From positions 1,501,992-1,565,991 of the forward strand of contig NZ_CP101322.1 in assembly GCF_024300625.1 (NCBI RefSeq): a stretch of DNA of 64,000 nt, written 5' to 3'. Shown piece by piece: positions 1 through 64,000 of the stretch. Source of the stretch: Halovivax gelatinilyticus. Lineage in GTDB: Archaea; Halobacteriota; Halobacteria; Halobacteriales; Natrialbaceae. The notes beneath the pieces are model-generated. The model ran no database searches. It saw nothing but the letters and a program-made list of their open reading frames with translations, and had not been told where the DNA came from. The position numbers were made by a program, and so were the translations under genes. Numbering within the stretch: position 1 is the first letter of the stretch; each line of letters starts with the position of its first letter.

Positions 1-1
1 G

Positions 2-595
2 GGGTCCGTCTATCGGGAGGAGGTGCTCTCGTGGGGCGTCGACGAACGCCGCGATCAGATTCGATTCCTGTCGATCGTCGCCGGCGAGATAGACGTGGTT
101 CGGGAACTAGCCGCCGACCTGGAGCGCGCCGAATCGCCCGACGTGTACCGGTACGACCTCACGCCGATCGACGACGACACGTTCTACCTCTACGCCGAAC
201 TCGGGCTCCGAGCGGCCGATTCGATGCTCTTCGAACCGTTCGATCGGCCCGGACTCGTACTCGTGCCGCCGGTCGTCTACACCGGTCGTGACGTCGTCAG
301 GTTCACCGTGCTCGGCGAGGGCGATGCGCTGGCTAACGTTCTGGACGCGGTTCCCGACGCCGTCGGCGTTACGGTCGAGCGCGTAAGCGACCACCGACGA
401 CGAACGGAGACGCTGACCGGACGGCTCACCAATCGACAGTTCGAGGCGCTGTCGATCGCGCGCGAGCTGGGATATTACGAGGTTCCGCGAGAGAGCAACC
501 TCGCCGCAGTTGCCGATCGACTGGAATGTTCAGAGAGCGCCGCCTCGCGATTGCTTCGGACGGCCGAACGAGCGCTGGTGGAGTCGGCGTTCTGA
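2..595 (+). CDS. HTH_10 (bacterio-opsin activator-type) regulator, 5' end outside the window
   Basis: The reading frame is open to the left edge, so the true start lies upstream. The GTG at 23 is only the first possible start inside the window and the text before it already reads like the family. The visible 198 residues hold an alpha/beta region common in haloarchaeal Bat-like regulators and a C-terminal helix-turn-helix of the HTH_10 type. In that HTH the phrase LTNRQFEAL is followed by ARELGYYEVPR, and the recognition region is LECSESAASRLLRTAE. It should be a DNA-binding transcription regulator. Its signal and targets cannot be told from the visible part. It converges on the carboxypeptidase gene that follows. 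Confidence 0.85.
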   Translation, partial: GSVYREEVLSWGVDERRDQIRFLSIVAGEIDVVRELAADLERAESPDVYRYDLTPIDDDTFYLYAELGLRAADSMLFEPFDRPGLVLVPPVVYTGRDVVRFTVLGEGDALANVLDAVPDAVGVTVERVSDHRRRTETLTGRLTNRQFEALSIARELGYYEVPRESNLAAVADRLECSESAASRLLRTAERALVESAF

Positions 596-636
596 GGCGC
601 TCGAGTCGATGCGTTCAGGACCCGACCGATTCCGGC

Positions 637-3258
637 TCAGATCCGCTGTTCGTGGCCGAGCGCGGCCCGGAGAATCCGCATGCCCATCGGCGTCAGGGCG
701 TAGTCTTCGAGCCCGAAGGGGTGTAAGTTCGACTGGGTGGCAGGCGGCAGCAGGCCCCCGATAACGGTGATCGATCCGAGTTCGCCGACGATGACGTCGC
801 CGCCGGCGGTCGCGGCCACGTCGCCGCCGGCGTTGGCGAAGGCGGACTCGTCGACGACGGTTATCGGCGCTTCGTTGCTGATCGCGTACCCCAGCGTCGG
901 TCCGGTCCAGAGTTCCGCTTCGAGCGAGCGAACGTCGTCGACAAGCGGGTGGCCGGTCGTCGAGCCGAGACTGGCGAACTGAACGGTTCGCGAGGTGACG
1001 TCGGACGAACCGATCGAATTCGCGCCACCCACGTCGAGCGACGCGAGCAGGGAAACGCCCGCGTCGGTCAACACGAGGTTGCCACCGGCGTCGACGTACT
1101 CTTCGATCGCGGAGACGTACGCGCCGCTGGCGGTTCCGTCGTCGTGGGAGATCACCAGGTCGTCGTAGGCCGGTTGACCGCCCGAGAGCAGCGCGCCGCC
1201 TTCGATCTCGGCTACGGTCAACCCGCTCGCCGTCCCGTCCGCCATCGCGTCGCCGTAGTCCTCGAAGTAGGCGAGCGGGGTGACTTCGTACTCGCGTTGC
1301 TGGTAATTCAGTGCGCCGGGATCCGGTCGCCCGGTGGTCGAAACGATCGCCAGAGTGACGTCGGCTGCGCCGTCGCCGTCGACGCGAAGCTCCCACCGCC
1401 CCGGCTCGGGATCGGTCACGATCCACTCCGCACCGCCACAGCAGCCCGAGCCGTGGACGTCGTCGGTTCTGACCGTCTCTCCGCTCGGCGAGACGAGCGC
1501 CGCGGACTCGACGCCGGTCTCTAGTTGCTCGACGGACACCGAGAGCGTGTGCGCGTCTCGCCCGATCGAAATCGAGCGACCGCCGTTCCTCTCGGTGGCG
1601 ACCGCGAGTCGGTCCCGGTCGATCGCCGTTCGCGAGTCGAGCGTCAGGTCATCTGAACGGCGCGTCAGCGTCGGCGTGTCGACGTACGCGAGCGAGCGGC
1701 CGCCGGTTTCGATCGAGCCGTCGACCGGTTCGGCGGCCAGTCGGGCGAGTTCTCGCATACAGATCTGATACGCCTCCAACTGGACCGTCACGAGGATCGG
1801 ATAGTACGGAATCGGCTGGGCCGTCTGCGAGTTGTCGATCGCCATCTCGTAGGTGACGGCCGTCGCGCCGAAGCCGCCGACGTCGACCGCCTTGCCCAGC
1901 CAGCCGCCCATGCTTCCCGAGACGTTGTAATCGATCGTGTCGGAGACGGTGCCGAACGCGTACGGCTCCGACGGCGCGCCGCCCCAGACGCCACGGTTCT
2001 GGGCGGCCTCGTTCAGTTCCTGGCTGTACTCGTTCAGCAGCGGGCGAATGTCGGCGTCGTAGGCGTCTTCGGTCCGCTCGTTCAACGCGTCGATTGCGGC
2101 CTGCTCGCGGACGCTGTACTCACTGTTCCCGTGCATGTTGTAGACGAGCGCACTCGCGCCGTACATGCCGTGAAAGTCGGCCGCGTACGCGACGTCGTCG
2201 TAGCGTCTGAGTTCGTGGACGAGCCATAAAGCGTCCGGGACGTTCTCGACGTAGACGTCGGCGACGTCGTCGTCGATTCCGTCCGGGTCGTCGTTTTCCA
2301 GGTTCTCGCCGTACGGGTCGGCGGGGTACGCGTTCGGGTTGATCACGCCCGCGGTCGGGAACTGACGGTTCAGGTCGAGGGCGGAGCCGTTCGCGCGCGT
2401 GAACGTGTCGCGGCCCGAGTGGGCCGAGGAGACCGTCTCGGGGTGGCGCGACACCCAGCCGTCGGGGTTCGACAGGACGAAGACGAGCGCGACGTCGTCG
2501 AGCCAGGAGTCGAGTTCGGGCTCCTCGCCGCGAAGGACGGCCTCGAACAGCCGCACGCCAGCCTCGAGGCCGCTTCGCTCGTCGCCGTGGATCGCGAGCG
2601 AGTAGGCGACGACCTCCTTGTCCTCGACGTCGTCGATTCCGTTCGTGAGTTCGGCGATCACCATGTCGTACTGGACGGGTTCGCCCTCGCGTCGGTTCTC
2701 GAGGCCGGCCGAGTTGCCGAACGTCTTCACCCGAGCCCGGTCGGGGTGGGCCTCGGCGAGGTGCGTGAGCCCGTCGACGGCCTCCTCGTACGCGACGTAA
2801 TCGAGGGCCGCTTCCGGAGCGGGGAAGACGCGGTCTGGATACTCGAAGTGCTTCCAGAACGGGTTCGCACCGGGCGCGAACCGCATTCGGGTCACCAGAA
2901 AGTACTCGGAGACGTCCGCGGCCTCGCTCGGCGTCAGCCGGGCGTACATCGCCGGCCACGGCTCCTCGGTGAGCCGGACGTCGGTCCCGTACGATTCGAG
3001 CGCAGAGAGCACGCGACCGTCGAAGACGTTGATGAGCGTCGGTATGCGGTCGCCGCTCTGGGTCCGATCGAATACGAACTCGTACTCGTCGGTCATCGCG
3101 GCCCTGTTGGCGTTCTCGACGGTCGAATCGGCGCTCGCCGTTCCGGCCGCAAGGCCGGCGACGCCCGCTCCGGCGGTGGCGAGGAAGGATCGCCTGCTCA
3201 CCGGGCACGGTCGTTCTCGTCGGTCGAACCCGTCGTCCGCTGTATCAGTGGGATGCAT
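637..3258 (-). CDS. Tat-exported M14 family zinc carboxypeptidase with C-terminal accessory domains
   Basis: The product has 873 residues. A twin-arginine signal is visible (SRRSFLATAGAGVAGLAAG, about residues 21-39), so it is exported folded. The M14 peptidase domain covers about residues 140-510. Its zinc ligands H224 and E227 are in AIHGDE, the substrate-binding Asn-Arg is in LDLNRQFPT, the third zinc ligand is in ADFHGMYG, and the catalytic Glu is in VTYEMAIDN, so the active site looks complete. Beyond it lie a beta-rich region resembling a pre-peptidase C-terminal domain (about 540-650) and a glutamine-amidotransferase-like alpha/beta region (about 690-860). It probably removes C-terminal residues from peptides outside the cell; the specificity is unknown. 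The upstream region is AT-rich, as expected for a promoter. Confidence 0.9.
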   Translation of the reverse strand: MHPTDTADDGFDRRERPCPVSRRSFLATAGAGVAGLAAGTASADSTVENANRAAMTDEYEFVFDRTQSGDRIPTLINVFDGRVLSALESYGTDVRLTEEPWPAMYARLTPSEAADVSEYFLVTRMRFAPGANPFWKHFEYPDRVFPAPEAALDYVAYEEAVDGLTHLAEAHPDRARVKTFGNSAGLENRREGEPVQYDMVIAELTNGIDDVEDKEVVAYSLAIHGDERSGLEAGVRLFEAVLRGEEPELDSWLDDVALVFVLSNPDGWVSRHPETVSSAHSGRDTFTRANGSALDLNRQFPTAGVINPNAYPADPYGENLENDDPDGIDDDVADVYVENVPDALWLVHELRRYDDVAYAADFHGMYGASALVYNMHGNSEYSVREQAAIDALNERTEDAYDADIRPLLNEYSQELNEAAQNRGVWGGAPSEPYAFGTVSDTIDYNVSGSMGGWLGKAVDVGGFGATAVTYEMAIDNSQTAQPIPYYPILVTVQLEAYQICMRELARLAAEPVDGSIETGGRSLAYVDTPTLTRRSDDLTLDSRTAIDRDRLAVATERNGGRSISIGRDAHTLSVSVEQLETGVESAALVSPSGETVRTDDVHGSGCCGGAEWIVTDPEPGRWELRVDGDGAADVTLAIVSTTGRPDPGALNYQQREYEVTPLAYFEDYGDAMADGTASGLTVAEIEGGALLSGGQPAYDDLVISHDDGTASGAYVSAIEEYVDAGGNLVLTDAGVSLLASLDVGGANSIGSSDVTSRTVQFASLGSTTGHPLVDDVRSLEAELWTGPTLGYAISNEAPITVVDESAFANAGGDVAATAGGDVIVGELGSITVIGGLLPPATQSNLHPFGLEDYALTPMGMRILRAALGHEQRI

Positions 3259-3287
3259 GTGACAGGCGGTTTTTTCAATTCCCCGAC

Positions 3288-3332
3288 CAAGTAATTATTC
3301 TAGAAAAATAGTAGTATTAATTTCACCATCAT
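3288..3332 (-). promoter_or_regulatory. AT-rich promoter region of the carboxypeptidase gene
   Basis: This stretch is far richer in A+T than its surroundings. On the minus strand it carries TATA-like text (TAATACTACTATTTTT) 30-70 bases before the carboxypeptidase start at 3258. The exact TATA box cannot be fixed by eye. Confidence 0.4.
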
Positions 3333-3393
3333 CAGTGGGAGGAGACTGGTCGACCGATCGCGCGACCCGGGCTACACTCTGTGGTCCTGGCCA

Positions 3394-3447
3394 GGTGGTG
3401 CTGGCTACGGGATCAACTCAGGTAATGCTGGCTACGGAATCAACTGC
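3394..3447. repeat. 27-bp tandem duplication covering the ferredoxin 3' end
   Basis: Two adjacent 27-base units, 3394-3420 and 3421-3447, share the core TGCTGGCTACGG-ATCAACT and differ at only a few positions. Read on the minus strand, the inner unit encodes the last ferredoxin residues and the stop codon (L-I-P-stop). The outer copy repeats the same coding text after the stop. Confidence 0.8.
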
Positions 3448-3686
3448 TCGCCGTCGTCGTCGTATATCGTGATGGCGTCGACCGGGCAGGTTCTGGCGGC
3501 GAACTTCGCGTCGAGTTCGTCGTCCGCGGGGACGTCGCGGACGAACACGCCGTCATCGGTCTCCTCTGAGTCACGAAGAATAGCCTTTCCGCGATCGGTA
3601 TCCTTCTCGAATTCGCTCCACTCGGCGACGCACTGGAACATCCCGATACAGGTGTCCTCGTCGAACTCGATTCGCATATCCTCCAC
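3432..3686 (-). CDS. Small ferredoxin, probably [3Fe-4S]
   Basis: An acidic 84-residue electron carrier. It has only three cysteines: C13 and C19 in CIGMFQC and C67 in CPVDA. That spacing is typical of single-cluster [3Fe-4S] ferredoxins of the kind that feed P450s and other oxygenases, and no fourth cysteine is available for a normal [4Fe-4S] cluster. The start could also be Met4 (position 3677), which gives MRIEFDEDTC. The redox partner is not encoded nearby. The 3' end is tandemly duplicated. Confidence 0.8.
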   Translation of the reverse strand: MEDMRIEFDEDTCIGMFQCVAEWSEFEKDTDRGKAILRDSEETDDGVFVRDVPADDELDAKFAARTCPVDAITIYDDDGEQLIP

Positions 3687-3755
3687 TCATTCCGTGTCCG
3701 TTTAGCCTTGACGACACGGCTCGGCCGGCGTTTCGAATTTCGACGTCGACGGCAG

Positions 3756-3764
3756 TTATATTTA
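3756..3764 (+). promoter_or_regulatory. TATA element of the first poly-gamma-glutamate hydrolase-like gene
   Basis: The text TTATATTTA lies 27-35 bases before the ATG at 3791, which fits a leaderless or very short-leader haloarchaeal transcript. Confidence 0.55.
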
Positions 3765-3790
3765 GCTATGGCCACTGGTTTTGACTGGAC

Positions 3791-4834
3791 ATGTCTTCCA
3801 ACAGTACAGATCCACAGACCCCCTCGACGACCCGCGTTGGCCGCCGAACAGTGCTCGCCACCGGTGGTACCCTCCTCGGAATCGGAATACCGAGTGCATC
3901 ACTGGCTGCGAGTAGCGAATCGGAGCAGGCGACTACGGATCCGCAAACGGACGAGTGTCCCGCTGAGATGCCCGTGTGGGACCGGCCCATCCTCCAGACG
4001 GACGACGAGTGGAACACGGTGGTATCGGACGCACGATACTGTGCACTGCCGTGTTCGCTGGTGGAGACGACGGCTCTCCGGATCGGCCAGCAGATTCGGC
4101 TCATCGGCGGCGGTCCGGACGGCTACGAGTCGGCGGCGTTCACCGTCGCCGACGTGCTCGACGAAGACGCGGTCGGGCTCACCAGCTGCGGACTAGAGCG
4201 GATGGATCTCGCCGACGGCGACGACGTGACGATCGGGGCGAGCCCGGTTCATCAGGGCTACGATACGCGTCGCGAGGCCCGCCTCAACTCGGAGTACGCG
4301 GAGTACCTCGTCGGCGATGCTGCGGCCACGTCCGTCCTTTCGCTGGCGCCCCACGGCGGCCACATCGAGTTGTCGACCGATTTTCAGACCGAACGTCTCA
4401 CCGAGATCGTAGACGGGCTTGGCTGGGTCGCGGCCGGGTTCTACGACGGCGCTGGAACGTACAATCGCTGGCACGTTCCCTCGGTCGACATCGAGTCGTT
4501 TCCCGTACTCTCCGATCTCGCCGGGGAGACCTACGACTGGACGGTGGCATTTCACGGCTACGGAGACGACGCGGTCCTCGTCGGCAGGACCGCGAGCGAA
4601 GCCGACCGCCAGACGGTCGCCGACGAACTCTCAGATCGCCTGCCGAACACGCCCGTCGAACTCGTCTCGGAATCGACGACCGCGTACGACGGCTCGTCGC
4701 CGGCTAACGTCCTCAATCGGATCGGCCAGATCGGCCGCACCATCCAGCTCGAACAACCCAGATCCGTCCGAGTGAACGACTGGCACGTCGTCGCGGACGG
4801 GGTCGCCGATGCGATCGACCAGCTTTCGGCCTGA
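3791..4834 (+). CDS. Tat-exported poly-gamma-glutamate hydrolase family protein (PF05908-like), copy 1
   Basis: A protein of 347 residues. A twin-arginine signal is near the N-terminus (VGRRTVLATGGTLLG, about residues 16-30). The catalytic domain, about 80-340, shows the family zinc motif as HGGHIE (H188 and E193) and a third ligand H255 in AFHGYG, with spacing like phage gamma-PGA hydrolases. The conserved NVLNRIG and TIQLEQP phrases near the C-terminus match the paralog encoded at 6803-8203. By family it should cut gamma-linked glutamate chains outside the cell, but the substrate here is inferred. Poly-gamma-glutamate is known from a few haloarchaea such as Natrialba aegyptiaca and Natronococcus occultus. 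No capsule synthesis genes are in the window. Confidence 0.75.
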   Translation: MSSNSTDPQTPSTTRVGRRTVLATGGTLLGIGIPSASLAASSESEQATTDPQTDECPAEMPVWDRPILQTDDEWNTVVSDARYCALPCSLVETTALRIGQQIRLIGGGPDGYESAAFTVADVLDEDAVGLTSCGLERMDLADGDDVTIGASPVHQGYDTRREARLNSEYAEYLVGDAAATSVLSLAPHGGHIELSTDFQTERLTEIVDGLGWVAAGFYDGAGTYNRWHVPSVDIESFPVLSDLAGETYDWTVAFHGYGDDAVLVGRTASEADRQTVADELSDRLPNTPVELVSESTTAYDGSSPANVLNRIGQIGRTIQLEQPRSVRVNDWHVVADGVADAIDQLSA

Positions 4835-4965
4835 TCGTGACAACGTTGCCCGTTCCGGGACGACGTCGGTGTCCGTCCGGCCGTCAACCGTTGTAACCGG
4901 TACTCCCTCGTAACCGGACCGAACCAACGCTTATCCGGTCGGTCGACATACGACGACGAACGGAA

Positions 4966-6183
4966 ATGGTCGCACCGTCGTTCGTCGTCCTCGTCGCTGT
5001 CGCCGTTCTCACCTGTCTGTTCATGGCGTGGGTCCTCGGGGCGAACAGTAACTCGCCGCCGTTCGCGCCAGCGATCGGCGCCAACGCGATCTCGACGATG
5101 CGTGCGGCGTTCGTCATCGGCATCCTCGCCGCCGCGGGGGCGATCATGCAGGGTGGCAGTATCTCCGAAACCGTCGGAAGCGACCTGATCGACGGCGTCA
5201 CCATCTCTCCGCTCGCCGCCACGGCAGGCCTGCTGACCGCAGCCGGGTTCATGGCGATCGGGATCTACACCAGGTATCCGATCCCGGCGGCCTTCGCGAC
5301 GACCGGGGCGATGGTCGGGGCCGGACTCGCGCTCGGCGGCGATCCAGCGGTCGATACGTATCGACGACTCGGGACGTTCTGGCTGCTCGTTCCGTTCATG
5401 TCCGGCGGTCTGGCGTACGCGACGGCGGTCACCCTTCGTCGGGACGACATCCCCGAATCGGTCGGCGTTCCGCTGCTGGCCGGGGTGGTCGGTGCGATCG
5501 TCGCGAACGTCAGACTCGGCGTCATTCCCGACCCGGTAGCCGACCAGGGGACGATCGCTCGGTTCGTTTCACGCCAGCTCGGCGGCGGTCCAACCCTCGT
5601 TGCCGACGTCGACATCGGCGTCGTGCTGGTGACTGTCGCGGTCGGGGTGTTAGCCGCCTACCGGGTTCGTCAGAAGGTGTTGGGCTCCGTAGACGAGGGT
5701 ATCCGATCGTTCCTGCTCGTTCTGGGCGGGATCGTCGCGTTCTCCTCGGGTGGTTCGCAGGTCGGACTCGCAACCGGGCCCCTAGAGCACCTCTTTCGGA
5801 TCGAACTCGGGCTTCCCGGAATTACCTTACTCGCCATCGGTGCCACCGGTATCCTGGCCGGCGCCTGGATGGCCGCCCCTCGGCTGTTGCAGGCGACCTC
5901 CAGAGAATACGCCCAGCTGGGGGTTCGGCGATCGATCGCAGCGCTCGTTCCGGGATTCGTCATCGCCCAGCTGGCGATCGCGCTCGGGATCCCCATCTCG
6001 CTCAACAATATCATCCTCTCCGGCGTAATCGGCGGCGGGCTGGCGGCCGGATCGGCCGGCGTCTCGCGGCGCAAGGTCGCCGTCACGATCACGTTCTGGT
6101 TGCTGACGCTTCTCAGCTCGATCGCCGTCGGATTCGGCCTCTATCGGCTGTTCGAAATCGGTTTCGGTGGGTCGCTGGCCTGA
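4966..6183 (+). CDS. pit: PiT family inorganic phosphate transporter
   Basis: This 405-residue integral membrane protein has about ten hydrophobic helices and the inverted-repeat layout of the PiT family. The first repeat signature is visible as GANSNSPPFAPAIGANAIST (residues about 26-45). The second half carries the weaker counterpart LNNIILSGVIGGGLAAG, where PiT proteins have their second phosphate-binding signature. It should take up inorganic phosphate driven by H+ or Na+. A UspA gene lies head-on downstream, and no PhoU-like partner gene is adjacent. Confidence 0.85.
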   Translation: MVAPSFVVLVAVAVLTCLFMAWVLGANSNSPPFAPAIGANAISTMRAAFVIGILAAAGAIMQGGSISETVGSDLIDGVTISPLAATAGLLTAAGFMAIGIYTRYPIPAAFATTGAMVGAGLALGGDPAVDTYRRLGTFWLLVPFMSGGLAYATAVTLRRDDIPESVGVPLLAGVVGAIVANVRLGVIPDPVADQGTIARFVSRQLGGGPTLVADVDIGVVLVTVAVGVLAAYRVRQKVLGSVDEGIRSFLLVLGGIVAFSSGGSQVGLATGPLEHLFRIELGLPGITLLAIGATGILAGAWMAAPRLLQATSREYAQLGVRRSIAALVPGFVIAQLAIALGIPISLNNIILSGVIGGGLAAGSAGVSRRKVAVTITFWLLTLLSSIAVGFGLYRLFEIGFGGSLA

Positions 6184-6200
6184 CCGCAGCCCCTCGCGGC

Positions 6201-6677
6201 TCACTCCAGGACCGTGACGGGAACCGACGTCTGCTTCTCGATCGTTCGCGGAATCCCGTCACCGAGTAGCCACCGCTCGATCGCGCTCGCATCGTGACCG
6301 GGAACGACCACCAAATCACAGTCGAGTTCGTCGACCGCATCGGAAACGACCTCGGCCGGCGACCCCTCCCTCGTCAGGGTCCCTACCGTCGATGGATCCC
6401 GATCGCTCTCCTCACACACCGTCTCGCGCAGCGACGCGGCTCGATCGCTCGCCATCGAGAGTCGCTCGTCGCGCCGCTCCAGGATTCGACCCTCGCTCAT
6501 CCACAGATCGGCCGGCACGACGATCGCCAGGAGCGTCACCACCGCCTCGGGATACGTTTCGAGCGCGTGCCGGAGCGCCCGCCGATCGTCGGGCTCCCCG
6601 AGAGTGACGACGAGTACACGATCAGGGTCGCTCACCCGAGTACGTATGCGAACGAACCCCATCGATCTGTCGGTCAT
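6201..6677 (-). CDS. Universal stress protein (UspA) family protein
   Basis: A single Usp domain of 158 residues. The N-terminal beta strand VLVVTLGEPDD, the text EGSPAEVVSDAV and the C-terminal PVTVL strand are typical. The nucleotide loop reads PGHDASAIERWLLGDG, so the second glycine of the usual G-x2-G-x9-G-S/T motif is missing and ATP binding may be weak or absent. An alternative start is Met6 (MGFVRIR). Role: a cytosolic stress-related protein, not further definable. Confidence 0.85.
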   Translation of the reverse strand: MTDRSMGFVRIRTRVSDPDRVLVVTLGEPDDRRALRHALETYPEAVVTLLAIVVPADLWMSEGRILERRDERLSMASDRAASLRETVCEESDRDPSTVGTLTREGSPAEVVSDAVDELDCDLVVVPGHDASAIERWLLGDGIPRTIEKQTSVPVTVLE

Positions 6678-6764
6678 CCCATCAGACCGACGACACCGAG
6701 ACTATCACCGGAGTCGCCGACTCGGTTCACAAGATTGGATATGCACCGGGACCCACAAATATGG

Positions 6765-6775
6765 AAATAAATAAG
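6765..6775 (+). promoter_or_regulatory. TATA element of the second poly-gamma-glutamate hydrolase-like gene
   Basis: AAATAAATAAG stands 28-38 bases before the ATG at 6803. This supports 6803 as the translation start, because the ATG at 6761 would lie on the promoter itself. Confidence 0.55.
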
Positions 6776-6802
6776 TCTTGGTGCTCAAATATCTACCTGG
6801 TA

Positions 6803-8203
6803 ATGGCTCCTCGCGACTCGTCATCGGAACTCTCAGCGCGACTGTCACCCCTCCCCGGACGGCGGGACGTTCTCCGACTGGGCGCCAGCGTCACGAGTCT
6901 CTCACTCCTGTTTACGATGCGCGGTGACAGACTTCACCGCCCCGCCGCCATAGAGAATTCACGAGAGGGACCCGCGCGGATCGGCGCAGGCGCGTCGTAC
7001 GTAGGCGGTCGTGACCCGGATGGCACTCCGTCCGCCGAGGCGGTCGATTCCACCGTCGGTGGGACACCGGATGAAAGCGAGACCGACGATTCGAAACCGG
7101 AGACAGACTCCGCGTTCGACGACGGTGGTGAGGACGAAACTGGTGACGGAGGTGATGACGATAACGGGGATGCTGACGACGGTGGTGGAGACGGAGAGGA
7201 TGCTGACGACGATAGCGGAGAAGACGATAGCGGCGGAAATGGTGGAGACGAAGAGGATGACGACGGGGACGAAGACGACGATTCGCCGGAGTGGAAAGAC
7301 GGCGTCGTCACCCTGACCGAGACGCCCCTCGAGGCGGTCGGTTCGATCGGTGCAGACTGTCACTGCCTGCTTGCGAACGACTTTCTCGACCACCACGACC
7401 TCGTCGTCGGCCAGCAGATCAGGATCGCGCCCGCTAGTTCCGGCGGGGCGGTCGACGCGATTTTTACGGTATCGGGTGGACACGACGGCGAGCCGGGCGA
7501 GCTGGCGATCGATCCGGAAGGGCTCGACGTGCTCGTCGCCGACGATGGCGATCGGGCCTCGATCGGCCACCTCGCGGTGGACGCGTCGATCGAGACCCGG
7601 GACGAAGCCCGGGCACAGGACGAGTACGCGGAGTACCTCGTTGGGACCCAGAGTCAGCCGGATCTCGTCGTCCTCGCACCCCACGGCGGACATATCGAAC
7701 GGGGAACCGATCGGCAGGCCGAGCGACTCGCCGATGCGCTCGACGGGCTGGGCTGGATCTGCGTCGGATTCGACGAACCCGGCGTCGCGTTCGATCGCTA
7801 CCACGTCACCTCGACGGCGATTCACGAGCGATCGTTTCCCACTCTCGAATCGATCTACGACACGCAGTACGAGTGGGGCGTCGCCTTTCACGGTTACTCG
7901 ACCGACGATCGAATCCTCGTCGGCGGTCGCTGTGACGACGACGTCAGACTGGCCGTTCGCGACGCCATCGCTGAGGCGGCCCCCGACCTCGACGTCGAAC
8001 TCGCCGAATCGGACAGTCCGTACGCGGGGGTGTCTCCACAAAACATCCTCAACCGGCTGTCGCCGTTCGACAACACGATCCAGCTAGAACAACCGCTTTC
8101 CGTCCGCCTCGAACGGAGCGATGCCGTCGTCGATGCCATCGCCGGCGTGATCGAGGGAAAACTGGGTGGCGAGGAGGCGACGATCGAACGACCGGTCGGC
8201 TAG
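6803..8203 (+). CDS. Poly-gamma-glutamate hydrolase family protein, copy 2, with long Asp/Glu/Gly linker
   Basis: With the ATG at 6803 the product has 466 residues; a start at 6761 would add 14 residues but overlaps the TATA box. The N-terminus has a Tat-like segment (GRRDVLRLGASVTSLSLLF). It is followed by an almost pure Asp/Glu/Gly/Ser linker of about 90 residues (roughly 85-170) and then the same catalytic domain as the 3791-4834 gene: HGGHIE (H294, E299) and AFHGYS (H363), with PQNILNRL and TIQLEQP near the end. The linker may hold the enzyme away from the cell surface. The two paralogs are separated by the phosphate carrier and UspA genes, which suggests duplication followed by insertion or rearrangement. 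Family assignment rests on motifs only. Confidence 0.75.
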   Translation: MAPRDSSSELSARLSPLPGRRDVLRLGASVTSLSLLFTMRGDRLHRPAAIENSREGPARIGAGASYVGGRDPDGTPSAEAVDSTVGGTPDESETDDSKPETDSAFDDGGEDETGDGGDDDNGDADDGGGDGEDADDDSGEDDSGGNGGDEEDDDGDEDDDSPEWKDGVVTLTETPLEAVGSIGADCHCLLANDFLDHHDLVVGQQIRIAPASSGGAVDAIFTVSGGHDGEPGELAIDPEGLDVLVADDGDRASIGHLAVDASIETRDEARAQDEYAEYLVGTQSQPDLVVLAPHGGHIERGTDRQAERLADALDGLGWICVGFDEPGVAFDRYHVTSTAIHERSFPTLESIYDTQYEWGVAFHGYSTDDRILVGGRCDDDVRLAVRDAIAEAAPDLDVELAESDSPYAGVSPQNILNRLSPFDNTIQLEQPLSVRLERSDAVVDAIAGVIEGKLGGEEATIERPVG

Positions 8204-8449
8204 TCCCAGACAACGCAGTTCGAGTCAGTGCGGTTCGAGCCGGCGGCTACAGATCGGGTACATCGGCCAAATCCGTGCCGTGAACCTCGTGCCTCGACCG
8301 ATCGAACCGGTCCGGGGCCGATGGGCGACCGCCAGGTCGCTCGCGTTGGACCGAATCTAGCGGTACAGCCGCGATTCAGGTACGTCGCGTTCCGAACGGC
8401 ACCCATCACAGACGACAGTTTAAACCGGAGCACGACCCAACCACGGGTA
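8204..8449. other. Intergenic region before hel308
   Basis: This 246-base stretch stays open in the hel308 frame, but the text has no recognisable protein and a clear promoter lies near its end. Apart from that promoter nothing was recognised in it. Confidence 0.5.
8419..8424 (+). promoter_or_regulatory. TATA element of hel308
   Basis: TTTAAA, 26-31 bases before the ATG at 8450. The distance fits a leaderless transcript and supports this start over longer in-frame extensions. Confidence 0.55.
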
Positions 8450-10807
8450 ATGAACCTCGAGAAGGTCCCCGGGCTCCCGCCCGGCGCCGTCTCGCACTTC
8501 CGGGAAGAGGGGATCGAGGCGCTCTACCCGCCACAGGCGGAGGCGGTCGAATCGGGCGCGACCGACGGCGACAGCCTCGTCGCGGCCGTTCCAACTGCCA
8601 GCGGCAAGACGATGATCGCCGCGCTCTCGATGCTCTCTGCGATCGAACGGGGTGGGAAGGCGCTGTACATCGTCCCGCTGCGGGCACTCGCGAGCGAGAA
8701 GAAAGACGAGTTCGAAGCCTACGAGGAGTTCGGCGTCACCGTCGGGGTGACGACGGGAAACTACGAGAGCACCGACGACTGGCTCGCCTCGCGCGACATC
8801 ATCGTCGCCACCAGCGAGAAAGTCGACTCGCTCGTGCGAAACGGCGCGGACTGGCTCTCGGAGCTCACCTGTGTCGTGAGCGACGAGGTCCACCTCATCG
8901 ACGACCGCAACCGGGGACCGACGCTCGAAGTGACGCTCGCGAAACTCCGCGCGCTGAATCCGACGCTCCAGGTCGTCGCGCTCTCGGCGACGGTCGGCAA
9001 CGCCGACGAGATCGCAGACTGGCTCGACGCCGAACTCGTCGAGTCCGAGTGGCGGCCGATCGAATTGCAGACGGGCGTCCACTACGGAAACGCGATCAGC
9101 TTCGACGACGGCGAGCAACGCGAAGTGCCCGTCCAGGGCTCTGAGAGTCAGGAGGACGCCCTCGTCAGGGATATCGTCGTCGAAGGAGCGTCCGGACTGG
9201 TCTTCGTCAACTCCCGGCGAAACGCCGAGGCGGCCGCTCGGAGGCTGGCGAACGTCGTCGCTCCGGAGCTGACCGAGGCCGAACAGGAGTCGCTCGGCGA
9301 ACTGGCTGAGGCGGTCAGGGACGTCAGCGACAGCGAAACGAGCACGGACCTCGCCGCCGCCGTCGAGAAGGGCGCTGCCTTCCACCACGCCGGATTGGCC
9401 AGCGAACACCGGAGCCTCGTCGAGGACGCCTTCCGAGATCGGCTCCTCAAAGTCATCAGTGCGACGCCCACCCTGGCAGCCGGGGTGAACACGCCGGCAC
9501 GACGGGTGATCGTCCGCGACTGGCGTCGCTTCGACTCGACCGCCGGCGGCATGGCGCCGCTCGACGTTCTCGAGGTCCACCAGATGATGGGCCGGGCGGG
9601 CCGGCCGGGTCTCGACCCCTACGGTGAAGCCGTCCTTCTCGCGAAGGACCACGACGAACAGGACGAGCTGTTCGACCGCTACATCTGGGCCGAACCGGAG
9701 GCCGTCAGGTCGAAGCTGGCCGCCGAACCCGCCCTCCGGACGCACGTGCTGGCGACGATCGCCTCCGGCTTCGCTCGCACCCGCGACGGTCTCCTCTCGT
9801 TCATGAACGAGACGCTCTACGCGAGCCAGACCGACGAACGGGGCCGGCTCGAGTCGGTGACCGATTCCGTCCTCGAGTATCTCGATCGAAACGACTTCAT
9901 CGAACGAGACGGGCCAGACGCTGTGTCCGGGTCCGAATCTGCCGACGACGATCCGTTCACCTCCGCCGCCGACCTCGCGGCCGAAGCCGACCGGGACGTC
10001 GAACTTCGCGCGACGAACCTGGGCCACACCGTCTCGCGGCTCTACTTAGATCCGATGAGCGCCGCCGAGATCGTCCACGGCCTGGAGTCGGCCGAGTCGC
10101 GCCCCACCGCCATGGGACTCTACCAGCTGATCGCTCGAACGCCGGACATGTACGAACTCTACTTGCGATCCGGCGAGGACGAGAAGTACGGCCAGCTCTA
10201 CTACGAACTCGAAGACGAGTTGCTCGGCGACCGGCCCAGCGAGTACGAAGACGCCCGCTTCGAAGACTGGCTGGCCGCGCTGAAAACCGGTGCTCTCCTC
10301 AAAGACTGGGCCGACGAGATGGACGAAGATCGCCTCACCGAGCGCTACTCGATCGGGCCGGGCGACCTCCGCGGCAAAGTCGAGACGGCCGAGTGGCTGC
10401 TCGGCGCCGCCGAGACGCTCGCCGCCGAGATCGACTCAGACTGGAGCGTGGCCGTCCGCGAGGCGCGCGCCCGCGTCGAACACGGCGTTCGCGAGGAACT
10501 GCTCGAACTCGTCGGCGTCCGGGGCGTGGGCCGAAAGCGCGCTCGCCAGCTCTACGGCGTCGGGATCGAGACGCCGGCCGATCTGCGTACCGTCGACAAG
10601 GGCGTCGTCCTGGGTGCGCTCCGCGGGAAGAAGACGGCCGAGAACGTCCTCGAGAACGCCGGCAGAGACGATCCATCCATGGACGGCGTCGACCCGATCC
10701 CGGTCGAGCAATCCGGGGCCAGCGCGACCGGTTCGAGTCGGACGAGCGACGAACCCGCGGCCGACGAATCCGCGGCGAAGAACCAGTCGAACCTGGGTGA
10801 CTTCTGA
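8450..10807 (+). CDS. hel308: Hel308-type superfamily 2 DNA helicase
   Basis: The product has 785 residues. The order of motifs is that of Hel308/Ski2-like helicases: Q motif YPPQAEAV, Walker A PTASGKT (48-54), DEVH box (145-148), motif [11 protein letters not shown], motif [14 protein letters not shown], then the winged-helix and ratchet region and a C-terminal helix-hairpin-helix ([19 protein letters not shown]). It unwinds forked DNA, acting at stalled forks and in recombination. The last residues QSNLGDF fit a PCNA-interaction (PIP) box. The start at 8450 was chosen because [10 protein letters not shown] begins the conserved part and a TATA box lies at the right distance. Its stop overlaps the start of the KEOPS gene by one base (TGATG), so the two genes are co-translated. 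Confidence 0.95.
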
Positions 10808-11301
10808 TGGAACTGCTCGAAGGCGACCTCGCGATCGACGACCTGGACGGGTTTCTCGCTGGGCTCAGCGAGATCGGAGAGAAACACGGCTCGACGATCC
10901 AGGCGTTCGACGCCCGGTACGTCGCCGGCCGGAACCACCTCGCACGCGCCGTCGCGAGCGCCGAGCGCGCCATCGAACACGACGATACGATCGCACGCGA
11001 TCCGGCCGTCGAACTGCTGCTGTACGCCGCGGGTCGCAGACAGATCGAGCGCGCACTCGAAATGGGGGTCGGCGAGGGAGCGAACGAGGCCGCGATAGTC
11101 GTCACCGGTGGTGACGAAACCGGAGCGATCGAGACGTTGCGCGCCGAACTCGACGTCGATGAGCGATCGGTGATAGACGAGCCGGACGAGGCAATCCTGA
11201 CCGACTACTTCGACGTTCGCGACCGGGAGCGAGCGGCGACCGACGTCGACCTCGAAACGCTGATTTGCGAGCGGGTGGCGTTGCTTTCGGTCGAAAAGTA
11301 A
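10807..11301 (+). CDS. cgi121: KEOPS complex subunit Cgi121-like protein
   Basis: A 164-residue protein of the Cgi121/TPRKB family. The phrases IQAFDARYVAGRNHL near the N-terminus and LLLYAAGRRQIERAL in the middle are typical of archaeal Cgi121. In KEOPS this subunit binds Bud32 and helps place tRNA for N6-threonylcarbamoyl-adenosine (t6A37) synthesis. The start codon overlaps the hel308 stop by one base, so the two are probably one transcript. The other KEOPS genes (kae1-bud32, pcc1) are not in the window. Confidence 0.85.
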   Translation: MELLEGDLAIDDLDGFLAGLSEIGEKHGSTIQAFDARYVAGRNHLARAVASAERAIEHDDTIARDPAVELLLYAAGRRQIERALEMGVGEGANEAAIVVTGGDETGAIETLRAELDVDERSVIDEPDEAILTDYFDVRDRERAATDVDLETLICERVALLSVEK

Positions 11302-11329
11302 GCCGTCGGTCGAGAGGGGTGGCGGATCC

Positions 11330-12013
11330 TCAGAATCGAAGTTCCCCGTCGGAAAGCTCACCGAGCGTTCGCTCGACGGACCGATCGGGAAGGTCGAGAC
11401 GGGCGGCCGTCTCGGCGTCGACGTCGTAGAAGGTAAACTCCATTTCGAACCGGCCGTCGTCGCCGACGTGGGCGACGTAGCGCTGGCCGGTTTCCAGTTC
11501 TTCGAGCCAAACCTGCTCACCGGCGAACGACTGATCGGTGCGTCCGGCGACGTGATAGTCGAACGTCGGGGCGGCCTCGCCGCCGCTATCCATCGGATAG
11601 CCGTTGTCCCGCCACTCCAGGAGGCCCTCGTCGATGGCGTAGACGTCCTCGAAGCCGTCGTTCATCAATTCTGCCGCCCGAGTGCCGGCGAGGTCGTGCG
11701 GACAGACGCAATAGGTGACGAGACGCTGGTCCGTCGAGATGTCGTCCGTCGGGTGGTCGAACGACGAATCGCCCGCCGGGCTCAACAGCGCGCCGGCGAT
11801 GTGGCCCTGTACGTACTCCATCGGACTGCGCGCGTCGAGGAAGATCGCCTCGTCGTCCTCGTACCACTCGTACGTGTCCTCTGCGGGGGCCAACGGTACC
11901 TCCTGGCCGTTCGTTTCGTACACGTCGTACTCGTCGTTGCCCGACAGACACCCTGCGAACATCGCACTCGCCCCCGCGACGCCGCTCGCCACGAGATACT
12001 GGCGTCGGTTCAT
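11330..12013 (-). CDS. Tat lipoprotein with rhodanese-like domain
   Basis: This 227-residue lipoprotein begins MNRRQYL and has a lipobox MFAGC (Cys22), so it should be anchored outside the membrane. The rhodanese domain covers about residues 40-140: FLDARSPMEYVQGHIAGA, then the active-site loop VTYCVCPHD, in which Cys102 is the likely persulfide-bearing cysteine. A C-terminal beta-rich part of about 80 residues (VWLEELETGQRYVAHVGDDG) is less familiar. It probably moves sulfane sulfur or acts in redox chemistry at the cell surface; the substrate is unknown. Confidence 0.85.
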   Translation of the reverse strand: MNRRQYLVASGVAGASAMFAGCLSGNDEYDVYETNGQEVPLAPAEDTYEWYEDDEAIFLDARSPMEYVQGHIAGALLSPAGDSSFDHPTDDISTDQRLVTYCVCPHDLAGTRAAELMNDGFEDVYAIDEGLLEWRDNGYPMDSGGEAAPTFDYHVAGRTDQSFAGEQVWLEELETGQRYVAHVGDDGRFEMEFTFYDVDAETAARLDLPDRSVERTLGELSDGELRF

Positions 12014-12352
12014 ATACTGCGTCTGGTGCTCGAATCAAATAGCCGTTCCGGTCGTCAGCAGGTTCTCCGGATTCCGAATCGGACCGCCTCGGGGTGGCGT
12101 ATCACCCCCTCACGACGGGTTGCACACGACCGGCACCCCCTTCGTTTCGGGTGGAGATTGGCACAACAGCGACGGGTGCACGGACGCCGTCGCTCGGTTC
12201 CGAGCGGACAGTCTCGGATCCGGTTCCCACAGAACTAACACCGCCCGGGTCGACCACGCGAGTAACTGACACTCGTGGTGACGCCGGTTCCATCGCGAAC
12301 GGCGGCGAACGAGACGACGCGCCCTCTCACCGCGAGCAGACGAGATCTCGCC
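12014..12352. other. Intergenic region between the rhodanese lipoprotein and the molybdenum hydroxylase operon
   Basis: 339 bases between divergent genes. Besides presumed promoters it holds one isolated ORB-like element. No small gene was recognised. Confidence 0.6.
12133..12157 (-). repeat. Isolated ORB-like element
   Basis: On the minus strand the text reads TCTCCACCCGAAACGAAGGG followed by GGTGC. This matches the archaeal origin recognition box pattern (TTCCA, three bases, GAAAC, purines, GGGG, T). Its left half, CTCCACCCGAAA, is identical to the ORB inside the polymerase gene at 26403-26429. It lies 11 kb from the other elements and has no partner nearby. Confidence 0.55.
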
Positions 12353-12907
12353 ATGTCCGGACACGACATCACCCTCACCGTCAACGGCACCGACGAAACA
12401 CTCACCGTCGAGGGGCGAACGCTCCTCGTCCACGCCCTTCGCGACCACCTCGGCTACACCGGCCCGAAGGTCGGCTGCGAACGCGGGAAGTGTGGCTCCT
12501 GTACGGTTCACCTCGACGGGGAACCGATCAAATCCTGTACGACGCTGGCCGTCCAGGCCGACGGTCGCGAGGTGACGACCGTCGAAAGGATTGCAGACGA
12601 CGGAACGCTCCACCCCGTCCAGGAGGCGCTTCACGAAGCGCACGGACTCCAGTGTGGCTTCTGCACGCCGGGCATGGTGATGACGATCGTCGATCTGCTC
12701 GATCGGGAGTCCGAGGTGTCTCGAGAGTCGGTTCGCCACGCGCTGAAGGGGAACATCTGTCGGTGCACCGGCTACCAGAAGATCGTCGACGGCGTGCTGG
12801 CGGTCGCCGAGGAAACCGAGGGCGTTCAGGTCGGCTCGAATGATCAGACGGAATCCGATTTCACACCGGCAGAGAACACTCGCACAAACGCCCGCGGGGG
12901 TGACTGA
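12353..12907 (+). CDS. Molybdenum hydroxylase, [2Fe-2S] small subunit (CoxS type)
   Basis: The product has 184 residues from the ATG at 12353 (MSGHDITLTVNG). It has the two-cluster arrangement of the xanthine dehydrogenase / CO dehydrogenase small subunit: a plant-type site CERGKCGSC with a later Cys (IKSCTT), and an all-helical site CGFCTPG ... CRCTGY. It passes electrons from the molybdenum site to FAD. It is the first gene of an S-M-L operon, three bases ahead of the FAD subunit gene. Confidence 0.9.
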   Translation: MSGHDITLTVNGTDETLTVEGRTLLVHALRDHLGYTGPKVGCERGKCGSCTVHLDGEPIKSCTTLAVQADGREVTTVERIADDGTLHPVQEALHEAHGLQCGFCTPGMVMTIVDLLDRESEVSRESVRHALKGNICRCTGYQKIVDGVLAVAEETEGVQVGSNDQTESDFTPAENTRTNARGGD

Positions 12908-12910
12908 CCG

Positions 12911-13858
12911 ATGTATCCCGCCCCGTTCGAGTACCGACGGGCGTCCACTGTCGATGACGCAGTGTCGACGCTGTCGGCCGAACCCGATCGCGACGTGCGA
13001 GTGCTCGCCGGCGGCCACGGGCTCCTTCCGGCCATGAAGACCGAGGGGCTCTCGCCGGACGTCCTCGTCGATATCGGCGACTGCGACGAACTTCGCGGTA
13101 TTGCGCGTGAGGACGCCCCCGCGAACGGGGGTCCCCCGGGACTCTCCGTCGGCGCGCTCACGACCCACGCCGAACTGGCCGCCTCCGACCTCGTCGCCGA
13201 TCACGCACCCGCGCTCGCCGAGGCCGCTCGCGCCGTCGGCGACGTGCAGATCCGCACCCGCGGGACGATCGCCGGCAACATCGCCGAGGCGGATCCGGGC
13301 GCAGACCTCCCGGCGGCGCTCGTCGCCGGGGACGCGACGATTCGTATTCGGGGCCCTGACGGGGAGCGGAGCGTCAATGCGATCGATTTCTGTCGCGGGA
13401 ACGGCGAGACAGCCCTCGCGGCAGACGAGCTGATAACCGACGTGTTCGTCCCCAGTTGCGAGGCCGGGGCGTACGAGAAGCGAACGCACCCGGCCCGGGG
13501 GTTCGCGATGGTCGGCGTCGCCGTCTCGCTCGACATCGACGGAGCGGCGATCGACGACGTCCGCATCGGGGCGGTCGGCGCGACCGATCGACCGGTTAGA
13601 CTGGCGTCCGTCGAAGCCGAGATCGGCGGGTTGTCGGTCGAGTCGCGTGACGGGGGAGACGCCTCCGATGAGATGGCGGGTGACGTGGCAACCCGCATCG
13701 AAGCGGCGGCGTCGAAGGCGAGCGCCGATCTGCCGGACGGCGACCGCCACGGCGATCACCACGCGTCAGGGGCGTTTCGCGCGGAAATCCTCGGTCCCCA
13801 CGTCGAACGAGCGCTCACGCGTGCCGTCGCGCGAATCGACGGCGGTGGTGGCGAATGA
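12911..13858 (+). CDS. Molybdenum hydroxylase, FAD-binding middle subunit (CoxM type)
   Basis: A 315-residue subunit. The FAD-binding signature is visible as VLAGGHGLLPAMK near residues 34-46, and IRTRGTIAGNIAEADPGADL near residue 116 is the second FAD loop. The C-terminal CO-dehydrogenase flavoprotein domain follows. It accepts electrons from the iron-sulfur subunit. Its last bases overlap the start of the large subunit (ATGA), which indicates tight translational coupling. Confidence 0.9.
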   Translation: MYPAPFEYRRASTVDDAVSTLSAEPDRDVRVLAGGHGLLPAMKTEGLSPDVLVDIGDCDELRGIAREDAPANGGPPGLSVGALTTHAELAASDLVADHAPALAEAARAVGDVQIRTRGTIAGNIAEADPGADLPAALVAGDATIRIRGPDGERSVNAIDFCRGNGETALAADELITDVFVPSCEAGAYEKRTHPARGFAMVGVAVSLDIDGAAIDDVRIGAVGATDRPVRLASVEAEIGGLSVESRDGGDASDEMAGDVATRIEAAASKASADLPDGDRHGDHHASGAFRAEILGPHVERALTRAVARIDGGGGE

Positions 13859-16242
13859 ACGAGCGCTCGGCCGCCGGTAAACGCGACGGTGACGAGGGGA
13901 ACCCTCTGGTCGGCACTGGCGTCTCCCGTCGAGAAGACCGCGCGCTGCTGACGGGCGCCGCGACGTTCACGGACGACCGCTCGGAGCCGGACCTGGCCCA
14001 CCTGGCGTTCGTTCGAAGCGAACACGCCCACGCCCGTCTGAAGGGGGTGGACGCATCCGCCGCCCTGGAACTCGACGGCGTCCTCGCCGTCTACATCTGG
14101 GGGGACATCGCCGACTCGGAGTCACCCGGCGTCATCCCGATCGCCTCTGATCGCCTCGACGCCGAGATTCCGGGCCATCCGGTGCTCGCGCGCGACCGCG
14201 TTCGCTACCACGGCGAGCCGATCGCGGCGGTCGTCGCGACGGATCGCTACGCCGCCCGGGACGGCGTCGAGGCCGTCGAGGTCGACGCCGACCCGCTAGA
14301 CGCGGTGGTCGATCCGCTCGAGGCCGCCAACCACGCCGCGCCGACGCTCTACGAAGCGGCCCCAGAGAACGTGGTGAACACCTCCGAACTCGGCGATCGA
14401 GACGCAACCGACGAGACGTTCGAAGCGGCCCCACACGTCGTCGACCTCTCGCTCGAGAACAACCGGCTCATCCCCTCCGCGCTGGAACCGCGGGCCGCGC
14501 TGGCCGACTGGAACGCCGGCGACGAGCGCCTGACCGTCGAGATGACGAGCCAGTCCCCCCACGGCCACCGACGAAAACTCGCACAGACGCTCGACCTGCC
14601 CGAGCGCCAGATCCGGGTGATCGCCCCCGCCGTCGGCGGCGGGTTCGGACACAAGGGACACCACCATCCCGGCGAGGCCGTGGCGGCCTGGGCGTCGATG
14701 CGACTCGAACGGCCGGTGGCGTGGACCGCGACCCGATCAGAGAACTACCTCGCCGGCGCGCACGGCCGAGATCACCGGACCGACGCGTCGATGGCGCTCG
14801 ATTCGGACGGACGGATTCTGGGGATTCGCGTCGAAACGGTCGCCAACGTGGGCGGCTACGGCCTCGGCGGCGCACCCGCCATGCCGAGCTGGTACGGTCG
14901 GCTGCTCGCGAGTCAGTACGACGTGCCGGCGATCCACTGTGAGACCCGCGCGGTCGTGACGAACACGGCCCCGATCCACTCCTACCGGGGCGCCGGTCGG
15001 CCGGAAGCGATCTACGTCACGGAGCGCCTGGTCGATATCGCCGCTCGCGAACTCGGCATCGATCCGGTCGAGATCCGCCGGCGGAATCTGCTCTCGCCCG
15101 ACGATTTCCCGCACGAGACGGCCGTCGGCGCCGAGTACGACAGCGGTGAGTACGAGGCCGCAATCGATCGAGCGCTGGAACTGGCCGGCATCGACGCCGA
15201 GGGAGACCACCAACTGCGAGGGGGCGAGCGCGACGATGCCGGCCGGTTACGAGGCGTCGGCTTGGCAAATTACGTCGAGTCGACGGGCGGCGGCTACGAA
15301 AGCGGCCTCGTCCGGGTCCACCCCGACGGCACCGTCACCGTCTTCGCGGGCTCGCACTCACACGGCCAGGGCCACGAGACCACCTACGCGCAGATCGTCG
15401 CCGACGAGCTCGAAGTGGCCTACGACGACGTCGACGTCGTCGAGGGCGACACTGACGCGATCCCGGCCGGAACGGGTACGTTCGGCAGCCGGAGCACGAT
15501 CGCGGCGGGCAACGCGGTCCGAGAAGGGGCGAAAGACGTTCTGGAGAAGGCCAGACGGGTCGCCGCGTTCCGGCTCGATGCCGACCTGGCCGACGTCGCC
15601 TACGCGGATGGCTCGTTCACCGTCGAACGCGAGCGCGAGGACGAACGCCTCTCGGCTGACGGCGGCGCCGAGTCCGTCTCGTTCGCCGAGGTGGCGAGCG
15701 CCGCCTACGGCCGCGGCCTCCCGGAACCGCTCGACCCCGGCCTGGAAGCGACGTGCTTCTACGAGCCCGACGGGACGGCCTACACGTTCGGTACCCACGT
15801 CGCCTTCGTCGCCGTCGATCCCGCGACAGGGGACCTCGAGATCGAGCGCTACGTCGCCGTCGACGACTGCGGGCCGCGCGTCAATCCGACGATCGTGGAG
15901 GGACAGATCCACGGCGGGGTCGCCCAGGGGCTCGGCCAGGTCTGTACGGAAGAGACCGTCTACGATCCGGACGGTGGACGACTCCTGACCGACACGATGT
16001 TCGAGTACGGCGTTCCGCGGGCGTCACAGCTGCCAGATGTAGAAACCGGGGCCACGGAGACGCCTAGCCCGCTGAATCCGCTCGGCGTAAAGGGGATCGG
16101 CGAGGCGGGGACGATCGCCGCGCCGCCCGCCGTCGTCAACGCAGTCTGCGACGCGCTCGCGCCGTACGGCATCGAGCACGTCGACATGCCGTTGACCGCC
16201 GAACGACTGTGGACGGCGATTCGAGAGGCGACGGACGAGTGA
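13855..16242 (+). CDS. Molybdenum hydroxylase, molybdopterin-binding large subunit (aldehyde oxidase / xanthine dehydrogenase type)
   Basis: This 795-residue catalytic subunit has an N-terminal a/b hammerhead domain (TGVSRREDRALLTGAATFTD), molybdopterin contacts in VGGGFGHKG, and the active-site Glu in GIGEAG (E750). The active-site loop reads SYRGAGRPE. True aerobic CO dehydrogenases carry AYRCSFR there, so this is a form-II-like aldehyde or heterocycle hydroxylase rather than a CO oxidiser. No maturation genes (xdhC or coxDEF-like) follow. The substrate cannot be named. Confidence 0.9.
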   Translation: MNERSAAGKRDGDEGNPLVGTGVSRREDRALLTGAATFTDDRSEPDLAHLAFVRSEHAHARLKGVDASAALELDGVLAVYIWGDIADSESPGVIPIASDRLDAEIPGHPVLARDRVRYHGEPIAAVVATDRYAARDGVEAVEVDADPLDAVVDPLEAANHAAPTLYEAAPENVVNTSELGDRDATDETFEAAPHVVDLSLENNRLIPSALEPRAALADWNAGDERLTVEMTSQSPHGHRRKLAQTLDLPERQIRVIAPAVGGGFGHKGHHHPGEAVAAWASMRLERPVAWTATRSENYLAGAHGRDHRTDASMALDSDGRILGIRVETVANVGGYGLGGAPAMPSWYGRLLASQYDVPAIHCETRAVVTNTAPIHSYRGAGRPEAIYVTERLVDIAARELGIDPVEIRRRNLLSPDDFPHETAVGAEYDSGEYEAAIDRALELAGIDAEGDHQLRGGERDDAGRLRGVGLANYVESTGGGYESGLVRVHPDGTVTVFAGSHSHGQGHETTYAQIVADELEVAYDDVDVVEGDTDAIPAGTGTFGSRSTIAAGNAVREGAKDVLEKARRVAAFRLDADLADVAYADGSFTVEREREDERLSADGGAESVSFAEVASAAYGRGLPEPLDPGLEATCFYEPDGTAYTFGTHVAFVAVDPATGDLEIERYVAVDDCGPRVNPTIVEGQIHGGVAQGLGQVCTEETVYDPDGGRLLTDTMFEYGVPRASQLPDVETGATETPSPLNPLGVKGIGEAGTIAAPPAVVNAVCDALAPYGIEHVDMPLTAERLWTAIREATDE

Positions 16243-16280
16243 GTTCGTCGACCGTCGCGGCGGTTCGTTCGACGGGAGCG

Positions 16281-16784
16281 TCACCGCGCCGGCCGTTCGT
16301 CGACGAGTTCGTCGACCGCCTCTTCGATCATCTCACCGACGTGCGTATCGGGCAGCCTGAGCGCGATGCGATAGGAGGCGACGTAGCTGATCGGCGTCAC
16401 GGCGACGGCGAGGATGAGGTTCCCGAGGAGCAATCGCGCCACGATGTCCGAGCCGGCCGACATCGACACTTCGCTGGTCGAGAGGTCGTCGACCGGACCG
16501 AGTATCGCGACGCCCAGCGCGAAGCTGGCGGCGTACACGCCCCACTTGACGACCGGATTGAAGACGATGACCGAGGAAAACAGGGCGATCTTGCTCACCC
16601 GCTCTGAGAGGGCAGCGATCACCACGAAGAGGATGAGCCCGGTTCCGAGCGTCGGGAGCATGGTGATGAACGCCCCGATCGAGAAACTCCCGGCGACCTC
16701 CTTCGGCGTGTGCTCTTCTTTGAGGGCGTTTCGAATCGCCCGGCGGAGTCTCGCGACGGCGTCCCGGTACCGGTGTGTGACCAT
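16281..16784 (-). CDS. DUF2062 family membrane protein
   Basis: A 167-residue protein with the DUF2062 pattern: a charged N-terminus, the phrase EHTPKEVAGSFSIGAFITMLP, and three or four membrane helices. The function of the family is not established. It converges with the molybdenum hydroxylase operon and diverges from the flavin-dependent oxidoreductase gene. Confidence 0.8.
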   Translation of the reverse strand: MVTHRYRDAVARLRRAIRNALKEEHTPKEVAGSFSIGAFITMLPTLGTGLILFVVIAALSERVSKIALFSSVIVFNPVVKWGVYAASFALGVAILGPVDDLSTSEVSMSAGSDIVARLLLGNLILAVAVTPISYVASYRIALRLPDTHVGEMIEEAVDELVDERPAR

Positions 16785-16953
16785 CCCGGTCGGTCACAAC
16801 AAACGCGATGGGCATTAACGTGGCGTATTGTAACACACCAATCTTCCAGAACGTTTGCCACCGTCGGGTCAACCGTGCCCGTCGAGATGACCGCACACCG
16901 ACGCAGGTTCCGGATGGACAACGCGTTTCTCGGAGGGGGACGAACGGCCGCGC

Positions 16954-17988
16954 ATGGATCTCTCGATCGTCGACCTGTCGCACGTCCCCGACGGCGCGAG
17001 TGCCACGGAGGCGTACCAGCAGACCGTCGAACTGGCCCAGCGTGCAGAAGAGCTGGGATACGAGCGGTTCTGGGTCGCCGAACACCACGGGATGGGCGAG
17101 TTTATCGCCGGCACGACGCCCGAGGTGCTGCTTGGCCACCTCGCCGCCGAGACGTCGACGATCCGGCTCGGATCCGGGACCGTCCTGCTCAACTACTACC
17201 AGCCGTTCAAAGTGGCCGAGGCGTTCGGCGTCCTCGACGCGCTCGCTCCCGGGCGGATCGACCTCGGGTTGGGGAGGGCGACCGGTCCGCCCGCTGCTGA
17301 TCGAGCGATGGGATACGACACCGGCCCGAAGACGCCCGACGCGGCCGACACCGAACACCGCCAGAAGATCGAGGAAACGCTCGCACACGTCCGCGACGAG
17401 TTCCCGGCCGACCATCCCTACAGCTCCCTGCAGCTTCCCCGATCGGCCGGCGACCGCCCGGAACCGTGGCTGCTCGGTTCGAGTCCGTCCAGCGCGAAAC
17501 TCGCCGGCGAACTCGGCCTGCGGTACTGCTTCGCCGGCTTCATCCGGCCGGGATTCGCCGAACCCGCGTTCGAAGCCTACCGCGACGCGTTCGAACCCTC
17601 GGCTACCGGCGACGGACCGGCCGAACCCGAGGGCATGCTCGCGCTCAACGTCGTCTGCGACGAGACCGACGAGGCAGCCGCTCGGCTCCGAGCCCCGACC
17701 GAAGCCGTCTACCGGCGCATGGCCCGCGGACGCATCGGCGACGGCATCCCCTCGATCGAAACGGCCATCGACGAACTCGGCGCCGTTCCCGAACCGACGC
17801 CCGATCCGCTCCCCGACGGCGAGTGGTCCCGCTCGATCTCCGGAAGTCCCGAGACGATCGACTCGCTGCTCACCCAGCTCGCAGACCGCGTCGGCGTCGA
17901 CGACGTGATGATCCAGCACTCCGTTCCCGACTTCGCGGACGCCAAACGATCTCACGAGTTGCTCGCCGAGGGCGTCGGTCTCGACTGA
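16954..17988 (+). CDS. Luciferase-like (LLM class) flavin-dependent oxidoreductase
   Basis: A TIM-barrel protein of 344 residues. Near the N-terminus it shows YERFWVAEHHGMGEF, typical of LLM monooxygenases, and RIDLGLGRATGPP near residue 108, typical of the MsnO8 / alkanal-monooxygenase-like group. It probably uses FMNH2 or F420; which one cannot be decided here. It stands alone, upstream of a convergent tRNA gene. Confidence 0.85.
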   Translation: MDLSIVDLSHVPDGASATEAYQQTVELAQRAEELGYERFWVAEHHGMGEFIAGTTPEVLLGHLAAETSTIRLGSGTVLLNYYQPFKVAEAFGVLDALAPGRIDLGLGRATGPPAADRAMGYDTGPKTPDAADTEHRQKIEETLAHVRDEFPADHPYSSLQLPRSAGDRPEPWLLGSSPSSAKLAGELGLRYCFAGFIRPGFAEPAFEAYRDAFEPSATGDGPAEPEGMLALNVVCDETDEAAARLRAPTEAVYRRMARGRIGDGIPSIETAIDELGAVPEPTPDPLPDGEWSRSISGSPETIDSLLTQLADRVGVDDVMIQHSVPDFADAKRSHELLAEGVGLD

Positions 17989-18036
17989 AGATTCTACTCC
18001 GACTGGTCGGTCCAATCGAAGAATGTAACGGAAAAG

Positions 18037-18109
18037 TAGTCCATCCTGGATTCGAACCAGGGTCGTTGCCCCCAGAAGGCAACAGGATTGGCCACTACCC
18101 CAATGGACT
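18037..18109 (-). tRNA. tRNA-Gln (anticodon CUG)
   Basis: A full cloverleaf can be drawn on the minus strand. The acceptor arms are AGTCCAT (18103-18109) and ATGGACT (18038-18044), with discriminator A at 18037. The anticodon stem is TTGCC/GGCAA around the loop TTCTGGG, giving anticodon CTG, and the T arm is CCTGG-TTCGAAT-CCAGG. No CCA is encoded and a T run follows immediately (18032-18035). No intron is present. Confidence 0.95.
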
Positions 18110-18236
18110 CTATTCGAAGGAAGTGGGCTGAATCACAAAACTGTATCGCTTCACGATGGGCCGTCATGCAATCCGGACCGTCTGAACACGACCCCGAACC
18201 GACACCAACTTAGCCCGCACGCGCGCAGTCCCGGGT

Positions 18237-18839
18237 ATGTACATCGGACGCTTCGTCATCGTCGGCCCCGAGACGGCCGCCTACCGCGTCTCCTCGCGAT
18301 CGTTCCCGAACCGCCGAATCGTCGACCGTTCCGACGAGGGGACCACGCTGACCGTCGGGCCGACCGACGACGCCCCCGAGACGGACAACCCCTACGTGGC
18401 GTACAACTGCCTTCGGACGGTCGAGACGCCCCGCGGCGAAGCCGCCGTCATCGGCAACGGTTCGCAGGTCGATCCGATCGCGGAGAAACTCGGACTCGGC
18501 TACCCGGCCCGAGACGCCCTCGCGACGGCGCTGCTCGCGCTCGACTTCGAGAAGGACGACTACGATACGCCCCGGATCGCCGGCGTTCTCGACGCGGACG
18601 GCTCGGCCACCATCGCCACCGTTCGGCGCGACGCCCTCCTAATCGACGCCGTCGAGGAGCCGACGCTCGTCGCGACCTACGAGCGCGATTCGCCGGAACC
18701 GTTCGACTTCGACGCCGGGGACGCCGCGGACGCGGCCGCAGCGGCCTACGACGCCGACTTCGAGCACCCCGTCTGCGCAGCCGGCGTCACCAGAGCGGGC
18801 GACGGGTTCGAGTGGGCCATCGAAAACGGCGACGAGTAA
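18237..18839 (+). CDS. purO: Archaeal IMP cyclohydrolase
   Basis: The product has 200 residues. The N-terminus [10 protein letters not shown], the phrase [22 protein letters not shown] and [16 protein letters not shown] are characteristic of the archaeal PurO family. It closes FAICAR to IMP, the last step of purine synthesis in archaea that lack the PurH cyclohydrolase. It stands alone, just past the tRNA, and other pur genes are not in the window. Confidence 0.95.
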
Positions 18840-18964
18840 GGCCGACTCGAACGGACGGCGGAACGGTAGAAGGGACAGCGGGCCGATTCTGCCGGACGGC
18901 GCGACCGACTCGCGAGGCGACGATCACACCAACACCCAAGCGCCTGGCGTCACTCACAATTCGT

Positions 18965-19624
18965 ATGCAGATCGCGCTCATCTCCGACGTCCACGCCAAC
19001 CGGGTCGCGCTGGAGGCCGTGTTCGACGATTGTCCGCCCGTCAATGCGGTGGTCTGCGCCGGCGATGTCGTCGGGTACAACCCCTGGCCGGGCGAGTGCG
19101 TCGATCGACTGCGTGAGGGGGACGTTCCGACCGTGATGGGAAACCACGATCGAGCCGTCGTCGAGGAACGCGGCTTTCGAGGGAACGAGATGGCCGACGC
19201 CGGAGTCGAGTACGCCAGCGCGGAACTCACCGACGAACAACGGGCGTGGCTGGCGTCGCTCCCGGAACGACGACGGCTGTTCGACGGCCGGGTTCGCGTC
19301 GTCCACGGCCACCCGGACGACCCCGACCGGTACACCTACCCCGAACGCTTCTCGCCGCGACTGTTAGACGAGGAGGACGTGCTCGTCCTCGGTCACACCC
19401 ACGTCCAGCACGTAGAGCGATACGCCGAGGGAATCGTCGTCAATCCGGGCAGCGTCGGCCAGCCGCGGGACGGCGACCCGCGGGCGGGCTACGCCATCCT
19501 CGACCTCGACGCGCTGACCGTCGATCTCCACCGCGTCGAGTACGACGTTCGGGCCGTTCAGGAAGCGATTCACGAGGCCGAGCTTCCAGAGCGGACGGCG
19601 AGTCGACTCGAACGGGGGAAGTAA
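18965..19624 (+). CDS. Metallophosphoesterase (YfcE/MJ0936-like)
   Basis: A cytosolic protein of 219 residues, counted from the ATG at 18965. Calcineurin-like motifs occur in order: ISDVHANRVALEAV, GDVVGYNPWP, MGNHDRAV, VHGHPDD and LGHTHVQH. Residues for two metal ions appear complete. It probably hydrolyses phosphodiesters such as cyclic or bis(p-nitrophenyl) phosphate; the natural substrate is unknown. A second, more distant family member is at 51270-51773. A strong hairpin follows its stop. Confidence 0.9.
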   Translation: MQIALISDVHANRVALEAVFDDCPPVNAVVCAGDVVGYNPWPGECVDRLREGDVPTVMGNHDRAVVEERGFRGNEMADAGVEYASAELTDEQRAWLASLPERRRLFDGRVRVVHGHPDDPDRYTYPERFSPRLLDEEDVLVLGHTHVQHVERYAEGIVVNPGSVGQPRDGDPRAGYAILDLDALTVDLHRVEYDVRAVQEAIHEAELPERTASRLERGK

Positions 19625-19657
19625 CGCGTTTCTCGACCCTACGGGCCGAGAAACGCG
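19625..19657 (+). terminator. Hairpin downstream of the metallophosphoesterase gene
   Basis: An 11-bp perfect stem, CGCGTTTCTCG (19625-19635) with CGAGAAACGCG (19647-19657), begins right after the stop codon. No T run follows, so its role as a terminator is inferred from position. The next bases (19661-19692) carry the short hairpin element shared with the thermosome 3' region. Confidence 0.5.
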
Positions 19658-19660
19658 GAT

Positions 19661-19692
19661 AGGCGAGCGGCGAAGCCGAGAGCAGCGGGGTC
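19661..19692 (+). repeat. Short hairpin element shared with the thermosome downstream region
   Basis: This stretch contains CGGCGAAGCCG followed by GAGCAG and GGGGT. It closely matches 54341-54372 (GGCGAACGGCGAAGCCGTGA, then GCAGGGAGGT). The central CGGC-GAA-GCCG can form a small hairpin. Confidence 0.5.
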
Positions 19693-19817
19693 TGGACGAT
19701 CCGAGAACCAGCGCGCTTTGCCTCCACCGAGATCTGATTGTCTGCGATCAGAGACGGTCTCGCGGTCGTGGCCGTGGCCGAACGGCTTTCACCGGTGGCG
19801 TGGTACGACGGTCCACC

Positions 19818-20177
19818 ATGCCGATAAAGCGTGCGCTCACAGGTGATCCGAAGCGAACGAGTCTCATCTACCTCGCCATCGGCGGCATCTCGCTGGTGAA
19901 GGCGATCGCGTTGCGCGACGATCGCGAACGGTTCCGTCGTGAGTTGATCGACGCCGCGATCTTCATCGGGATCGGTCTCGCGTTGCGCCGATTCGCCACG
20001 ATGAAAGAGAAAAAGCAAGCAGAGATCGAGTCGATGGTTCCCGACTGGGTCGGGTTCGGCGCGACGGAAGCGCCCGAGTCGTCGCTACGCGATCGGGTGT
20101 CGACTCGATTCGGGACGAGCGAACCGGATCGCACCGGTGGTCCAGCCGAAACGATCCGCGGTATCGTCGTCAAGTAA
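19818..20177 (+). CDS. Small membrane-associated protein of unknown function
   Basis: A 119-residue product from the ATG at 19818; a GTG at 19800 would add six residues. Two hydrophobic segments, LIYLAIGGISLVKAIAL and AAIFIGIGLAL, are separated by a charged loop, and a polar C-terminus ends GIVVK. I do not recognise the family. It converges on the hypothetical gene that follows. Confidence 0.6.
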   Translation: MPIKRALTGDPKRTSLIYLAIGGISLVKAIALRDDRERFRRELIDAAIFIGIGLALRRFATMKEKKQAEIESMVPDWVGFGATEAPESSLRDRVSTRFGTSEPDRTGGPAETIRGIVVK

Positions 20178-20199
20178 GCGACGGCGGGAGAGCGACGGG

Positions 20200-20817
20200 T
20201 CAGGAGACCCACTCGAAGACCGTCGAGGCGAGTTCCGCCTCGCGCTTCGTGGCCGCGTCCGAGTCGACCGCGAACGGGTCCGGCCGCTCGTTCGATCGCG
20301 GACGAACTCGAGTCCGTGATTCGCCGGGACAGTTCGAGACCGCGGGAGCGTCGGCGGGTCCGAACGAATCGTTCGAGACCCGAGTGGCCGACGGTTTCGG
20401 TCCGGCCAGCACGAACCCGTTTTCCTCGGTCGACTCGGCGTCGTCGAGGTCGGTTATACCGAGAAATTCCGCCAGGGTCTCGCCGTCCCCTGGGAGGACG
20501 TCGACCGTCGCGCCGCCGCCGACGGAGTCCGCAGAGTACCTCGGCCCGCTCCGGTCGACGGTCGTCGATTCGCCACCAGCCTCGCCCTCGTTCGCGGTTT
20601 CACCGCCCGCAGGTTCGAGCTGGACGTCCGCCAGGTCACGCAGGCGAGTGGCAGCCTCGTCGACGTCGCCGTCGAATTCAGGATAGGCGACCGGATCGTG
20701 CTCGCCGGGGCCGTCGATGAGATCCTCGACGGATTCTGCCCCGTAAGAGGCGATGATGGCGTCCGGGTCGGGCTCGACGTCTTCGAAGATTTCGGTGACG
20801 GGTACCTCTTCGCTCAT
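20200..20817 (-). CDS. Hypothetical acidic protein
   Basis: A 205-residue very acidic protein with no signal peptide or membrane segment. The N-terminal 65 residues (EIFEDVEPDPDAIIASYGAE) look folded. The middle is low-complexity Gly/Glu/Ser, and the C-terminal 60 residues are rich in Arg and Pro before a conserved-looking end VFEWVS. I recognise no domain. Codon use is like the neighbours, so it is probably a real gene. Confidence 0.6.
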   Translation of the reverse strand: MSEEVPVTEIFEDVEPDPDAIIASYGAESVEDLIDGPGEHDPVAYPEFDGDVDEAATRLRDLADVQLEPAGGETANEGEAGGESTTVDRSGPRYSADSVGGGATVDVLPGDGETLAEFLGITDLDDAESTEENGFVLAGPKPSATRVSNDSFGPADAPAVSNCPGESRTRVRPRSNERPDPFAVDSDAATKREAELASTVFEWVS

Positions 20818-20997
20818 ACTCGGTCGGCAACGATGTGGCCTTTCGTTACGCGCCGACTACCATCGAATGCAGACGGTAACGGGATCCTTCCGGTCACGAA
20901 ACGAGACGTTGTGTCGTCGCGACACTACCGCCTAGAGGCATCGCAGGTATCACTCGCGTATGCGCGAAAACGGATCGATCCTGGTGGGTCAGTACGG

Positions 20998-21058
20998 ATC
21001 CGACGGTGGTGCTGTCACTATAGATTCGACGGTGGTGCAGTCAGTAGAGATCCGACGG
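20998..21058. repeat. 26-bp tandem repeat between the hypothetical gene and aspartate kinase
   Basis: Two full units (20998-21023 and 21024-21049) and nine bases of a third share AT-CGACGGTGGTGC-GTCA-TA-AG. They lie just beyond the 3' end of the aspartate kinase gene (stop at 21065), upstream of the minus-strand hypothetical gene. Confidence 0.7.
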
Positions 21059-21064
21059 ATCGCG

Positions 21065-22243
21065 TCAGAACAGGTCCTGGACGAGTTCCAGGCCTCGTTC
21101 ACGGTCGTCCCAGTCGACGACGATGGCGACGCTCGTCGCGGACGTGACGAGATCGTGAATCTGGAGTCGGGCGGCGGCGAACGGTTCGACGATCTCGTGG
21201 ATGACGCCCGGCTGGGTCGGCAATTCCCCGCCGGTGAGCCGAATAACGGCGAGCGGTTTATCGACGGTCACGCTCGCGACGGCGGGCTGTTCGATGACCT
21301 GCCGGTGGAGGATGTTCTCGGCGCGCTCTGCCTGTTCGGCGTCGACGTAGAGGGTGACGCTGTCGAGCCCGCTCGCGACGACGTCGATGTTGATGTCGGC
21401 CTCGCCGAGTGCGCCCGCGAGCGACTGGAAGACGCCCGGTTCGTTTCTGATCGACCGACCGGCGACGGTGAGACAGGCGAGCGGACGCTCGCGCAAGTCG
21501 ACGAGGTTTTCGAACGTGCCCTCGATGTGCGTTCCGCCGGTGAGCAAGTCGCCGTGCTGGTAGTGAACGACGCGGACGGCGAGATTCTCGCCCTTGTAGG
21601 AGAGAGCCGACGGCGCGACCACTTCCGCGCCGCGAAACGAGAGGTTTCGAAGCTCGTCGACGGAGATCTCTCCGACGTTTCTGGCCCCTTCGACGACGTG
21701 TGGGTCGCCGGTCATCACGCCCTCGACGTCGGTGACGATCACGACTTCGTCTGCGTCCATGTAGTTACCGAGCATGACGGCCGTCGTGTCGGAGCCGCCG
21801 CGGCCGAGCGTCGAGACGGTTCCGTCGGGGCCCTCGGCGAGAAAGCCGGTGATGACGGGGACGGTCTCGTCGCAGACGGAGACGAGTTCGCTCGCCCGGC
21901 GCCTGGTCTCCTCCGCGTCGACTTCGCCGTACTCGTCGGTGACGACCGGCCACTCGTCGTCCCCTGGTTCGAGGAACGTCGCGTCGACGTCGCGAGCTGC
22001 GAGCGCCGCTTTCAGCATGCGGACCGAGGTGCGTTCGCCCATGCTGACGATCTCGGCGCGGTCCGGTTCGCTCGCGTCGAACGTGATCGCCTCGAGCAGG
22101 TCGTCGGTGGTAGAGCCCATCGCGCTGGCGACGACGGCGATTTCGTGTCCGTCCGCGACCGCCGTCGCGATCGAGTCGGCCGCGCGTGCGATACGGTCGC
22201 CCGTGCCGAGGCTCGTACCGCCGAACTTCGCTACGACGCGCAC
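21065..22243 (-). CDS. lysC: Aspartate kinase
   Basis: From the GTG at 22243 (VRVVAKFGGTSLG) the product has 392 residues, and translating the region upstream gives text unlike the family. It has an N-terminal amino-acid kinase domain with KFGGTS and LGRGGSDTTAVML, and two ACT domains from about residue 260 (LTVAGRSIRNEPGVFQSLAG and IRLTGGELPTQPGVIHEI) that would bind the feedback inhibitor. It phosphorylates aspartate in the route to lysine, threonine and methionine. No other genes of the route are adjacent. Confidence 0.93.
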   Translation of the reverse strand: MRVVAKFGGTSLGTGDRIARAADSIATAVADGHEIAVVASAMGSTTDDLLEAITFDASEPDRAEIVSMGERTSVRMLKAALAARDVDATFLEPGDDEWPVVTDEYGEVDAEETRRRASELVSVCDETVPVITGFLAEGPDGTVSTLGRGGSDTTAVMLGNYMDADEVVIVTDVEGVMTGDPHVVEGARNVGEISVDELRNLSFRGAEVVAPSALSYKGENLAVRVVHYQHGDLLTGGTHIEGTFENLVDLRERPLACLTVAGRSIRNEPGVFQSLAGALGEADINIDVVASGLDSVTLYVDAEQAERAENILHRQVIEQPAVASVTVDKPLAVIRLTGGELPTQPGVIHEIVEPFAAARLQIHDLVTSATSVAIVVDWDDRERGLELVQDLF

Positions 22244-22462
22244 GGGCACACCTCCACGGTCGCGGGCGGATGAGGCGGCCGCTCGCGTTCGTACGTAGCC
22301 ACCGCTTCGAACGAGATCATGGGATTTCGTTGCCGTGGCCCGGTGATAACTGTGTCCCTCCCTCGGAAATTTACCGTCAACACGACGAGAATCCCGGTCC
22401 GACATCGACGCTCGCGCGAGCGCGCCGGAACGTTATGCACGTCGAGCACGTACGGCCTGGCG

Positions 22463-22903
22463 ATGAACGTTCGTGACGCCCGAGAAGCCGACGCGAGTGC
22501 GCTCGCTTCGATCGCCGGCGCCCCCACGGACGTCCTCGGAGATCTCATTCACGATCGGACCGTCCGGATCGCCGAGGACGTGCGAACGGATCCGACCGTC
22601 GACGCCGAGCGAACGAAGTTCAGTGGCGAAAATCCGGAGAACATTCTCGGGTTCGTCAGTTTCGACGCCGATTCGGACGTCGTCACCGTCACGAAACTCG
22701 ACGGGACGAAATCGGCGTACGACCGATTGCTCGACGAGCCGATCGGGTTCGCACGGACCGAGTCGATGGGCGTTGAAGCGCTCGTCACCGCCGATCGGAC
22801 GGACGTCGTCGACGCACTCGAAGCGAAGGGGTTTAGCCGGGTCGAAGAGGGTCCACGGTTCGAAGGGGCCGACACGGTACTGTTTCGACTGGAGTTGAGA
22901 TGA
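22463..22903 (+). CDS. GNAT-like acetyltransferase-related protein
   Basis: A 146-residue protein whose start (MNVRDAREADASALASIAG) is typical of GNAT N-acetyltransferases. The middle strand ILGFVSFDADSDVVTVTKLDG and the end FSRVEEGPRFEGADTVLFRL fit the fold. The usual acetyl-CoA loop (Q/RxxGxG/A) is not evident, so activity is uncertain. It lies 255 bases ahead of orc1 on the same strand. Confidence 0.65.
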   Translation: MNVRDAREADASALASIAGAPTDVLGDLIHDRTVRIAEDVRTDPTVDAERTKFSGENPENILGFVSFDADSDVVTVTKLDGTKSAYDRLLDEPIGFARTESMGVEALVTADRTDVVDALEAKGFSRVEEGPRFEGADTVLFRLELR

Positions 22904-23157
22904 AATTAGACGTAGATACCGTTTTCAGGGGTAGTAGACGCGCTATATCTGCTGTCAATCGGTCGGATTCGACGACGCTCTGCTCCAGAAGAAAGAATAC
23001 TTTTATTAGGTAGGTCTTCATCTGGTTCGTCTGCATCAACTGGACGCGTCTCGACGTACGCTACGATTCGTTCGGAGGGGAGAACGCGTCAACCATACAA
23101 AATCGGGGAATGCGGACACTGCGTTCCAGATGAAACAGAGGGGTACACGTACGACGG
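22904..23157. other. Intergenic region upstream of orc1
   Basis: 254 bases, moderately AT-rich, with a TATA-like ATACTTTTATTA at 22999-23010 about 150 bases before the orc1 start and one ORB close to the start. A second, weaker origin site here is possible because in Halobacterium an origin lies directly upstream of the orthologous orc gene, but no inverted partner ORB was found. Confidence 0.5.
23124..23146 (+). repeat. ORB element just upstream of orc1
   Basis: TTCCAGATGAAACAGAGGGG followed by TAC. It sits 12-34 bases before the orc1 ATG, where a core promoter element would normally be, so bound Orc1 would be expected to affect transcription of its own gene. Confidence 0.75.
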
Positions 23158-24867
23158 ATGTCTGACGACGATCCACACGAGCCTGGTACGGCCGAAGCGG
23201 GTCGAACGACTCCCGGGTTTCGAGCGGAACTCGACGAGCGAGAGCTGAGCGATGGCGAGTCGAATCAGGGTCTGTTCGACGATCTGCTGAGCGGTGAGCC
23301 AATTTTCGAGAACAAAGAGGTTCTCAGGCCTTCGTACACGCCGCACGAACTCCCACACCGTACCGATCAGATCAACAAGATGGCGACGATCCTGGTCGCC
23401 GCGCTGCGCGGCGAGACGCCGTCGAATATTCTCATCTACGGAAAGACGGGGACGGGAAAGACCGCGAGCGCGAAGTTCGTCAGCCAGGAGTTAGAACAAA
23501 CCTCCACGAAGTACCGCGTGCCGTGCGACGTCGAGTACATAAACTGCGAGGTGACCGATACCCAGTACCGCGTGCTCGCTCAGCTGGCGAATACGTTCAT
23601 CGAGACGAACAAGGACCGCATCGACGACAGGATCGCCGAACTCGACGCGCTCAGAGAAGACGTCGAAGCGTACGAAGCGCAATCGGGCGAACCGTCTTCT
23701 AGCGAATCGGGCGAACGGTCGTCGAATGACGGTCGGGCGACGGGGCAGTCTCCAGCTGAAACGAAGGGGTCCGAATCCGGATCCGATCCCGGAGACAACC
23801 TCGAACCGGAATCCCACGATTTTGTCGAACAGAGCCCCGGAATCGACGATATTGCAGGTGAAACGGAGGGGTTCGATTCCGCCAACGCATTCGATGCCCA
23901 TCCGCTGGCCGAGACGGAGTTCTCGCGAGTCGAAGAGATCGACGACAGGATCGACGAACTCGAGGCCGATCGAGACGGTTTCGAGGACGTTCCGATGACC
24001 GGGTGGCCAACCGATCGCGTCTACAGCGTGTTCTTCGACGCCGTGGACTACTCGGAGCGCGTGGTCGTCATCATGCTAGACGAGATCGACAAGCTCGTCG
24101 AGAAGAGCGGCGACGATACGCTGTACAATCTCTCCCGGATGAACTCCGAGCTCGAAAATTCCCGGGTCTCGATCATCGGTATCAGCAACGACCTAAAGTT
24201 CACCGACTTTCTCGATCCGCGCGTAAAGTCCTCACTCGGCGAGGAGGAGATCGTCTTTCCACCCTACGACGCGAACCAGCTAAGAGATATCTTACAGCAC
24301 CGATCCGACGTCGCGTTCAAAGACGGCGTGCTCTCGCCTGACGTTATCCCGCTCTGTGCCGCCTTCGCCGCCCAGGAACACGGCGACGCGCGGCGGGCGC
24401 TCGATCTACTCCGAACTGCCGGTGAACTCGCCGAGCGTTCACAGACGGAGACGATCGTCGAAGAACACGTCCGACAGGCCCAGGATAAGATCGAACTCGA
24501 TCGCGTGGTCGAAGTCGTGCGCACGCTGCCGACTCAGAGCAAACTCGTCCTGTTTTCGATTATTCTACTCGAGCAACACGGCGTCCACAGCATCAACACC
24601 GGCGAGGTGTTCAACATCTACAAGCGACTCTGTAACGAGCTGGAGACTGACGTCCTCACCCAGCGTCGCGTAACCGACCTCATCAGCGAACTCGACATGC
24701 TCGGCATCGTCAACGCCGTCGTCGTTTCGAAGGGCCGCTACGGTCGAACGAAAGAGATCAGTCTCTCGGTTCCACTCGAAGAGACGGAAGTCGTGCTTCG
24801 ATCGGATTCGCGGCTGAGCGACATCGAAGACGTTAAACCGTTCGTACAGGCTCGATTCGACAACTAA
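23158..24867 (+). CDS. orc1: Orc1/Cdc6 replication initiator
   Basis: The product has 569 residues. AAA+ motifs are intact: Walker A GKTGTGKT (95-102), Walker B VVIMLDEIDK, sensor 1 ISND, and sensor 2 in the segment HGDARRALDLLR. The C-terminal winged helix (about 480-569) would contact the ORBs. Haloarchaeal relatives have a shorter region after the segment LALANTFIE-like helix; here about residues 165-260 form a Ser/Glu/Gly-rich insert, and two ORB-like DNA elements are written inside it. The start at 23158 is fixed by an in-frame stop at 23131. It is the likely initiator for the origin at 28.5-28.8 kb. Confidence 0.95.
   Translation: MSDDDPHEPGTAEAGRTTPGFRAELDERELSDGESNQGLFDDLLSGEPIFENKEVLRPSYTPHELPHRTDQINKMATILVAALRGETPSNILIYGKTGTGKTASAKFVSQELEQTSTKYRVPCDVEYINCEVTDTQYRVLAQLANTFIETNKDRIDDRIAELDALREDVEAYEAQSGEPSSSESGERSSNDGRATGQSPAETKGSESGSDPGDNLEPESHDFVEQSPGIDDIAGETEGFDSANAFDAHPLAETEFSRVEEIDDRIDELEADRDGFEDVPMTGWPTDRVYSVFFDAVDYSERVVVIMLDEIDKLVEKSGDDTLYNLSRMNSELENSRVSIIGISNDLKFTDFLDPRVKSSLGEEEIVFPPYDANQLRDILQHRSDVAFKDGVLSPDVIPLCAAFAAQEHGDARRALDLLRTAGELAERSQTETIVEEHVRQAQDKIELDRVVEVVRTLPTQSKLVLFSIILLEQHGVHSINTGEVFNIYKRLCNELETDVLTQRRVTDLISELDMLGIVNAVVVSKGRYGRTKEISLSVPLEETEVVLRSDSRLSDIEDVKPFVQARFDN
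23749..23770 (+). repeat. ORB element inside orc1 (first)
   Basis: TCTCCAGCTGAAACGAAGGG followed by GT. Nearly perfect ORB, located in the low-complexity insert of Orc1, where it encodes the peptide SPAETKGS. Confidence 0.7.
23852..23875 (+). repeat. ORB element inside orc1 (second)
   Basis: TTGCAGGTGAAACGGAGGGG followed by TTCG, same orientation as the first in-gene copy 103 bases away. It encodes AGETEGFD within the insert. Confidence 0.65.
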
Positions 24868-24881
24868 CAACACCGGCCGTT

Positions 24882-24905
24882 CGAACCCCTCCATTTCTAC
24901 TGGAA
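24882..24905 (-). repeat. ORB element between orc1 and signal peptidase genes
   Basis: On the minus strand: TTCCAGTAGAAATGGAGGGG followed by TTCG. It lies 15 bases past the orc1 stop, between the convergent orc1 and signal peptidase genes. Confidence 0.7.
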
Positions 24906-24974
24906 ATATCCCCAATCCCGACGTATGACGGGTGGTCGACGGTCTCGATTTGCGGCGGTGAGTGGGTGCAACAC

Positions 24975-25868
24975 TCACGAACGACGAGCGATCGCTGCCG
25001 CCCCGAGCAGCGTCGCGACCAGACCGACGGTGAGCCCGCCGACGTCCGCAGGTGACTCCGTGCCGGGAGTCGCTTCGACGACGCCCGCCGAGAAGGTCTC
25101 GTCGACGGTCAGTCGAACGTATCCGAGCCACGGAATGCGGTACTTCGCTTTCCCCTCGATCCACTCGGGTTTGACGACGTCGGTGTCCGCACCGTCGTTC
25201 GCCGTGAGTTGATCGTAGCCACCGTTCGCGTCGCCGTGGGTGATGAAGCCGGCGTGCTGGGCCGGACAGGTCACGACTTCGTCGCAGGTCAGGCCGTTAG
25301 TGAGCGACGGATCGCCCCGATCGACCCAGTTTTCGCCCGGTTCGACCCAGAACGACGCGCGGTGGATCACCGGCGTCTGCGTCGCGGAACCGTCGGGTCG
25401 GAAGATGATCACGTCGCCGTCGTTTCCGAACGTCGAGTGATCGGTCACCGCGCCCGCCTCTTCGGTAACGACGCCGGTCCCGTCTACGTAGCCGTCACCG
25501 ACGAACCGGTCGTCGGCGACGACGAAAATCATGTCACCGCGGTGCATGTTGGGTTCCATGCTACCGCTCTCGACGGCGACCAGCGGGGGCCAGACGCCGC
25601 TGATGCCAAAGAGGATGAGCGCGATGAGCACGACGAGTCCGACGCTCGAAACCAGATCGCGCGTGTAGACGACAGCCGTCTCGTCGGTCGTGATGAACCA
25701 CCGGAGGATTCCGTCGGATTCGATGGACGGAGAATCGTCGGAGCGAGCGGTGTTCGATTCGGGCGGGCGGGTCGGCGGCCGGTCACCGACCGTCGGATCG
25801 GTCGTCGACTCGGTCGGGGAGCGACGGTCCGGGTCGTCACGAGGGCTCCCGGAACCGGGGTCTGTCAT
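24975..25868 (-). CDS. sec11: Signal peptidase I (archaeal Sec11 type)
   Basis: With the ATG at 25868 the product has 297 residues; a longer frame from 26039 exists, but it would overlap the polymerase promoter. A Pro/Asp/Ser-rich cytosolic tail of about 70 residues precedes a membrane helix (SVGLVVLIALILFGISGVW). The catalytic Ser is in ESGSMEPNM and the His that replaces Lys in archaeal and ER enzymes is in VIHRASF. A second helix near the C-terminus (VGLVATLLGAAAIA) would anchor the other end. It removes Sec signal peptides on the outer membrane face. Next to orc1 and the polymerase D small subunit it forms part of the conserved haloarchaeal origin neighbourhood. Confidence 0.9.
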   Translation of the reverse strand: MTDPGSGSPRDDPDRRSPTESTTDPTVGDRPPTRPPESNTARSDDSPSIESDGILRWFITTDETAVVYTRDLVSSVGLVVLIALILFGISGVWPPLVAVESGSMEPNMHRGDMIFVVADDRFVGDGYVDGTGVVTEEAGAVTDHSTFGNDGDVIIFRPDGSATQTPVIHRASFWVEPGENWVDRGDPSLTNGLTCDEVVTCPAQHAGFITHGDANGGYDQLTANDGADTDVVKPEWIEGKAKYRIPWLGYVRLTVDETFSAGVVEATPGTESPADVGGLTVGLVATLLGAAAIARRS

Positions 25869-26076
25869 TACATCTCCGTACCCTGGGAATGAAAATGAAC
25901 CTTCTGCTCTCGGCGCCGTAGAGAAAGCCGCACGACTCACCCGAGCGCGTTCCGTATCAGTTCCCCGTCGTCGGGCCCGGTCGTCCCGGCCTAACGCGAC
26001 TCGCCAGGATCGGTCGCCGCCGTCTCGAGGGTCGCCCATTCAATACGTTTTTGAGGGTTCTCGCGAATTCCGTTGT

Positions 26077-27654
26077 GTGCCACTAGAGGGGTCCGTCCGG
26101 ATCGTTCAACGACTGACGAGCCGCGGGTACAACGTCGAACGCGAGGCCGTGACGCTACTCGAAAACGCGTCGGATCCCGAGCGCGCCGTCGATCGGTTGC
26201 TGGAGACGGTTTCCGACGATGCGCTCGTCATCTCGATCGCGGACGTCCGGGCCATCCTCGAGCCCGATCGCGAGGAATCGTCGGGTGTCGACGCGACGGA
26301 CGAGGAGGTCAGCGCCGATCGTCGAGCCGAATCGACCAGCGGCTCCACTGACCCCGCTGTTTCAGGTGGAAAAACGCCGACCGGGCACGACAAATCGACC
26401 GGTTCTCCACCCGAAATGGAGGGGTTCGAGCGGTCTGGAGACGGTTCGGAGCGGTCCGTTCAGATCGACGGCGACATGACCGGCGAGTCCACCGGAACGG
26501 GCGAGTATCGAGATTTCGTCACCGTTTTTCGCGATCGCCTGGACCGACTGGGTTCGAAACTGCGCGGTAGGGTGAATCACCGACCGGCGTCGTCGATCGA
26601 ATCGATGCCGGGCGGGAGCGACGTCGCGATGGTCGGTCTCGTCAACGACGTTCGTTCGACGGCGAGCGGTCACTGGCTCGTCGAACTCGAGGACACGACC
26701 GGAACGTTTCCGTTTCTCGTGATGAAAGATCGGGAGTTCGCCTCGATGGTCGAGGAGTTGCTCTACGACGAGGTGATCGCGATGGAGGGAACGCTCGCCG
26801 ACGACTCCGGTATCGCATTCGTCGATTCTATCTACGTGCCGGACGTCCCCAGGACGCACGAACCGTCGTACGCGGATCGCCACGTCCAGGCGGCGCTCAT
26901 CAGCGACGTCCACGTGGGAAGCGACGAGTTCATGGAAGACGCGTGGAACCGCTTTGCCGACTGGCTCCACACCGAGGAGGCCCAGCACGTCGAGTACCTC
27001 TGCATCGCCGGCGACATGGTCGAGGGCGTCGGCGTCTACCCGAACCAGGACGAAGAACTCGAGATCGTCGACATTTACGAGCAGTACGAGGCGTTCAACG
27101 AGCACTTAAAGGCCGTCCCGGGCGACCTCGACATCGTCATGATCCCCGGCAATCACGACGCCGTCAGGTTGGCAGAACCCCAGCCAGGCTTCGACGAGGA
27201 GTTACGGGAGATTATGTCCGCTCACGACGCAGCAATCGTGAGTAACCCCTCGACAGTCGAACTGGAGGGTGTCTCGATTCTGCTCTATCACGGCGTCTCG
27301 CTAGACGAGGTGATCGCCGAGTTGCCGGCCGACGCTGCGAGTTACGACGAACCACACAAGGCGATGTATCAGTTGTTGAAAAAACGCCACGTCGCACCGC
27401 AGTTCGGCGGCCACACGCGACTGGCTCCCGAGGAACGAGATTACCTCGTCATCGAGGACGTTCCAGATATTTTTCACACCGGCCACGTCCACAAACTCGG
27501 ATTCGGAAAGTATCACAACGTGCTGGCGATTAATTCGGGATGCTGGCAGTCACAGACGGACTTCCAGAAGAGCGTCAATATCGATCCCGACGCCGGTTAC
27601 GCACCGATCGTCGACCTCGACACCCTCGACGTGACGGTCCAGAAGTTCAGTTGA
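26077..27654 (+). CDS. polB: DNA polymerase D small subunit (DP1)
   Basis: The GTG at 26077 (V-PLEGSVRIVQRLTSRGYN) gives 525 residues and matches the usual haloarchaeal N-terminus; a TATA-like CAATACGTTTTT lies 25-36 bases upstream. After an N-terminal helical domain and a Ser/Glu/Gly linker (about 65-150) come an OB-fold (about 180-265) and a calcineurin-like phosphoesterase domain with ISDVHVGSDEF, AGDMVEGVGVYP, IPGNHDAVR, YHGVSL and HTGHVHKLGFG, so the 3'-5' exonuclease site looks intact. It partners the large subunit DP2, which is not in the window, in the replicative polymerase. The linker DNA carries two ORB-like elements. Confidence 0.95.
   Translation: MPLEGSVRIVQRLTSRGYNVEREAVTLLENASDPERAVDRLLETVSDDALVISIADVRAILEPDREESSGVDATDEEVSADRRAESTSGSTDPAVSGGKTPTGHDKSTGSPPEMEGFERSGDGSERSVQIDGDMTGESTGTGEYRDFVTVFRDRLDRLGSKLRGRVNHRPASSIESMPGGSDVAMVGLVNDVRSTASGHWLVELEDTTGTFPFLVMKDREFASMVEELLYDEVIAMEGTLADDSGIAFVDSIYVPDVPRTHEPSYADRHVQAALISDVHVGSDEFMEDAWNRFADWLHTEEAQHVEYLCIAGDMVEGVGVYPNQDEELEIVDIYEQYEAFNEHLKAVPGDLDIVMIPGNHDAVRLAEPQPGFDEELREIMSAHDAAIVSNPSTVELEGVSILLYHGVSLDEVIAELPADAASYDEPHKAMYQLLKKRHVAPQFGGHTRLAPEERDYLVIEDVPDIFHTGHVHKLGFGKYHNVLAINSGCWQSQTDFQKSVNIDPDAGYAPIVDLDTLDVTVQKFS
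26350..26371 (-). repeat. ORB-like element inside polB (left)
   Basis: On the minus strand: TTCCACCTGAAACAGCGGGG followed by TC, which resembles the element upstream of orc1. It forms an inverted pair with 26403-26429. Confidence 0.55.
26403..26429 (+). repeat. ORB-like element inside polB (right)
   Basis: TTCTCCACCCGAAATGGAGG followed by GGTTCGA. Its right half equals that of the ORB after orc1 (GAAATGGAGGGGTTCGA). It encodes PPEMEGFE in the polymerase linker. Confidence 0.6.
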
Positions 27655-27805
27655 ACGCCTCGTTACGGTCGCTCGATCTCGTCGGCGTACTAGTTCTCGC
27701 GAGACCGTCGGATTGATCCGGTCGCTCTGCATTCGCACTCTCGCCGTCGTTTCGTGTGCAAGGTCGGCCGATTCATCCGTCGAACGCGTAGTATCGGGGA
27801 GAACC

Positions 27806-28093
27806 ATGGACGAACCCGAAACGGAACCCACCGACAAACCGACCGAGTCGTCACGAGAAGCGCGACAGGAGGGCGCCTGGATGCGACGGAGCTGGGTCGG
27901 GATCGGTTCGGTGTCTATCCTGACTATGCTCGGTGCGGCATTGATCGCGATGCTGTGGACGGGGTTGATCGACGTTCCCAACGTGATACCCGGAGACGCC
28001 GCCGAAATCTGGGTCAGTATCGCCATCGTTGCGGTCGTCGTACTGATCGTCGTCGGCTGGGGATGGAGAGCCGTCGTCGCGTCGGAAAAGTGA
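27806..28093 (+). CDS. Small two-helix membrane protein
   Basis: A 95-residue product from the ATG at 27806. A charged N-terminus of about 35 residues is followed by two membrane helices (VSILTMLGAALIAMLWTGLI and IAIVAVVVLIVVGWGW), with the short tail RAVVASEK. A similar small membrane protein is expected next to polB at haloarchaeal origins, but I cannot name a family. It is the last gene before the origin intergenic region. Confidence 0.65.
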   Translation: MDEPETEPTDKPTESSREARQEGAWMRRSWVGIGSVSILTMLGAALIAMLWTGLIDVPNVIPGDAAEIWVSIAIVAVVVLIVVGWGWRAVVASEK

Positions 28094-28462
28094 GGTCGGC
28101 ATCGGATTGAACCGATCACGGACGTGATGAGTGTACTCGTCCGATCGGGATTCGAATCACTCGATTGGGCGATCTCACCGAGATCGGAAGGTGATGGTTG
28201 AGAATGCCAGGGAGTAGGTAACCAGGGAGTATTTCATGGAAAGGTTGTGTTTGTCGATTATTGAGTTGTTACGGAGATTGTGTTGGGAGGACACTCCACC
28301 GGATCGGACCGGACAGCTAGTATAACCAAAACGCGTCGGATCCCGAGAGCCCCATCGTTCGACGGAGGTTCACCGGATCGATACTCCAGCCCGTTCGTCG
28401 ATGGGGTTCGTCGACATTTCCCGACCGGTAGGGATCCAGCTGGGAAGCGACGATGGCACGGC

Positions 28463-28490
28463 GCCCCCCACCCCTTGATTTCCACTGGAG
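28463..28490 (-). repeat. ORB with G-string, left arm of oriC
   Basis: On the minus strand: CTCCAGTGGAAATCAAGGGG, then TGGGGGGC. The extra run of G after GGGGT is the G-string extension described for haloarchaeal origins. It faces away from the AT-rich centre. Confidence 0.85.
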
Positions 28491-28518
28491 ACGAAAGAGA
28501 GCCCCTCCCTCCAACCGG

Positions 28519-28672
28519 CAATTGAATAGCGGAATCTATATATACATACATCCGAAACCATATCCGCAGCACTAGCAAATCAGGTTGTTGTGTTTGGATT
28601 TATTAGTTTAGGTCTAGAACGATACAGTGGCTTGTGAACAGTAGATAGTATCCTAGTAAGTGTTTGTTTCGG
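28519..28672. other. AT-rich segment, probable duplex unwinding element
   Basis: This stretch contains repeated TATA, ATTTATTAGTTTA and TAGATAGTATCCTAG text in an otherwise GC-rich sequence and lies between the two origin ORBs. Confidence 0.7.
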
Positions 28673-28794
28673 ATCCGTGCCATCGTACGTTTCAGGTGTA
28701 GCCGTCCTACCGATGGATTTGATCGATTTTAGCGAACAAATCCGTATACGCTCCGTCGCTGTTGTCCATCGATCGATCCCAAACGGGGTCGTCG

Positions 28795-28820
28795 TTCCAG
28801 TTGAAACGAAGGGGTGGGGC
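28795..28820 (+). repeat. ORB with G-string, right arm of oriC
   Basis: TTCCAGTTGAAACGAAGGGG, then TGGGGC. It is the best match to the general archaeal ORB in the window and mirrors the left arm, with the G-string again outermost. Confidence 0.85.
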
Positions 28821-29351
28821 TGTCGCGTCGTCCGGTAGCACGCTAAATCGTACTCTATCGGATTCAGTCAAGCGGTGTCACGGTATCCGTATCAAGCAAC
28901 TCCTGGTCAGGATTCGCCAGCGTGCTGGAAATCCCTCAGCTGTCCGAACCGAACGATCGGTGGCAACCTACGTCTCGAATTCACCGCAATCTGGTGAGTC
29001 CGTTCGATCCACCCTCGTCGCTTCGGATCATCCTCATGGGTTTCCTAACCGTCCTCGCGATTGGACCGTACCGCCTTAAGGGACTAATCTTTTGCTGATA
29101 CTCGGTATCGCCGTCCCCTCCGATATCTCGAGACGTTCGGCAGCTGTCCAGATGTCGCCCACGCGAATTCTCGTCGATACGTTCGTCAATGTCCGCCCAC
29201 CGTCGCGACGCCGTTATCGATCTGTTCGCCCCGTTTCACCGATCCTTTCATTGATAGGTGTTCTAACAGATAATGTCTGACGTAGGCTTAAGTGGATTCG
29301 ATACGGTCGTTTGCTCAGGATGCACCCCGCGGGTGCTGGAGGTTCCCACAG

Positions 29352-29990
29352 ATGGGACTGTTAAAAGGACTCAAAGATAGTATCTCTCGGGCCACCGATC
29401 GTCTCTTCTCCGAACAGGAGCCGAAACGAATCGGCATTTACGGCCCCCCGAATGCTGGAAAGACGACGCTCGCCAACCGAATCGCTCGTGACTGGACCGG
29501 TGACGCCATCGGCACGGAGAGTCACATCCCCCACGAGACCCGGCGTGCTCGTCGGAAAGAGAACGTCGAGATCGAGCGAAACGGAAAGACCGTGACGATC
29601 GACATCGTCGACACGCCCGGTGTCACGACGAAGGTCGATTACGAGGAGTTCACCGACGAGATGAACAAGGACGACGCCGTCCGTCGCTCTCGTGAGGCCA
29701 CCGAGGGCGTCGCCGAAGCGATGCACTGGCTTCGCGAGGACGTAGACGGCGTCATCTACGTCCTCGACAGTGCGAAAGATCCGATCACGCAGGTGAACAC
29801 GATGCTCATCGGCATCATCGAATCCCGCGATCTGCCGGTTCTCATCTTCGCGAACAAGATCGACCTCGACGAATCGTCCGTAAAGCGAATCGAAGACGCG
29901 TTCCCGCAACACAAGACAGTCGCGCTCTCTGCGAAGGAAGGAGAGAACATGGACGAGGTCTACGACAACATCGCGGAGTACTTCGGGTGA
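29352..29990 (+). CDS. oapA: Origin-associated Era-like small GTPase (OapA/ArvA)
   Basis: A 212-residue GTPase from the ATG at 29352, which has GGAGG nine bases upstream. G motifs are complete: G1 GPPNAGKTT, G3 DTPG, G4 NKID and G5 in ALSAKEG. The start MGLLKGLKDSISRATDRLF is an amphipathic helix that could lie on the membrane. It heads the conserved three-gene set found beside haloarchaeal oriC1. The Haloferax GTPase of this operon (ArvA) is known to be needed for extracellular vesicle formation; a role in replication is suggested only by location. Confidence 0.9.
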   Translation: MGLLKGLKDSISRATDRLFSEQEPKRIGIYGPPNAGKTTLANRIARDWTGDAIGTESHIPHETRRARRKENVEIERNGKTVTIDIVDTPGVTTKVDYEEFTDEMNKDDAVRRSREATEGVAEAMHWLREDVDGVIYVLDSAKDPITQVNTMLIGIIESRDLPVLIFANKIDLDESSVKRIEDAFPQHKTVALSAKEGENMDEVYDNIAEYFG

Positions 29991-29994
29991 TACG

Positions 29995-30387
29995 ATGCCG
30001 AAAGCAACAAACCCAGACGCACCTGACGGCGTGCAGATCGACCTCGTGAGCGGTCAGCGCATGGAGGGCCTGACGAGCATGGAGAAGATCAGGCTCATCC
30101 TGGATGGCGTCCACGACGGAAACATCGTCATCCTAGAGGAGGGTCTCTCGCCGGACGAAGAGAGTAAACTCATCGAGGTGACGATGGCCGAGATCAGCCC
30201 GGACGAGTTCAACGGAATCGAGATCGAGACCTATCCGCGGTCGGATACGCGCGATTCGTCACTGCTCGGTCGCCTCGTCGGCGGCGAGAAGCCACAGGCG
30301 AAACTGACCGTCATCGGTCCGGCGAACCAGATCGAAACGCTCCACAAGGACGAAACGCTCATCAGCGCGCTCGTCTCTCGCAACTAG
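29995..30387 (+). CDS. oapB: Origin-associated protein OapB/ArvB (DUF2073)
   Basis: A 130-residue protein four bases after the GTPase stop, with GGTGA as a likely ribosome binding site. The phrases GVQIDLVSGQRMEGLTSMEK and VILEEGLSPDEESKLIE are typical of DUF2073. Middle operon member. Its biochemical role is not established; in Haloferax it belongs to the vesicle-forming set. Confidence 0.88.
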   Translation: MPKATNPDAPDGVQIDLVSGQRMEGLTSMEKIRLILDGVHDGNIVILEEGLSPDEESKLIEVTMAEISPDEFNGIEIETYPRSDTRDSSLLGRLVGGEKPQAKLTVIGPANQIETLHKDETLISALVSRN

Positions 30388-30388
30388 G

Positions 30389-31078
30389 ATGCCCCACCAG
30401 TGTACGAACTGCGATCGGCGGTTTCCCGACGGTTCGAAAGAGATGCTCTCGGGCTGTCCGGACTGCGGGGGCAACAAGTTTCAGTTCGCCCCGGTTCGAG
30501 AGTCGTCGTCGGCGGAACCTTCGACTGACGCGAACGAAAACAACGCACCACCCGAGTCGACCTCGACCGAGTCGACGGACACCACGCCTCGACGCGAGTG
30601 GCCCGAGACGGCCCGTCGACCGGCCGAGAAAGACCCGGATTTCAAACGCGAGCGCCGGACGGACGACGCGCTCGAAGACGATTTCGAGTGGGTCGAGGGT
30701 GACGAAGATACCGCCCAGGCCAGCGCCAGATCCGATGTCGTCGCCCCGGACGAGTTACCATCTCACACAGCCTCGACCGAGCCCGAAACGAACCCACCTG
30801 AATCGGTCGACGAGTCCGATGGCCGAGCCCGAGCGGACGACGTCGACGATCGCCCGGACAACGGCCGAGTCGTCAGCGAACCAGAAGCCGACCAGCCCTC
30901 GCTCGAGCAACTCCGCGAGGAACTGAACGAACAATTCGAGTCCATCAAGATCGTAAATCCCGGTCAGTACGAACTCAATTTGATGGAGCTCTACGATCGG
31001 GAAGAACACATCGTCTCGCTCCAGGAGGACGGACGTTACGTCATCAACGTCCCCGACTCCTGGCACAGCGACGAGTGA
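30389..31078 (+). CDS. oapC: Origin-associated zinc-ribbon protein OapC/ArvC
   Basis: This 229-residue protein starts one base after the oapB stop. It begins with a zinc ribbon (CTNC ... CPDCGG, residues about 5-28). A long acidic Ser/Thr/Glu/Asp-rich middle (about 35-165) follows and then a conserved C-terminal segment QLREELNEQFESIKIVNPGQ with YELNLMELYDRE. The layout is that of the OapC/ArvC family. The disordered middle is the variable part. Function unknown beyond its place in the operon. Confidence 0.88.
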   Translation: MPHQCTNCDRRFPDGSKEMLSGCPDCGGNKFQFAPVRESSSAEPSTDANENNAPPESTSTESTDTTPRREWPETARRPAEKDPDFKRERRTDDALEDDFEWVEGDEDTAQASARSDVVAPDELPSHTASTEPETNPPESVDESDGRARADDVDDRPDNGRVVSEPEADQPSLEQLREELNEQFESIKIVNPGQYELNLMELYDREEHIVSLQEDGRYVINVPDSWHSDE

Positions 31079-31251
31079 CGGGCGGTCGACCGGTGATCCG
31101 CACTATTCTGTGAGAAATCGCCATTCAGCGTGAGCGGTACGGATACCGGTATTGCACTTCGAACTACGAGGATATCGGTTCTGCACCGGAAAATATGGTG
31201 ATCGACAGGACAGCCGGAACTCCGTTCCATGGTTTCTGACCGGCCGTTTGG

Positions 31252-31289
31252 CTCTCGTTGATACCCCGGACTCTCGTTGATACCCCGAA
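31252..31289. repeat. 19-bp tandem repeat (two units)
   Basis: CTCTCGTTGATACCCCGGA followed directly by CTCTCGTTGATACCCCGAA. It lies 44 bases to the left of an ORB element. Confidence 0.85.
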
Positions 31290-31332
31290 TCGAAATGTAG
31301 TATTCGGTAGAGAACCCTCGGAGTCACCGGAT

Positions 31333-31355
31333 AAACCCCACCGTTTCAACTGCAA
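31333..31355 (-). repeat. ORB-like element downstream of oapC (left)
   Basis: On the minus strand: TTGCAGTTGAAACGGTGGGG followed by TTT. Inverted partner of 31419-31443, with only 63 bases between them. Confidence 0.65.
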
Positions 31356-31418
31356 CCATTCACACGAATCGTCGAAAACTGCGTTAACGAGGGTCGAACG
31401 GCTGACTGTCTCTTTCGT

Positions 31419-31443
31419 GTTCCAATTGAAACGAGGGGGTTCG
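31419..31443 (+). repeat. ORB element downstream of oapC (right)
   Basis: GTTCCAATTGAAACGAGGGG followed by GTTCG. Strong ORB match. Confidence 0.7.
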
Positions 31444-31570
31444 ACGTGAATGTCTGTACCCCGATCACGCTCGATGACGATCGGATGGCCCGGAAACAAC
31501 GGAAACGGATGGCCCGGTGCCGAACGGACGAACGGATGGATTTATGCGAGCGTGTGGTCGAGTTCCGGGT

Positions 31571-31660
31571 ATGAGTACTGCCACGAAGATCGTTCTCACG
31601 ACGGTCACGACGGCCGTCGTGGTGTCGCTCGTGCTCGTCGTTCAACTCGCGCTCATCTGA
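31571..31660 (+). CDS. 29-residue single-helix membrane peptide
   Basis: The reading frame begins MSTATKIVLTT and continues as one hydrophobic helix (VVVSLVLVVQLALI) to the stop. A TATA-like GATTTATGC lies 24-32 bases before the ATG, which fits a leaderless transcript. The stop overlaps the ATG of the next gene (TGATG), so translation is coupled. Together these make a real small gene likely. Its role is unknown. Confidence 0.6.
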   Translation: MSTATKIVLTTVTTAVVVSLVLVVQLALI

Positions 31661-32451
31661 TGTTCGAGTCGCGTACGCTCTCCGGCGAGGTTGCGTCGGT
31701 CAGATCCGAGCGGGCACCCGAAGCGATGGTGTTCGACTGCGAGCGGGATTTCGAGACCGTGCCGCCCGCGGCGGCGGAGAATCTCGGTCTCGTCGTCGAC
31801 CGACTGGACCCGCACAGCTACCCGTCTGCGTGGCTTCCCGACGATTCGCCTCGATTACTCGCACAGTATGCGAGCGAGACGTTTACGATCGGTATGCCCG
31901 GTGACGGGAGCGTCGTCTGGACACGCCAGACGGAGCCGCCGGTCGTCCTCGTCAAACCGAGACTGCGCGGATCGCCGCCGGACTTCGTCGATTTTCTGCT
32001 CGCCGCGGCGTTCGTCGAACTCTCACTCGACGTCCCCGAACACTTTCTCGGCTTCTTCGAGTCGCGATACCGCGACCTCGACGCGGCGCTCGAGGTCGGT
32101 CCAGCGGCGACCTACCAGATCGCTGCGGCGCTGTACGACGGGTGGATCGGGCTACAGACGCGACCAGTGTTCGACGGGTGGAGCGAATCGCACCCGGCTC
32201 TCTGGGATAGTTGGGTCGATGCGGGCGAGCGTCTCGAGGGGCGAATCGGCGATCTACCGGCTGCGGTTGCGCGCGGGGAGACGTCGTTCGCCGCGGCGAC
32301 CGAACTCGCCTGCAGCGCGATCAAACACGATCTGGCCCTGCCGGCGCCGTTCGACGCGCTCGACACGGCCGCCTACCGCGACCACGGCGTGGACTTCGCC
32401 GTCCAGTGGGCCGACCGAATCGGGCGAAGCCTGGGCGAGTCCGACGCGTAG
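31660..32451 (+). CDS. Conserved hypothetical protein
   Basis: A 263-residue protein. The start at 31660 was chosen because it overlaps the stop of the membrane peptide gene and because the preceding in-frame text is not protein-like. It is soluble, with an alpha-rich second half (FVDFLLAAAFVELSLDVPEHFLGFF) and tryptophan-containing phrases DGWIGLQTRPVFDGW. I recognise no catalytic motif. It is probably co-expressed with the membrane peptide. Confidence 0.75.
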   Translation: MFESRTLSGEVASVRSERAPEAMVFDCERDFETVPPAAAENLGLVVDRLDPHSYPSAWLPDDSPRLLAQYASETFTIGMPGDGSVVWTRQTEPPVVLVKPRLRGSPPDFVDFLLAAAFVELSLDVPEHFLGFFESRYRDLDAALEVGPAATYQIAAALYDGWIGLQTRPVFDGWSESHPALWDSWVDAGERLEGRIGDLPAAVARGETSFAAATELACSAIKHDLALPAPFDALDTAAYRDHGVDFAVQWADRIGRSLGESDA

Positions 32452-32499
32452 CTCCCATGGTCGAGACGGACCGGCGCTCGTAGAAATCCTCGCGCTCTC

Positions 32500-33078
32500 T
32501 CAGAACGACGACTCGACCGTCCCGTCCTCGTCGAGGTCGATGACGTCGTCGAAGAGGGCGCTAAACTCGTCGACGACGTCCTGATCGTGGACTTCGTCGG
32601 AGAGGTGAAAGAGCCCGATCGCGTCGTGGGCGTCGAGGAGTTCGAGAATCCGTTCGGCTGCAGAAAGTGCTTCGTCTTCGCCGGCGTAGTAGGCCAGCTC
32701 GGTCAGCGAATCGAAACTGATCCGTCGCTTTCCGTCGGTTCGCTGCAGGAAGTCCGCAACGCCCGCGACGATCCCGTCGACGTTGTCCGGTGCCGAAACG
32801 TACGAGACGTGGTCTTTCGAGCGTCGAGAGTAGCCGCGCTCGATACTCAGGGTATCGAGCACGTCGGCACACGACTCGTCGACGTCGTAGTATTCGAGTT
32901 TCTGGCTCACTTCACGTGCGGTTGTTCGCGTCGAGACGACGAGAAATCGATCGGTGTCGGTCTTCAGAAAGTCGGTGTCGATACGGTCCGTTTCCCCGGT
33001 ACTTGGGTGGAGTAAGAGGATGCCCGTTCCACCGGGTACCGTCTTCGGTGTCCCCCCGATCTCCAGTGCGTACGCCAT
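32500..33078 (-). CDS. RecA/KaiC-like haloarchaeal signalling protein (DUF7504-like) without a working P-loop
   Basis: A 192-residue protein from the ATG at 33078. The layout of strands (ILLLHPS, FLVVSTRT, HVSYVSAP, RISFDSLTELAYY) follows a short RecA-like domain seen next to haloarchaeal two-component genes. The Walker A position reads HPSTGETDR, with no Lys, so it should not hydrolyse ATP. A close functional relative is encoded at 58173-58847. It diverges from the receiver-kinase gene. Confidence 0.6.
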   Translation of the reverse strand: MAYALEIGGTPKTVPGGTGILLLHPSTGETDRIDTDFLKTDTDRFLVVSTRTTAREVSQKLEYYDVDESCADVLDTLSIERGYSRRSKDHVSYVSAPDNVDGIVAGVADFLQRTDGKRRISFDSLTELAYYAGEDEALSAAERILELLDAHDAIGLFHLSDEVHDQDVVDEFSALFDDVIDLDEDGTVESSF

Positions 33079-33388
33079 CGTGCGCAGAACACGTTCCGGC
33101 GGGAATATAAACAGTGCGGGTACGTCGCGCTGATCGATGGTCGAATCCCACGTCGGATTCACCGACTGCGAATCGAACGGCCGGTCGTCACCCCGAGAAG
33201 GGACCGATTCGACCCGGCGGGGTACGGACCGATTCAGCCTGGCGAATCGTTCGGCTCTATGGACGGTCCCGTTCGCCGAGTTACGACCTCCAGTAGCTCT
33301 GCACCGACGCCTCCAGTAGCACTGCACCGACACCTCCGTTGGCGGTACACCGAAACAGATAGTTATCTCCCGTCTGTACACCGACGAG
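33079..33388. other. Intergenic region between divergent signalling genes
   Basis: 310 bases between the KaiC-like gene and the receiver-kinase hybrid gene. The part near the hybrid gene is taken up by three degenerate 23-bp repeats. No gene was recognised. Confidence 0.6.
33287..33355. repeat. 23-bp triple tandem repeat upstream of the receiver-kinase gene
   Basis: Units 33287-33309, 33310-33332 and 33333-33355 share CCTCC-GTAGC-CTGCACCGA. The first two differ at two positions and the third is degenerate. The last unit ends 33 bases before the ATG at 33389, so it overlaps the promoter region. Confidence 0.8.
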
Positions 33389-34510
33389 ATGAGTACCTCG
33401 ACGTCCGTCTCACTCTTACTCGTCGAGGACAATCACGACGACGCGCGATTCGTCGAGCGACTCCTCTCTGAACACCAGCACGCGATGGGTCCCGAGAATT
33501 CGAGCAATCGAATCTCGATCGAATCGATCGATCACGTCGATACGCTGTCTGGGGCGATCGATGGTCTCGAAACCGACCTGCCCGACGTGGTCTTGCTGGA
33601 TCTGATGCTTCCCGATAGCGCCGGCCTCGAGACCGTCGAATCGATCGTCGAGCGGGCGCCGACGCTTCCGATCGTCGTATTGACCGGGAGAAACGACGTC
33701 GAAATCGGCGTCAACGCGATCAGACGGGGTGCACAGGACTACCTGGTGAAAGGAACGATCACCGCGGAACTGCTCGTCCGAACGATCAGGTACGCGATCG
33801 AACGCGCCCGTACGCAGCGGACGTTGCGCGATCGAAACCGCCGTCTCGAACTGTTGAACCGCCTGATTCGCGAGGAAATTCGACGGGACATGAACGTAGT
33901 CGTGGGTCGCGGCGACCAGCTCCGTGAGACACTCGACGGTGACGAGGAAACGGTGGCCGAATCGTTACTCGACGCGGCTCGTCACGCCCTCGAGCTGACG
34001 AACACGGCCACGGACCTGACGAACGTGATCGTAACGAGCGAGGGCACCGCCCGAACGCCCCTCGAGCTGACGGCGATCGTCGACGCCGAGGTCGAGCGAA
34101 TTCGCGAGACGACACCGGTGGACGTCGAGATCGAGTGTGACGTTCCCGACGAACCGGTCGTCGTCTACGGCTCGCCGATGCTCGACGCGGTGTGCAGGCA
34201 ACTTCTCAGCAACGCGGTGACATACACCGATCGGCCGGCGGCGTCGGTCGACGTCGCCGTTCGGGTCGAAGGCGATCGGGTGATTCTGGAGATCGCCGAC
34301 GACGGCGTGGGCATTCCGCCGGCACAGAAGCGAGCGATTCTCGCGTCGGTTGACGACCCGACGATCGGTGACGCGATCGGGGCCGGACTCTTTCTCGTGA
34401 CCAGCGTGCTGGATCGGTTCGGCGGCGAACTCGACATCGTCGACAACCGACCGTCCGGGACGGTCGTCTCCGTCACGCTCGATCGCTACGCGGGCGACCA
34501 GGCGGAGTGA
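33389..34510 (+). CDS. Receiver-histidine-kinase hybrid lacking the phosphoacceptor His
   Basis: The product has 373 residues. An N-terminal receiver domain has its acidic pocket (E13/D14), phosphoacceptor D71 in LLDLMLP and Lys121 in YLVKG. A dimerisation region follows with LIREEIRRDM at about 159-168. Relatives have RHDIRND here; the His position is Glu162, so this domain cannot be phosphorylated in the usual way. The ATPase domain keeps the N box (LLSNAVTY), G1 (IADDGVGI) and G2 (GAGLFLV). It may transmit a phosphorylation state without autokinase activity. It converges on the 7TM kinase gene. Confidence 0.85.
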   Translation: MSTSTSVSLLLVEDNHDDARFVERLLSEHQHAMGPENSSNRISIESIDHVDTLSGAIDGLETDLPDVVLLDLMLPDSAGLETVESIVERAPTLPIVVLTGRNDVEIGVNAIRRGAQDYLVKGTITAELLVRTIRYAIERARTQRTLRDRNRRLELLNRLIREEIRRDMNVVVGRGDQLRETLDGDEETVAESLLDAARHALELTNTATDLTNVIVTSEGTARTPLELTAIVDAEVERIRETTPVDVEIECDVPDEPVVVYGSPMLDAVCRQLLSNAVTYTDRPAASVDVAVRVEGDRVILEIADDGVGIPPAQKRAILASVDDPTIGDAIGAGLFLVTSVLDRFGGELDIVDNRPSGTVVSVTLDRYAGDQAE

Positions 34511-34563
34511 GTTCTCCGGGCCGAGACGGCCAGGACCGTCCGGTTCGATGGTCGAAACCTGGG

Positions 34564-36306
34564 TTATCGACGCTCAACCGACTCGCCGAGACCCCGCACT
34601 CGAACCGCCGTCTCATCTCCTCGGTCGATCCGTTCGAGTCGCCAGCCGTGCGCCTCGACGACGTCGCGAGCGATATCGAAGCCGGTCGGTTCCACATTTT
34701 CCGTCCCGTCCACCCTATCCACGCCGCTTTCGGATTCATCACCTGTCCCACCCGTACCGCTGACCGACCCCCCGTCAGTCTCACTCACGTCGCGTTCGGA
34801 GGCACCATCCGTCCCACCCAAACGGCTGTCGGACTCAACGAGAGATGTGTCGACCTCGACCGTGAACCCGTCTTCCGTCGACCCGATACGCACCCGCCCG
34901 TTCCCGTCCGTCCCGGCCAGACAGTACCGAAAGAGCCCCTCGAGTAACTGCTGGAAGAGGAATCCATCCGCCCTGACGTCCCGGTCGGATTCGACGACGA
35001 GTTCGTCGCCGTCGTCCCCGACGAGCGTCCAGGCCAGGTCGGAAACGGCGGCGAGCGAGACCGACTCGACCTCGTCAACGGCTCGATCACGGCGTGCGAG
35101 ATCGACGACTTCGTCGGCCAGCCGTTCGATCCGATCGGCGCCCGTGAGGACGCCGTCAACGTGCGTTACGTCGCCGGTTTGCTCGGCCAGATCCGCGCTG
35201 CCCCGGATCACCATTAGCGGTCCCTGTACGTCGTGTGAAACCACGTTCGCCACCTCGTCTAGGTGGTCAGAGCGGTCGGCGAGCTGACGGGCGCGTCTCG
35301 TCCGATCCGTAACGTCGCGAAGGACGATTCCGCGCCAATCTGCCCCGTCACGTCCGGTTTCGATCGGTGAGATGGAGAGCTGATAGTCGCGATGACCGCC
35401 GTCGGTTGGGATCGTAACCCGAGTGTCGACCGCAGACTCCCGGGCAAAGTGCGTCAGTTCGTCGAACGCGACGGAGTCGAAGAACTGCTGTCCCTGGGGT
35501 AACTCGTCGCCGGGAAACAGCGTGAGGGCCGCCTGGTTACACTCGACGATTCGATCGTGCTCGTCGATGACGACGATCGCGTCTCTGAGTTCGGCGAACA
35601 CCTGTTTACGGGCCAGCGGGACCACGCTGAGAAACTTCGCGCGATAGAGCGCCCAGCTCAGGATGAGGACGCTACCGAGCAATCCGAACGGTGTCAGGTC
35701 GGACGCCACGTCGATCACGTCGAAGAGGGTGACGACGTTCGCGACGGCGGGCGGGATCGGCGCGAGCGCGAGAGCCATCGTCTGGCGACGGTAGAGCCCG
35801 TTCGCGCGGATCGCTTGGACGATCAGTAACGCTGTCGCGCTCGTCATCAGGGCGTAGTTGACAGTCGCCTGAATCCAGAACCATCGCCCGTACGCCGGGT
35901 CGAGATCGGCGTCAGCGAGCGCGATTTCGGCGGTGAACGCGAGGGCGTGAGTCGAGTTCGTCGCGAGGACGGCGAGATCCAGGAGGAGGTATCCCGACAG
36001 TACGAACGCCGCCCGTCGATACCACCGGGGACGATTCGAGACGTCGAGGACGAGCAGGAACCAGCCGACCGAGAGGATCGACGCCGCCAGGATCCGTCCG
36101 CTGAACGCGACGGCCGTCGCCGTCGAGCCGTCGACCGTAAGGGCAACGGCGAGACTGACCGGCCAGAGCGAACAGCCGACGACGGTGATCACGAAGGCCG
36201 CGCTTCCGGGCGTATCGAGCCTTCGAAGCGGCTCCCGGAGCAGACCGAGAAGAATTACCCCGGTGATCGCGTAGCCGATGCCGACGGGTCCGAGCGAATC
36301 GAGCAT
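34564..36306 (-). CDS. 7TM-PAS sensor histidine kinase with decayed ATP-binding domain
   Basis: A 580-residue protein from the ATG at 36306. Seven membrane helices fill about residues 8-225 (histidine kinase N-terminal 7TM type), a PAS domain about 235-335, and the dimerisation domain has the phosphoacceptor H358 in NVVSHDVQGPL. The catalytic domain is damaged: the N box reads LLEGLFRYCLAG with no Asn, the G1 motif is absent, and a Gly/Asp/Ser-rich stretch of about 45 residues replaces the ATP lid. The last 60 residues (FDIARDVVEAHGW) again look like the family. It may be phosphorylated by another kinase rather than by itself. Confidence 0.85.
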   Translation of the reverse strand: MLDSLGPVGIGYAITGVILLGLLREPLRRLDTPGSAAFVITVVGCSLWPVSLAVALTVDGSTATAVAFSGRILAASILSVGWFLLVLDVSNRPRWYRRAAFVLSGYLLLDLAVLATNSTHALAFTAEIALADADLDPAYGRWFWIQATVNYALMTSATALLIVQAIRANGLYRRQTMALALAPIPPAVANVVTLFDVIDVASDLTPFGLLGSVLILSWALYRAKFLSVVPLARKQVFAELRDAIVVIDEHDRIVECNQAALTLFPGDELPQGQQFFDSVAFDELTHFARESAVDTRVTIPTDGGHRDYQLSISPIETGRDGADWRGIVLRDVTDRTRRARQLADRSDHLDEVANVVSHDVQGPLMVIRGSADLAEQTGDVTHVDGVLTGADRIERLADEVVDLARRDRAVDEVESVSLAAVSDLAWTLVGDDGDELVVESDRDVRADGFLFQQLLEGLFRYCLAGTDGNGRVRIGSTEDGFTVEVDTSLVESDSRLGGTDGASERDVSETDGGSVSGTGGTGDESESGVDRVDGTENVEPTGFDIARDVVEAHGWRLERIDRGDETAVRVRGLGESVERR

Positions 36307-36588
36307 GCGATTACGACCGCTCCGACTCGTTTCGCGGTGCCGGCTCGTCGGGCGAACCCGATGGGGCGAATCCGACCGATCGAACGATGGCTCTACCCTG
36401 GTCGACGGCACGCGCTATCTCCCGCAACCGATCGGCGTGACGTCGGCCGAAGGCGGGTGGGAGGAACTCCATACATTCGAGTGAATGCCGGACGAAATAA
36501 CCCTACGGTAACGGCGACGTAATCGCTCGACTTACCTCCGGGTAACCCGCTCCGGCGGTTTATATACCAGGCCGCGGCCAGAGAGCGC
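36307..36588. other. Intergenic region between divergent genes
   Basis: 282 bases with presumed promoters for the 7TM kinase (left) and the NucS-like gene (right, GGTTTATATACC at 36557-36568, about 20-30 bases before its ATG). No small gene was recognised. Confidence 0.55.
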
Positions 36589-37335
36589 ATGCTCGAAGAT
36601 ACCATTCGCGTCCTCGCCGGCGACTGCACCGTCGTGTTCGACGACGCGGAGCGTTCTGAGTACCGAGGCCGAGTGACGACGCTCGTCAAGCCCGACAACA
36701 CCGTTCTGGTTCACGACGTCGACGGCTATCAGCCGGTGGCCTGGCTCACCCGGGCCGACAGCGTGTCCAGCGATCGGTCCGGCGGGTTTAGCCTCGTCGC
36801 GAGAAAAGACGATCAGACGCTTCGAATCGCGACGCACGACCGGGAGGGATTCACCTCCTATCGCGGCTCGCCGGCCGGGACGCCCGTGGGATTGTGTCCG
36901 ACGTGTGATGGGATGTTGATTCGGGCGAGCGGGGTCCGCTGTGTTGACTGTGGCGTCCGGTACGCCCTCCCCGCCGATTCCGACGTTCGGGAGGATCGGT
37001 GTGAGTGTGGGTTGCCACGAATTCGGGCCGAACGCGGCCTGGCGTTCGACGTCTGTCTCGACCGTCAGTGTGAGTCGCTCGACGACGCCGTCCGCGAGGC
37101 GTTCGACCGCGAGTGGGCGTGTCCGGACTGTGGCGACGACCTTCGGATCCTCCGGCGGGGCGGGCTCATCGCCGGTTGTGAGAACTACCCCGACTGCGAG
37201 ACGGGGTACGTCGTCCCCGCCGGCGTGGTAGACGGCGAGTGTTCCTGTGGGCTGCCGACGTTCGACACCGGGACCGGGCGACGGTGTCTCGACGCCACGT
37301 GTGAAGAGCTCGTCGAATCGGCGGTGGCCGACTGA
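36589..37335 (+). CDS. NucS N-terminal-like domain with topoisomerase-type zinc ribbons
   Basis: A 248-residue protein. The first 95 residues (MLEDTIRVLAGDCTVVFD ... KPDNTVLVHDVDGYQPVAWL) match the DNA-binding N-terminal domain of endonuclease NucS. The nuclease domain is missing. In its place are cysteine-rich ribbons of the topoisomerase I C4 type: CPTC with CVDC, CECG, CPDCGDD with CENYPDC, and CSCG. It probably binds branched or single-stranded DNA. A TATA box (TTTATATA) lies 20-30 bases upstream, so the message is leaderless. It is transcribed toward the tRNA-splicing endonuclease gene. Confidence 0.8.
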   Translation: MLEDTIRVLAGDCTVVFDDAERSEYRGRVTTLVKPDNTVLVHDVDGYQPVAWLTRADSVSSDRSGGFSLVARKDDQTLRIATHDREGFTSYRGSPAGTPVGLCPTCDGMLIRASGVRCVDCGVRYALPADSDVREDRCECGLPRIRAERGLAFDVCLDRQCESLDDAVREAFDREWACPDCGDDLRILRRGGLIAGCENYPDCETGYVVPAGVVDGECSCGLPTFDTGTGRRCLDATCEELVESAVAD

Positions 37336-37513
37336 GATGACCGATCGACCGCGCTCCCCCCGTCGCCGCGATCGAGACCACATCGAGGAGCGACCTACAG
37401 CCGGTGATCGACGGCCGACGGGCAACGCCGGAAAGCGGCCTCGCACCCACTGGCCCGATTGTCACTCGCGGCCGTTCCAACACCCCTTTGTGCGGCGACA
37501 ACCACGCTCGTGT

Positions 37514-38626
37514 ATGACAGCTGAGGGCGTGCTCGACGGCGACGTCGTCCGCGTCGGTGGCGACGCACGACAGCGATTTCACGACGCTCGCGGCTACGGC
37601 TATCCACTCTCTGGTAACGAAATTGCGCTCGCTCCGGTCGAAGCGGCCCACTTACTCTACACCGAGAACCTCACGGGCGTCCATGACGGAGACGAAACGC
37701 TCGACTTTCGTGGGTTTCTTACCCGCGAACCCGGCGCTGACTTCGGCGCCCGGTTTCTCGTCTACGCCGACCTGCGTTCCCGCGGGCTGTATCTCTCGCC
37801 GGCGACCGAACCGTGGCTCGACGTCGACGCGTTCGGACCACTCTCCGATTCGACGGATTTCGCCGTCTACCCCCGCGGCAAGGGCCCGGGCGACGGCGTA
37901 CTCGAGTACGCCGTCCGCGTCATCGGCGAACGGACGGACGTCCCCGCGAGAACGCTCGAACCCGGCGTGATCGCGATCGTCGACGAAGAGAGCGAACTCA
38001 CCTACTTCGAGATCGATGCGCCGACGATCGAGGGCGAAAGCGTCCGTGTCACTGATCCGTCGCTCGGGATCGCCGACGCCGCCTCGATCGAGGCGACCCT
38101 CCTCGACGATCGGATCGTCGTCTGGGACCCGCCGACGGCGCTCTACGAGCGTCCCTTCTACGGACAGCCGCTCGAGGGTCGAACGTACGACGGCGACCGA
38201 CCGACGATCCAGTGCTCGCTGGTGGAGGGTGCGTACCTCGCGACCCACGGAATCGTCGATCTCGATCCCGCCGCCGTCCGTTCGCGCGGTCTCGCGGTTG
38301 AGGGTGATCGATTCGATCGACGGTATCGCGTTTACGAGGCGTTACGCGAACGCGGTGTCGTCCCGAAGACGGGCTACAAGTTCGGCGCGGACTTTCGCAC
38401 CTACGCAGCCGTCGATGGAGTCGACGATCTCGGCCACTCCGAGCTACTCATCCGGGCGCTCTCGGCCGACCACGTCTTCGAACCTCGAGATCTGTCGCTC
38501 GACGTCCGACTGGCCCACGGCGTCAGAAAGACGATGGTCGTCGCGCTGGCCGACGGCGCGCCTCGGCACCCGGACGACCCCGAGGAAGGTATCTCCTGGC
38601 GGTCGATCCGACGGTTGACGCCGTGA
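37514..38626 (+). CDS. endA: tRNA-splicing endonuclease, two-repeat archaeal form
   Basis: A 370-residue protein made of two tandem endonuclease repeats, the form that acts as a homodimer. The catalytic triad is in the second repeat: Y297 (FRTY), H308 (LGHSE) and K339 (GVRKTMVV). The first repeat keeps the fold but not the triad. It cuts bulge-helix-bulge introns from pre-tRNA and pre-rRNA. The start at 37514 (MTAEGVL) is the first Met next to the conserved text. A tryptophanyl-tRNA synthetase gene is on the same strand 8 kb further on. Confidence 0.95.
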   Translation: MTAEGVLDGDVVRVGGDARQRFHDARGYGYPLSGNEIALAPVEAAHLLYTENLTGVHDGDETLDFRGFLTREPGADFGARFLVYADLRSRGLYLSPATEPWLDVDAFGPLSDSTDFAVYPRGKGPGDGVLEYAVRVIGERTDVPARTLEPGVIAIVDEESELTYFEIDAPTIEGESVRVTDPSLGIADAASIEATLLDDRIVVWDPPTALYERPFYGQPLEGRTYDGDRPTIQCSLVEGAYLATHGIVDLDPAAVRSRGLAVEGDRFDRRYRVYEALRERGVVPKTGYKFGADFRTYAAVDGVDDLGHSELLIRALSADHVFEPRDLSLDVRLAHGVRKTMVVALADGAPRHPDDPEEGISWRSIRRLTP

Positions 38627-38644
38627 GAATCCGCCCGGAACGTC

Positions 38645-39577
38645 TTAGGGCTCGTAGTGTTCTCGGTGGACGACTTCCTCCTCCCCGTCGACGATGGCGT
38701 ACACCGTGAGTTCGTCTCCTTCCGGATCGAGGTCGACGGAGAACCGCGCGGCTGCTCCGATCGGCTCGACGCCGCCCGAGCCGAGCGCGATCGTCGATTC
38801 CAGGCGTGCGGCGTCGATATCGGGATCCGGATCGTCGACGAACGTGACTTCGGCCGTGTGTATCTCGTCGCCGTCGATGAACGCCGCCATTTCTCCGTCC
38901 TCGTCGAGTTCCTGGACATCGTACTCGATAGCTTCGACGAGGCGTCCCTCCTCGTCGGTGACGGGCTCTCGGAAGTCGTCGATGGTTCCCTGGGGCGGGC
39001 CGGTCCAGAGGATCGTCCACTCGCCGTCGTCGACGAACAGGACCCAGTGAGACTCCTCGTCGACCTCGTCCGGATACCCGTAACCGTCGGGGTCGGTGTC
39101 GGTCCACTCCGTGCGGACGAGGGCGGTGTCGTCACCGTCGATCAGCTCGAGCGCCTCGTCTTCGAGCCAGAACTCGAGGGCCTCGACGTGTTCGACCTCG
39201 GCCAGTTCGACGTCTGTCTCGAGCAGTTCGACGTCGACGTTCTCGAAGGACGCGGGCTCGGTTTCCTGGATTTCCCAGTCGTCGTCGGATTCGTCCACCA
39301 TCCGCTCGATCCACGTGGGATCGACCGGACTGTCGTCGTACGCGAGGTCACTCATCGTTTCCTCGTCGCCCGCTTGACCGGCTTCGATGTACGTTTCGAC
39401 CGCTTCGACCGCGCCGTGGGGGTCCACATCGTCGTTCTGGTTGGCCCCGTTGGCGCTACCAGCGCCGGGCTGGTCGTCGTCTTCGTCGTCCGTCCGGTCG
39501 GTGACGTCGTCGAGACAGCCGGCGAGGGTACTGACTGTGACCGCGCCGACCGCCGCCACGCATGAGCGTCTATCCAT
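38645..39577 (-). CDS. Tat lipoprotein of unknown function
   Basis: A 310-residue product. The N-terminus MDRRSCVAAV with lipobox LAGC (Cys21) indicates a membrane-anchored external protein. After an acidic linker (about 25-50) comes a domain with a NTF2/DUF4878-like beginning (AVEAVETYIEAGQAGDEETMSDL) and a mostly beta second half ending EVVHREHY. The function is unknown. It converges with endA. Confidence 0.75.
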   Translation of the reverse strand: MDRRSCVAAVGAVTVSTLAGCLDDVTDRTDDEDDDQPGAGSANGANQNDDVDPHGAVEAVETYIEAGQAGDEETMSDLAYDDSPVDPTWIERMVDESDDDWEIQETEPASFENVDVELLETDVELAEVEHVEALEFWLEDEALELIDGDDTALVRTEWTDTDPDGYGYPDEVDEESHWVLFVDDGEWTILWTGPPQGTIDDFREPVTDEEGRLVEAIEYDVQELDEDGEMAAFIDGDEIHTAEVTFVDDPDPDIDAARLESTIALGSGGVEPIGAAARFSVDLDPEGDELTVYAIVDGEEEVVHREHYEP

Positions 39578-39782
39578 AATTGGGGGTAGCTACCGTCAAA
39601 TAATCAATCTTTCCAACTAGTTCGAACCGACGTAAAATGCTGCGGCTGATCTAGATGGATCGGCCCTCGCACGACTCACCGATTCGGTGTGCTCACCGGA
39701 GTGGCACTCGTCCTATCGCTTCGGTACTGACAGGCCGAACAATGGTGACCCTTTTTGCCGGTCGGGCCGCTAGTCTGACTGA

Positions 39783-40649
39783 ATGGGCGAGGAGTACGGC
39801 CTGGTCGATACGGAGACCGTGGAGATCGAAGGCGACGAGTGGGAAGAGATCGACGTCTCGGACACGGAAGCAGACCGAATCGCCAGAAAACGCGACCGCG
39901 AGTTCGACCAGTTTCGAAAACGCCTGACTGACGCCGATCAGTTCAAAGTCGAACAGTCGGTGTTCGACGACGCGACGTTCGCCGCGCTCTACAAGCTCGT
40001 CCAGGACGGACACGTCGAGGCGTTCGGCGGGCCGATATCGACGGGAAAGGAGGCCAACGTCTACCAGGCGCTCGGTCCCGACGACACCGACGTCGCGGTC
40101 AAAGTCTACCGCATCAACGCCTCGAACTTCCGGCAGATGCGCGACTACCTCGAGGGCGACCCGCGCTTCGAAGGGCTCGGCGGAAAGAAGAAGGACGTCG
40201 TTCTCGCCTGGGTGAAAAAGGAGTTCGCGAATCTGAAACGGGCGAAGCGAGCGGGTGTCCGGGTTCCCGAGCCGATCGCGACGGAGCGTAACGTCCTGGT
40301 GATGGAGTACATCGGCGACGAGTCCGGGCGCGCAAAGCGTCTCGGCGAGGTCCACGTCGAGAACCCGGAGACGGCCTACGAGGTTATGCGCGAGTACATG
40401 CGTCGGCTCTACGCGGCTGGCATCGTCCACGGCGACCTGAGCGAGTACAACGTGGTGTTTCAGGACGGCCAACTGGTCGTCATCGACCTCGGTCAGGCGG
40501 TGACGGTCCACCACCCGAACAGCCGCGGATTTTTAGAGCGCGATTGTCGGAACGTCGCCTCGTTCTTCGGCCGTCAGGGAATGGACGTCGACGGTGACGA
40601 TGTCCTCGAGTTTGTCACGCAGCCAGAGCCGGATCCGTCGCGAGAGTGA
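39783..40649 (+). CDS. rio1: RIO1-type serine/threonine kinase
   Basis: A protein of 288 residues with the RIO1 markers: nucleotide loop STGKEANVY (86-94), Lys107 in VAVKVYR, catalytic HGDLSEYN (D218 in the loop), and metal-binding IDLGQAV (D235). An acidic N-terminal helix precedes the kinase. It acts in maturation of the small ribosomal subunit. In many archaea a KH-domain partner gene follows rio1 directly. Here that KH gene is 11 kb away (51852-52421) and a block of signalling, transport and other genes lies between them. Confidence 0.93.
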   Translation: MGEEYGLVDTETVEIEGDEWEEIDVSDTEADRIARKRDREFDQFRKRLTDADQFKVEQSVFDDATFAALYKLVQDGHVEAFGGPISTGKEANVYQALGPDDTDVAVKVYRINASNFRQMRDYLEGDPRFEGLGGKKKDVVLAWVKKEFANLKRAKRAGVRVPEPIATERNVLVMEYIGDESGRAKRLGEVHVENPETAYEVMREYMRRLYAAGIVHGDLSEYNVVFQDGQLVVIDLGQAVTVHHPNSRGFLERDCRNVASFFGRQGMDVDGDDVLEFVTQPEPDPSRE

Positions 40650-40660
40650 GTGCTACGAAG

Positions 40661-40683
40661 CCTCGGGGCTCGACCCCGAGGCG
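40661..40683. terminator. Hairpin between rio1 and the convergent kinase gene
   Basis: A 9-bp perfect stem GCCTCGGGG (40661-40669) and CCCCGAGGC (40675-40683) with a five-base loop, placed between two converging genes. It could end transcription from both sides. Confidence 0.5.
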
Positions 40684-40698
40684 GTTCACAGCAGTGGG

Positions 40699-42396
40699 TC
40701 AGTCGTCGGTGACCGTGAGAGAGAGTTCGACGCGCGTCCCGCCGAGTTCGTCGTCCCGGCCGATCGTGAGCGTTCCGCCGGATCGGTTCGCGACCAGTCG
40801 AACCAGCCAGAGGCCGATGCCGGACCCGTGCTCCAGGTCGGATTCGGTGCCGGCTTCGATCGGTGCGAGTTCGTGGGCGTCGATACCGGGTCCGTCGTCG
40901 GCCACGACGAGTCGGACCGTCTCGCCAGTCGCGTCGGTACGGATCGCGACGGTCGGTGTCGGAGCGTCGTTGTGGACGACCGCGTTCGTGAGGAGCTCCT
41001 CGATCGCCAGGTCGAGTCCGGGGTGTACGGAGACTGTTAGTGCGTCGACGTCGACCTCGAATCGGGCGTTCGGATGGCCGTCCGCCATCGCCGCTACTCG
41101 GCGCTCGACGACGCGATCGATGGCGACGGAGTGCTCGTCTCCGGCGTCGAGTACCCGTTCTAGGTCTTTCGCCTTCTCGCTGTGGCCGAGGATGCGCTCC
41201 GTGTACTCCTCGATCGTTCGGAGCGAGTCGTCGATCGCGGGATCGTTCGAGCGATCACCGATCAGCTCGGCGTGGCCGCCGATCACGGTCAGCTCGGTAC
41301 GGATATTGTGTCTGAACACCCGCGAGAGCACCTGTTTGAGCAGATCGAGGTCTCTCTCGCGAGCTCGTTGATCGGTGACGTCTCTGATCACGAGTAGCGT
41401 CCCCGAAACGGTGTGACCGTGCTCGATCGGTCGAACGTCGACGACGAGGTGGTGCGTCTCGCCATCGGCGTCGACGGTCACGTCGATCCCGGTTCCGTGA
41501 CCGACTTCGGCGGCGGCGAGCAGCGCGGGGTGGTGTCCACAGCGATCTGCGAAGGGCGTTCCCAGCACGTTCGTCGACCGGTCGAAGTAGCGTCCGGCCG
41601 ACGGGTTCGCGTCGACGATCAGGCCGTCTCGGTCGACGGAGATCACCGCATCGGACATGTGTTCGACGGCCTGGCGCCGACTGACGGGAGCGAGGCCGAA
41701 GAGCCGGTAGCGAAAGAGCGCGAGCCCCCACAACGCCGTCGTGAGCAGAAACAGCGCGGGCGTTAGATCGACGTAGCTGGGAACGGCGTCGACGGTCCGA
41801 AACAGGTGGGTGTTGAGCGCGCCAGGAAACCCGATCGCCCAGCCGGCGAGTAACAACAGGAGCTGACGACGGTGGTCGTCGACGGCCGATCGCAGATCCT
41901 GGGCGAGCACCCCGGCGGGAACCATCACCATGACGACCGCGAAGCCGATGTGGATCAGGTACCAGGGACCGAGGACGAACTCGCCGATGCCGGCCGGATT
42001 CGACGGCGTCTCCGCGGCGAGCACGAGGTGGTGAAGCGAGTTCGTCGCGGTGAGGACGACCGTCGCGACGGGAATCGCCAGGAGGGCGACGAAAGAGGGA
42101 CGTGGAACGGAAATGCGTTCACGTCTGGTGTACTCCCAGACGAACAGTGGCCAGCCGAATATCACCAGCAATTGAAACGCGTGTCGAAGCGTCGTATTTA
42201 CGGTGACCGACGTGAACTGCGCCGGCCAGGTGATGAGCGCGAGCATGATCGACCAGCCGGCCATCCCGATAACGCACAGTAGAAACCCCCTGGCACCGGG
42301 TTTCGCCAGGTTTCGGTAGGTGAAGACGGCGACGCCGGCGATCGGGACGGCGCAAATGACCATAACAAACGCCAGCGACTGGGCGACACTCGACAT
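40699..42396 (-). CDS. 7TM-PAS sensor histidine kinase
   Basis: The product has 565 residues. Seven membrane helices occupy about residues 5-235, a PAS domain about 240-340, and the dimerisation domain carries the phosphoacceptor H363 in RVFRHNIRTEL. The ATPase domain is complete: N box LLTNAVVHND, G1 VADDGPGID and G2 GSGIGLWLV. This is therefore a working kinase, in contrast to the related one at 34564-36306. No response regulator gene is adjacent, so its partner is elsewhere. Confidence 0.9.
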   Translation of the reverse strand: MSSVAQSLAFVMVICAVPIAGVAVFTYRNLAKPGARGFLLCVIGMAGWSIMLALITWPAQFTSVTVNTTLRHAFQLLVIFGWPLFVWEYTRRERISVPRPSFVALLAIPVATVVLTATNSLHHLVLAAETPSNPAGIGEFVLGPWYLIHIGFAVVMVMVPAGVLAQDLRSAVDDHRRQLLLLLAGWAIGFPGALNTHLFRTVDAVPSYVDLTPALFLLTTALWGLALFRYRLFGLAPVSRRQAVEHMSDAVISVDRDGLIVDANPSAGRYFDRSTNVLGTPFADRCGHHPALLAAAEVGHGTGIDVTVDADGETHHLVVDVRPIEHGHTVSGTLLVIRDVTDQRARERDLDLLKQVLSRVFRHNIRTELTVIGGHAELIGDRSNDPAIDDSLRTIEEYTERILGHSEKAKDLERVLDAGDEHSVAIDRVVERRVAAMADGHPNARFEVDVDALTVSVHPGLDLAIEELLTNAVVHNDAPTPTVAIRTDATGETVRLVVADDGPGIDAHELAPIEAGTESDLEHGSGIGLWLVRLVANRSGGTLTIGRDDELGGTRVELSLTVTDD

Positions 42397-42496
42397 GGTC
42401 GTTTCCAGAAGGGCTCGATCCGCTTATATAGGTGTGGGCCGCCGCCCCAGCGAATTTCCGGGAAACTGGTGTCGCGAGGTTCTCGAAGCCCCATCG

Positions 42497-43576
42497 TCAC
42501 GCCCGTTCGATCACGTGTGCGTCCGCCGGATCGAACCCGACCTCCAGCGTCTCTTCGGGTGTGTCGTCGAGTCGAAGAACGACGTTTCGGCCGTTCCAGC
42601 GGCCGTGAACGCGCACGGCGTCGCCGGTAAACTCGCTCGTTTCGACGGCGACGGAGAGGCGGTTTCGGTCGGCTTGCTCGGTGAGCGCGTTCGGTCTGAC
42701 GCAGAACGTGACGCGTTCGACGTCGGCCGAACACGCCGGGAGTTCGAACGTGTGCCCGCCCACGTCGACCCGGGCGGAGCCGTCCGCGTCGGGATCGGTG
42801 ACCGTTCCCTCGAAGACGTTGTTGTCGCCGACGAACCCCGCGACGAATCGCGTTTCCGGTTTCCGATAGAGTTCGGGGGGCGTGCCGACCTGTTCGATGC
42901 GCCCGTCGTTGACGACGGCGAGGCGGTCGGAGATCGCGAGCGCCTCCGCCTGATCGTGGGTGACGTAGACGGTCGTGATGTCGAGCGTCGCCTGGATTCG
43001 TTTGAGCTGTCGGCGGAGCGAGTCCCGGAGGCGGGCGTCGAGGGCGCTCATCGGTTCGTCGAGCAGGAGCACCGACGGCGCCGGGGCGAGCGCCCGGGCG
43101 AGGGCGACGCGCTGTTGCTGACCGCCCGAGAGCTGGTCGGGGGTGCGCGCGCCCATCCCGGAGAGATCGACGAGATCGAGCAGTTGCGCGACGCGTTCTT
43201 CCCGGGTCGAGTCCCCGGGCGGATCCCGAAACCGCAGTCCGTAGCCGACGTTTTCGGCGACGGTCATGTGCGGAAAGAGCGCGTAGCTCTGGAAGACGAC
43301 GCCGACGTCGCGCCGTTCGGGGGGAGCGCCGGTGACGTCGATTCCGTCGAAGGTGACGCGTCCGCTCGTGGGCGCTTCGAAGCCGGCGATCGTTCGCAGC
43401 GTCGTCGTCTTTCCACAGCCGGAGGGACCGACGAGGGTGAAGAACTCGCCGTCGCGGATCGTCAGGTCGACGTCGGACAGCGCGAGCGTTCCCTCCGGGT
43501 CGGCGCGTGAGTCTTCATCACCACCAGCGGTCGCGCCGTAGCGCTTCGAGACGCCCTCGAGTCGGAGTTCGGTCAT
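42497..43576 (-). CDS. thiQ: Thiamine-type ABC transporter, ATP-binding protein
   Basis: This 359-residue ATPase has Walker A GPSGCGKTT, signature LSGGQQQR, Walker B VLLLDEPMS and His switch VTHDQAEA, followed by a TOBE-like C-terminal domain of about 100 residues. An unusual insert GATAGGDEDSRADPEG sits between the first two strands. Its start overlaps the end of the permease gene (ATGA), so it is the last gene of the B-P-Q operon. The substrate is inferred from the binding protein. Confidence 0.85.
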   Translation of the reverse strand: MTELRLEGVSKRYGATAGGDEDSRADPEGTLALSDVDLTIRDGEFFTLVGPSGCGKTTTLRTIAGFEAPTSGRVTFDGIDVTGAPPERRDVGVVFQSYALFPHMTVAENVGYGLRFRDPPGDSTREERVAQLLDLVDLSGMGARTPDQLSGGQQQRVALARALAPAPSVLLLDEPMSALDARLRDSLRRQLKRIQATLDITTVYVTHDQAEALAISDRLAVVNDGRIEQVGTPPELYRKPETRFVAGFVGDNNVFEGTVTDPDADGSARVDVGGHTFELPACSADVERVTFCVRPNALTEQADRNRLSVAVETSEFTGDAVRVHGRWNGRNVVLRLDDTPEETLEVGFDPADAHVIERA

Positions 43577-45453
43577 CGTTCGAACCTCCCGCCGACGCGA
43601 TCGATGACGACGAAGCTGGCCGCTGTCACGAACAGGAGCACGGTTCCCATGGCGAGCGCCGGACCGGATCGACGGCCGAGATAGCGCTCGACGGCGACGG
43701 GCATCGTGTACGAGTCGGTTCCGCTCGCCAAAATCACCGTCGAAGAGAACTCCCCGATCGAGATGGCGAAGGCGAAGGCCGCACCGGCGACGATTCCGCT
43801 CGCGACCAGCGGGAGTTCGACGTCGCGAAGCGCCCGGTAGCGCGAGGCGCCGAGCGACCGGGCGGATTCGACCATGGCCGGATCGAGATTCGCGAGCAGC
43901 GGCGAGACGGTTCGGGTGACGAACGGGTAGGCGGCGACGGCGTGCGCGGCGACGATCGCGACCGTGCCGGTGACCTGCAGCCGCCAGCCGCCGGGGAGCG
44001 AGATGCCGAACACCAGCCCCTGCAAGAGACCGATTCCGAAGACGATGCCGCTGACCGCGAGCGGAAGCATCGCGAGCGCGTCGACGACCGTCCCGCCGCG
44101 ACCGGTCCGGGTCGTGAGCACCGAGATGACCACGCCCATCGGGACGGCCACGACGAGCGTCGCGAGCCCGAAGACGAGCGAGTTTCTGATGGCGGGGACC
44201 GGCAGCGTCTGGAACGTCTGTCCCTCGAGCTGGCGATCGAGGAGAAATCGGTAGTGACGCAGGGTGACGCCGCTCCCGTCGGTGACGCTTCCGACGACGA
44301 GGCTCGCGAGCGGGAAGACGAACACGACCACCGCGAGCAGGCCGTAACAGACGACCGCGAGCCGTTTGGGCGCGAGCGCCACCCGGAGCGAGGGAAACAG
44401 CGGTCTCCGCGGCGGGGCGGAGGCCGCCCGCGACAGCCCCGACTGGGCGGACTCGTAGCGGAGGTAGGCGTAGGTCAGCCCGAGCGAGATGATCGTCTCC
44501 AGGACGGCGAGCGTCGCCGCGGTCTGGAAATCCAGGCGCTGGACGCGGTCGTAAATCCAGACCTCGACGGTCGCGAGTTGCAGTCCGCCGAGCGCGAGGA
44601 CGATCGGGAACGTCATGAACGTAAAGATGAACGTCAACAGCGCCCCGGTGAGGATCGCCGGCCACAGCTGCGGGAGGACGACGTCAAAAAATGCCCGGCG
44701 GCGGCTGGCGCCGAGGCTGCGAGCCGTTTCGACGCTCCGGACGTCGACGGACTCCCAGGCCGCGACGGTGACGCGGGCGACCAGCGGAGCGTTGTAAAAG
44801 GCGTGAGCGACGATGACGATCGCGAGCGGATTCCACTCGATGAACGGATAGGGGCCGAGACCGACGACGCCGAGAATGGCGTTGATCGTTCCCCCTTGCC
44901 CGAACGTCGCGTAGAAGCCGACGGCGACCAGGATCCCGGGGAGGACGAATGGGAGGATCGTCAGCGATCGGATCGTCCGACGACCCCAGAATTCGTAGGT
45001 CGCGAGGACGTACGCGGCCGGCAGACCGAGTGCGAGACTGGCGAGCGTCGAGAGCCCGGCCTGGTAGGCCGTAAAGCCGAACAGCCCCATACGAACGCCC
45101 GGCGTCTCGACGGAAAGCCAGGGGATGGGGATCCCGAGGCCGGGAATCGTCACGACGGTCACGGAGACGGAGATGGCGACGAGCCAGCCCACCAGCGCGT
45201 CGAGGTGGCCGACGATGCCAAGCGGATCGGCGAACACCTCCGCGAGGGCGCCGACGTAAAACGGGTCGGTGAGCACGTCGACGAACGCCGAGAGCGTCGC
45301 CGACCCGCCGTCGAGGATGGACTCGACGAACACGACGGCGACCGGCAGGTAGAGCATGACGAGGAGGATCACCCCGGTGGCGATGGCGGCGAGCGTCAGG
45401 GCGTGGCGCTCGAGCCAGGCGGGTACACGTGCGAGATGACCTCCAGTCGACAC
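43573..45453 (-). CDS. thiP: Thiamine-type ABC transporter, fused two-domain permease
   Basis: A 626-residue permease with about twelve membrane helices in two homologous halves. Each half has an EAA loop that docks the ATPase: SLGASRRRAFFDVVLP and SLGASRYRALRDVELP. The fused two-half design is that of ThiP and of the iron permeases FbpB/SfuB. The first gene of the operon points to thiamine. It starts four bases after the binding protein gene ends. Confidence 0.88.
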   Translation of the reverse strand: MSTGGHLARVPAWLERHALTLAAIATGVILLVMLYLPVAVVFVESILDGGSATLSAFVDVLTDPFYVGALAEVFADPLGIVGHLDALVGWLVAISVSVTVVTIPGLGIPIPWLSVETPGVRMGLFGFTAYQAGLSTLASLALGLPAAYVLATYEFWGRRTIRSLTILPFVLPGILVAVGFYATFGQGGTINAILGVVGLGPYPFIEWNPLAIVIVAHAFYNAPLVARVTVAAWESVDVRSVETARSLGASRRRAFFDVVLPQLWPAILTGALLTFIFTFMTFPIVLALGGLQLATVEVWIYDRVQRLDFQTAATLAVLETIISLGLTYAYLRYESAQSGLSRAASAPPRRPLFPSLRVALAPKRLAVVCYGLLAVVVFVFPLASLVVGSVTDGSGVTLRHYRFLLDRQLEGQTFQTLPVPAIRNSLVFGLATLVVAVPMGVVISVLTTRTGRGGTVVDALAMLPLAVSGIVFGIGLLQGLVFGISLPGGWRLQVTGTVAIVAAHAVAAYPFVTRTVSPLLANLDPAMVESARSLGASRYRALRDVELPLVASGIVAGAAFAFAISIGEFSSTVILASGTDSYTMPVAVERYLGRRSGPALAMGTVLLFVTAASFVVIDRVGGRFER

Positions 45454-45457
45454 GAGC

Positions 45458-46579
45458 CTAGTGACCGGCGCGTTCTCTGGCCCAGTCGTCGACCCACTCG
45501 TCGAGGTTGCCGCGCAGTTGTTCGTAGCCGACCGTCACCGCCTCCGGGGGCTCGTGGGCGTACTGGTCGAACTCGTCGTCCAGGTCGACGTACTCGTCGG
45601 CGACCGCGGGGAACTGGACGTTGCGCTGAGCGATCTCGGCCTGCGCGTCGTTCGAGAGGACGAAGTCCATGAACGTGTACGCCAGCGCGGGGTTCGACGC
45701 GCGCTCGAAGACGCCCATTCCCTCGGGGTTGGCGTAGCCCTGCCCTTCGAGGAAGGCGATCTGGTGGCGCGAGAGGTCGTTACCCTCGGCCGACGCGAAC
45801 ACCTGATCGGTCGAGTAGGAGACGATCATCGGTCGCTCTTCTTCCATGTACGCGCCGTAGTAGGAGTCGCTCCAGCTGTCTAAGATGCGGACGCCGTTTT
45901 CGTCCAGGTCGTCCCAGTACTCCAGGTAGCCGTCCTCGCCGTAGGCGTCGATCGTCCACAGCAAGAACGCTTGCCCCGGATCGGACGTCTGGGCGTTCTG
46001 GGCGATCAGCGCGTCCTCGAAGGCCGGATCGAGCAGGTCGTCGAAGGTCTCCGGTTCGTCGACGACGGTCTCGTCGTAGACCAGACTGATGTAGCCGGTG
46101 TCGAAGGCGAGGACGCGGTCGTGGGGGTCGCCCATGTCCAGTCCGTCGCGAATGCGATCGGCCCGGTCGAGTCGGTCGGCGTCGAGTTCGCGAAAGAGGC
46201 CGCCGTCGCCCAGTGCGTCGTCGATCCGTGCGAGATCGTCGATATTGGCTCCCAGGTAGAGGTCCGCCTCCATCGAGGCGTCCTGTTCTTCGAGTTGAAT
46301 GTAGTGGTTGAGTCCGCTGTCGGGCGCCGTCCACTCGAGCGTCGCGTCCGGGAAGGCCGCTTCGAAGGCCTCGGTGAGCCAGGGGCCGGCCGGATCGTTT
46401 CCGTCGATCATCGAGTCGTAGGTGGCGATCGTGAGCGTCCCGGACTCCGGGTCGCCCGCCAGTTCCGCGTCGTCGCTCGAGTCGTCGCCGTTCGAGTCGT
46501 CATCGTCGCGAGAGAGACAGCCGGCGAATCCCGCGACCGTCGCACCCGTTAGCGATCCAACGAATGTTCGTCGTCTCAT
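45458..46579 (-). CDS. thiB: Thiamine-type ABC transporter, substrate-binding lipoprotein
   Basis: A 373-residue lipoprotein with a Tat-like start MRRRTFVGS and lipobox FAGC (Cys21). The mature part follows ThiB/TbpA closely: TLTIATYDSM at the first strand, the hinge text QTSDPGQAFLLWTIDAYGED, and the ligand-pocket phrase DSWSDSYYGAYM, with VSYSTDQVF after it. It should bind thiamine or its phosphates outside the cell and deliver it to the permease. It is the first gene of the operon. No TPP riboswitch was found upstream, so control by a regulator such as the haloarchaeal ThiR is more likely (inference). Confidence 0.85.
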   Translation of the reverse strand: MRRRTFVGSLTGATVAGFAGCLSRDDDDSNGDDSSDDAELAGDPESGTLTIATYDSMIDGNDPAGPWLTEAFEAAFPDATLEWTAPDSGLNHYIQLEEQDASMEADLYLGANIDDLARIDDALGDGGLFRELDADRLDRADRIRDGLDMGDPHDRVLAFDTGYISLVYDETVVDEPETFDDLLDPAFEDALIAQNAQTSDPGQAFLLWTIDAYGEDGYLEYWDDLDENGVRILDSWSDSYYGAYMEEERPMIVSYSTDQVFASAEGNDLSRHQIAFLEGQGYANPEGMGVFERASNPALAYTFMDFVLSNDAQAEIAQRNVQFPAVADEYVDLDDEFDQYAHEPPEAVTVGYEQLRGNLDEWVDDWARERAGH

Positions 46580-46932
46580 TACTCGATTGTTTTACTCAGT
46601 GGTCTTAAGGAGCGGCATTTCGTTCGGCGAATCGGCCGAACCACTTGTGAATAAAAAATGCGTGGTCGAATCGGCGTGCGACGTCACGCGCCGACCAATC
46701 CCGCCGAAGCGGGTACGCGCAGCTTCTCGGCCCGAAACGGTTACGTGAGAGAGGCGTGTACGTTCGCGTAATGAGAGCCGCTCTCGCGTGGCGCTGGCCG
46801 GCCCCACAGAGAGCGGACAGTCCCGTCGCCGCCCGCGTCGCGGCCTAACCCGTCGGGTGTGGCGTCGCCGGCTCCCTTCGTTCTCCCGCGTATCGACCGA
46901 CGAGCGACGCCAGCGTCAGAACGCGACCACGG
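46580..46932. other. Intergenic region between thiB and trpS
   Basis: 353 bases between divergent genes. A TTAAG-like element lies about 25 bases before thiB, and an A-rich patch AATAAAAAATG is at 46650-46660. Nothing else was recognised. Confidence 0.5.
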
Positions 46933-48150
46933 ATGACACACGACATCGAAGACACCGATTCGACCGAACAGCACGCAACCACACCATCGGCCGCCACGAG
47001 CGAGCCGACCGCCACCCCGGACGCGGCCCCGGGCGAGGTGGACTACGAAAAACTCGTTTCGCGGTTCGGCGCGGAGCCGGTGACCCGCGATCAGATCGCT
47101 CGCCTTCCGGATCACCCGACGATTCGCCGGGGAACGTTCTTCGCCGGCAGGGACGTCGACCGATTCCTCGACGCCGCCGAGGAGGGCGACCCGCACGCGA
47201 TCGTCACCGGCGTCGGCCCCTCTGGGCCGTTACACCTCGGCCACGTCCTCCCGCTCTTTCTCGCCAAGCGCGTTCAGGACGCGACCGGGGCGACGGTCTA
47301 CCTCCCGTTTTCGGACGACGAGAAGCTCCTCTCGCGGGACCTGTCGTTCGACGAGATCGGGGCGTACACCGCCGACAATCTGCGCGACGTCCTCGCGGTC
47401 GGCTTCGATCCCGCCCGCACGCGGATCGTGATCGACACCGCGGACGCGGACGTCATCTATCCGATCGCGGTCACGCTCGCCGAGCGACTGACCCCGGCGA
47501 CGGTGGCGGCCGTCTACGGTGAGCCGGACAACGTCGGCATGGGCTTTTACCCGGCAGTCCAGGCGACGCACCTCCTGTTACCCCAGCTCGTGCGGGGACG
47601 CCAGCCAACGCTCGTCCCGATCGCGGTCGATCAGGATCCTCACGTCCGGATCTGTCGCGACCTCGCGGCCGGTGAGCAACTCCCGGTCGAGAAACCGGGG
47701 GCGCTGCTCGGACGCTTTCTCCCGGCGCTCTCCGGGCCGGGAAAGCTGAGTTCCTCGGACGACGCGCCGTCGATCGCGCTCACGGACGATCGCGAGACGG
47801 TCGCGGAGACGATCCGCGAACACGCGTTCACCGGCGGGCAGCCGACGGTCGAGGCCCACCGACGCGATGGCGGCGACCCCGGCGTCGACGTGCCCTTTCA
47901 GTATCTACGGTATCTCTTCGAGCCCAACGACGAGCGTCTCGACCGGATCGAAGCGGCGTACCGCGCCGGCGACCTCCTCAGCGGAGAACTCAAGGAGATC
48001 GCCATCGAGCGGATAACCGACTTCCTCGAGGGCCATCAACGCCGACGGGCCGAACTGGGTGATCTCGGACGGGAACTGGAGCCGTACAGACTGACCGACG
48101 ACGAACGACGGCGGGCGCTCTCGGCGGCGGGGCTACCGCAGCTCCGTTGA
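46933..48150 (+). CDS. trpS: Tryptophanyl-tRNA synthetase
   Basis: A class I synthetase of 405 residues with the HIGH-type motif GPLHLGH (98-104) and a KMSKS-type motif KLSSS (271-275). The C-terminal text PFQYLRYLFEPNDERLDRIE followed by LLSGELKEIAIERI is typical of archaeal TrpRS. The first 35 residues are a disordered Thr/Ala/Glu-rich tail. It is shorter than the usual haloarchaeal enzyme and the signature is diverged, so it may be the second of two TrpRS copies that haloarchaea often have. Confidence 0.88.
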   Translation: MTHDIEDTDSTEQHATTPSAATSEPTATPDAAPGEVDYEKLVSRFGAEPVTRDQIARLPDHPTIRRGTFFAGRDVDRFLDAAEEGDPHAIVTGVGPSGPLHLGHVLPLFLAKRVQDATGATVYLPFSDDEKLLSRDLSFDEIGAYTADNLRDVLAVGFDPARTRIVIDTADADVIYPIAVTLAERLTPATVAAVYGEPDNVGMGFYPAVQATHLLLPQLVRGRQPTLVPIAVDQDPHVRICRDLAAGEQLPVEKPGALLGRFLPALSGPGKLSSSDDAPSIALTDDRETVAETIREHAFTGGQPTVEAHRRDGGDPGVDVPFQYLRYLFEPNDERLDRIEAAYRAGDLLSGELKEIAIERITDFLEGHQRRRAELGDLGRELEPYRLTDDERRRALSAAGLPQLR

Positions 48151-48173
48151 TCGATCGTCCTGGCGCACTCGAA

Positions 48174-48280
48174 CCCCGAACGTTCTTGGCCGTCAGCGCC
48201 CCGTACTCGGGCAGTTAGGTCGGTATCATCTCGGATACACACGACAGCGTCGCGACGGTCGAGCGCGCGACCTCGCCGTC
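48174..48280 (+). pseudogene. Dead 5' fragment of a metallophosphoesterase gene
   Basis: The sequence aligns without gaps to 51231-51337, the promoter and first codons of the intact phosphoesterase gene, at a fixed offset of 3057 bases. Both begin CCCCGAACG-TCTTGG and both contain GTCGG-ATCATCTCGGATAC followed by ACGACA-CGTCGCG. The start codon has become AGT and the second codon is the stop TAG, so it cannot be translated. Resemblance fades at about 48280. Confidence 0.7.
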
Positions 48281-48331
48281 GGCCGGCTTCGCGACCGACA
48301 CCGTATCCGCCCGGTGTCAGTGGGGCGCTCG

Positions 48332-49014
48332 TCAGCCAAATTGCGACGGGTCGTACTCGAAGACGAGCGCTTCACCCTCGCCGTCCGCCGCGACCACCCA
48401 GAGTGCGGATTCCGCCGGACACTCCGCCAACTCGTCGTCGGGATGAAGCGTCGCCGCGAGCGGACCGTCGGCGTCGAGCGATATCTCGAGTGGACAGTCC
48501 GGACTCTCGACCCAGACCTCGTCCGCGCCGTCGATGGGGTCGATGTCCAACTCGAGCCGGCCGTCTCGGTGGCCGCTGACGCTCCCGGTCGTTCGGAGTC
48601 TGGTGCCCGCGTTCCCGTCGGTCGCCTTCACGGGAAGCGTGTCCCCGAGGTCGACCCGGTGACTCGCCACGCGACCGGACTCGCCGTCGCGTTCGCCGAC
48701 GACTTCGAGCGTCGGCCGGTCGCCACAGTCGCGCAGCTCGTCGTCGTCGGCCAACGTCACCGCGCCGTCTAGCGCCACCTCAAGCGGGACGTCGAGGTCG
48801 CAGTCCGGGCTGGTCACCCGTAGTTCGTCGACGGCGCCGCGCTTTTCGACACCAACCTCGATAGCGGGCGTGCGCCCGTGGTCGGCGTACGTCCGCCGGA
48901 AGTAGACGTTGCCGTCGGCTGCGTCGTCTCGGTCGATTCGTCGTCGCCACCGAGACACCCCGCGAACGCGACCGCCGAGGAGGCGGCCGCGAGCAGGGCG
49001 CGTCGTCGGACCAT
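48332..49014 (-). pseudogene. Tat lipoprotein gene with a frameshift
   Basis: The signal (MVRRRALLAAASSAVAFAGC, from 49014) and its Thr-rich linker are in one frame, which ends early near 48814. The rest of the protein, to 48332, is in another frame. That second part has two related units, DELRVTSPDCDLDV followed by DDDELRDCG, and DEVWVESPDCPLEI followed by DDELAECP, each with conserved cysteines. The frames meet if one base is missing somewhere in about 48920-48960. Either the gene is broken or the assembly lost a base. Function unknown; an external cysteine-rich lipoprotein is likely if the frame is intact. Confidence 0.7.
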
Positions 49015-49276
49015 ATCCGACGGTACTGATCGGCTACCATGAACGTTCGTATCCGTGCCAGTTGCGGTCGGGGGTGGGTGATTCACCGATCGGTGAAAGC
49101 GCCCGCCGGCGACCGAAGATAGCGCCGTCTCGCGTAGCTCGGCGCGCGCCTCGACTCTCTGGTCCGCCCGCGAGAGGTCGATATCCTCGCGGGTCTCGAT
49201 TTCGATGGCGGCGGCCACAGGCAGGTCCTGGTGGGTATACCCCGGGGGCTATACTACCGGCCGTCGTTCGATCGCT
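49015..49276. other. Intergenic region before the GH15 gene
   Basis: 262 bases between the divergent lipoprotein and GH15 genes. It ends in a promoter with an inverted repeat (49235-49254). No small gene was recognised. Confidence 0.5.
49235..49254 (+). promoter_or_regulatory. TATA plus inverted repeat before the GH15 gene
   Basis: GTATACCCC and GGGGGCTATAC form an imperfect inverted repeat whose right arm, CTATAC, lies 23-28 bases before the ATG at 49277. It may combine a TATA box with an operator for a regulator. Confidence 0.4.
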
Positions 49277-51181
49277 ATGACGGTCGAATACCACCCGATC
49301 GAAGCCTACGGGCTCATCGGCAACGGTGAAACCTGCGCGCTCGTCGGACCGGACGGATCGATCGACTGGTACCCGGTCCCCCACGTCGAGTCGCCCAGCG
49401 CGTTCGCACGGGTTCTAGACGCAGAACGCGGGGGATCCTTTCGAGTTGGTCCCGACCGGTCGACGACCTCGTTACAATCGTATCTCGACGGAACGAACGT
49501 GTTGGAAACGACCTTCGAGTCCGACGAGGCGACGGTTCGGCTCGTCGACTTCCTCCCGCACGTGGATATGACTGGCGTGGAGACAGACCGAACGTTGTAC
49601 CGGAAGGTCGAGTGTACCAACGGTGAGTGTTCGCTCTCGTTCGCGTTCGACCCGCAACCTAATTACGCGATGGACGATCCCGGGCTGGCGCTCCGAAACG
49701 GACAGGCGCACGCATCCGGGTCCGATCCGGAACTCGTTCTCGCCGGCGAGGTCCCGTTCGAACTGGACGATACGAATTCGGTGATACACGGATCAACGTC
49801 GCTTCGAAGGGGCCAGTCGGTGTGGCTTACGCTGAGTCACGACGGGGGTCCCCCGGATATCGACGACTGCGACCGCACGCTGGCTGCGACGGTCGAGTAC
49901 TGGCGCGAGTGGACACACGACCACGTGGACACTGATTCCGACGGTAGCGACGAGGAACGCTCCGAACCGTCGTGCGTGTTCGACGGCCCCTGGCACGACG
50001 AGGTCGTTCGGTCGGAACTGGTGTTGAAGTTACTCGCCCACGAGGAAACCGGCGCGGTAACCGCGGCGCCGACGACCTCGCTCCCAGAAGAGTTCGGCGG
50101 CGTCAGAAACTGGGATTATCGATTCAACTGGCCGCGAGACGCCGCGTTCACCGTGCAGGCGTTGGCCCACCTCGGACACCTGGATGAGGCGGGTGCGTAC
50201 TTCGAGTGGGTCTTGAACCGGTGTGCGTCGGACCCTGGCGAGATACAACCTCTGTACGGACTTCACGGCGAAATCGAGTTGACCGAACGCGAGCTAACGC
50301 ATTTTCACGGGTATCGCGGTTCCGCTCCGGTCAGAGTTGGCAACGCGGCCGCGAAACAGCGGCAACTGGACCTCTACGGCGAACTGCTCCTTGCAATCGC
50401 GGCGACGGTTCATCACGGGTGGGACCTGCCCCGAGGCGAGTGGCCGGCGGTTCGTCGAATCGTCGAGTACGTTCGGACCGTCTGGGACCGGCCGGACAGC
50501 GGTATCTGGGAGGTGCGATCGGAACCCCGTCACTTCGTCCACTCGAAGGTGATGTGCTGGGCGGCGCTGGACCGTGGAATCGAGTTCGCCGAGGCGAACG
50601 AGTGGGAGGCACCCGTCGAGCAGTGGCGAGAAACGCGCGAGGAGATCAGGCGGGCGATCCTCGAACGGGGCTACGACGACCGTCGTGAGACGTTCGTCCA
50701 GTCGTTCGACAGCGACGCGGTCGACGCGGCGGCGCTGTTGTTCCCGATCGTCGGGTTCCTTCCGTTCGACGACGAACGTATCGAGGGCACTGTCGCCACT
50801 ATAAGAGACCGGCTCGAAACCCGGGATGGATTGGTCCACCGATACGACGGCGAGGACGGGCTTCCCGGCGACGAGGGCACGTTCACGCTCTGTTCGTTCT
50901 GGCTGGTCGACGTCCTCGCGCTCTCCGGGGAGGTCGAAACGGCGTCGGCGCTGTTCGAGACGCTCATCGGATACGCAAGTTCCCACGGACTGTTCGCCGA
51001 GGAGATCGATCCGACCGAACCGGGTGACGTGGGCACTCACCGCGGAAATTACCCGCAGGGATTCAGCCACATCGGCGTGATAAACAGCGCGCTCTACCTC
51101 GGTCGGGTCCGCTCGCCGGAGACGCCGGGGCCCGATCCGATCGGGATCTGGCTCGGGGAGGGCTCCCACGTCCCGGATTGA
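49277..51181 (+). CDS. Glycoside hydrolase family 15 (glucoamylase/trehalase-like)
   Basis: The product has 634 residues from the ATG at 49277 (MTVEYHPIEAYGLIGNGETC). An N-terminal beta-sandwich (about 1-240) precedes the (alpha/alpha)6 barrel. GH15 landmarks are NWDYRFNWPRDAAFTVQAL, GIWEVRSEPRHFVHSKVMCW and the C-terminal GNYPQGFSHIGVINSALYL; catalytic Glu residues would be in the IWEVR region and in LFAEEIDP. No signal peptide is visible, so it acts in the cytosol on trehalose or alpha-glucans. It lies in the interval bounded by the dead and the intact phosphoesterase copies. Confidence 0.9.
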   Translation: MTVEYHPIEAYGLIGNGETCALVGPDGSIDWYPVPHVESPSAFARVLDAERGGSFRVGPDRSTTSLQSYLDGTNVLETTFESDEATVRLVDFLPHVDMTGVETDRTLYRKVECTNGECSLSFAFDPQPNYAMDDPGLALRNGQAHASGSDPELVLAGEVPFELDDTNSVIHGSTSLRRGQSVWLTLSHDGGPPDIDDCDRTLAATVEYWREWTHDHVDTDSDGSDEERSEPSCVFDGPWHDEVVRSELVLKLLAHEETGAVTAAPTTSLPEEFGGVRNWDYRFNWPRDAAFTVQALAHLGHLDEAGAYFEWVLNRCASDPGEIQPLYGLHGEIELTERELTHFHGYRGSAPVRVGNAAAKQRQLDLYGELLLAIAATVHHGWDLPRGEWPAVRRIVEYVRTVWDRPDSGIWEVRSEPRHFVHSKVMCWAALDRGIEFAEANEWEAPVEQWRETREEIRRAILERGYDDRRETFVQSFDSDAVDAAALLFPIVGFLPFDDERIEGTVATIRDRLETRDGLVHRYDGEDGLPGDEGTFTLCSFWLVDVLALSGEVETASALFETLIGYASSHGLFAEEIDPTEPGDVGTHRGNYPQGFSHIGVINSALYLGRVRSPETPGPDPIGIWLGEGSHVPD

Positions 51182-51269
51182 GCGTCTCTCGGCGGTGGGC
51201 GACTCCTGAAGGCGACGGTAATGAAATATCCCCCGAACGCTCTTGGATCCTGCCGTCGCGCACTAGCGC

Positions 51270-51773
51270 ATGCAAGTCGGCATCATCTCGGATACGCACG
51301 ACAACGTCGCGGCGGTCTCTCGCGCGGCGGACGCGTTCGAGCGCGACGGCGTCGACGTGATCGTCCACTGCGGCGACTTCGTCGCCCCGCCGGTCGTCTC
51401 CCTGTTCGAGGGGTTCGAACTCCACGGCGTGCTGGGGAACAACGACGGCGAAGTCGCGGGCCTGTACGCAGCGTTCGACGAATTGGGCGGCGAGAGCGAA
51501 CTCCACGGCCGGTTCGCCGACCTCACGTTCGACGGGCTCACGTTCGCCGTCCTCCACGGCGAGTCGCTCGCGGAGGTGCAAGCGATCGCCAACTCGGATC
51601 AGTACGACGTCGTCTGTTACGGCCACCACCACGTCCGTGAGGCGACCGAGAAAGGTCGCACGACGCTACTAAACCCCGGTGCGCACTTCCCGGCGGTTGC
51701 CGAGGGTCACCGGACGGTCGCCGTCGTCGACACGGAGACGGAGTCGGTTCGATTTCGAGAACTGGCGGAGTGA
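51270..51773 (+). CDS. YfcE-family metallophosphoesterase
   Basis: A 167-residue phosphodiesterase with the short YfcE layout: ISDTHDNVAAV, HCGDFVAP, GVLGNNDG, VLHGES and YGHHHVRE. The metal-binding residues are in place except that the usual GNHD is GNND, common in this subfamily. It is likely a cytosolic phosphodiesterase of unknown natural substrate. A dead copy of its 5' end lies 3 kb upstream at 48174-48280. Confidence 0.9.
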   Translation: MQVGIISDTHDNVAAVSRAADAFERDGVDVIVHCGDFVAPPVVSLFEGFELHGVLGNNDGEVAGLYAAFDELGGESELHGRFADLTFDGLTFAVLHGESLAEVQAIANSDQYDVVCYGHHHVREATEKGRTTLLNPGAHFPAVAEGHRTVAVVDTETESVRFRELAE

Positions 51774-51851
51774 GACGGCAGATCGATCCCGCTCGGCGCG
51801 GTCGCCCGTGCGGACCAAGGGCTTAACCCCGTCCGCCGAGTATCCGATTCC

Positions 51852-52421
51852 ATGCAGCACGTGAAGATTCCGCAGGACCGCATCGGCGTCCTCATCGGCA
51901 GCGGCGGTGAGACGATGCGCGAGATCGAGTCGGCCGCCGAGGTCAGACTCGACATCGACTCGGAGAACGGGTCGGTCGCGGTCGACGCCGTCGGCGACCC
52001 TGTCCGCGGCCTGAAAGGCCCGGAGATCGTCCGCGCGATCGGTCGCGGTTTCGCTCCCGAAGACGCCCTCACGCTCCTCGACGACGAGCTGATGATGTTA
52101 GATATCGTCGACATCGCGGCCGCCTCGCGCAACTCGAACGACATGAAACGAAAGAAGGGACGGCTCATCGGCGAGGACGGGCGCACCCGCGAACTGATGG
52201 AGGAACTCTCGGGCGCGTCGGTCGTCATCTACGGCTCGACGCTCGCCGCCATCGGCACGCCCGAGGAGGTCGACGTCGTCAGAAGCGCCGCTGAGATGCT
52301 ACTCGACGGGGCGCCACACGGCGCCGTCTACTCCTTCCTCGAGGACAAACACAACGAACTCAAACACCAGGGGATGCAGTACCACCGGTATCCGGGATCC
52401 GGGACCGAAGAGCAGGTCTGA
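51852..52421 (+). CDS. KH-domain RNA-binding protein (Pno1/Dim2/Krr1-like)
   Basis: A 189-residue protein with two KH domains. The first has the loop GVLIGSGGETMREIE and the second GRLIGEDGRTRELM. Relatives bind 16S pre-rRNA with RIO1 during small-subunit assembly. It lies alone ahead of the thermosome gene, away from rio1. Confidence 0.9.
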   Translation: MQHVKIPQDRIGVLIGSGGETMREIESAAEVRLDIDSENGSVAVDAVGDPVRGLKGPEIVRAIGRGFAPEDALTLLDDELMMLDIVDIAAASRNSNDMKRKKGRLIGEDGRTRELMEELSGASVVIYGSTLAAIGTPEEVDVVRSAAEMLLDGAPHGAVYSFLEDKHNELKHQGMQYHRYPGSGTEEQV

Positions 52422-52594
52422 TCGATTCTCCGATTCGCGCTGTCGATTTCGACCGTATCCCTGTCGACCATTCGAACCCGATGTCGAGGCGGATTCGGCC
52501 CAGAACCGACATATAAACTGCCCTGTGACAACTCCTAACACATCCCTCTGTTGACCCACCGGGTGGCGAATCGCGACCGTCGCTAACGAAACAC

Positions 52595-52601
52595 TTTTAT
52601 A
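52595..52601 (+). promoter_or_regulatory. TATA element of the thermosome gene
   Basis: TTTTATA, preceded by purine-rich CGAAACAC that could serve as a BRE, lies 28-34 bases before the ATG at 52629. It is one of the clearest core promoters in the window, as expected for a heat-shock gene. Confidence 0.65.
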
Positions 52602-52628
52602 GAATCACAAACAATCCTTCGAGTGACT

Positions 52629-54308
52629 ATGGCTCAGCAGCAAATGGGTAACCAGCCCCTCATCGTACTGTCGGACGACAGTCAGCGAACGTCCGGCAAA
52701 GACGCACAGTCGATGAACATCCAGGCCGGGACGGCCGTCGCGGAGTCGGTCCGCACGACCCTCGGCCCGAAAGGGATGGACAAGATGCTCGTCGACTCCA
52801 CCGGCTCGGTCGTCGTCACGAACGACGGCGTCACGCTCCTGACCGAGATGGAGATCGACCACCCGGCTGCCGACATGATCGTCGACGTCGCCGAGACCCA
52901 GGAGGACGAAGTCGGCGACGGTACCACCTCCGCCGTCGTCGTCGCCGGTGAGCTACTCAAGCGCGCCGAGGACCTCCTGGACCAGGACATCCACGCGACC
53001 ACCGTCGCGCAGGGATACCGCCAGGCCGCCGCCGAGGCGACCGACGCGCTAGACGAGATCGCGATCGACGTCGACGTCGACGACACGGAGATCCTCCAGC
53101 AGATCGCCGCCACGGCGATGACCGGCAAGGGCGCCGAGAACGCCCGCGACCTGCTCTCGGAACTCGTCGTCGACGCCGTCCGCACGGTCGCCGACGATGA
53201 CGGCATCGACACCGACAACGTCGCCGTCAAGAAGGTCGTCGGCGGCGCCATCGAGAACTCCGAACTCGTCGAAGGCGTCCTGCTCAGCAAGGACCGCGTC
53301 TCCGAGAACATGCCGTACTTCGTCGAGGACGCCAACGTCGCCATCATCGACAACGCCCTCGAGGTCAAAGAGACCGAGATCGACGCCGAAGTCAACGTCA
53401 CGGACCCAGACCAGCTCCAGCAGTTCATCGAGCAGGAAGAATCCCAGCTCAAGGAGCTCGTCGACACGCTCGCCGACGTCGGCGCCGACGCCGTCTTCGT
53501 CGACAAGGGAATCGACGACATGGCCCAGCACTACCTGGCCCAGGAGGGCATCATCGCCGTCCGCCGCGTCAAGGACTCCGACGCCCGACGCATCGCCCGC
53601 GCGACCGGCGCCACGCCCGTCTCGAACGTCGACGACATCACCGAAGACCACCTCGGCTTCGCCGGCTCCGTCGCCCAGCGCGACGTCGCCGGTGACGACC
53701 ACATCTTCATCGAGGACGTCGAGGACGCAAAGGCCGTCACGCTCATCCTCCGCGGCGGTACCGAGCACGTCATCGACGAGGTCGACCGCGCCATCGAAGA
53801 CTCCATCGGCGTCGTCCGCACGACCATCGAGGACGGCAAGGTGCTCGCCGGCGGCGGCGCGCCCGAAGTCGAACTCTCGCTGGCCCTTCGCGACTACGCC
53901 GACTCCGTCGGCGGCCGCGAGCAGCTCGCCGTCGAGGCCTTCGCCGACGCGCTGGAAGTTATCCCACGCACGCTCGCCGAGAACGCCGGCCTCGACCCCA
54001 TCGACTCGCTCGTCGAACTCCGCAGCGACCACGACGCCGGCAGCACGACGGCCGGCCTCGACGCCTACACCGGCGACACCATCGACATGGCCGACGAAGG
54101 CGTCTACGAACCGCTTCGCATCAAGACGCAGGCAATCGAATCCGCCACCGAAGCAGCCGTCATGCTGCTTCGCATCGACGACGTCATCGCCGCCGGCGAC
54201 CTCGCCGTCTCCGACGATGACGACGGCGAAGACATGCCGGGCGGCCCGGGCGGCGGTATGGGCGGCGGCATGGGCGGCATGGGCGGTGGAATGGGCGGCA
54301 TGATGTAG
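52629..54308 (+). CDS. thsA: Thermosome (group II chaperonin) subunit
   Basis: A 559-residue chaperonin subunit. The ATG at 52629 ([17 protein letters not shown]) is preferred to a GTG two codons earlier. ATP-binding and hydrolysis motifs are present: [20 protein letters not shown] and the later [10 protein letters not shown]. The tail ends in GGM repeats ([10 protein letters not shown]), which line the inner cavity. It folds proteins in the cytosol; other subunits are not in the window. Immediately after the stop begins a cluster of hairpins. Confidence 0.95.
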
Positions 54309-54871
54309 GCGAGGTCTGAGCATCGCGAAGACCTCGAAAAGGCGAACGGCGAAGCCGTGAGCAGGGAGGTCCGAAGGCCGAAGGCCGAGAACCTCCGAAA
54401 AGCGAGCGGGGAGCGAACGCGACCCGCGAGCCAAACCTAAATTTTGCTCTGCGGGCCGGCAGAGCCGGCCCTCGGCAAAATCTTCAAAAGAGCCGGAAGG
54501 CTCTTTTGGACGGCGAGGGAACGGCGTTCCCTCGAGCAGTCGGCGCGAAGCGCCGACGACCTCGCGGGATCTCCGATCCCGCTTAGCTTCGATGAAAAGC
54601 ACTCCTCCTTCCCCGCCGACGTCGCGAAGCGACGTCTCTGGGTCAGTCGTCGGCCCGGTCACTCGGCCGTCGGCCTCGTTCGCGGTGAACGCCATCGCTC
54701 ACGGCGGTGCCGATCGTGTTTCCTGGATTCTCGCGACACTTCGAACCGCGCCTTCTTCGAACCGCTCGCTCGCCGATGCTAACCCCGTCGTTCGCGAACG
54801 GTGCCGTCACCGGGTGAAACGATCCCTTCAGTCTGCAGAAAGAGTTTACCGGAATCGTACTATCATCTCGT
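54309..54871. other. Non-coding region with a hairpin array
   Basis: 563 bases between the thermosome and lipoprotein genes. The first 330 bases are nearly all inverted repeats; the rest is unremarkable apart from a TTTACC promoter-like patch near 54847, about 25 bases before the lipoprotein start. No protein-coding text was recognised. Confidence 0.75.
54311..54636. repeat. Array of nine hairpins downstream of the thermosome gene
   Basis: Stems, in order: 54311-54317/54329-54335; 54346-54350/54354-54358; 54365-54370/54391-54396; 54441-54447/54475-54481 enclosing 54453-54460/54464-54471; 54485-54494/54499-54508 (10 bp, loop GGAA); 54514-54522/54526-54534 (9 bp); 54539-54546/54550-54557 (8 bp, loop GAA); 54564-54571/54575-54582 (8 bp); 54618-54625/54629-54636 (8 bp, loop GAA). 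All listed stems are perfect by inspection. Confidence 0.85.
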
Positions 54872-55339
54872 ATGCATCGCCGCTCACTCCTCGCGACGGT
54901 CGGCCTCACCGTTGTCGGAACGCTGGCCGGCTGTCTGGAGTCGACGCCGCTTTCGGGCGATCCGGAGCCGCCGGACGACCTGGTTGAGGAGACGTTCGAG
55001 TCGATCACGCCCGACGAGTCGGTGCCGGCGTCGGACGAGCCGCCGACGATCGCGTTCGTCGAGGACGATTCCCGCGTCGTGATCGAGGGATCGCTCACCT
55101 ACAGTTCGAGTAGCTGTGGCGGGGTCGACCCCGGCGAGACGAGTTACGACGCTGTCGACGGGACCGTAACGACGAGCGTGGCGGCCTACTACGACCACCC
55201 GTCGGGAACCGACTGCACCGCCGACGAGGTGACGACCGGCTACCGGCTGACGCTCGCGTTCGACGATGGCGTCCCCGAAACCGTCGAGATGACCGAGGAC
55301 GGGACAATGGGGACGTTCGACGTGACCGAGTCCCCGTGA
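54872..55339 (+). CDS. Small Tat lipoprotein of unknown function
   Basis: A 155-residue product. The start MHRRSLLATVG and lipobox LAGC (Cys21) indicate export and lipidation. The mature part is beta-rich with Cys pairs in SSSSCGGVDPG and HPSGTDCTADE, perhaps a disulfide. The family is not recognised. It is probably independent of the thermosome gene because of the hairpins between them. Confidence 0.75.
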   Translation: MHRRSLLATVGLTVVGTLAGCLESTPLSGDPEPPDDLVEETFESITPDESVPASDEPPTIAFVEDDSRVVIEGSLTYSSSSCGGVDPGETSYDAVDGTVTTSVAAYYDHPSGTDCTADEVTTGYRLTLAFDDGVPETVEMTEDGTMGTFDVTESP

Positions 55340-55425
55340 TCCAGACTGGTTCGTTTCACCATCGAAAATCGCCGGCCACTATCTTCATACGTCCATACGG
55401 TCATACCGAAACGAGTCAGACCCCC

Positions 55426-57513
55426 ATGTCCGAATCCCCGCTCTATCAGTCTCTCTTCGAGCAATCGCCGGACGGAATCGCGACGGTGGATCCGGAGACG
55501 GCCCGTATCGAACGCGTCAATCCGGCGTACGCCGATATTCTCGGAACCGATCCGGAGGCGCTCGAGGGGCGTTCGTTCGTCGAGCGACTGATCGAGCGGA
55601 CGTCTGCGGATCGGGCGACCCTCGACCGTGGGCTCGATACGGCCTGCCAGGGATCGTCTCTGGACGTCGAGTGCACCGTCGAACGCGGTACTGGGAGGGG
55701 TCGACCGGTCGCCCTCACACTCTCGTCACTCGAGGACCAACGAACGGTGTTGTCGACGCTCCGTTGGGGACGCGAGCGGAGCGAACGGGATCTACCGGAT
55801 GTCGAGATGGCCCACCGTCTCGATGTCGCGTTGACCGGAACCGATACGGGCGTCTGGGAGTGGGATATGGCGAAGGACGAGGTGATCTGGACCGAGTCGA
55901 TGGAACGACTGTTCGGACTCGAAGCGGGGACGTTCGAGGGAACGTTCGAGGCGTTCGCAAAGCGGGTCCATTCGGATGACCGTCCGGCCGTCACGGAGGC
56001 GATCGAGACGGCGGTCGAACGTGAGGAACTCTTTCAGATCGAGTATCGCATTCGGCGCGATGACGGGGAAACGCGGTGGGTCTACGCACGGGGTGAAATC
56101 CACGAAACCGACGACGGTGCCGGTCGCATCGTCGGCGTCGTCACCGACATCACCCAACAAAAAGAACAGGAACAGGTCCTCCATCGCCAGGAACGTCAGT
56201 ATCGCGAACTCGTCGACCGCTTGCCTGAGGCGTACTACACGTTCGATAGCGACTGGACGATGACGTACTGCAACGAGGTGATCGCAGACCGATTCGAGAC
56301 GACGGTCGAGGAGATGCTGGGAGAAACTATTCGGGACATCTACCCAGAGATCGAAGACACCGTTCTCGAAGCGGCGTTCCGGACGGTGATGGAGACGCAG
56401 GAGTCGGCCACCTGTGAGTATTACGTCGAGGAGTACGGCTACTGGGTCGAGGCGCAGGTGTATCCGTACGAAGATGGCATCGCCGTCATCTCCTCGGACA
56501 TCACCGAGCGAAAGGAGAAGATGACGATGGTGCTCGATACGATGCCGCTCATCTTCTTCCAAATCGACACGGACGGCACGTTTCTGGAGTCACGCGGTAA
56601 GGGCCTCTCGAAACTCGGCCTCGAACCGAACGAGGCCGTCGGACTCTCGCTGTTCGAGTTGTACAGCGAGGAACCGGCGATTATCGAGGCGGCCGAACGT
56701 GCACTCGACGGCGAATCGATCTCGGCCATGATCGAACACGGGACCGACCACTTCCAGACGCACTTTAGACCGATCGTCGAGAACGGCGAGGTGACGAGCG
56801 CCATCGGCGTCTCGATGGACGTTTCCGCCCTCGAGCGCCAGCGCGAGCAGATGGAGTTTTTCAACTCGATTCTTCGCCACGACGTCTTGAACGGAATGAC
56901 CGTCATCAAGACCCGCGGGCAAATCCTCGCCGAGCAACTCGACGGCGAGCAGGCCCGGTACGCCAAAACGATCGTCGACTGGTGTAACACGACGACGGAG
57001 ATAACCCAGCGCGTCCAGCGAGTCATCGAAACGCTCACCACGCCCGACGAGGATCTCCGCGTCGAATCGATAGACCTCACGGCGATTCTCGACCGGAAAC
57101 TCGATGAACTTCGAACGGCCCACCCCGAGATCGAGTTCATGGACGCCGTCCCACGGAACGTCTCCGTTCGCGGAGACGAATTACTCGCGGACGTTCTCGG
57201 CAACGTGCTGTTGAACAGTATCGAACACAACGACTCGGACGGCTTGACCATCGACGTGACGCTCGAAACGGACGACAGCGTCGTCCTGCGAATCGCAGAC
57301 TCTGGGGTGGGTATCGACGAGGAACGACGCGAATCCGTGTTTCGACGGGGTGAGACCTCCCACGCGAAGGAGACCGGGTCGGGCTTTGGCCTGTTCTTCG
57401 TCGACGTGATGGTCGACAAATACGGCGGTGACGTCTGGGTAGAAGAAAGCGATCTGGGAGGGGCCTGCTTCGCTCTCGACCTCCCGCGAGCCCGGGCGGA
57501 GGCACAACAATGA
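55426..57513 (+). CDS. Multi-PAS sensor histidine kinase
   Basis: A soluble 695-residue kinase from the ATG at 55426. Four PAS or PAS-like domains lie at about 5-110, 130-245, 258-362 and 365-470; the second has the PAS-PAC text of a WEWDMAKDEV type. The phosphoacceptor H485 is in SILRHDVLNGM. The ATPase domain is complete: N box VLLNSIEHND, G1 IADSGVGID and G2 GSGFGLFFV. It should phosphorylate the HalX regulator encoded next. The signals sensed by the PAS domains are unknown. Confidence 0.9.
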   Translation: MSESPLYQSLFEQSPDGIATVDPETARIERVNPAYADILGTDPEALEGRSFVERLIERTSADRATLDRGLDTACQGSSLDVECTVERGTGRGRPVALTLSSLEDQRTVLSTLRWGRERSERDLPDVEMAHRLDVALTGTDTGVWEWDMAKDEVIWTESMERLFGLEAGTFEGTFEAFAKRVHSDDRPAVTEAIETAVEREELFQIEYRIRRDDGETRWVYARGEIHETDDGAGRIVGVVTDITQQKEQEQVLHRQERQYRELVDRLPEAYYTFDSDWTMTYCNEVIADRFETTVEEMLGETIRDIYPEIEDTVLEAAFRTVMETQESATCEYYVEEYGYWVEAQVYPYEDGIAVISSDITERKEKMTMVLDTMPLIFFQIDTDGTFLESRGKGLSKLGLEPNEAVGLSLFELYSEEPAIIEAAERALDGESISAMIEHGTDHFQTHFRPIVENGEVTSAIGVSMDVSALERQREQMEFFNSILRHDVLNGMTVIKTRGQILAEQLDGEQARYAKTIVDWCNTTTEITQRVQRVIETLTTPDEDLRVESIDLTAILDRKLDELRTAHPEIEFMDAVPRNVSVRGDELLADVLGNVLLNSIEHNDSDGLTIDVTLETDDSVVLRIADSGVGIDEERRESVFRRGETSHAKETGSGFGLFFVDVMVDKYGGDVWVEESDLGGACFALDLPRARAEAQQ

Positions 57514-57544
57514 TACGCACATCAACACAATGTGAGGTAATAGC

Positions 57545-58180
57545 ATGACCGTCTCGGACTCCCCAGTCATCGCGATCGTCGAGGACGAACCGGCCGTCGC
57601 GGAGAGTTACGAACTCTGGCTCGACGACGAGTACGAGATCAGGCGCGCACACGACGGGGCCGAGGCCCTCGAGGTCATCGACGATTCGGTCGATGTCGTT
57701 CTCTTAGACCGGATGATGCCGAAATTGTCTGGCGCCGAGGTGCTCCAGGAGATTCGCGAGCGGGAGGTCGACTGTCGCGTCGCGATGGTGACGGCGGTCG
57801 AACCCGATCTCGACGTCATCGAGATGGGGTTCGACGCGTACGTAACGAAACCGCCCGAGCGGGACGACCTCCTCGAAACGGTTCGGACGCTGGTCGAACG
57901 CGGGTCGTTGAGCGACGACTTACAGGAGTATCACTCGTTACTGGCTCGCCGTGGCGCCCTCGAAGCGGAGCAATCCGCCGAGTCGCTGGCAGAAAGTGAA
58001 CCGTATCAGGAACTCCTCGAACGGATCGAGGCGAAACGCCTCGACGTAGACGAGGGGCTCGGAGACATGGGTTCAGACGTCGAGTTCGTCAGCGCGGTTC
58101 GCGAGATCGACGCGGATTCGGATCTGTTCGATGGGGACGGTCCTGAAACCGCCGATACGTCGGAGACGACCGATGACTGA
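57545..58180 (+). CDS. HalX-domain response regulator
   Basis: A 211-residue regulator. The receiver domain has D55 (VVLLDRMMP), with VTAVEP and KPPE as the later active-site residues. The C-terminal HalX helical domain follows (about 125-190), then an acidic tail. No DNA-binding motif is visible. GAGGT lies eight bases before the ATG. It is the second gene of the kinase / regulator / KaiC-like set, and its stop overlaps the start of the third gene. Confidence 0.88.
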   Translation: MTVSDSPVIAIVEDEPAVAESYELWLDDEYEIRRAHDGAEALEVIDDSVDVVLLDRMMPKLSGAEVLQEIREREVDCRVAMVTAVEPDLDVIEMGFDAYVTKPPERDDLLETVRTLVERGSLSDDLQEYHSLLARRGALEAEQSAESLAESEPYQELLERIEAKRLDVDEGLGDMGSDVEFVSAVREIDADSDLFDGDGPETADTSETTDD

Positions 58181-58847
58181 CGGATTCTGCGTGACCGGCT
58201 TCCTGCCTCGAACGCCGGATCGTCTCGATCCGGGAACGAACGTGGCGATCGTGGGGCCGTCGATGAGCGGCAAACGAGCACTTGCGTTTCGACTGCTGAC
58301 GGCCAACTACGAACCCGACGATGGAATTCTGTGCATATCGACGGATAACGCAGAATCGGTATTCGACGATCTCGAGCGCTACGCTGGTTCGATCGATCGA
58401 AACCGCGTCGGCGTCATCGATTGTTCGGGACGAAGCTTCGATCTCGTGAGCGACGGACTGACAGAGACGATCTCGTCGCCGGCCGACCTCACCGGCATCA
58501 GCATCGGATCGGCGAAACTGATGAAGCAACTTTCCAGCCGAGGTATCTCGGATATCCGGTACGGACTCATTTCCGTCTCGACGCTTCTCCAGTACCTCGA
58601 TCGAAACACGGTCTTCAAATTCCTCCACGTCTTCACCAACCGCGTCGCTGAGACGGACGGACTCGGCATCTACACGCTGAACGACGATACGCACGAGCCG
58701 ACGACCGTCAACACGATCAAGGGACAGTTCGACGCGGTGATCGAACTTCGAGAGACGGAGACCGGCGACTACGAATATCGCGCGCTCGGGTTGGGGCGCG
58801 AATCGATGGGCTGGGAACCGATCGAATCGTCTCTCGTGGACCGTTGA
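58173..58847 (+). CDS. RecA/KaiC-like signalling protein with modified P-loop (DUF7504-like)
   Basis: The product has 224 residues from the ATG at 58173, which overlaps the regulator stop. The P-loop-like text GPSMSGKRAL has the Lys but has Arg where Ser or Thr should bind Mg2+. Strands ILCISTDNA, VGVIDCSG and IRYGLISVSTLL follow a RecA-like core. Its position in a kinase-regulator operon suggests a signalling output. The related protein at 32500-33078 has lost the Lys as well. Confidence 0.7.
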   Translation: MTDGFCVTGFLPRTPDRLDPGTNVAIVGPSMSGKRALAFRLLTANYEPDDGILCISTDNAESVFDDLERYAGSIDRNRVGVIDCSGRSFDLVSDGLTETISSPADLTGISIGSAKLMKQLSSRGISDIRYGLISVSTLLQYLDRNTVFKFLHVFTNRVAETDGLGIYTLNDDTHEPTTVNTIKGQFDAVIELRETETGDYEYRALGLGRESMGWEPIESSLVDR

Positions 58848-59017
58848 GTCACGCGAACGACTGTCGTCTCGAAGACGAGAATGTCACCGAACTCGGTGGG
58901 CCATCGTCGCCGTTCGGTCGGTCGTACTCCCGGGCCGAAAAACGAATTACAGCTCGTCTCGATCAATGCCACAACACGGTCGAGATGTGGGTCTCCGACG
59001 CCAGCCGGCGCGTCTCC

Positions 59018-62000
59018 TTACGGAGCGATGCCGACGAGTATCTTGTAGATCATCACGACATCTTCCGTCGTGATCTCGCCGTCTCCGGTCAGGTCGCCAC
59101 ACTCGGGATTGACGAACCCGTCCGGGTCCAGGCCCGCGATATACTGCAGCGTTAGCGTCGCGTCTAGCGAGGTGACCGCGCCGTCACCGTCGACGTCGCC
59201 CGGAAGCGCACACGCGGGATCGATGCTGACGTTGGCCGTGTCGAGCGAATCCGCACTCGAGACGGTGATCGCGCCGGTTCCGACGTCATCGGGAGCGGTA
59301 TCCCAGGTCAACTGACTCTGTATCGACTCGCCGGCGTCGAGCGTGACGTTTGTGGCGTCGACGACCGTCCCGTCGAGGGCCGCGAGATCGACCGTCTGCG
59401 TCCCCGCTCCGCCACCGGTATTGTCGATCTGGGTGGTGACGGTGAGCGTCTCGCCGGCGGTGACCGGCGAATTCGTCTCGAGAATGCCGACCTCGAACGC
59501 CGATTCCGCCGCGGTCACGGTGACGGTGGTGGCGTCGCTTTCGTCGTCGCTCGCGACCGCGACGGGGTGGCTACCCGCATCGCCCGAATCGGTCTCCCAG
59601 CCCAGGTCGATCGTCGTCGATTCGCCCGCGTCGAGGTCGACCTGTGCGCTGTCGACGGTGGTGGAGTTGACGGCTAGTTCGACGCTCTGGGTGCCGTACC
59701 CGTCACCAACGTTTTCGACCGCCGCGGAGACGACGAGCGTCTCACCTTCCACGACGGGATCGTTCGTCTCGGCGATCTCGACGGCGAACACCGACTCGGC
59801 CGGATCGATCACGACGTCGGCCGACTCACTGTCATCGTCGCTCGCGACGACCACCGTCGTCGATCCCGGATCGGCCTCGTTCGTCACCCACTCGAGCGTC
59901 ACCGACTCGGATGCGCCAGCGGCCAGTTCGAGTTCGACGCTATCGTGTACGTCTCCGTCGTGTTCGAGCGTGATCGATTGCGTTCCCGACCCGGTTCCGA
60001 CGTTGTCGATCAGTGCGGTCACTTCGAGCGATTCGCCGGCGGTGATCGGTGAGTTCGTCCCGGTGACGGTTACCTCGAACTGTGGACCCGCCTCGTCGGA
60101 GACGATGTGCCCGAGACTCTCCTGTTCGACCCTCGAATCCTCGCTCGTCCGATCCCCGCGGACGTTTAACGCGTTTACCGAGCCGTCCATCGAACCGATG
60201 TAGAGCGTCCCGTCTGCGACCGTCGGCGACGAGAACGTCGACGACGGCATCGACTGCCGCCACAGCTGTGTGCCGCTGTCCGCCTCGAACGCGTGTACGT
60301 ACGGATACTGCGAGCCGACGTAGACGGTCCCATCGGCGACGGTCGGCGAGGAGACGAGCAACTCCTGCTGTCTCCCGAACCCGCTCGACCACGCCTGCGT
60401 GCCGGTCGACGCGTCGAGCGCGAAGACCGCACCGTTATCGTCTTCTTCGAATCCCGTTCCGACGTAGACCCGGCCGTCAGAAACGGTCGGCGACGAGTGA
60501 ACCGCGCCGCCGGTGTCGAATCGCCACGTTTTCGATCCGCTCGTCGCGTCCAGCGCGTATAGTCCGCCGTCGTGAGATCCGACGTAGACGAGCCCGCCTT
60601 TGACGGTCGGTGAAGCGGTGACCTGCCCGTCGACCTCGGTCCGCCACGTCTCCGTGCCGTCACCGGCGTCGATCGCGTGGACGAATCCGTCGTCGTCAGC
60701 CACGCCGTAGGCGCCGATGTAGACGGTTCCGTCGACGACGACCGGCGACGACTCCGTACCGCCCTCGGGAACGAACGTCCACTCCACCGCACCGGTGTCG
60801 GCGTCGAGCGCGTAGAGGACGCCGAGCGAGGCAGCGTACACCGTCCCGTCGGCGACCGTCGGCGAGGAGTGGACGTCCCACGACGTCTCGTGGTGCCAGA
60901 CGACATCCCCCGTCTCGGCGTCGAGCGCGAAGAGGCCGTCAGTCGAACCCGCGTAGACGACGCCGTCGGCGGCCGTCGGAGACGCCGATGACGGCCCGCC
61001 GACGTCAGCGGTCCACCGAAGTGATCCGTTCTCGCGGTCGAGCGAGGAGACCGTGCCGTTTTCAGACCCAACGAGCACGGCCTCGTCGTAGATCGTCGGC
61101 GACGACCAGACGGCGTCGTCCGTCGAGGCTCTCCACTCGAGATCGCCGGCGTCCCGCGCGAATCGCAGGGTCGTCACAGAGGCCGACCCGACGCTGGTCT
61201 CGAAATCGTACGACGCGGACTGACTCGGCACCGAGACGTCGATCGGCACCACCGTCGATTCGTTCGCCGCCAGATCGACGACGGCGGCTCCGACTGGTCG
61301 ATCCGTGAGCGACCCTCCTGTCGCGGTCACCGTGGCGACGTCGACGACCGGATCGGCCCCTTCGTTCGTGACGTTGAGCCACAGGGTGGGCGTCTCGTCG
61401 ACGCCGATCCTGCTGGGGAACGTGACGTCCGTGATCGAGAGCGAGCCGTCGCCGTCGTCGAGTGGATCGGCCGCGATGGCTGTGTCCACCGAATCGTCGA
61501 GGCCGACGCCCGTGACGGATCGGGTGATCGAGTCACCGACGGCGACCTCGTAGATGATCGCTGCGCGGTCGTCCGGCGCCGTCACCTCGAACGAAACCGT
61601 CCGCTCACCGTTCGGATCGATCTCGACCGGTTTCTCTCCTACCGTCGATCCGTCCGCCCGAAGCGTTGCGACGGTCTCGGTCGGGGCGTCGCCATCGTTT
61701 TCGATCGTGGCCGTGACGGTCACGGACGCGCCGCGGTCGACCGTCGACGGCGAGTCGACGTCACTGACCGAGACAGTCGGTGTGAGATTCGCCGTCACGA
61801 GTGCCGAACCTGCCCTGGTAAAGCGAACCGCACGTTCTGCATCGTCGAATCCTGGTTTCGAGATCCAGGCGACGTGGTCTCCGTCGGGGACCTCGACGCT
61901 GACCGAGCCGGTCGCATTCGTCGCGTGCGTCCGGTCCTGTGGATGGGTCAGGAGCGTAACCGTCGCGTTTTCGACGGCTTCGCCCGTGTGCTCGTTCGCG

Positions 62001-64000
62001 ACTGAAACCGTCAGCGACGAGCGTACGTCCGTCTCGATCTCCGAAACCTCGTCGGTCACGAACGACGACGGGTTGCCGGTCGCGTCGTCTGCAATCGCGA
62101 ATCCGAGCCGTCGTCCCTCGCTCACGTCGGTGAGTTCGACCGAGAGGCGGTCGGACGCGACGGACTCGTTGACTGGCGCCGAAAGGGCGATCGAGCCGGC
62201 TCCGAGTTCGGCGCCGGTATCGAGATCGCGGACCGTCACCGTGGCGTTCGCGTCGATCGGTCCACGGTTACTCACGAGGACGTTTGCCTCGGCCTCGCGA
62301 TCGCCATCGAAGTGTTCGGTCACGCTGTAGCGAATCGGCTGGTGCACGCCGAGCGTGGGCGCGAACAGCCGCGTGGTCACGGTTCCGTACCGCGGTTGTG
62401 TCGCTCGCTCGTCCAGCAGCCCGTCGGGATCGATTCGAACGCGATCGACCGTCGTGGTATTGAACGAGTCGGTCGTGATCGGCACCTCGACCTGGATCGT
62501 GTCGCCCGTAGCCAGGTGTGATACCGTCTCGTCGACGGTCCACTCGTCGCCGTCCGTGAGTCGAATCGGCACGCCGGCCGCGTCGACGCCGCCGCGATTT
62601 TCGAGTTCGACGGCGACGGTCCCGTTGGTCGGCGTCCCCGTCTCGGAACCGGGTTCGGCGTCGACGGCCGTTATCGCGAGATCGGGTGCTCCGAGCGCGA
62701 GCGTGGCGTTCTGGGCGTACCACTCGTCGGTCGGCCCCGTTTCGCTCGATTTGACCGTGACCTCGACGATTCCGTGATCGGGGACGGTCACGTTCAGCGC
62801 GTACGTGCTCGTCTCGTTCGAGGCCAGCGGCTCGACCGATTCCGTCGCGAGTTCCGTCTCGCCGTCGGTGACGAGGAGCGTGCCTTCGTCGCTGTCCGTC
62901 GAGCCGACGTTTCTGACGGTTGCCTCGAGCGAGACCGTCTCGCCGGCCGTCGCGTTCGTCGGCCCTGTCACGTCAACGTCGAACGCCGGGCCGAATTCGA
63001 CCGTCGACTGGAAGATGTCGTTGCGGTTGTTCGCCATCGGTTCGCGTAGCGTGTAGACCGAGACGAGTCCGTCTGCAGTGGCGATGGCGTCGGCGTGTTG
63101 TACCGAGGCGTTCTCGTCGAAGCCGGTCGTTGCCCGGCGCTCGCCGGACCAGGTGCCGTCGGTCGCGCTGCGATAGAAGACGTCGGTGGTCGTCTGCCCC
63201 TCGGGGGTCCCGCGGTAGGAGATGACCGTCTCGTCGTCGGTGCTGTCGACGGAAAGGTGGCCCAGCGAGAGCAACGTCGATTCGACCGGAAGCCGGTTCG
63301 GCTCGCCGTCGATAGCTTGCCACAGAGCGGCCGTTTCGTCGGTCGCAGTCGCCCAGAGCAGCGATTCGCCGTCGACGTCGTGATCGACGTAGTCGACGAC
63401 GGCGTACTCGGCCGCGGCGTCGAATCCATCCGCGTCGATCGTACCGTGTCCGATCGATCCCGCGGCGAACCAGTCTTCGGCGGCGTAGTAGGCGAGTTCG
63501 ACGGCCCCGTCGTCGGTCAGACCGAGCGCCGGCAGGGACGCGTTCTCGATCGTTCCCGCCGCGTCGACGCTTCCGGCGGAATCGAGCAGTCGGTACTCGA
63601 CGGAGGCGTTCGCGAGGTCGAGCCGATCCGAGTTCGGATGGTGGTGCCAGGCGACCGCCCAGCCGTCGTCGGTCGCTTCGACGACCGGCGCCCGGTCGAG
63701 CGCTTCGGAATCGGTGAGGAACTCGGGGTCGCTCCACGAGTCGCCGTCGAAACGGCTCATCGCGATGTCGAAGTGAGCGGCGATCTCGTCCGGATCGTCG
63801 AACGAGTCGGCCGGTTCGGACAGCCGCGTCCAGACCGCCAGCAGGTCCTCAGAATCCGCTGGCGAGGCGAGCGCCGGTTCGATGTCGTGGCGGTCGTCCG
63901 CCGTGACGGAGATTGGGTCGGACCATCCGGTCTCATCGTCGTAGAGACGGACGATGACGTCGTTCCCGTCGGCCGTGTCGGCTCCGTCGGGGAGGTAACT
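59018..64000 (-). CDS. Very large secreted protein with beta-propeller, CARDB-like and dockerin parts (5' end outside the window)
   Basis: The frame is open to the right edge, so the N-terminus and any signal peptide are missing; 1,660 residues are visible. In order: a region of BNR/sialidase-like repeats (about 62.9-64.0 kb), CARDB-like beta sandwiches (61.2-62.9 kb), a PQQ-type beta-propeller of seven or eight blades with repeats SSPTVADGTVY and LYALDADTG (60.2-61.2 kb), three more CARDB-like units (59.2-60.1 kb), and a C-terminal type I dockerin with two calcium loops, DVDGDGAVTSLD and DLTGDGEITTED. It is presumably exported and may bind a cohesin partner, which is not in the window. Confidence 0.85.
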   Translation of the reverse strand, partial: SYLPDGADTADGNDVIVRLYDDETGWSDPISVTADDRHDIEPALASPADSEDLLAVWTRLSEPADSFDDPDEIAAHFDIAMSRFDGDSWSDPEFLTDSEALDRAPVVEATDDGWAVAWHHHPNSDRLDLANASVEYRLLDSAGSVDAAGTIENASLPALGLTDDGAVELAYYAAEDWFAAGSIGHGTIDADGFDAAAEYAVVDYVDHDVDGESLLWATATDETAALWQAIDGEPNRLPVESTLLSLGHLSVDSTDDETVISYRGTPEGQTTTDVFYRSATDGTWSGERRATTGFDENASVQHADAIATADGLVSVYTLREPMANNRNDIFQSTVEFGPAFDVDVTGPTNATAGETVSLEATVRNVGSTDSDEGTLLVTDGETELATESVEPLASNETSTYALNVTVPDHGIVEVTVKSSETGPTDEWYAQNATLALGAPDLAITAVDAEPGSETGTPTNGTVAVELENRGGVDAAGVPIRLTDGDEWTVDETVSHLATGDTIQVEVPITTDSFNTTTVDRVRIDPDGLLDERATQPRYGTVTTRLFAPTLGVHQPIRYSVTEHFDGDREAEANVLVSNRGPIDANATVTVRDLDTGAELGAGSIALSAPVNESVASDRLSVELTDVSEGRRLGFAIADDATGNPSSFVTDEVSEIETDVRSSLTVSVANEHTGEAVENATVTLLTHPQDRTHATNATGSVSVEVPDGDHVAWISKPGFDDAERAVRFTRAGSALVTANLTPTVSVSDVDSPSTVDRGASVTVTATIENDGDAPTETVATLRADGSTVGEKPVEIDPNGERTVSFEVTAPDDRAAIIYEVAVGDSITRSVTGVGLDDSVDTAIAADPLDDGDGSLSITDVTFPSRIGVDETPTLWLNVTNEGADPVVDVATVTATGGSLTDRPVGAAVVDLAANESTVVPIDVSVPSQSASYDFETSVGSASVTTLRFARDAGDLEWRASTDDAVWSSPTIYDEAVLVGSENGTVSSLDRENGSLRWTADVGGPSSASPTAADGVVYAGSTDGLFALDAETGDVVWHHETSWDVHSSPTVADGTVYAASLGVLYALDADTGAVEWTFVPEGGTESSPVVVDGTVYIGAYGVADDDGFVHAIDAGDGTETWRTEVDGQVTASPTVKGGLVYVGSHDGGLYALDATSGSKTWRFDTGGAVHSSPTVSDGRVYVGTGFEEDDNGAVFALDASTGTQAWSSGFGRQQELLVSSPTVADGTVYVGSQYPYVHAFEADSGTQLWRQSMPSSTFSSPTVADGTLYIGSMDGSVNALNVRGDRTSEDSRVEQESLGHIVSDEAGPQFEVTVTGTNSPITAGESLEVTALIDNVGTGSGTQSITLEHDGDVHDSVELELAAGASESVTLEWVTNEADPGSTTVVVASDDDSESADVVIDPAESVFAVEIAETNDPVVEGETLVVSAAVENVGDGYGTQSVELAVNSTTVDSAQVDLDAGESTTIDLGWETDSGDAGSHPVAVASDDESDATTVTVTAAESAFEVGILETNSPVTAGETLTVTTQIDNTGGGAGTQTVDLAALDGTVVDATNVTLDAGESIQSQLTWDTAPDDVGTGAITVSSADSLDTANVSIDPACALPGDVDGDGAVTSLDATLTLQYIAGLDPDGFVNPECGDLTGDGEITTEDVVMIYKILVGIAP

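Follow-up and report, generated by a model that had tools for sequence, protein, structure and literature searches.

The orc1/cdc6 gene usually lies beside an archaeal origin, and this adjacency serves in origin prediction and is not required for ARS activity. In haloarchaea, which often use several origins, published descriptions have oriC1 fully conserved and directly adjacent to the initiator gene, and oriC1-orc7 of Halobacterium NRC-1 is an example of this conserved origin. A G-rich inverted repeat just inside the oriC1 ORBs acts as an enhancer and is absent from some species. Both the conserved haloarchaeal oriC1 (PMC3528665, PMC4010727) and the oriC1-cdc6A of Haloarcula hispanica (PMC3936714) contain inverted ORBs with outward extended G-strings and an AT-rich core, are flanked on one side by the gene for a GTP-binding protein (oapA), and have linked orc1, sec and pol genes. 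In oriC1 of Haloarcula hispanica, either ORB and both G-strings were found to be needed (PMC3936714).

The window, a stretch of 64,000 nucleotides (1501992-1565991 of one 3,700,630-base contig of Halovivax gelatinilyticus), was found to contain the same ORBs, G-strings, AT-rich core and linked genes, whereas the orc1-sec11-polB block was inverted, polB adjoined the origin and orc1 started 5.3 kb away. The segment 28463-28820 is very probably oriC1, the ancestral haloarchaeal chromosomal origin, which would be served by Orc1 in trans after the inversion of orc1-sec11-polB; the kind of element is known, and its arrangement is new.

Elements of the probable oriC1 segment

The segment was found to contain the following features:

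28464-28490, − strand: left origin ORB with extended G-string, outward, CTCCAGTGGAAATCAAGGGGTGGGGGGC; one of two extended-ORB matches in the genome
28491-28794, no strand: AT-rich centre by GC content, presumed unwinding element
28554-28579, + strand: internal origin element, GAAACC-ATATCCGCA-GCACTAGCAAA, common to many oriC1 cores
28795-28819, + strand: right origin ORB with extended G-string, outward, TTCCAGTTGAAACGAAGGGGTGGGG; the other extended-ORB match in the genome

The original prediction of two ORBs with outward G-strings around an AT-rich segment was borne out, as the pair was located and its spacer had the lowest GC content of the window. The 304 bp between the origin ORBs contained 46% GC versus 64.7% for the 64-kb window, the GC minima of the entire window for 100-, 150- and 300-bp stretches all fell between the two ORBs, and 28521-28670 was the most AT-rich 150 bp (36.7% GC). 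The 20-mer ORB was found five times in the window versus 0 matches expected from dinucleotide shuffles. Both origin ORBs were found to fit the extended halophile G-string pattern exactly, with the G-string at the outer end, and the left ORB differed from the consensus at 3 positions. The sequence CCCCTCCCTCC was present inside the left ORB and a GGGG run inside the right ORB, with no clear inverted repeat. Single-strand DNA folding gave a z of -2.64, the main stem being formed by the inverted ORBs, and a sigma-70/terminator scan and an Rfam search gave nothing useful.

The exact 20-mer ORB pattern had 9 matches in the 3.70-Mb genome, six of which were found in an 8.3-kb region that begins at orc1 and ends slightly beyond oapC. 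The extended pattern TCCANNNGAAAYNRRGGGGTRGGG, with at most 1 mismatch, had exactly 2 genomic matches, which were the two origin ORBs, and its reversed control had 0 matches genome-wide. Among the Natrialbaceae genomes searched, 59 of 61 were found to contain the extended pattern, most of them with exactly one forward and one reverse match about 230-360 bp apart, and the reversed control was found in none. The two genomes without exact extended matches were both Halovivax (G002 and G003), where the right ORB fitted with one mismatch and the left ORB contained a GGGGATGGGGGG string. Since most of the Natrialbaceae genomes searched contained one pair each, the extended ORB pair is a near-unique tag of oriC1.

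The internal element has the general form GAAAC..TATCCGYA..CTAGCAAA and lies about 90 bp in from the outer edge of the ORB that is farther from oapA. Its strict 8-mer was found in 42 of 104 oriC1 cores, versus 0.008 expected per core, and in 39 of these 42 the element occupied one 10-bp offset bin. The element of the window was found at the same offset and in the same orientation as in the canonical oriC1 cores, which indicates that the orientation of the origin core relative to oapA was unchanged. The TATCCGYA...CTAGCAAA element is a possible analogue of the ucm of Sulfolobus oriC1, which is likewise a short conserved motif in the AT-rich region between two inverted ORBs, whereas the haloarchaeal motif has another sequence (PMC12141716).

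Inversion of orc1-sec11-polB in Halovivax

The genes around the origin in the window were as follows:

23158-24867, + strand: orc1, ORC1-type initiator, in the inverted block (family model NF001625)
24975-25871, − strand: sec11-like signal peptidase gene, in the inverted block (match slightly below curated cut-offs)
26080-27654, + strand: polB (small subunit, DP1, of DNA polymerase II, PolD), in the inverted block (NF003116; start provisional)
29352-29990, + strand: oapA, small GTPase, remained beside the origin
29995-30387, + strand: oapB (OapB, PF09846), remained beside the origin
30389-31078, + strand: oapC (OapC, PF09845), remained beside the origin

The neighbours named in the original prediction (orc1, sec11, polB and oapABC) were confirmed by family models, apart from the shortfall of the Sec11 match noted above; its distance of 3.6 kb between orc1 and the origin was correct when measured between the orc1 stop codon (24867) and the left ORB, as was its placing of the origin beyond polB from orc1, unlike in Halobacterium. 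The GTP-binding gene oapA adjoined the origin and the oriC1-type orc1 was in the same cluster. The nearest solved relatives of the Orc1 of the window were 2qby_A (Cdc6 homolog 1) and 2v1u_A, which show Orc1 proteins in complex with origin DNA.

With oapA on the + strand, the usual order in the relatives was AspK−, GNAT+, DP1−, Sec11+, Orc1−, origin pair, OapA+, OapB+, OapC+, whereas the window and four other Halovivax genomes were found to contain GNAT+, Orc1+, Sec11−, DP1+, origin pair, OapA+, OapB+, OapC+, with AspK− beyond GNAT. The orc1-sec11-polB block was therefore inverted in place, which is the cause of the position of the origin beyond polB, with its two breakpoints in the origin-orc1 and polB-GNAT intervals. 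The orc1 gene was the direct neighbour of the origin opposite oapA in 96 of 104 origin pairs, some of these loci being one genome entered twice; in the Halovivax loci polB adjoined the origin in place of orc1. In the window, orc1 was not directly adjacent to the origin and polB was, and a small ORF was scored in the interval that separates polB from the origin. In a tree built on DP1, Orc1, OapA and OapB, the inverted state was one change and its clade had 100% SH-aLRT support. The inversion is a single event ancestral to Halovivax, and the origin remained with oapABC while orc1 was flipped away.

One locus named Halovivax sp. KZCA124 (L076) was found to contain the canonical order and clustered with Natronoglomus in the tree, and its genus name therefore looks wrong.

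ORBs at orc1, in polB and after oapC

The window was found to contain further ORBs outside the origin segment:

23124-23143, + strand: single ORB with its end 14 nt upstream of the orc1 ATG, presumed to be autoregulatory
23750-23769, 23852-23871 and 24886-24905: ORBs in the orc1 coding sequence or just downstream
26352-26371, − strand: left arm of the polB-internal ORB pair, in coding sequence
26405-26424, + strand: right arm of the polB-internal ORB pair, in coding sequence
31336-31355 (−) and 31420-31439 (+): inverted ORB pair downstream of oapC

The ORB at 23124-23143 was absent from the original prediction, which had otherwise described the origin plan with its ORB pair correctly. It contained neither an extended G-string nor an inverted partner and had travelled with orc1 in the inversion. 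In the relatives, an ORB ended 13-14 nt before the start of an orc1-like gene in 55 of the 71 distinct sequences found, and the relatives with this box were also found to contain the full origin pair further upstream. The box looks like an Orc1 autoregulatory site, because it is single, has no extended G-string and keeps the 14-nt distance to the ATG that is seen in most relatives. Since many haloarchaeal transcripts lack a leader, Orc1 bound to this box would sit over the promoter and repress orc1. No description of such autorepression was found in the literature searched. An ORB in the orc1 linker was found to recur across many relatives.

The polB-internal pair of the window (26352-26424) had a spacing of 53 bp and was weaker in three of the four other Halovivax genomes. 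An inverted ORB pair was found in the variable coding linker of 72 of 97 DP1 genes, which were not all independent, and the spacing was 56 bp in 65 of the 72 genes with both arms. The arms were found to contain the ORB-fitting rare codons GTT for 58/58 valines (background 10%), ACT in 59/59 cases (9%), GGA in 65/65 (13%) and CCA in 68/69 (12%), an agreement at fixed positions that is inflated since the arms were picked by motif match. The fixed spacing and inverted layout in a non-conserved linker are less exposed to this objection, and the 36-nt gap showed 35% identity between genomes despite its fixed length. The rare ORB codons and the fixed-length, non-conserved gap suggest that the polB pair is apparently maintained by selection on DNA. 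A protein-level cause was disfavoured, as the peptides encoded by the two arms differ (roughly PSVSTG versus SPVETKG) and the rare codons fit the DNA motif. The pair downstream of oapC was found in 5/5 Halovivax genomes with 80-84 bp spacing.

With chances somewhat short of even, the oriC1 pair, the autorepressing box 14 nt before orc1 and the selected polB pair could form a conserved haloarchaeal set of Orc1 sites that survives the flip in Halovivax, in which the polB pair may serve titration or control of the replicative polymerase. The oriC2D ORB cluster of Haloarcula hispanica and the DnaA boxes of bacterial datA and the dnaA promoter (PMC3936714) are likewise binding sites for an initiator that lie outside the origin proper and could serve to titrate it or to regulate its gene, whereas the candidate sites of Halovivax are a single box before orc1, a pair in the polB coding sequence and a pair after oapC. 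The ORBs before orc1 and inside polB, present across families, suggest a feedback circuit, and these boxes may be more interesting than the original origin claim.

Strand skew, alternative readings and lost adjacency

Skew was computed on a 25% sample of the genome, consisting of 15-kb stretches about every 60 kb and the window. Of the skew signal sought at the origin, GC skew and coding-strand bias showed no switch in this sample, whereas the cumulative AT skew peaked at 1.556 Mb, and the strongest of its 600-kb change points fell at 1.54-1.58 Mb, next to the origin (1.5305 Mb). The AT-skew range was matched by 23 of 5000 permutations, or by 9 of 5000 once coding-strand bias was removed; the sampled skew has no resolution at 5 kb, the positions at 23.0 and 28.4 kb being inseparable by it. 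AT skew gives moderate support for an origin in or near the window, because several skew measures were tried and only AT skew fits. Strand-controlled third-position GC skew had a significant overall range and was not used as support, because its turning point was at about 1.36 Mb. The claim that 28463-28820 is the chromosomal origin oriC1 was supported by its structure, its genome-wide uniqueness, the internal element, the synteny with oapABC and the nearby AT-skew change.

The active origin could instead lie directly upstream of orc1 (about 22.9-23.16 kb), the pair at 28.4-28.8 kb being a silent relic. This region contains the ORB at 23124-23143 and AT-rich stretches, and the known oriC1s adjoin orc1 (PMC3528665, PMC4010727); however, the extended G-string and inverted partner which that ORB lacks were both needed in Haloarcula hispanica (PMC3936714), relatives with the same box at the same distance also have a full pair further upstream, and the pair at 28.4-28.8 kb was found intact in all five Halovivax genomes after the inversion, which leaves this reading a slim chance. 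Slightly slimmer is the chance that the pair serves to regulate or titrate Orc1 in the manner of datA, with replication starting at another, unrecognised origin. ORB clusters can act negatively, as oriC2D does in Haloarcula hispanica (PMC3936714), and three further orc genes were found elsewhere in the genome. The pair is, however, orthologous to canonical oriC1 by its internal element, ORB layout and oapA synteny; two of the three other orc genes showed no AT-skew change, no ORB cores were found near any of the three, and a repeat search there gave only apparent coding-sequence noise. The third, at 1.85 Mb, was found to share the AT-skew slope, and further origins of another ORB type may be possible in this chromosome.

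Misassembly at repeats can create local inversions, but an artefactual gene arrangement is hardly credible, as the identical order was found in five Halovivax genomes, of which four are single-contig assemblies and the fifth is a draft.

An inversion in the Halovivax ancestor, with its ends between the origin and orc1 and just past polB, flipped orc1-sec11-polB, with the place and orientation of the origin beside oapABC kept and the orc1 start moved to its present distance. At the origin, ATP-bound Orc1 is proposed to bind the two inverted ORBs and G-strings, followed by the opening of the AT-rich centre between the ORBs, the loading of MCM and the departure of two forks in opposite directions. 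Since Orc1 would diffuse to its boxes, the origin should still fire.

The separation of oriC1 and orc1 is not peculiar to this genome, as a few other Natrialbaceae were found to contain the pair at 0.15-1.35 Mb from orc1. In G042 and in G009 (genus g6), the sole extended ORB pair was separated from orc1 by 158 kb and 1.35 Mb, respectively, and in two more genomes of genus g6 the distance was about 147 kb (G074) and about 234 kb (G187). In G011, the ORB pair was kept with orc1 and oapA was about 100 kb away. The cases of G042, G009, G074 and G187 together with Halovivax indicate that adjacency was lost more than once, which fits the finding in Haloarcula hispanica that ARS activity did not depend on a cis location of cdc6 (PMC3936714). 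In Halovivax the adjacency was broken by a short inversion, and with the origin kept and the adjacency broken genus-wide, the genus provides a natural experiment on the importance of linkage for control. Origin prediction limited to regions beside orc1 would miss or misplace the Halovivax oriC1.

Other rearrangements of the locus were also found. Two loci (L031 and L233, G024) kept the order of orc1, origin and oapABC, with sec11 and polB beyond oapC, as though the orc1-origin-oapABC block had inverted. In genus g54 (L209, L210 and L211, which are G096, G112 and G073), polB lay about 8 kb away and was reversed with respect to oapA, and orc1 remained adjacent to the origin.
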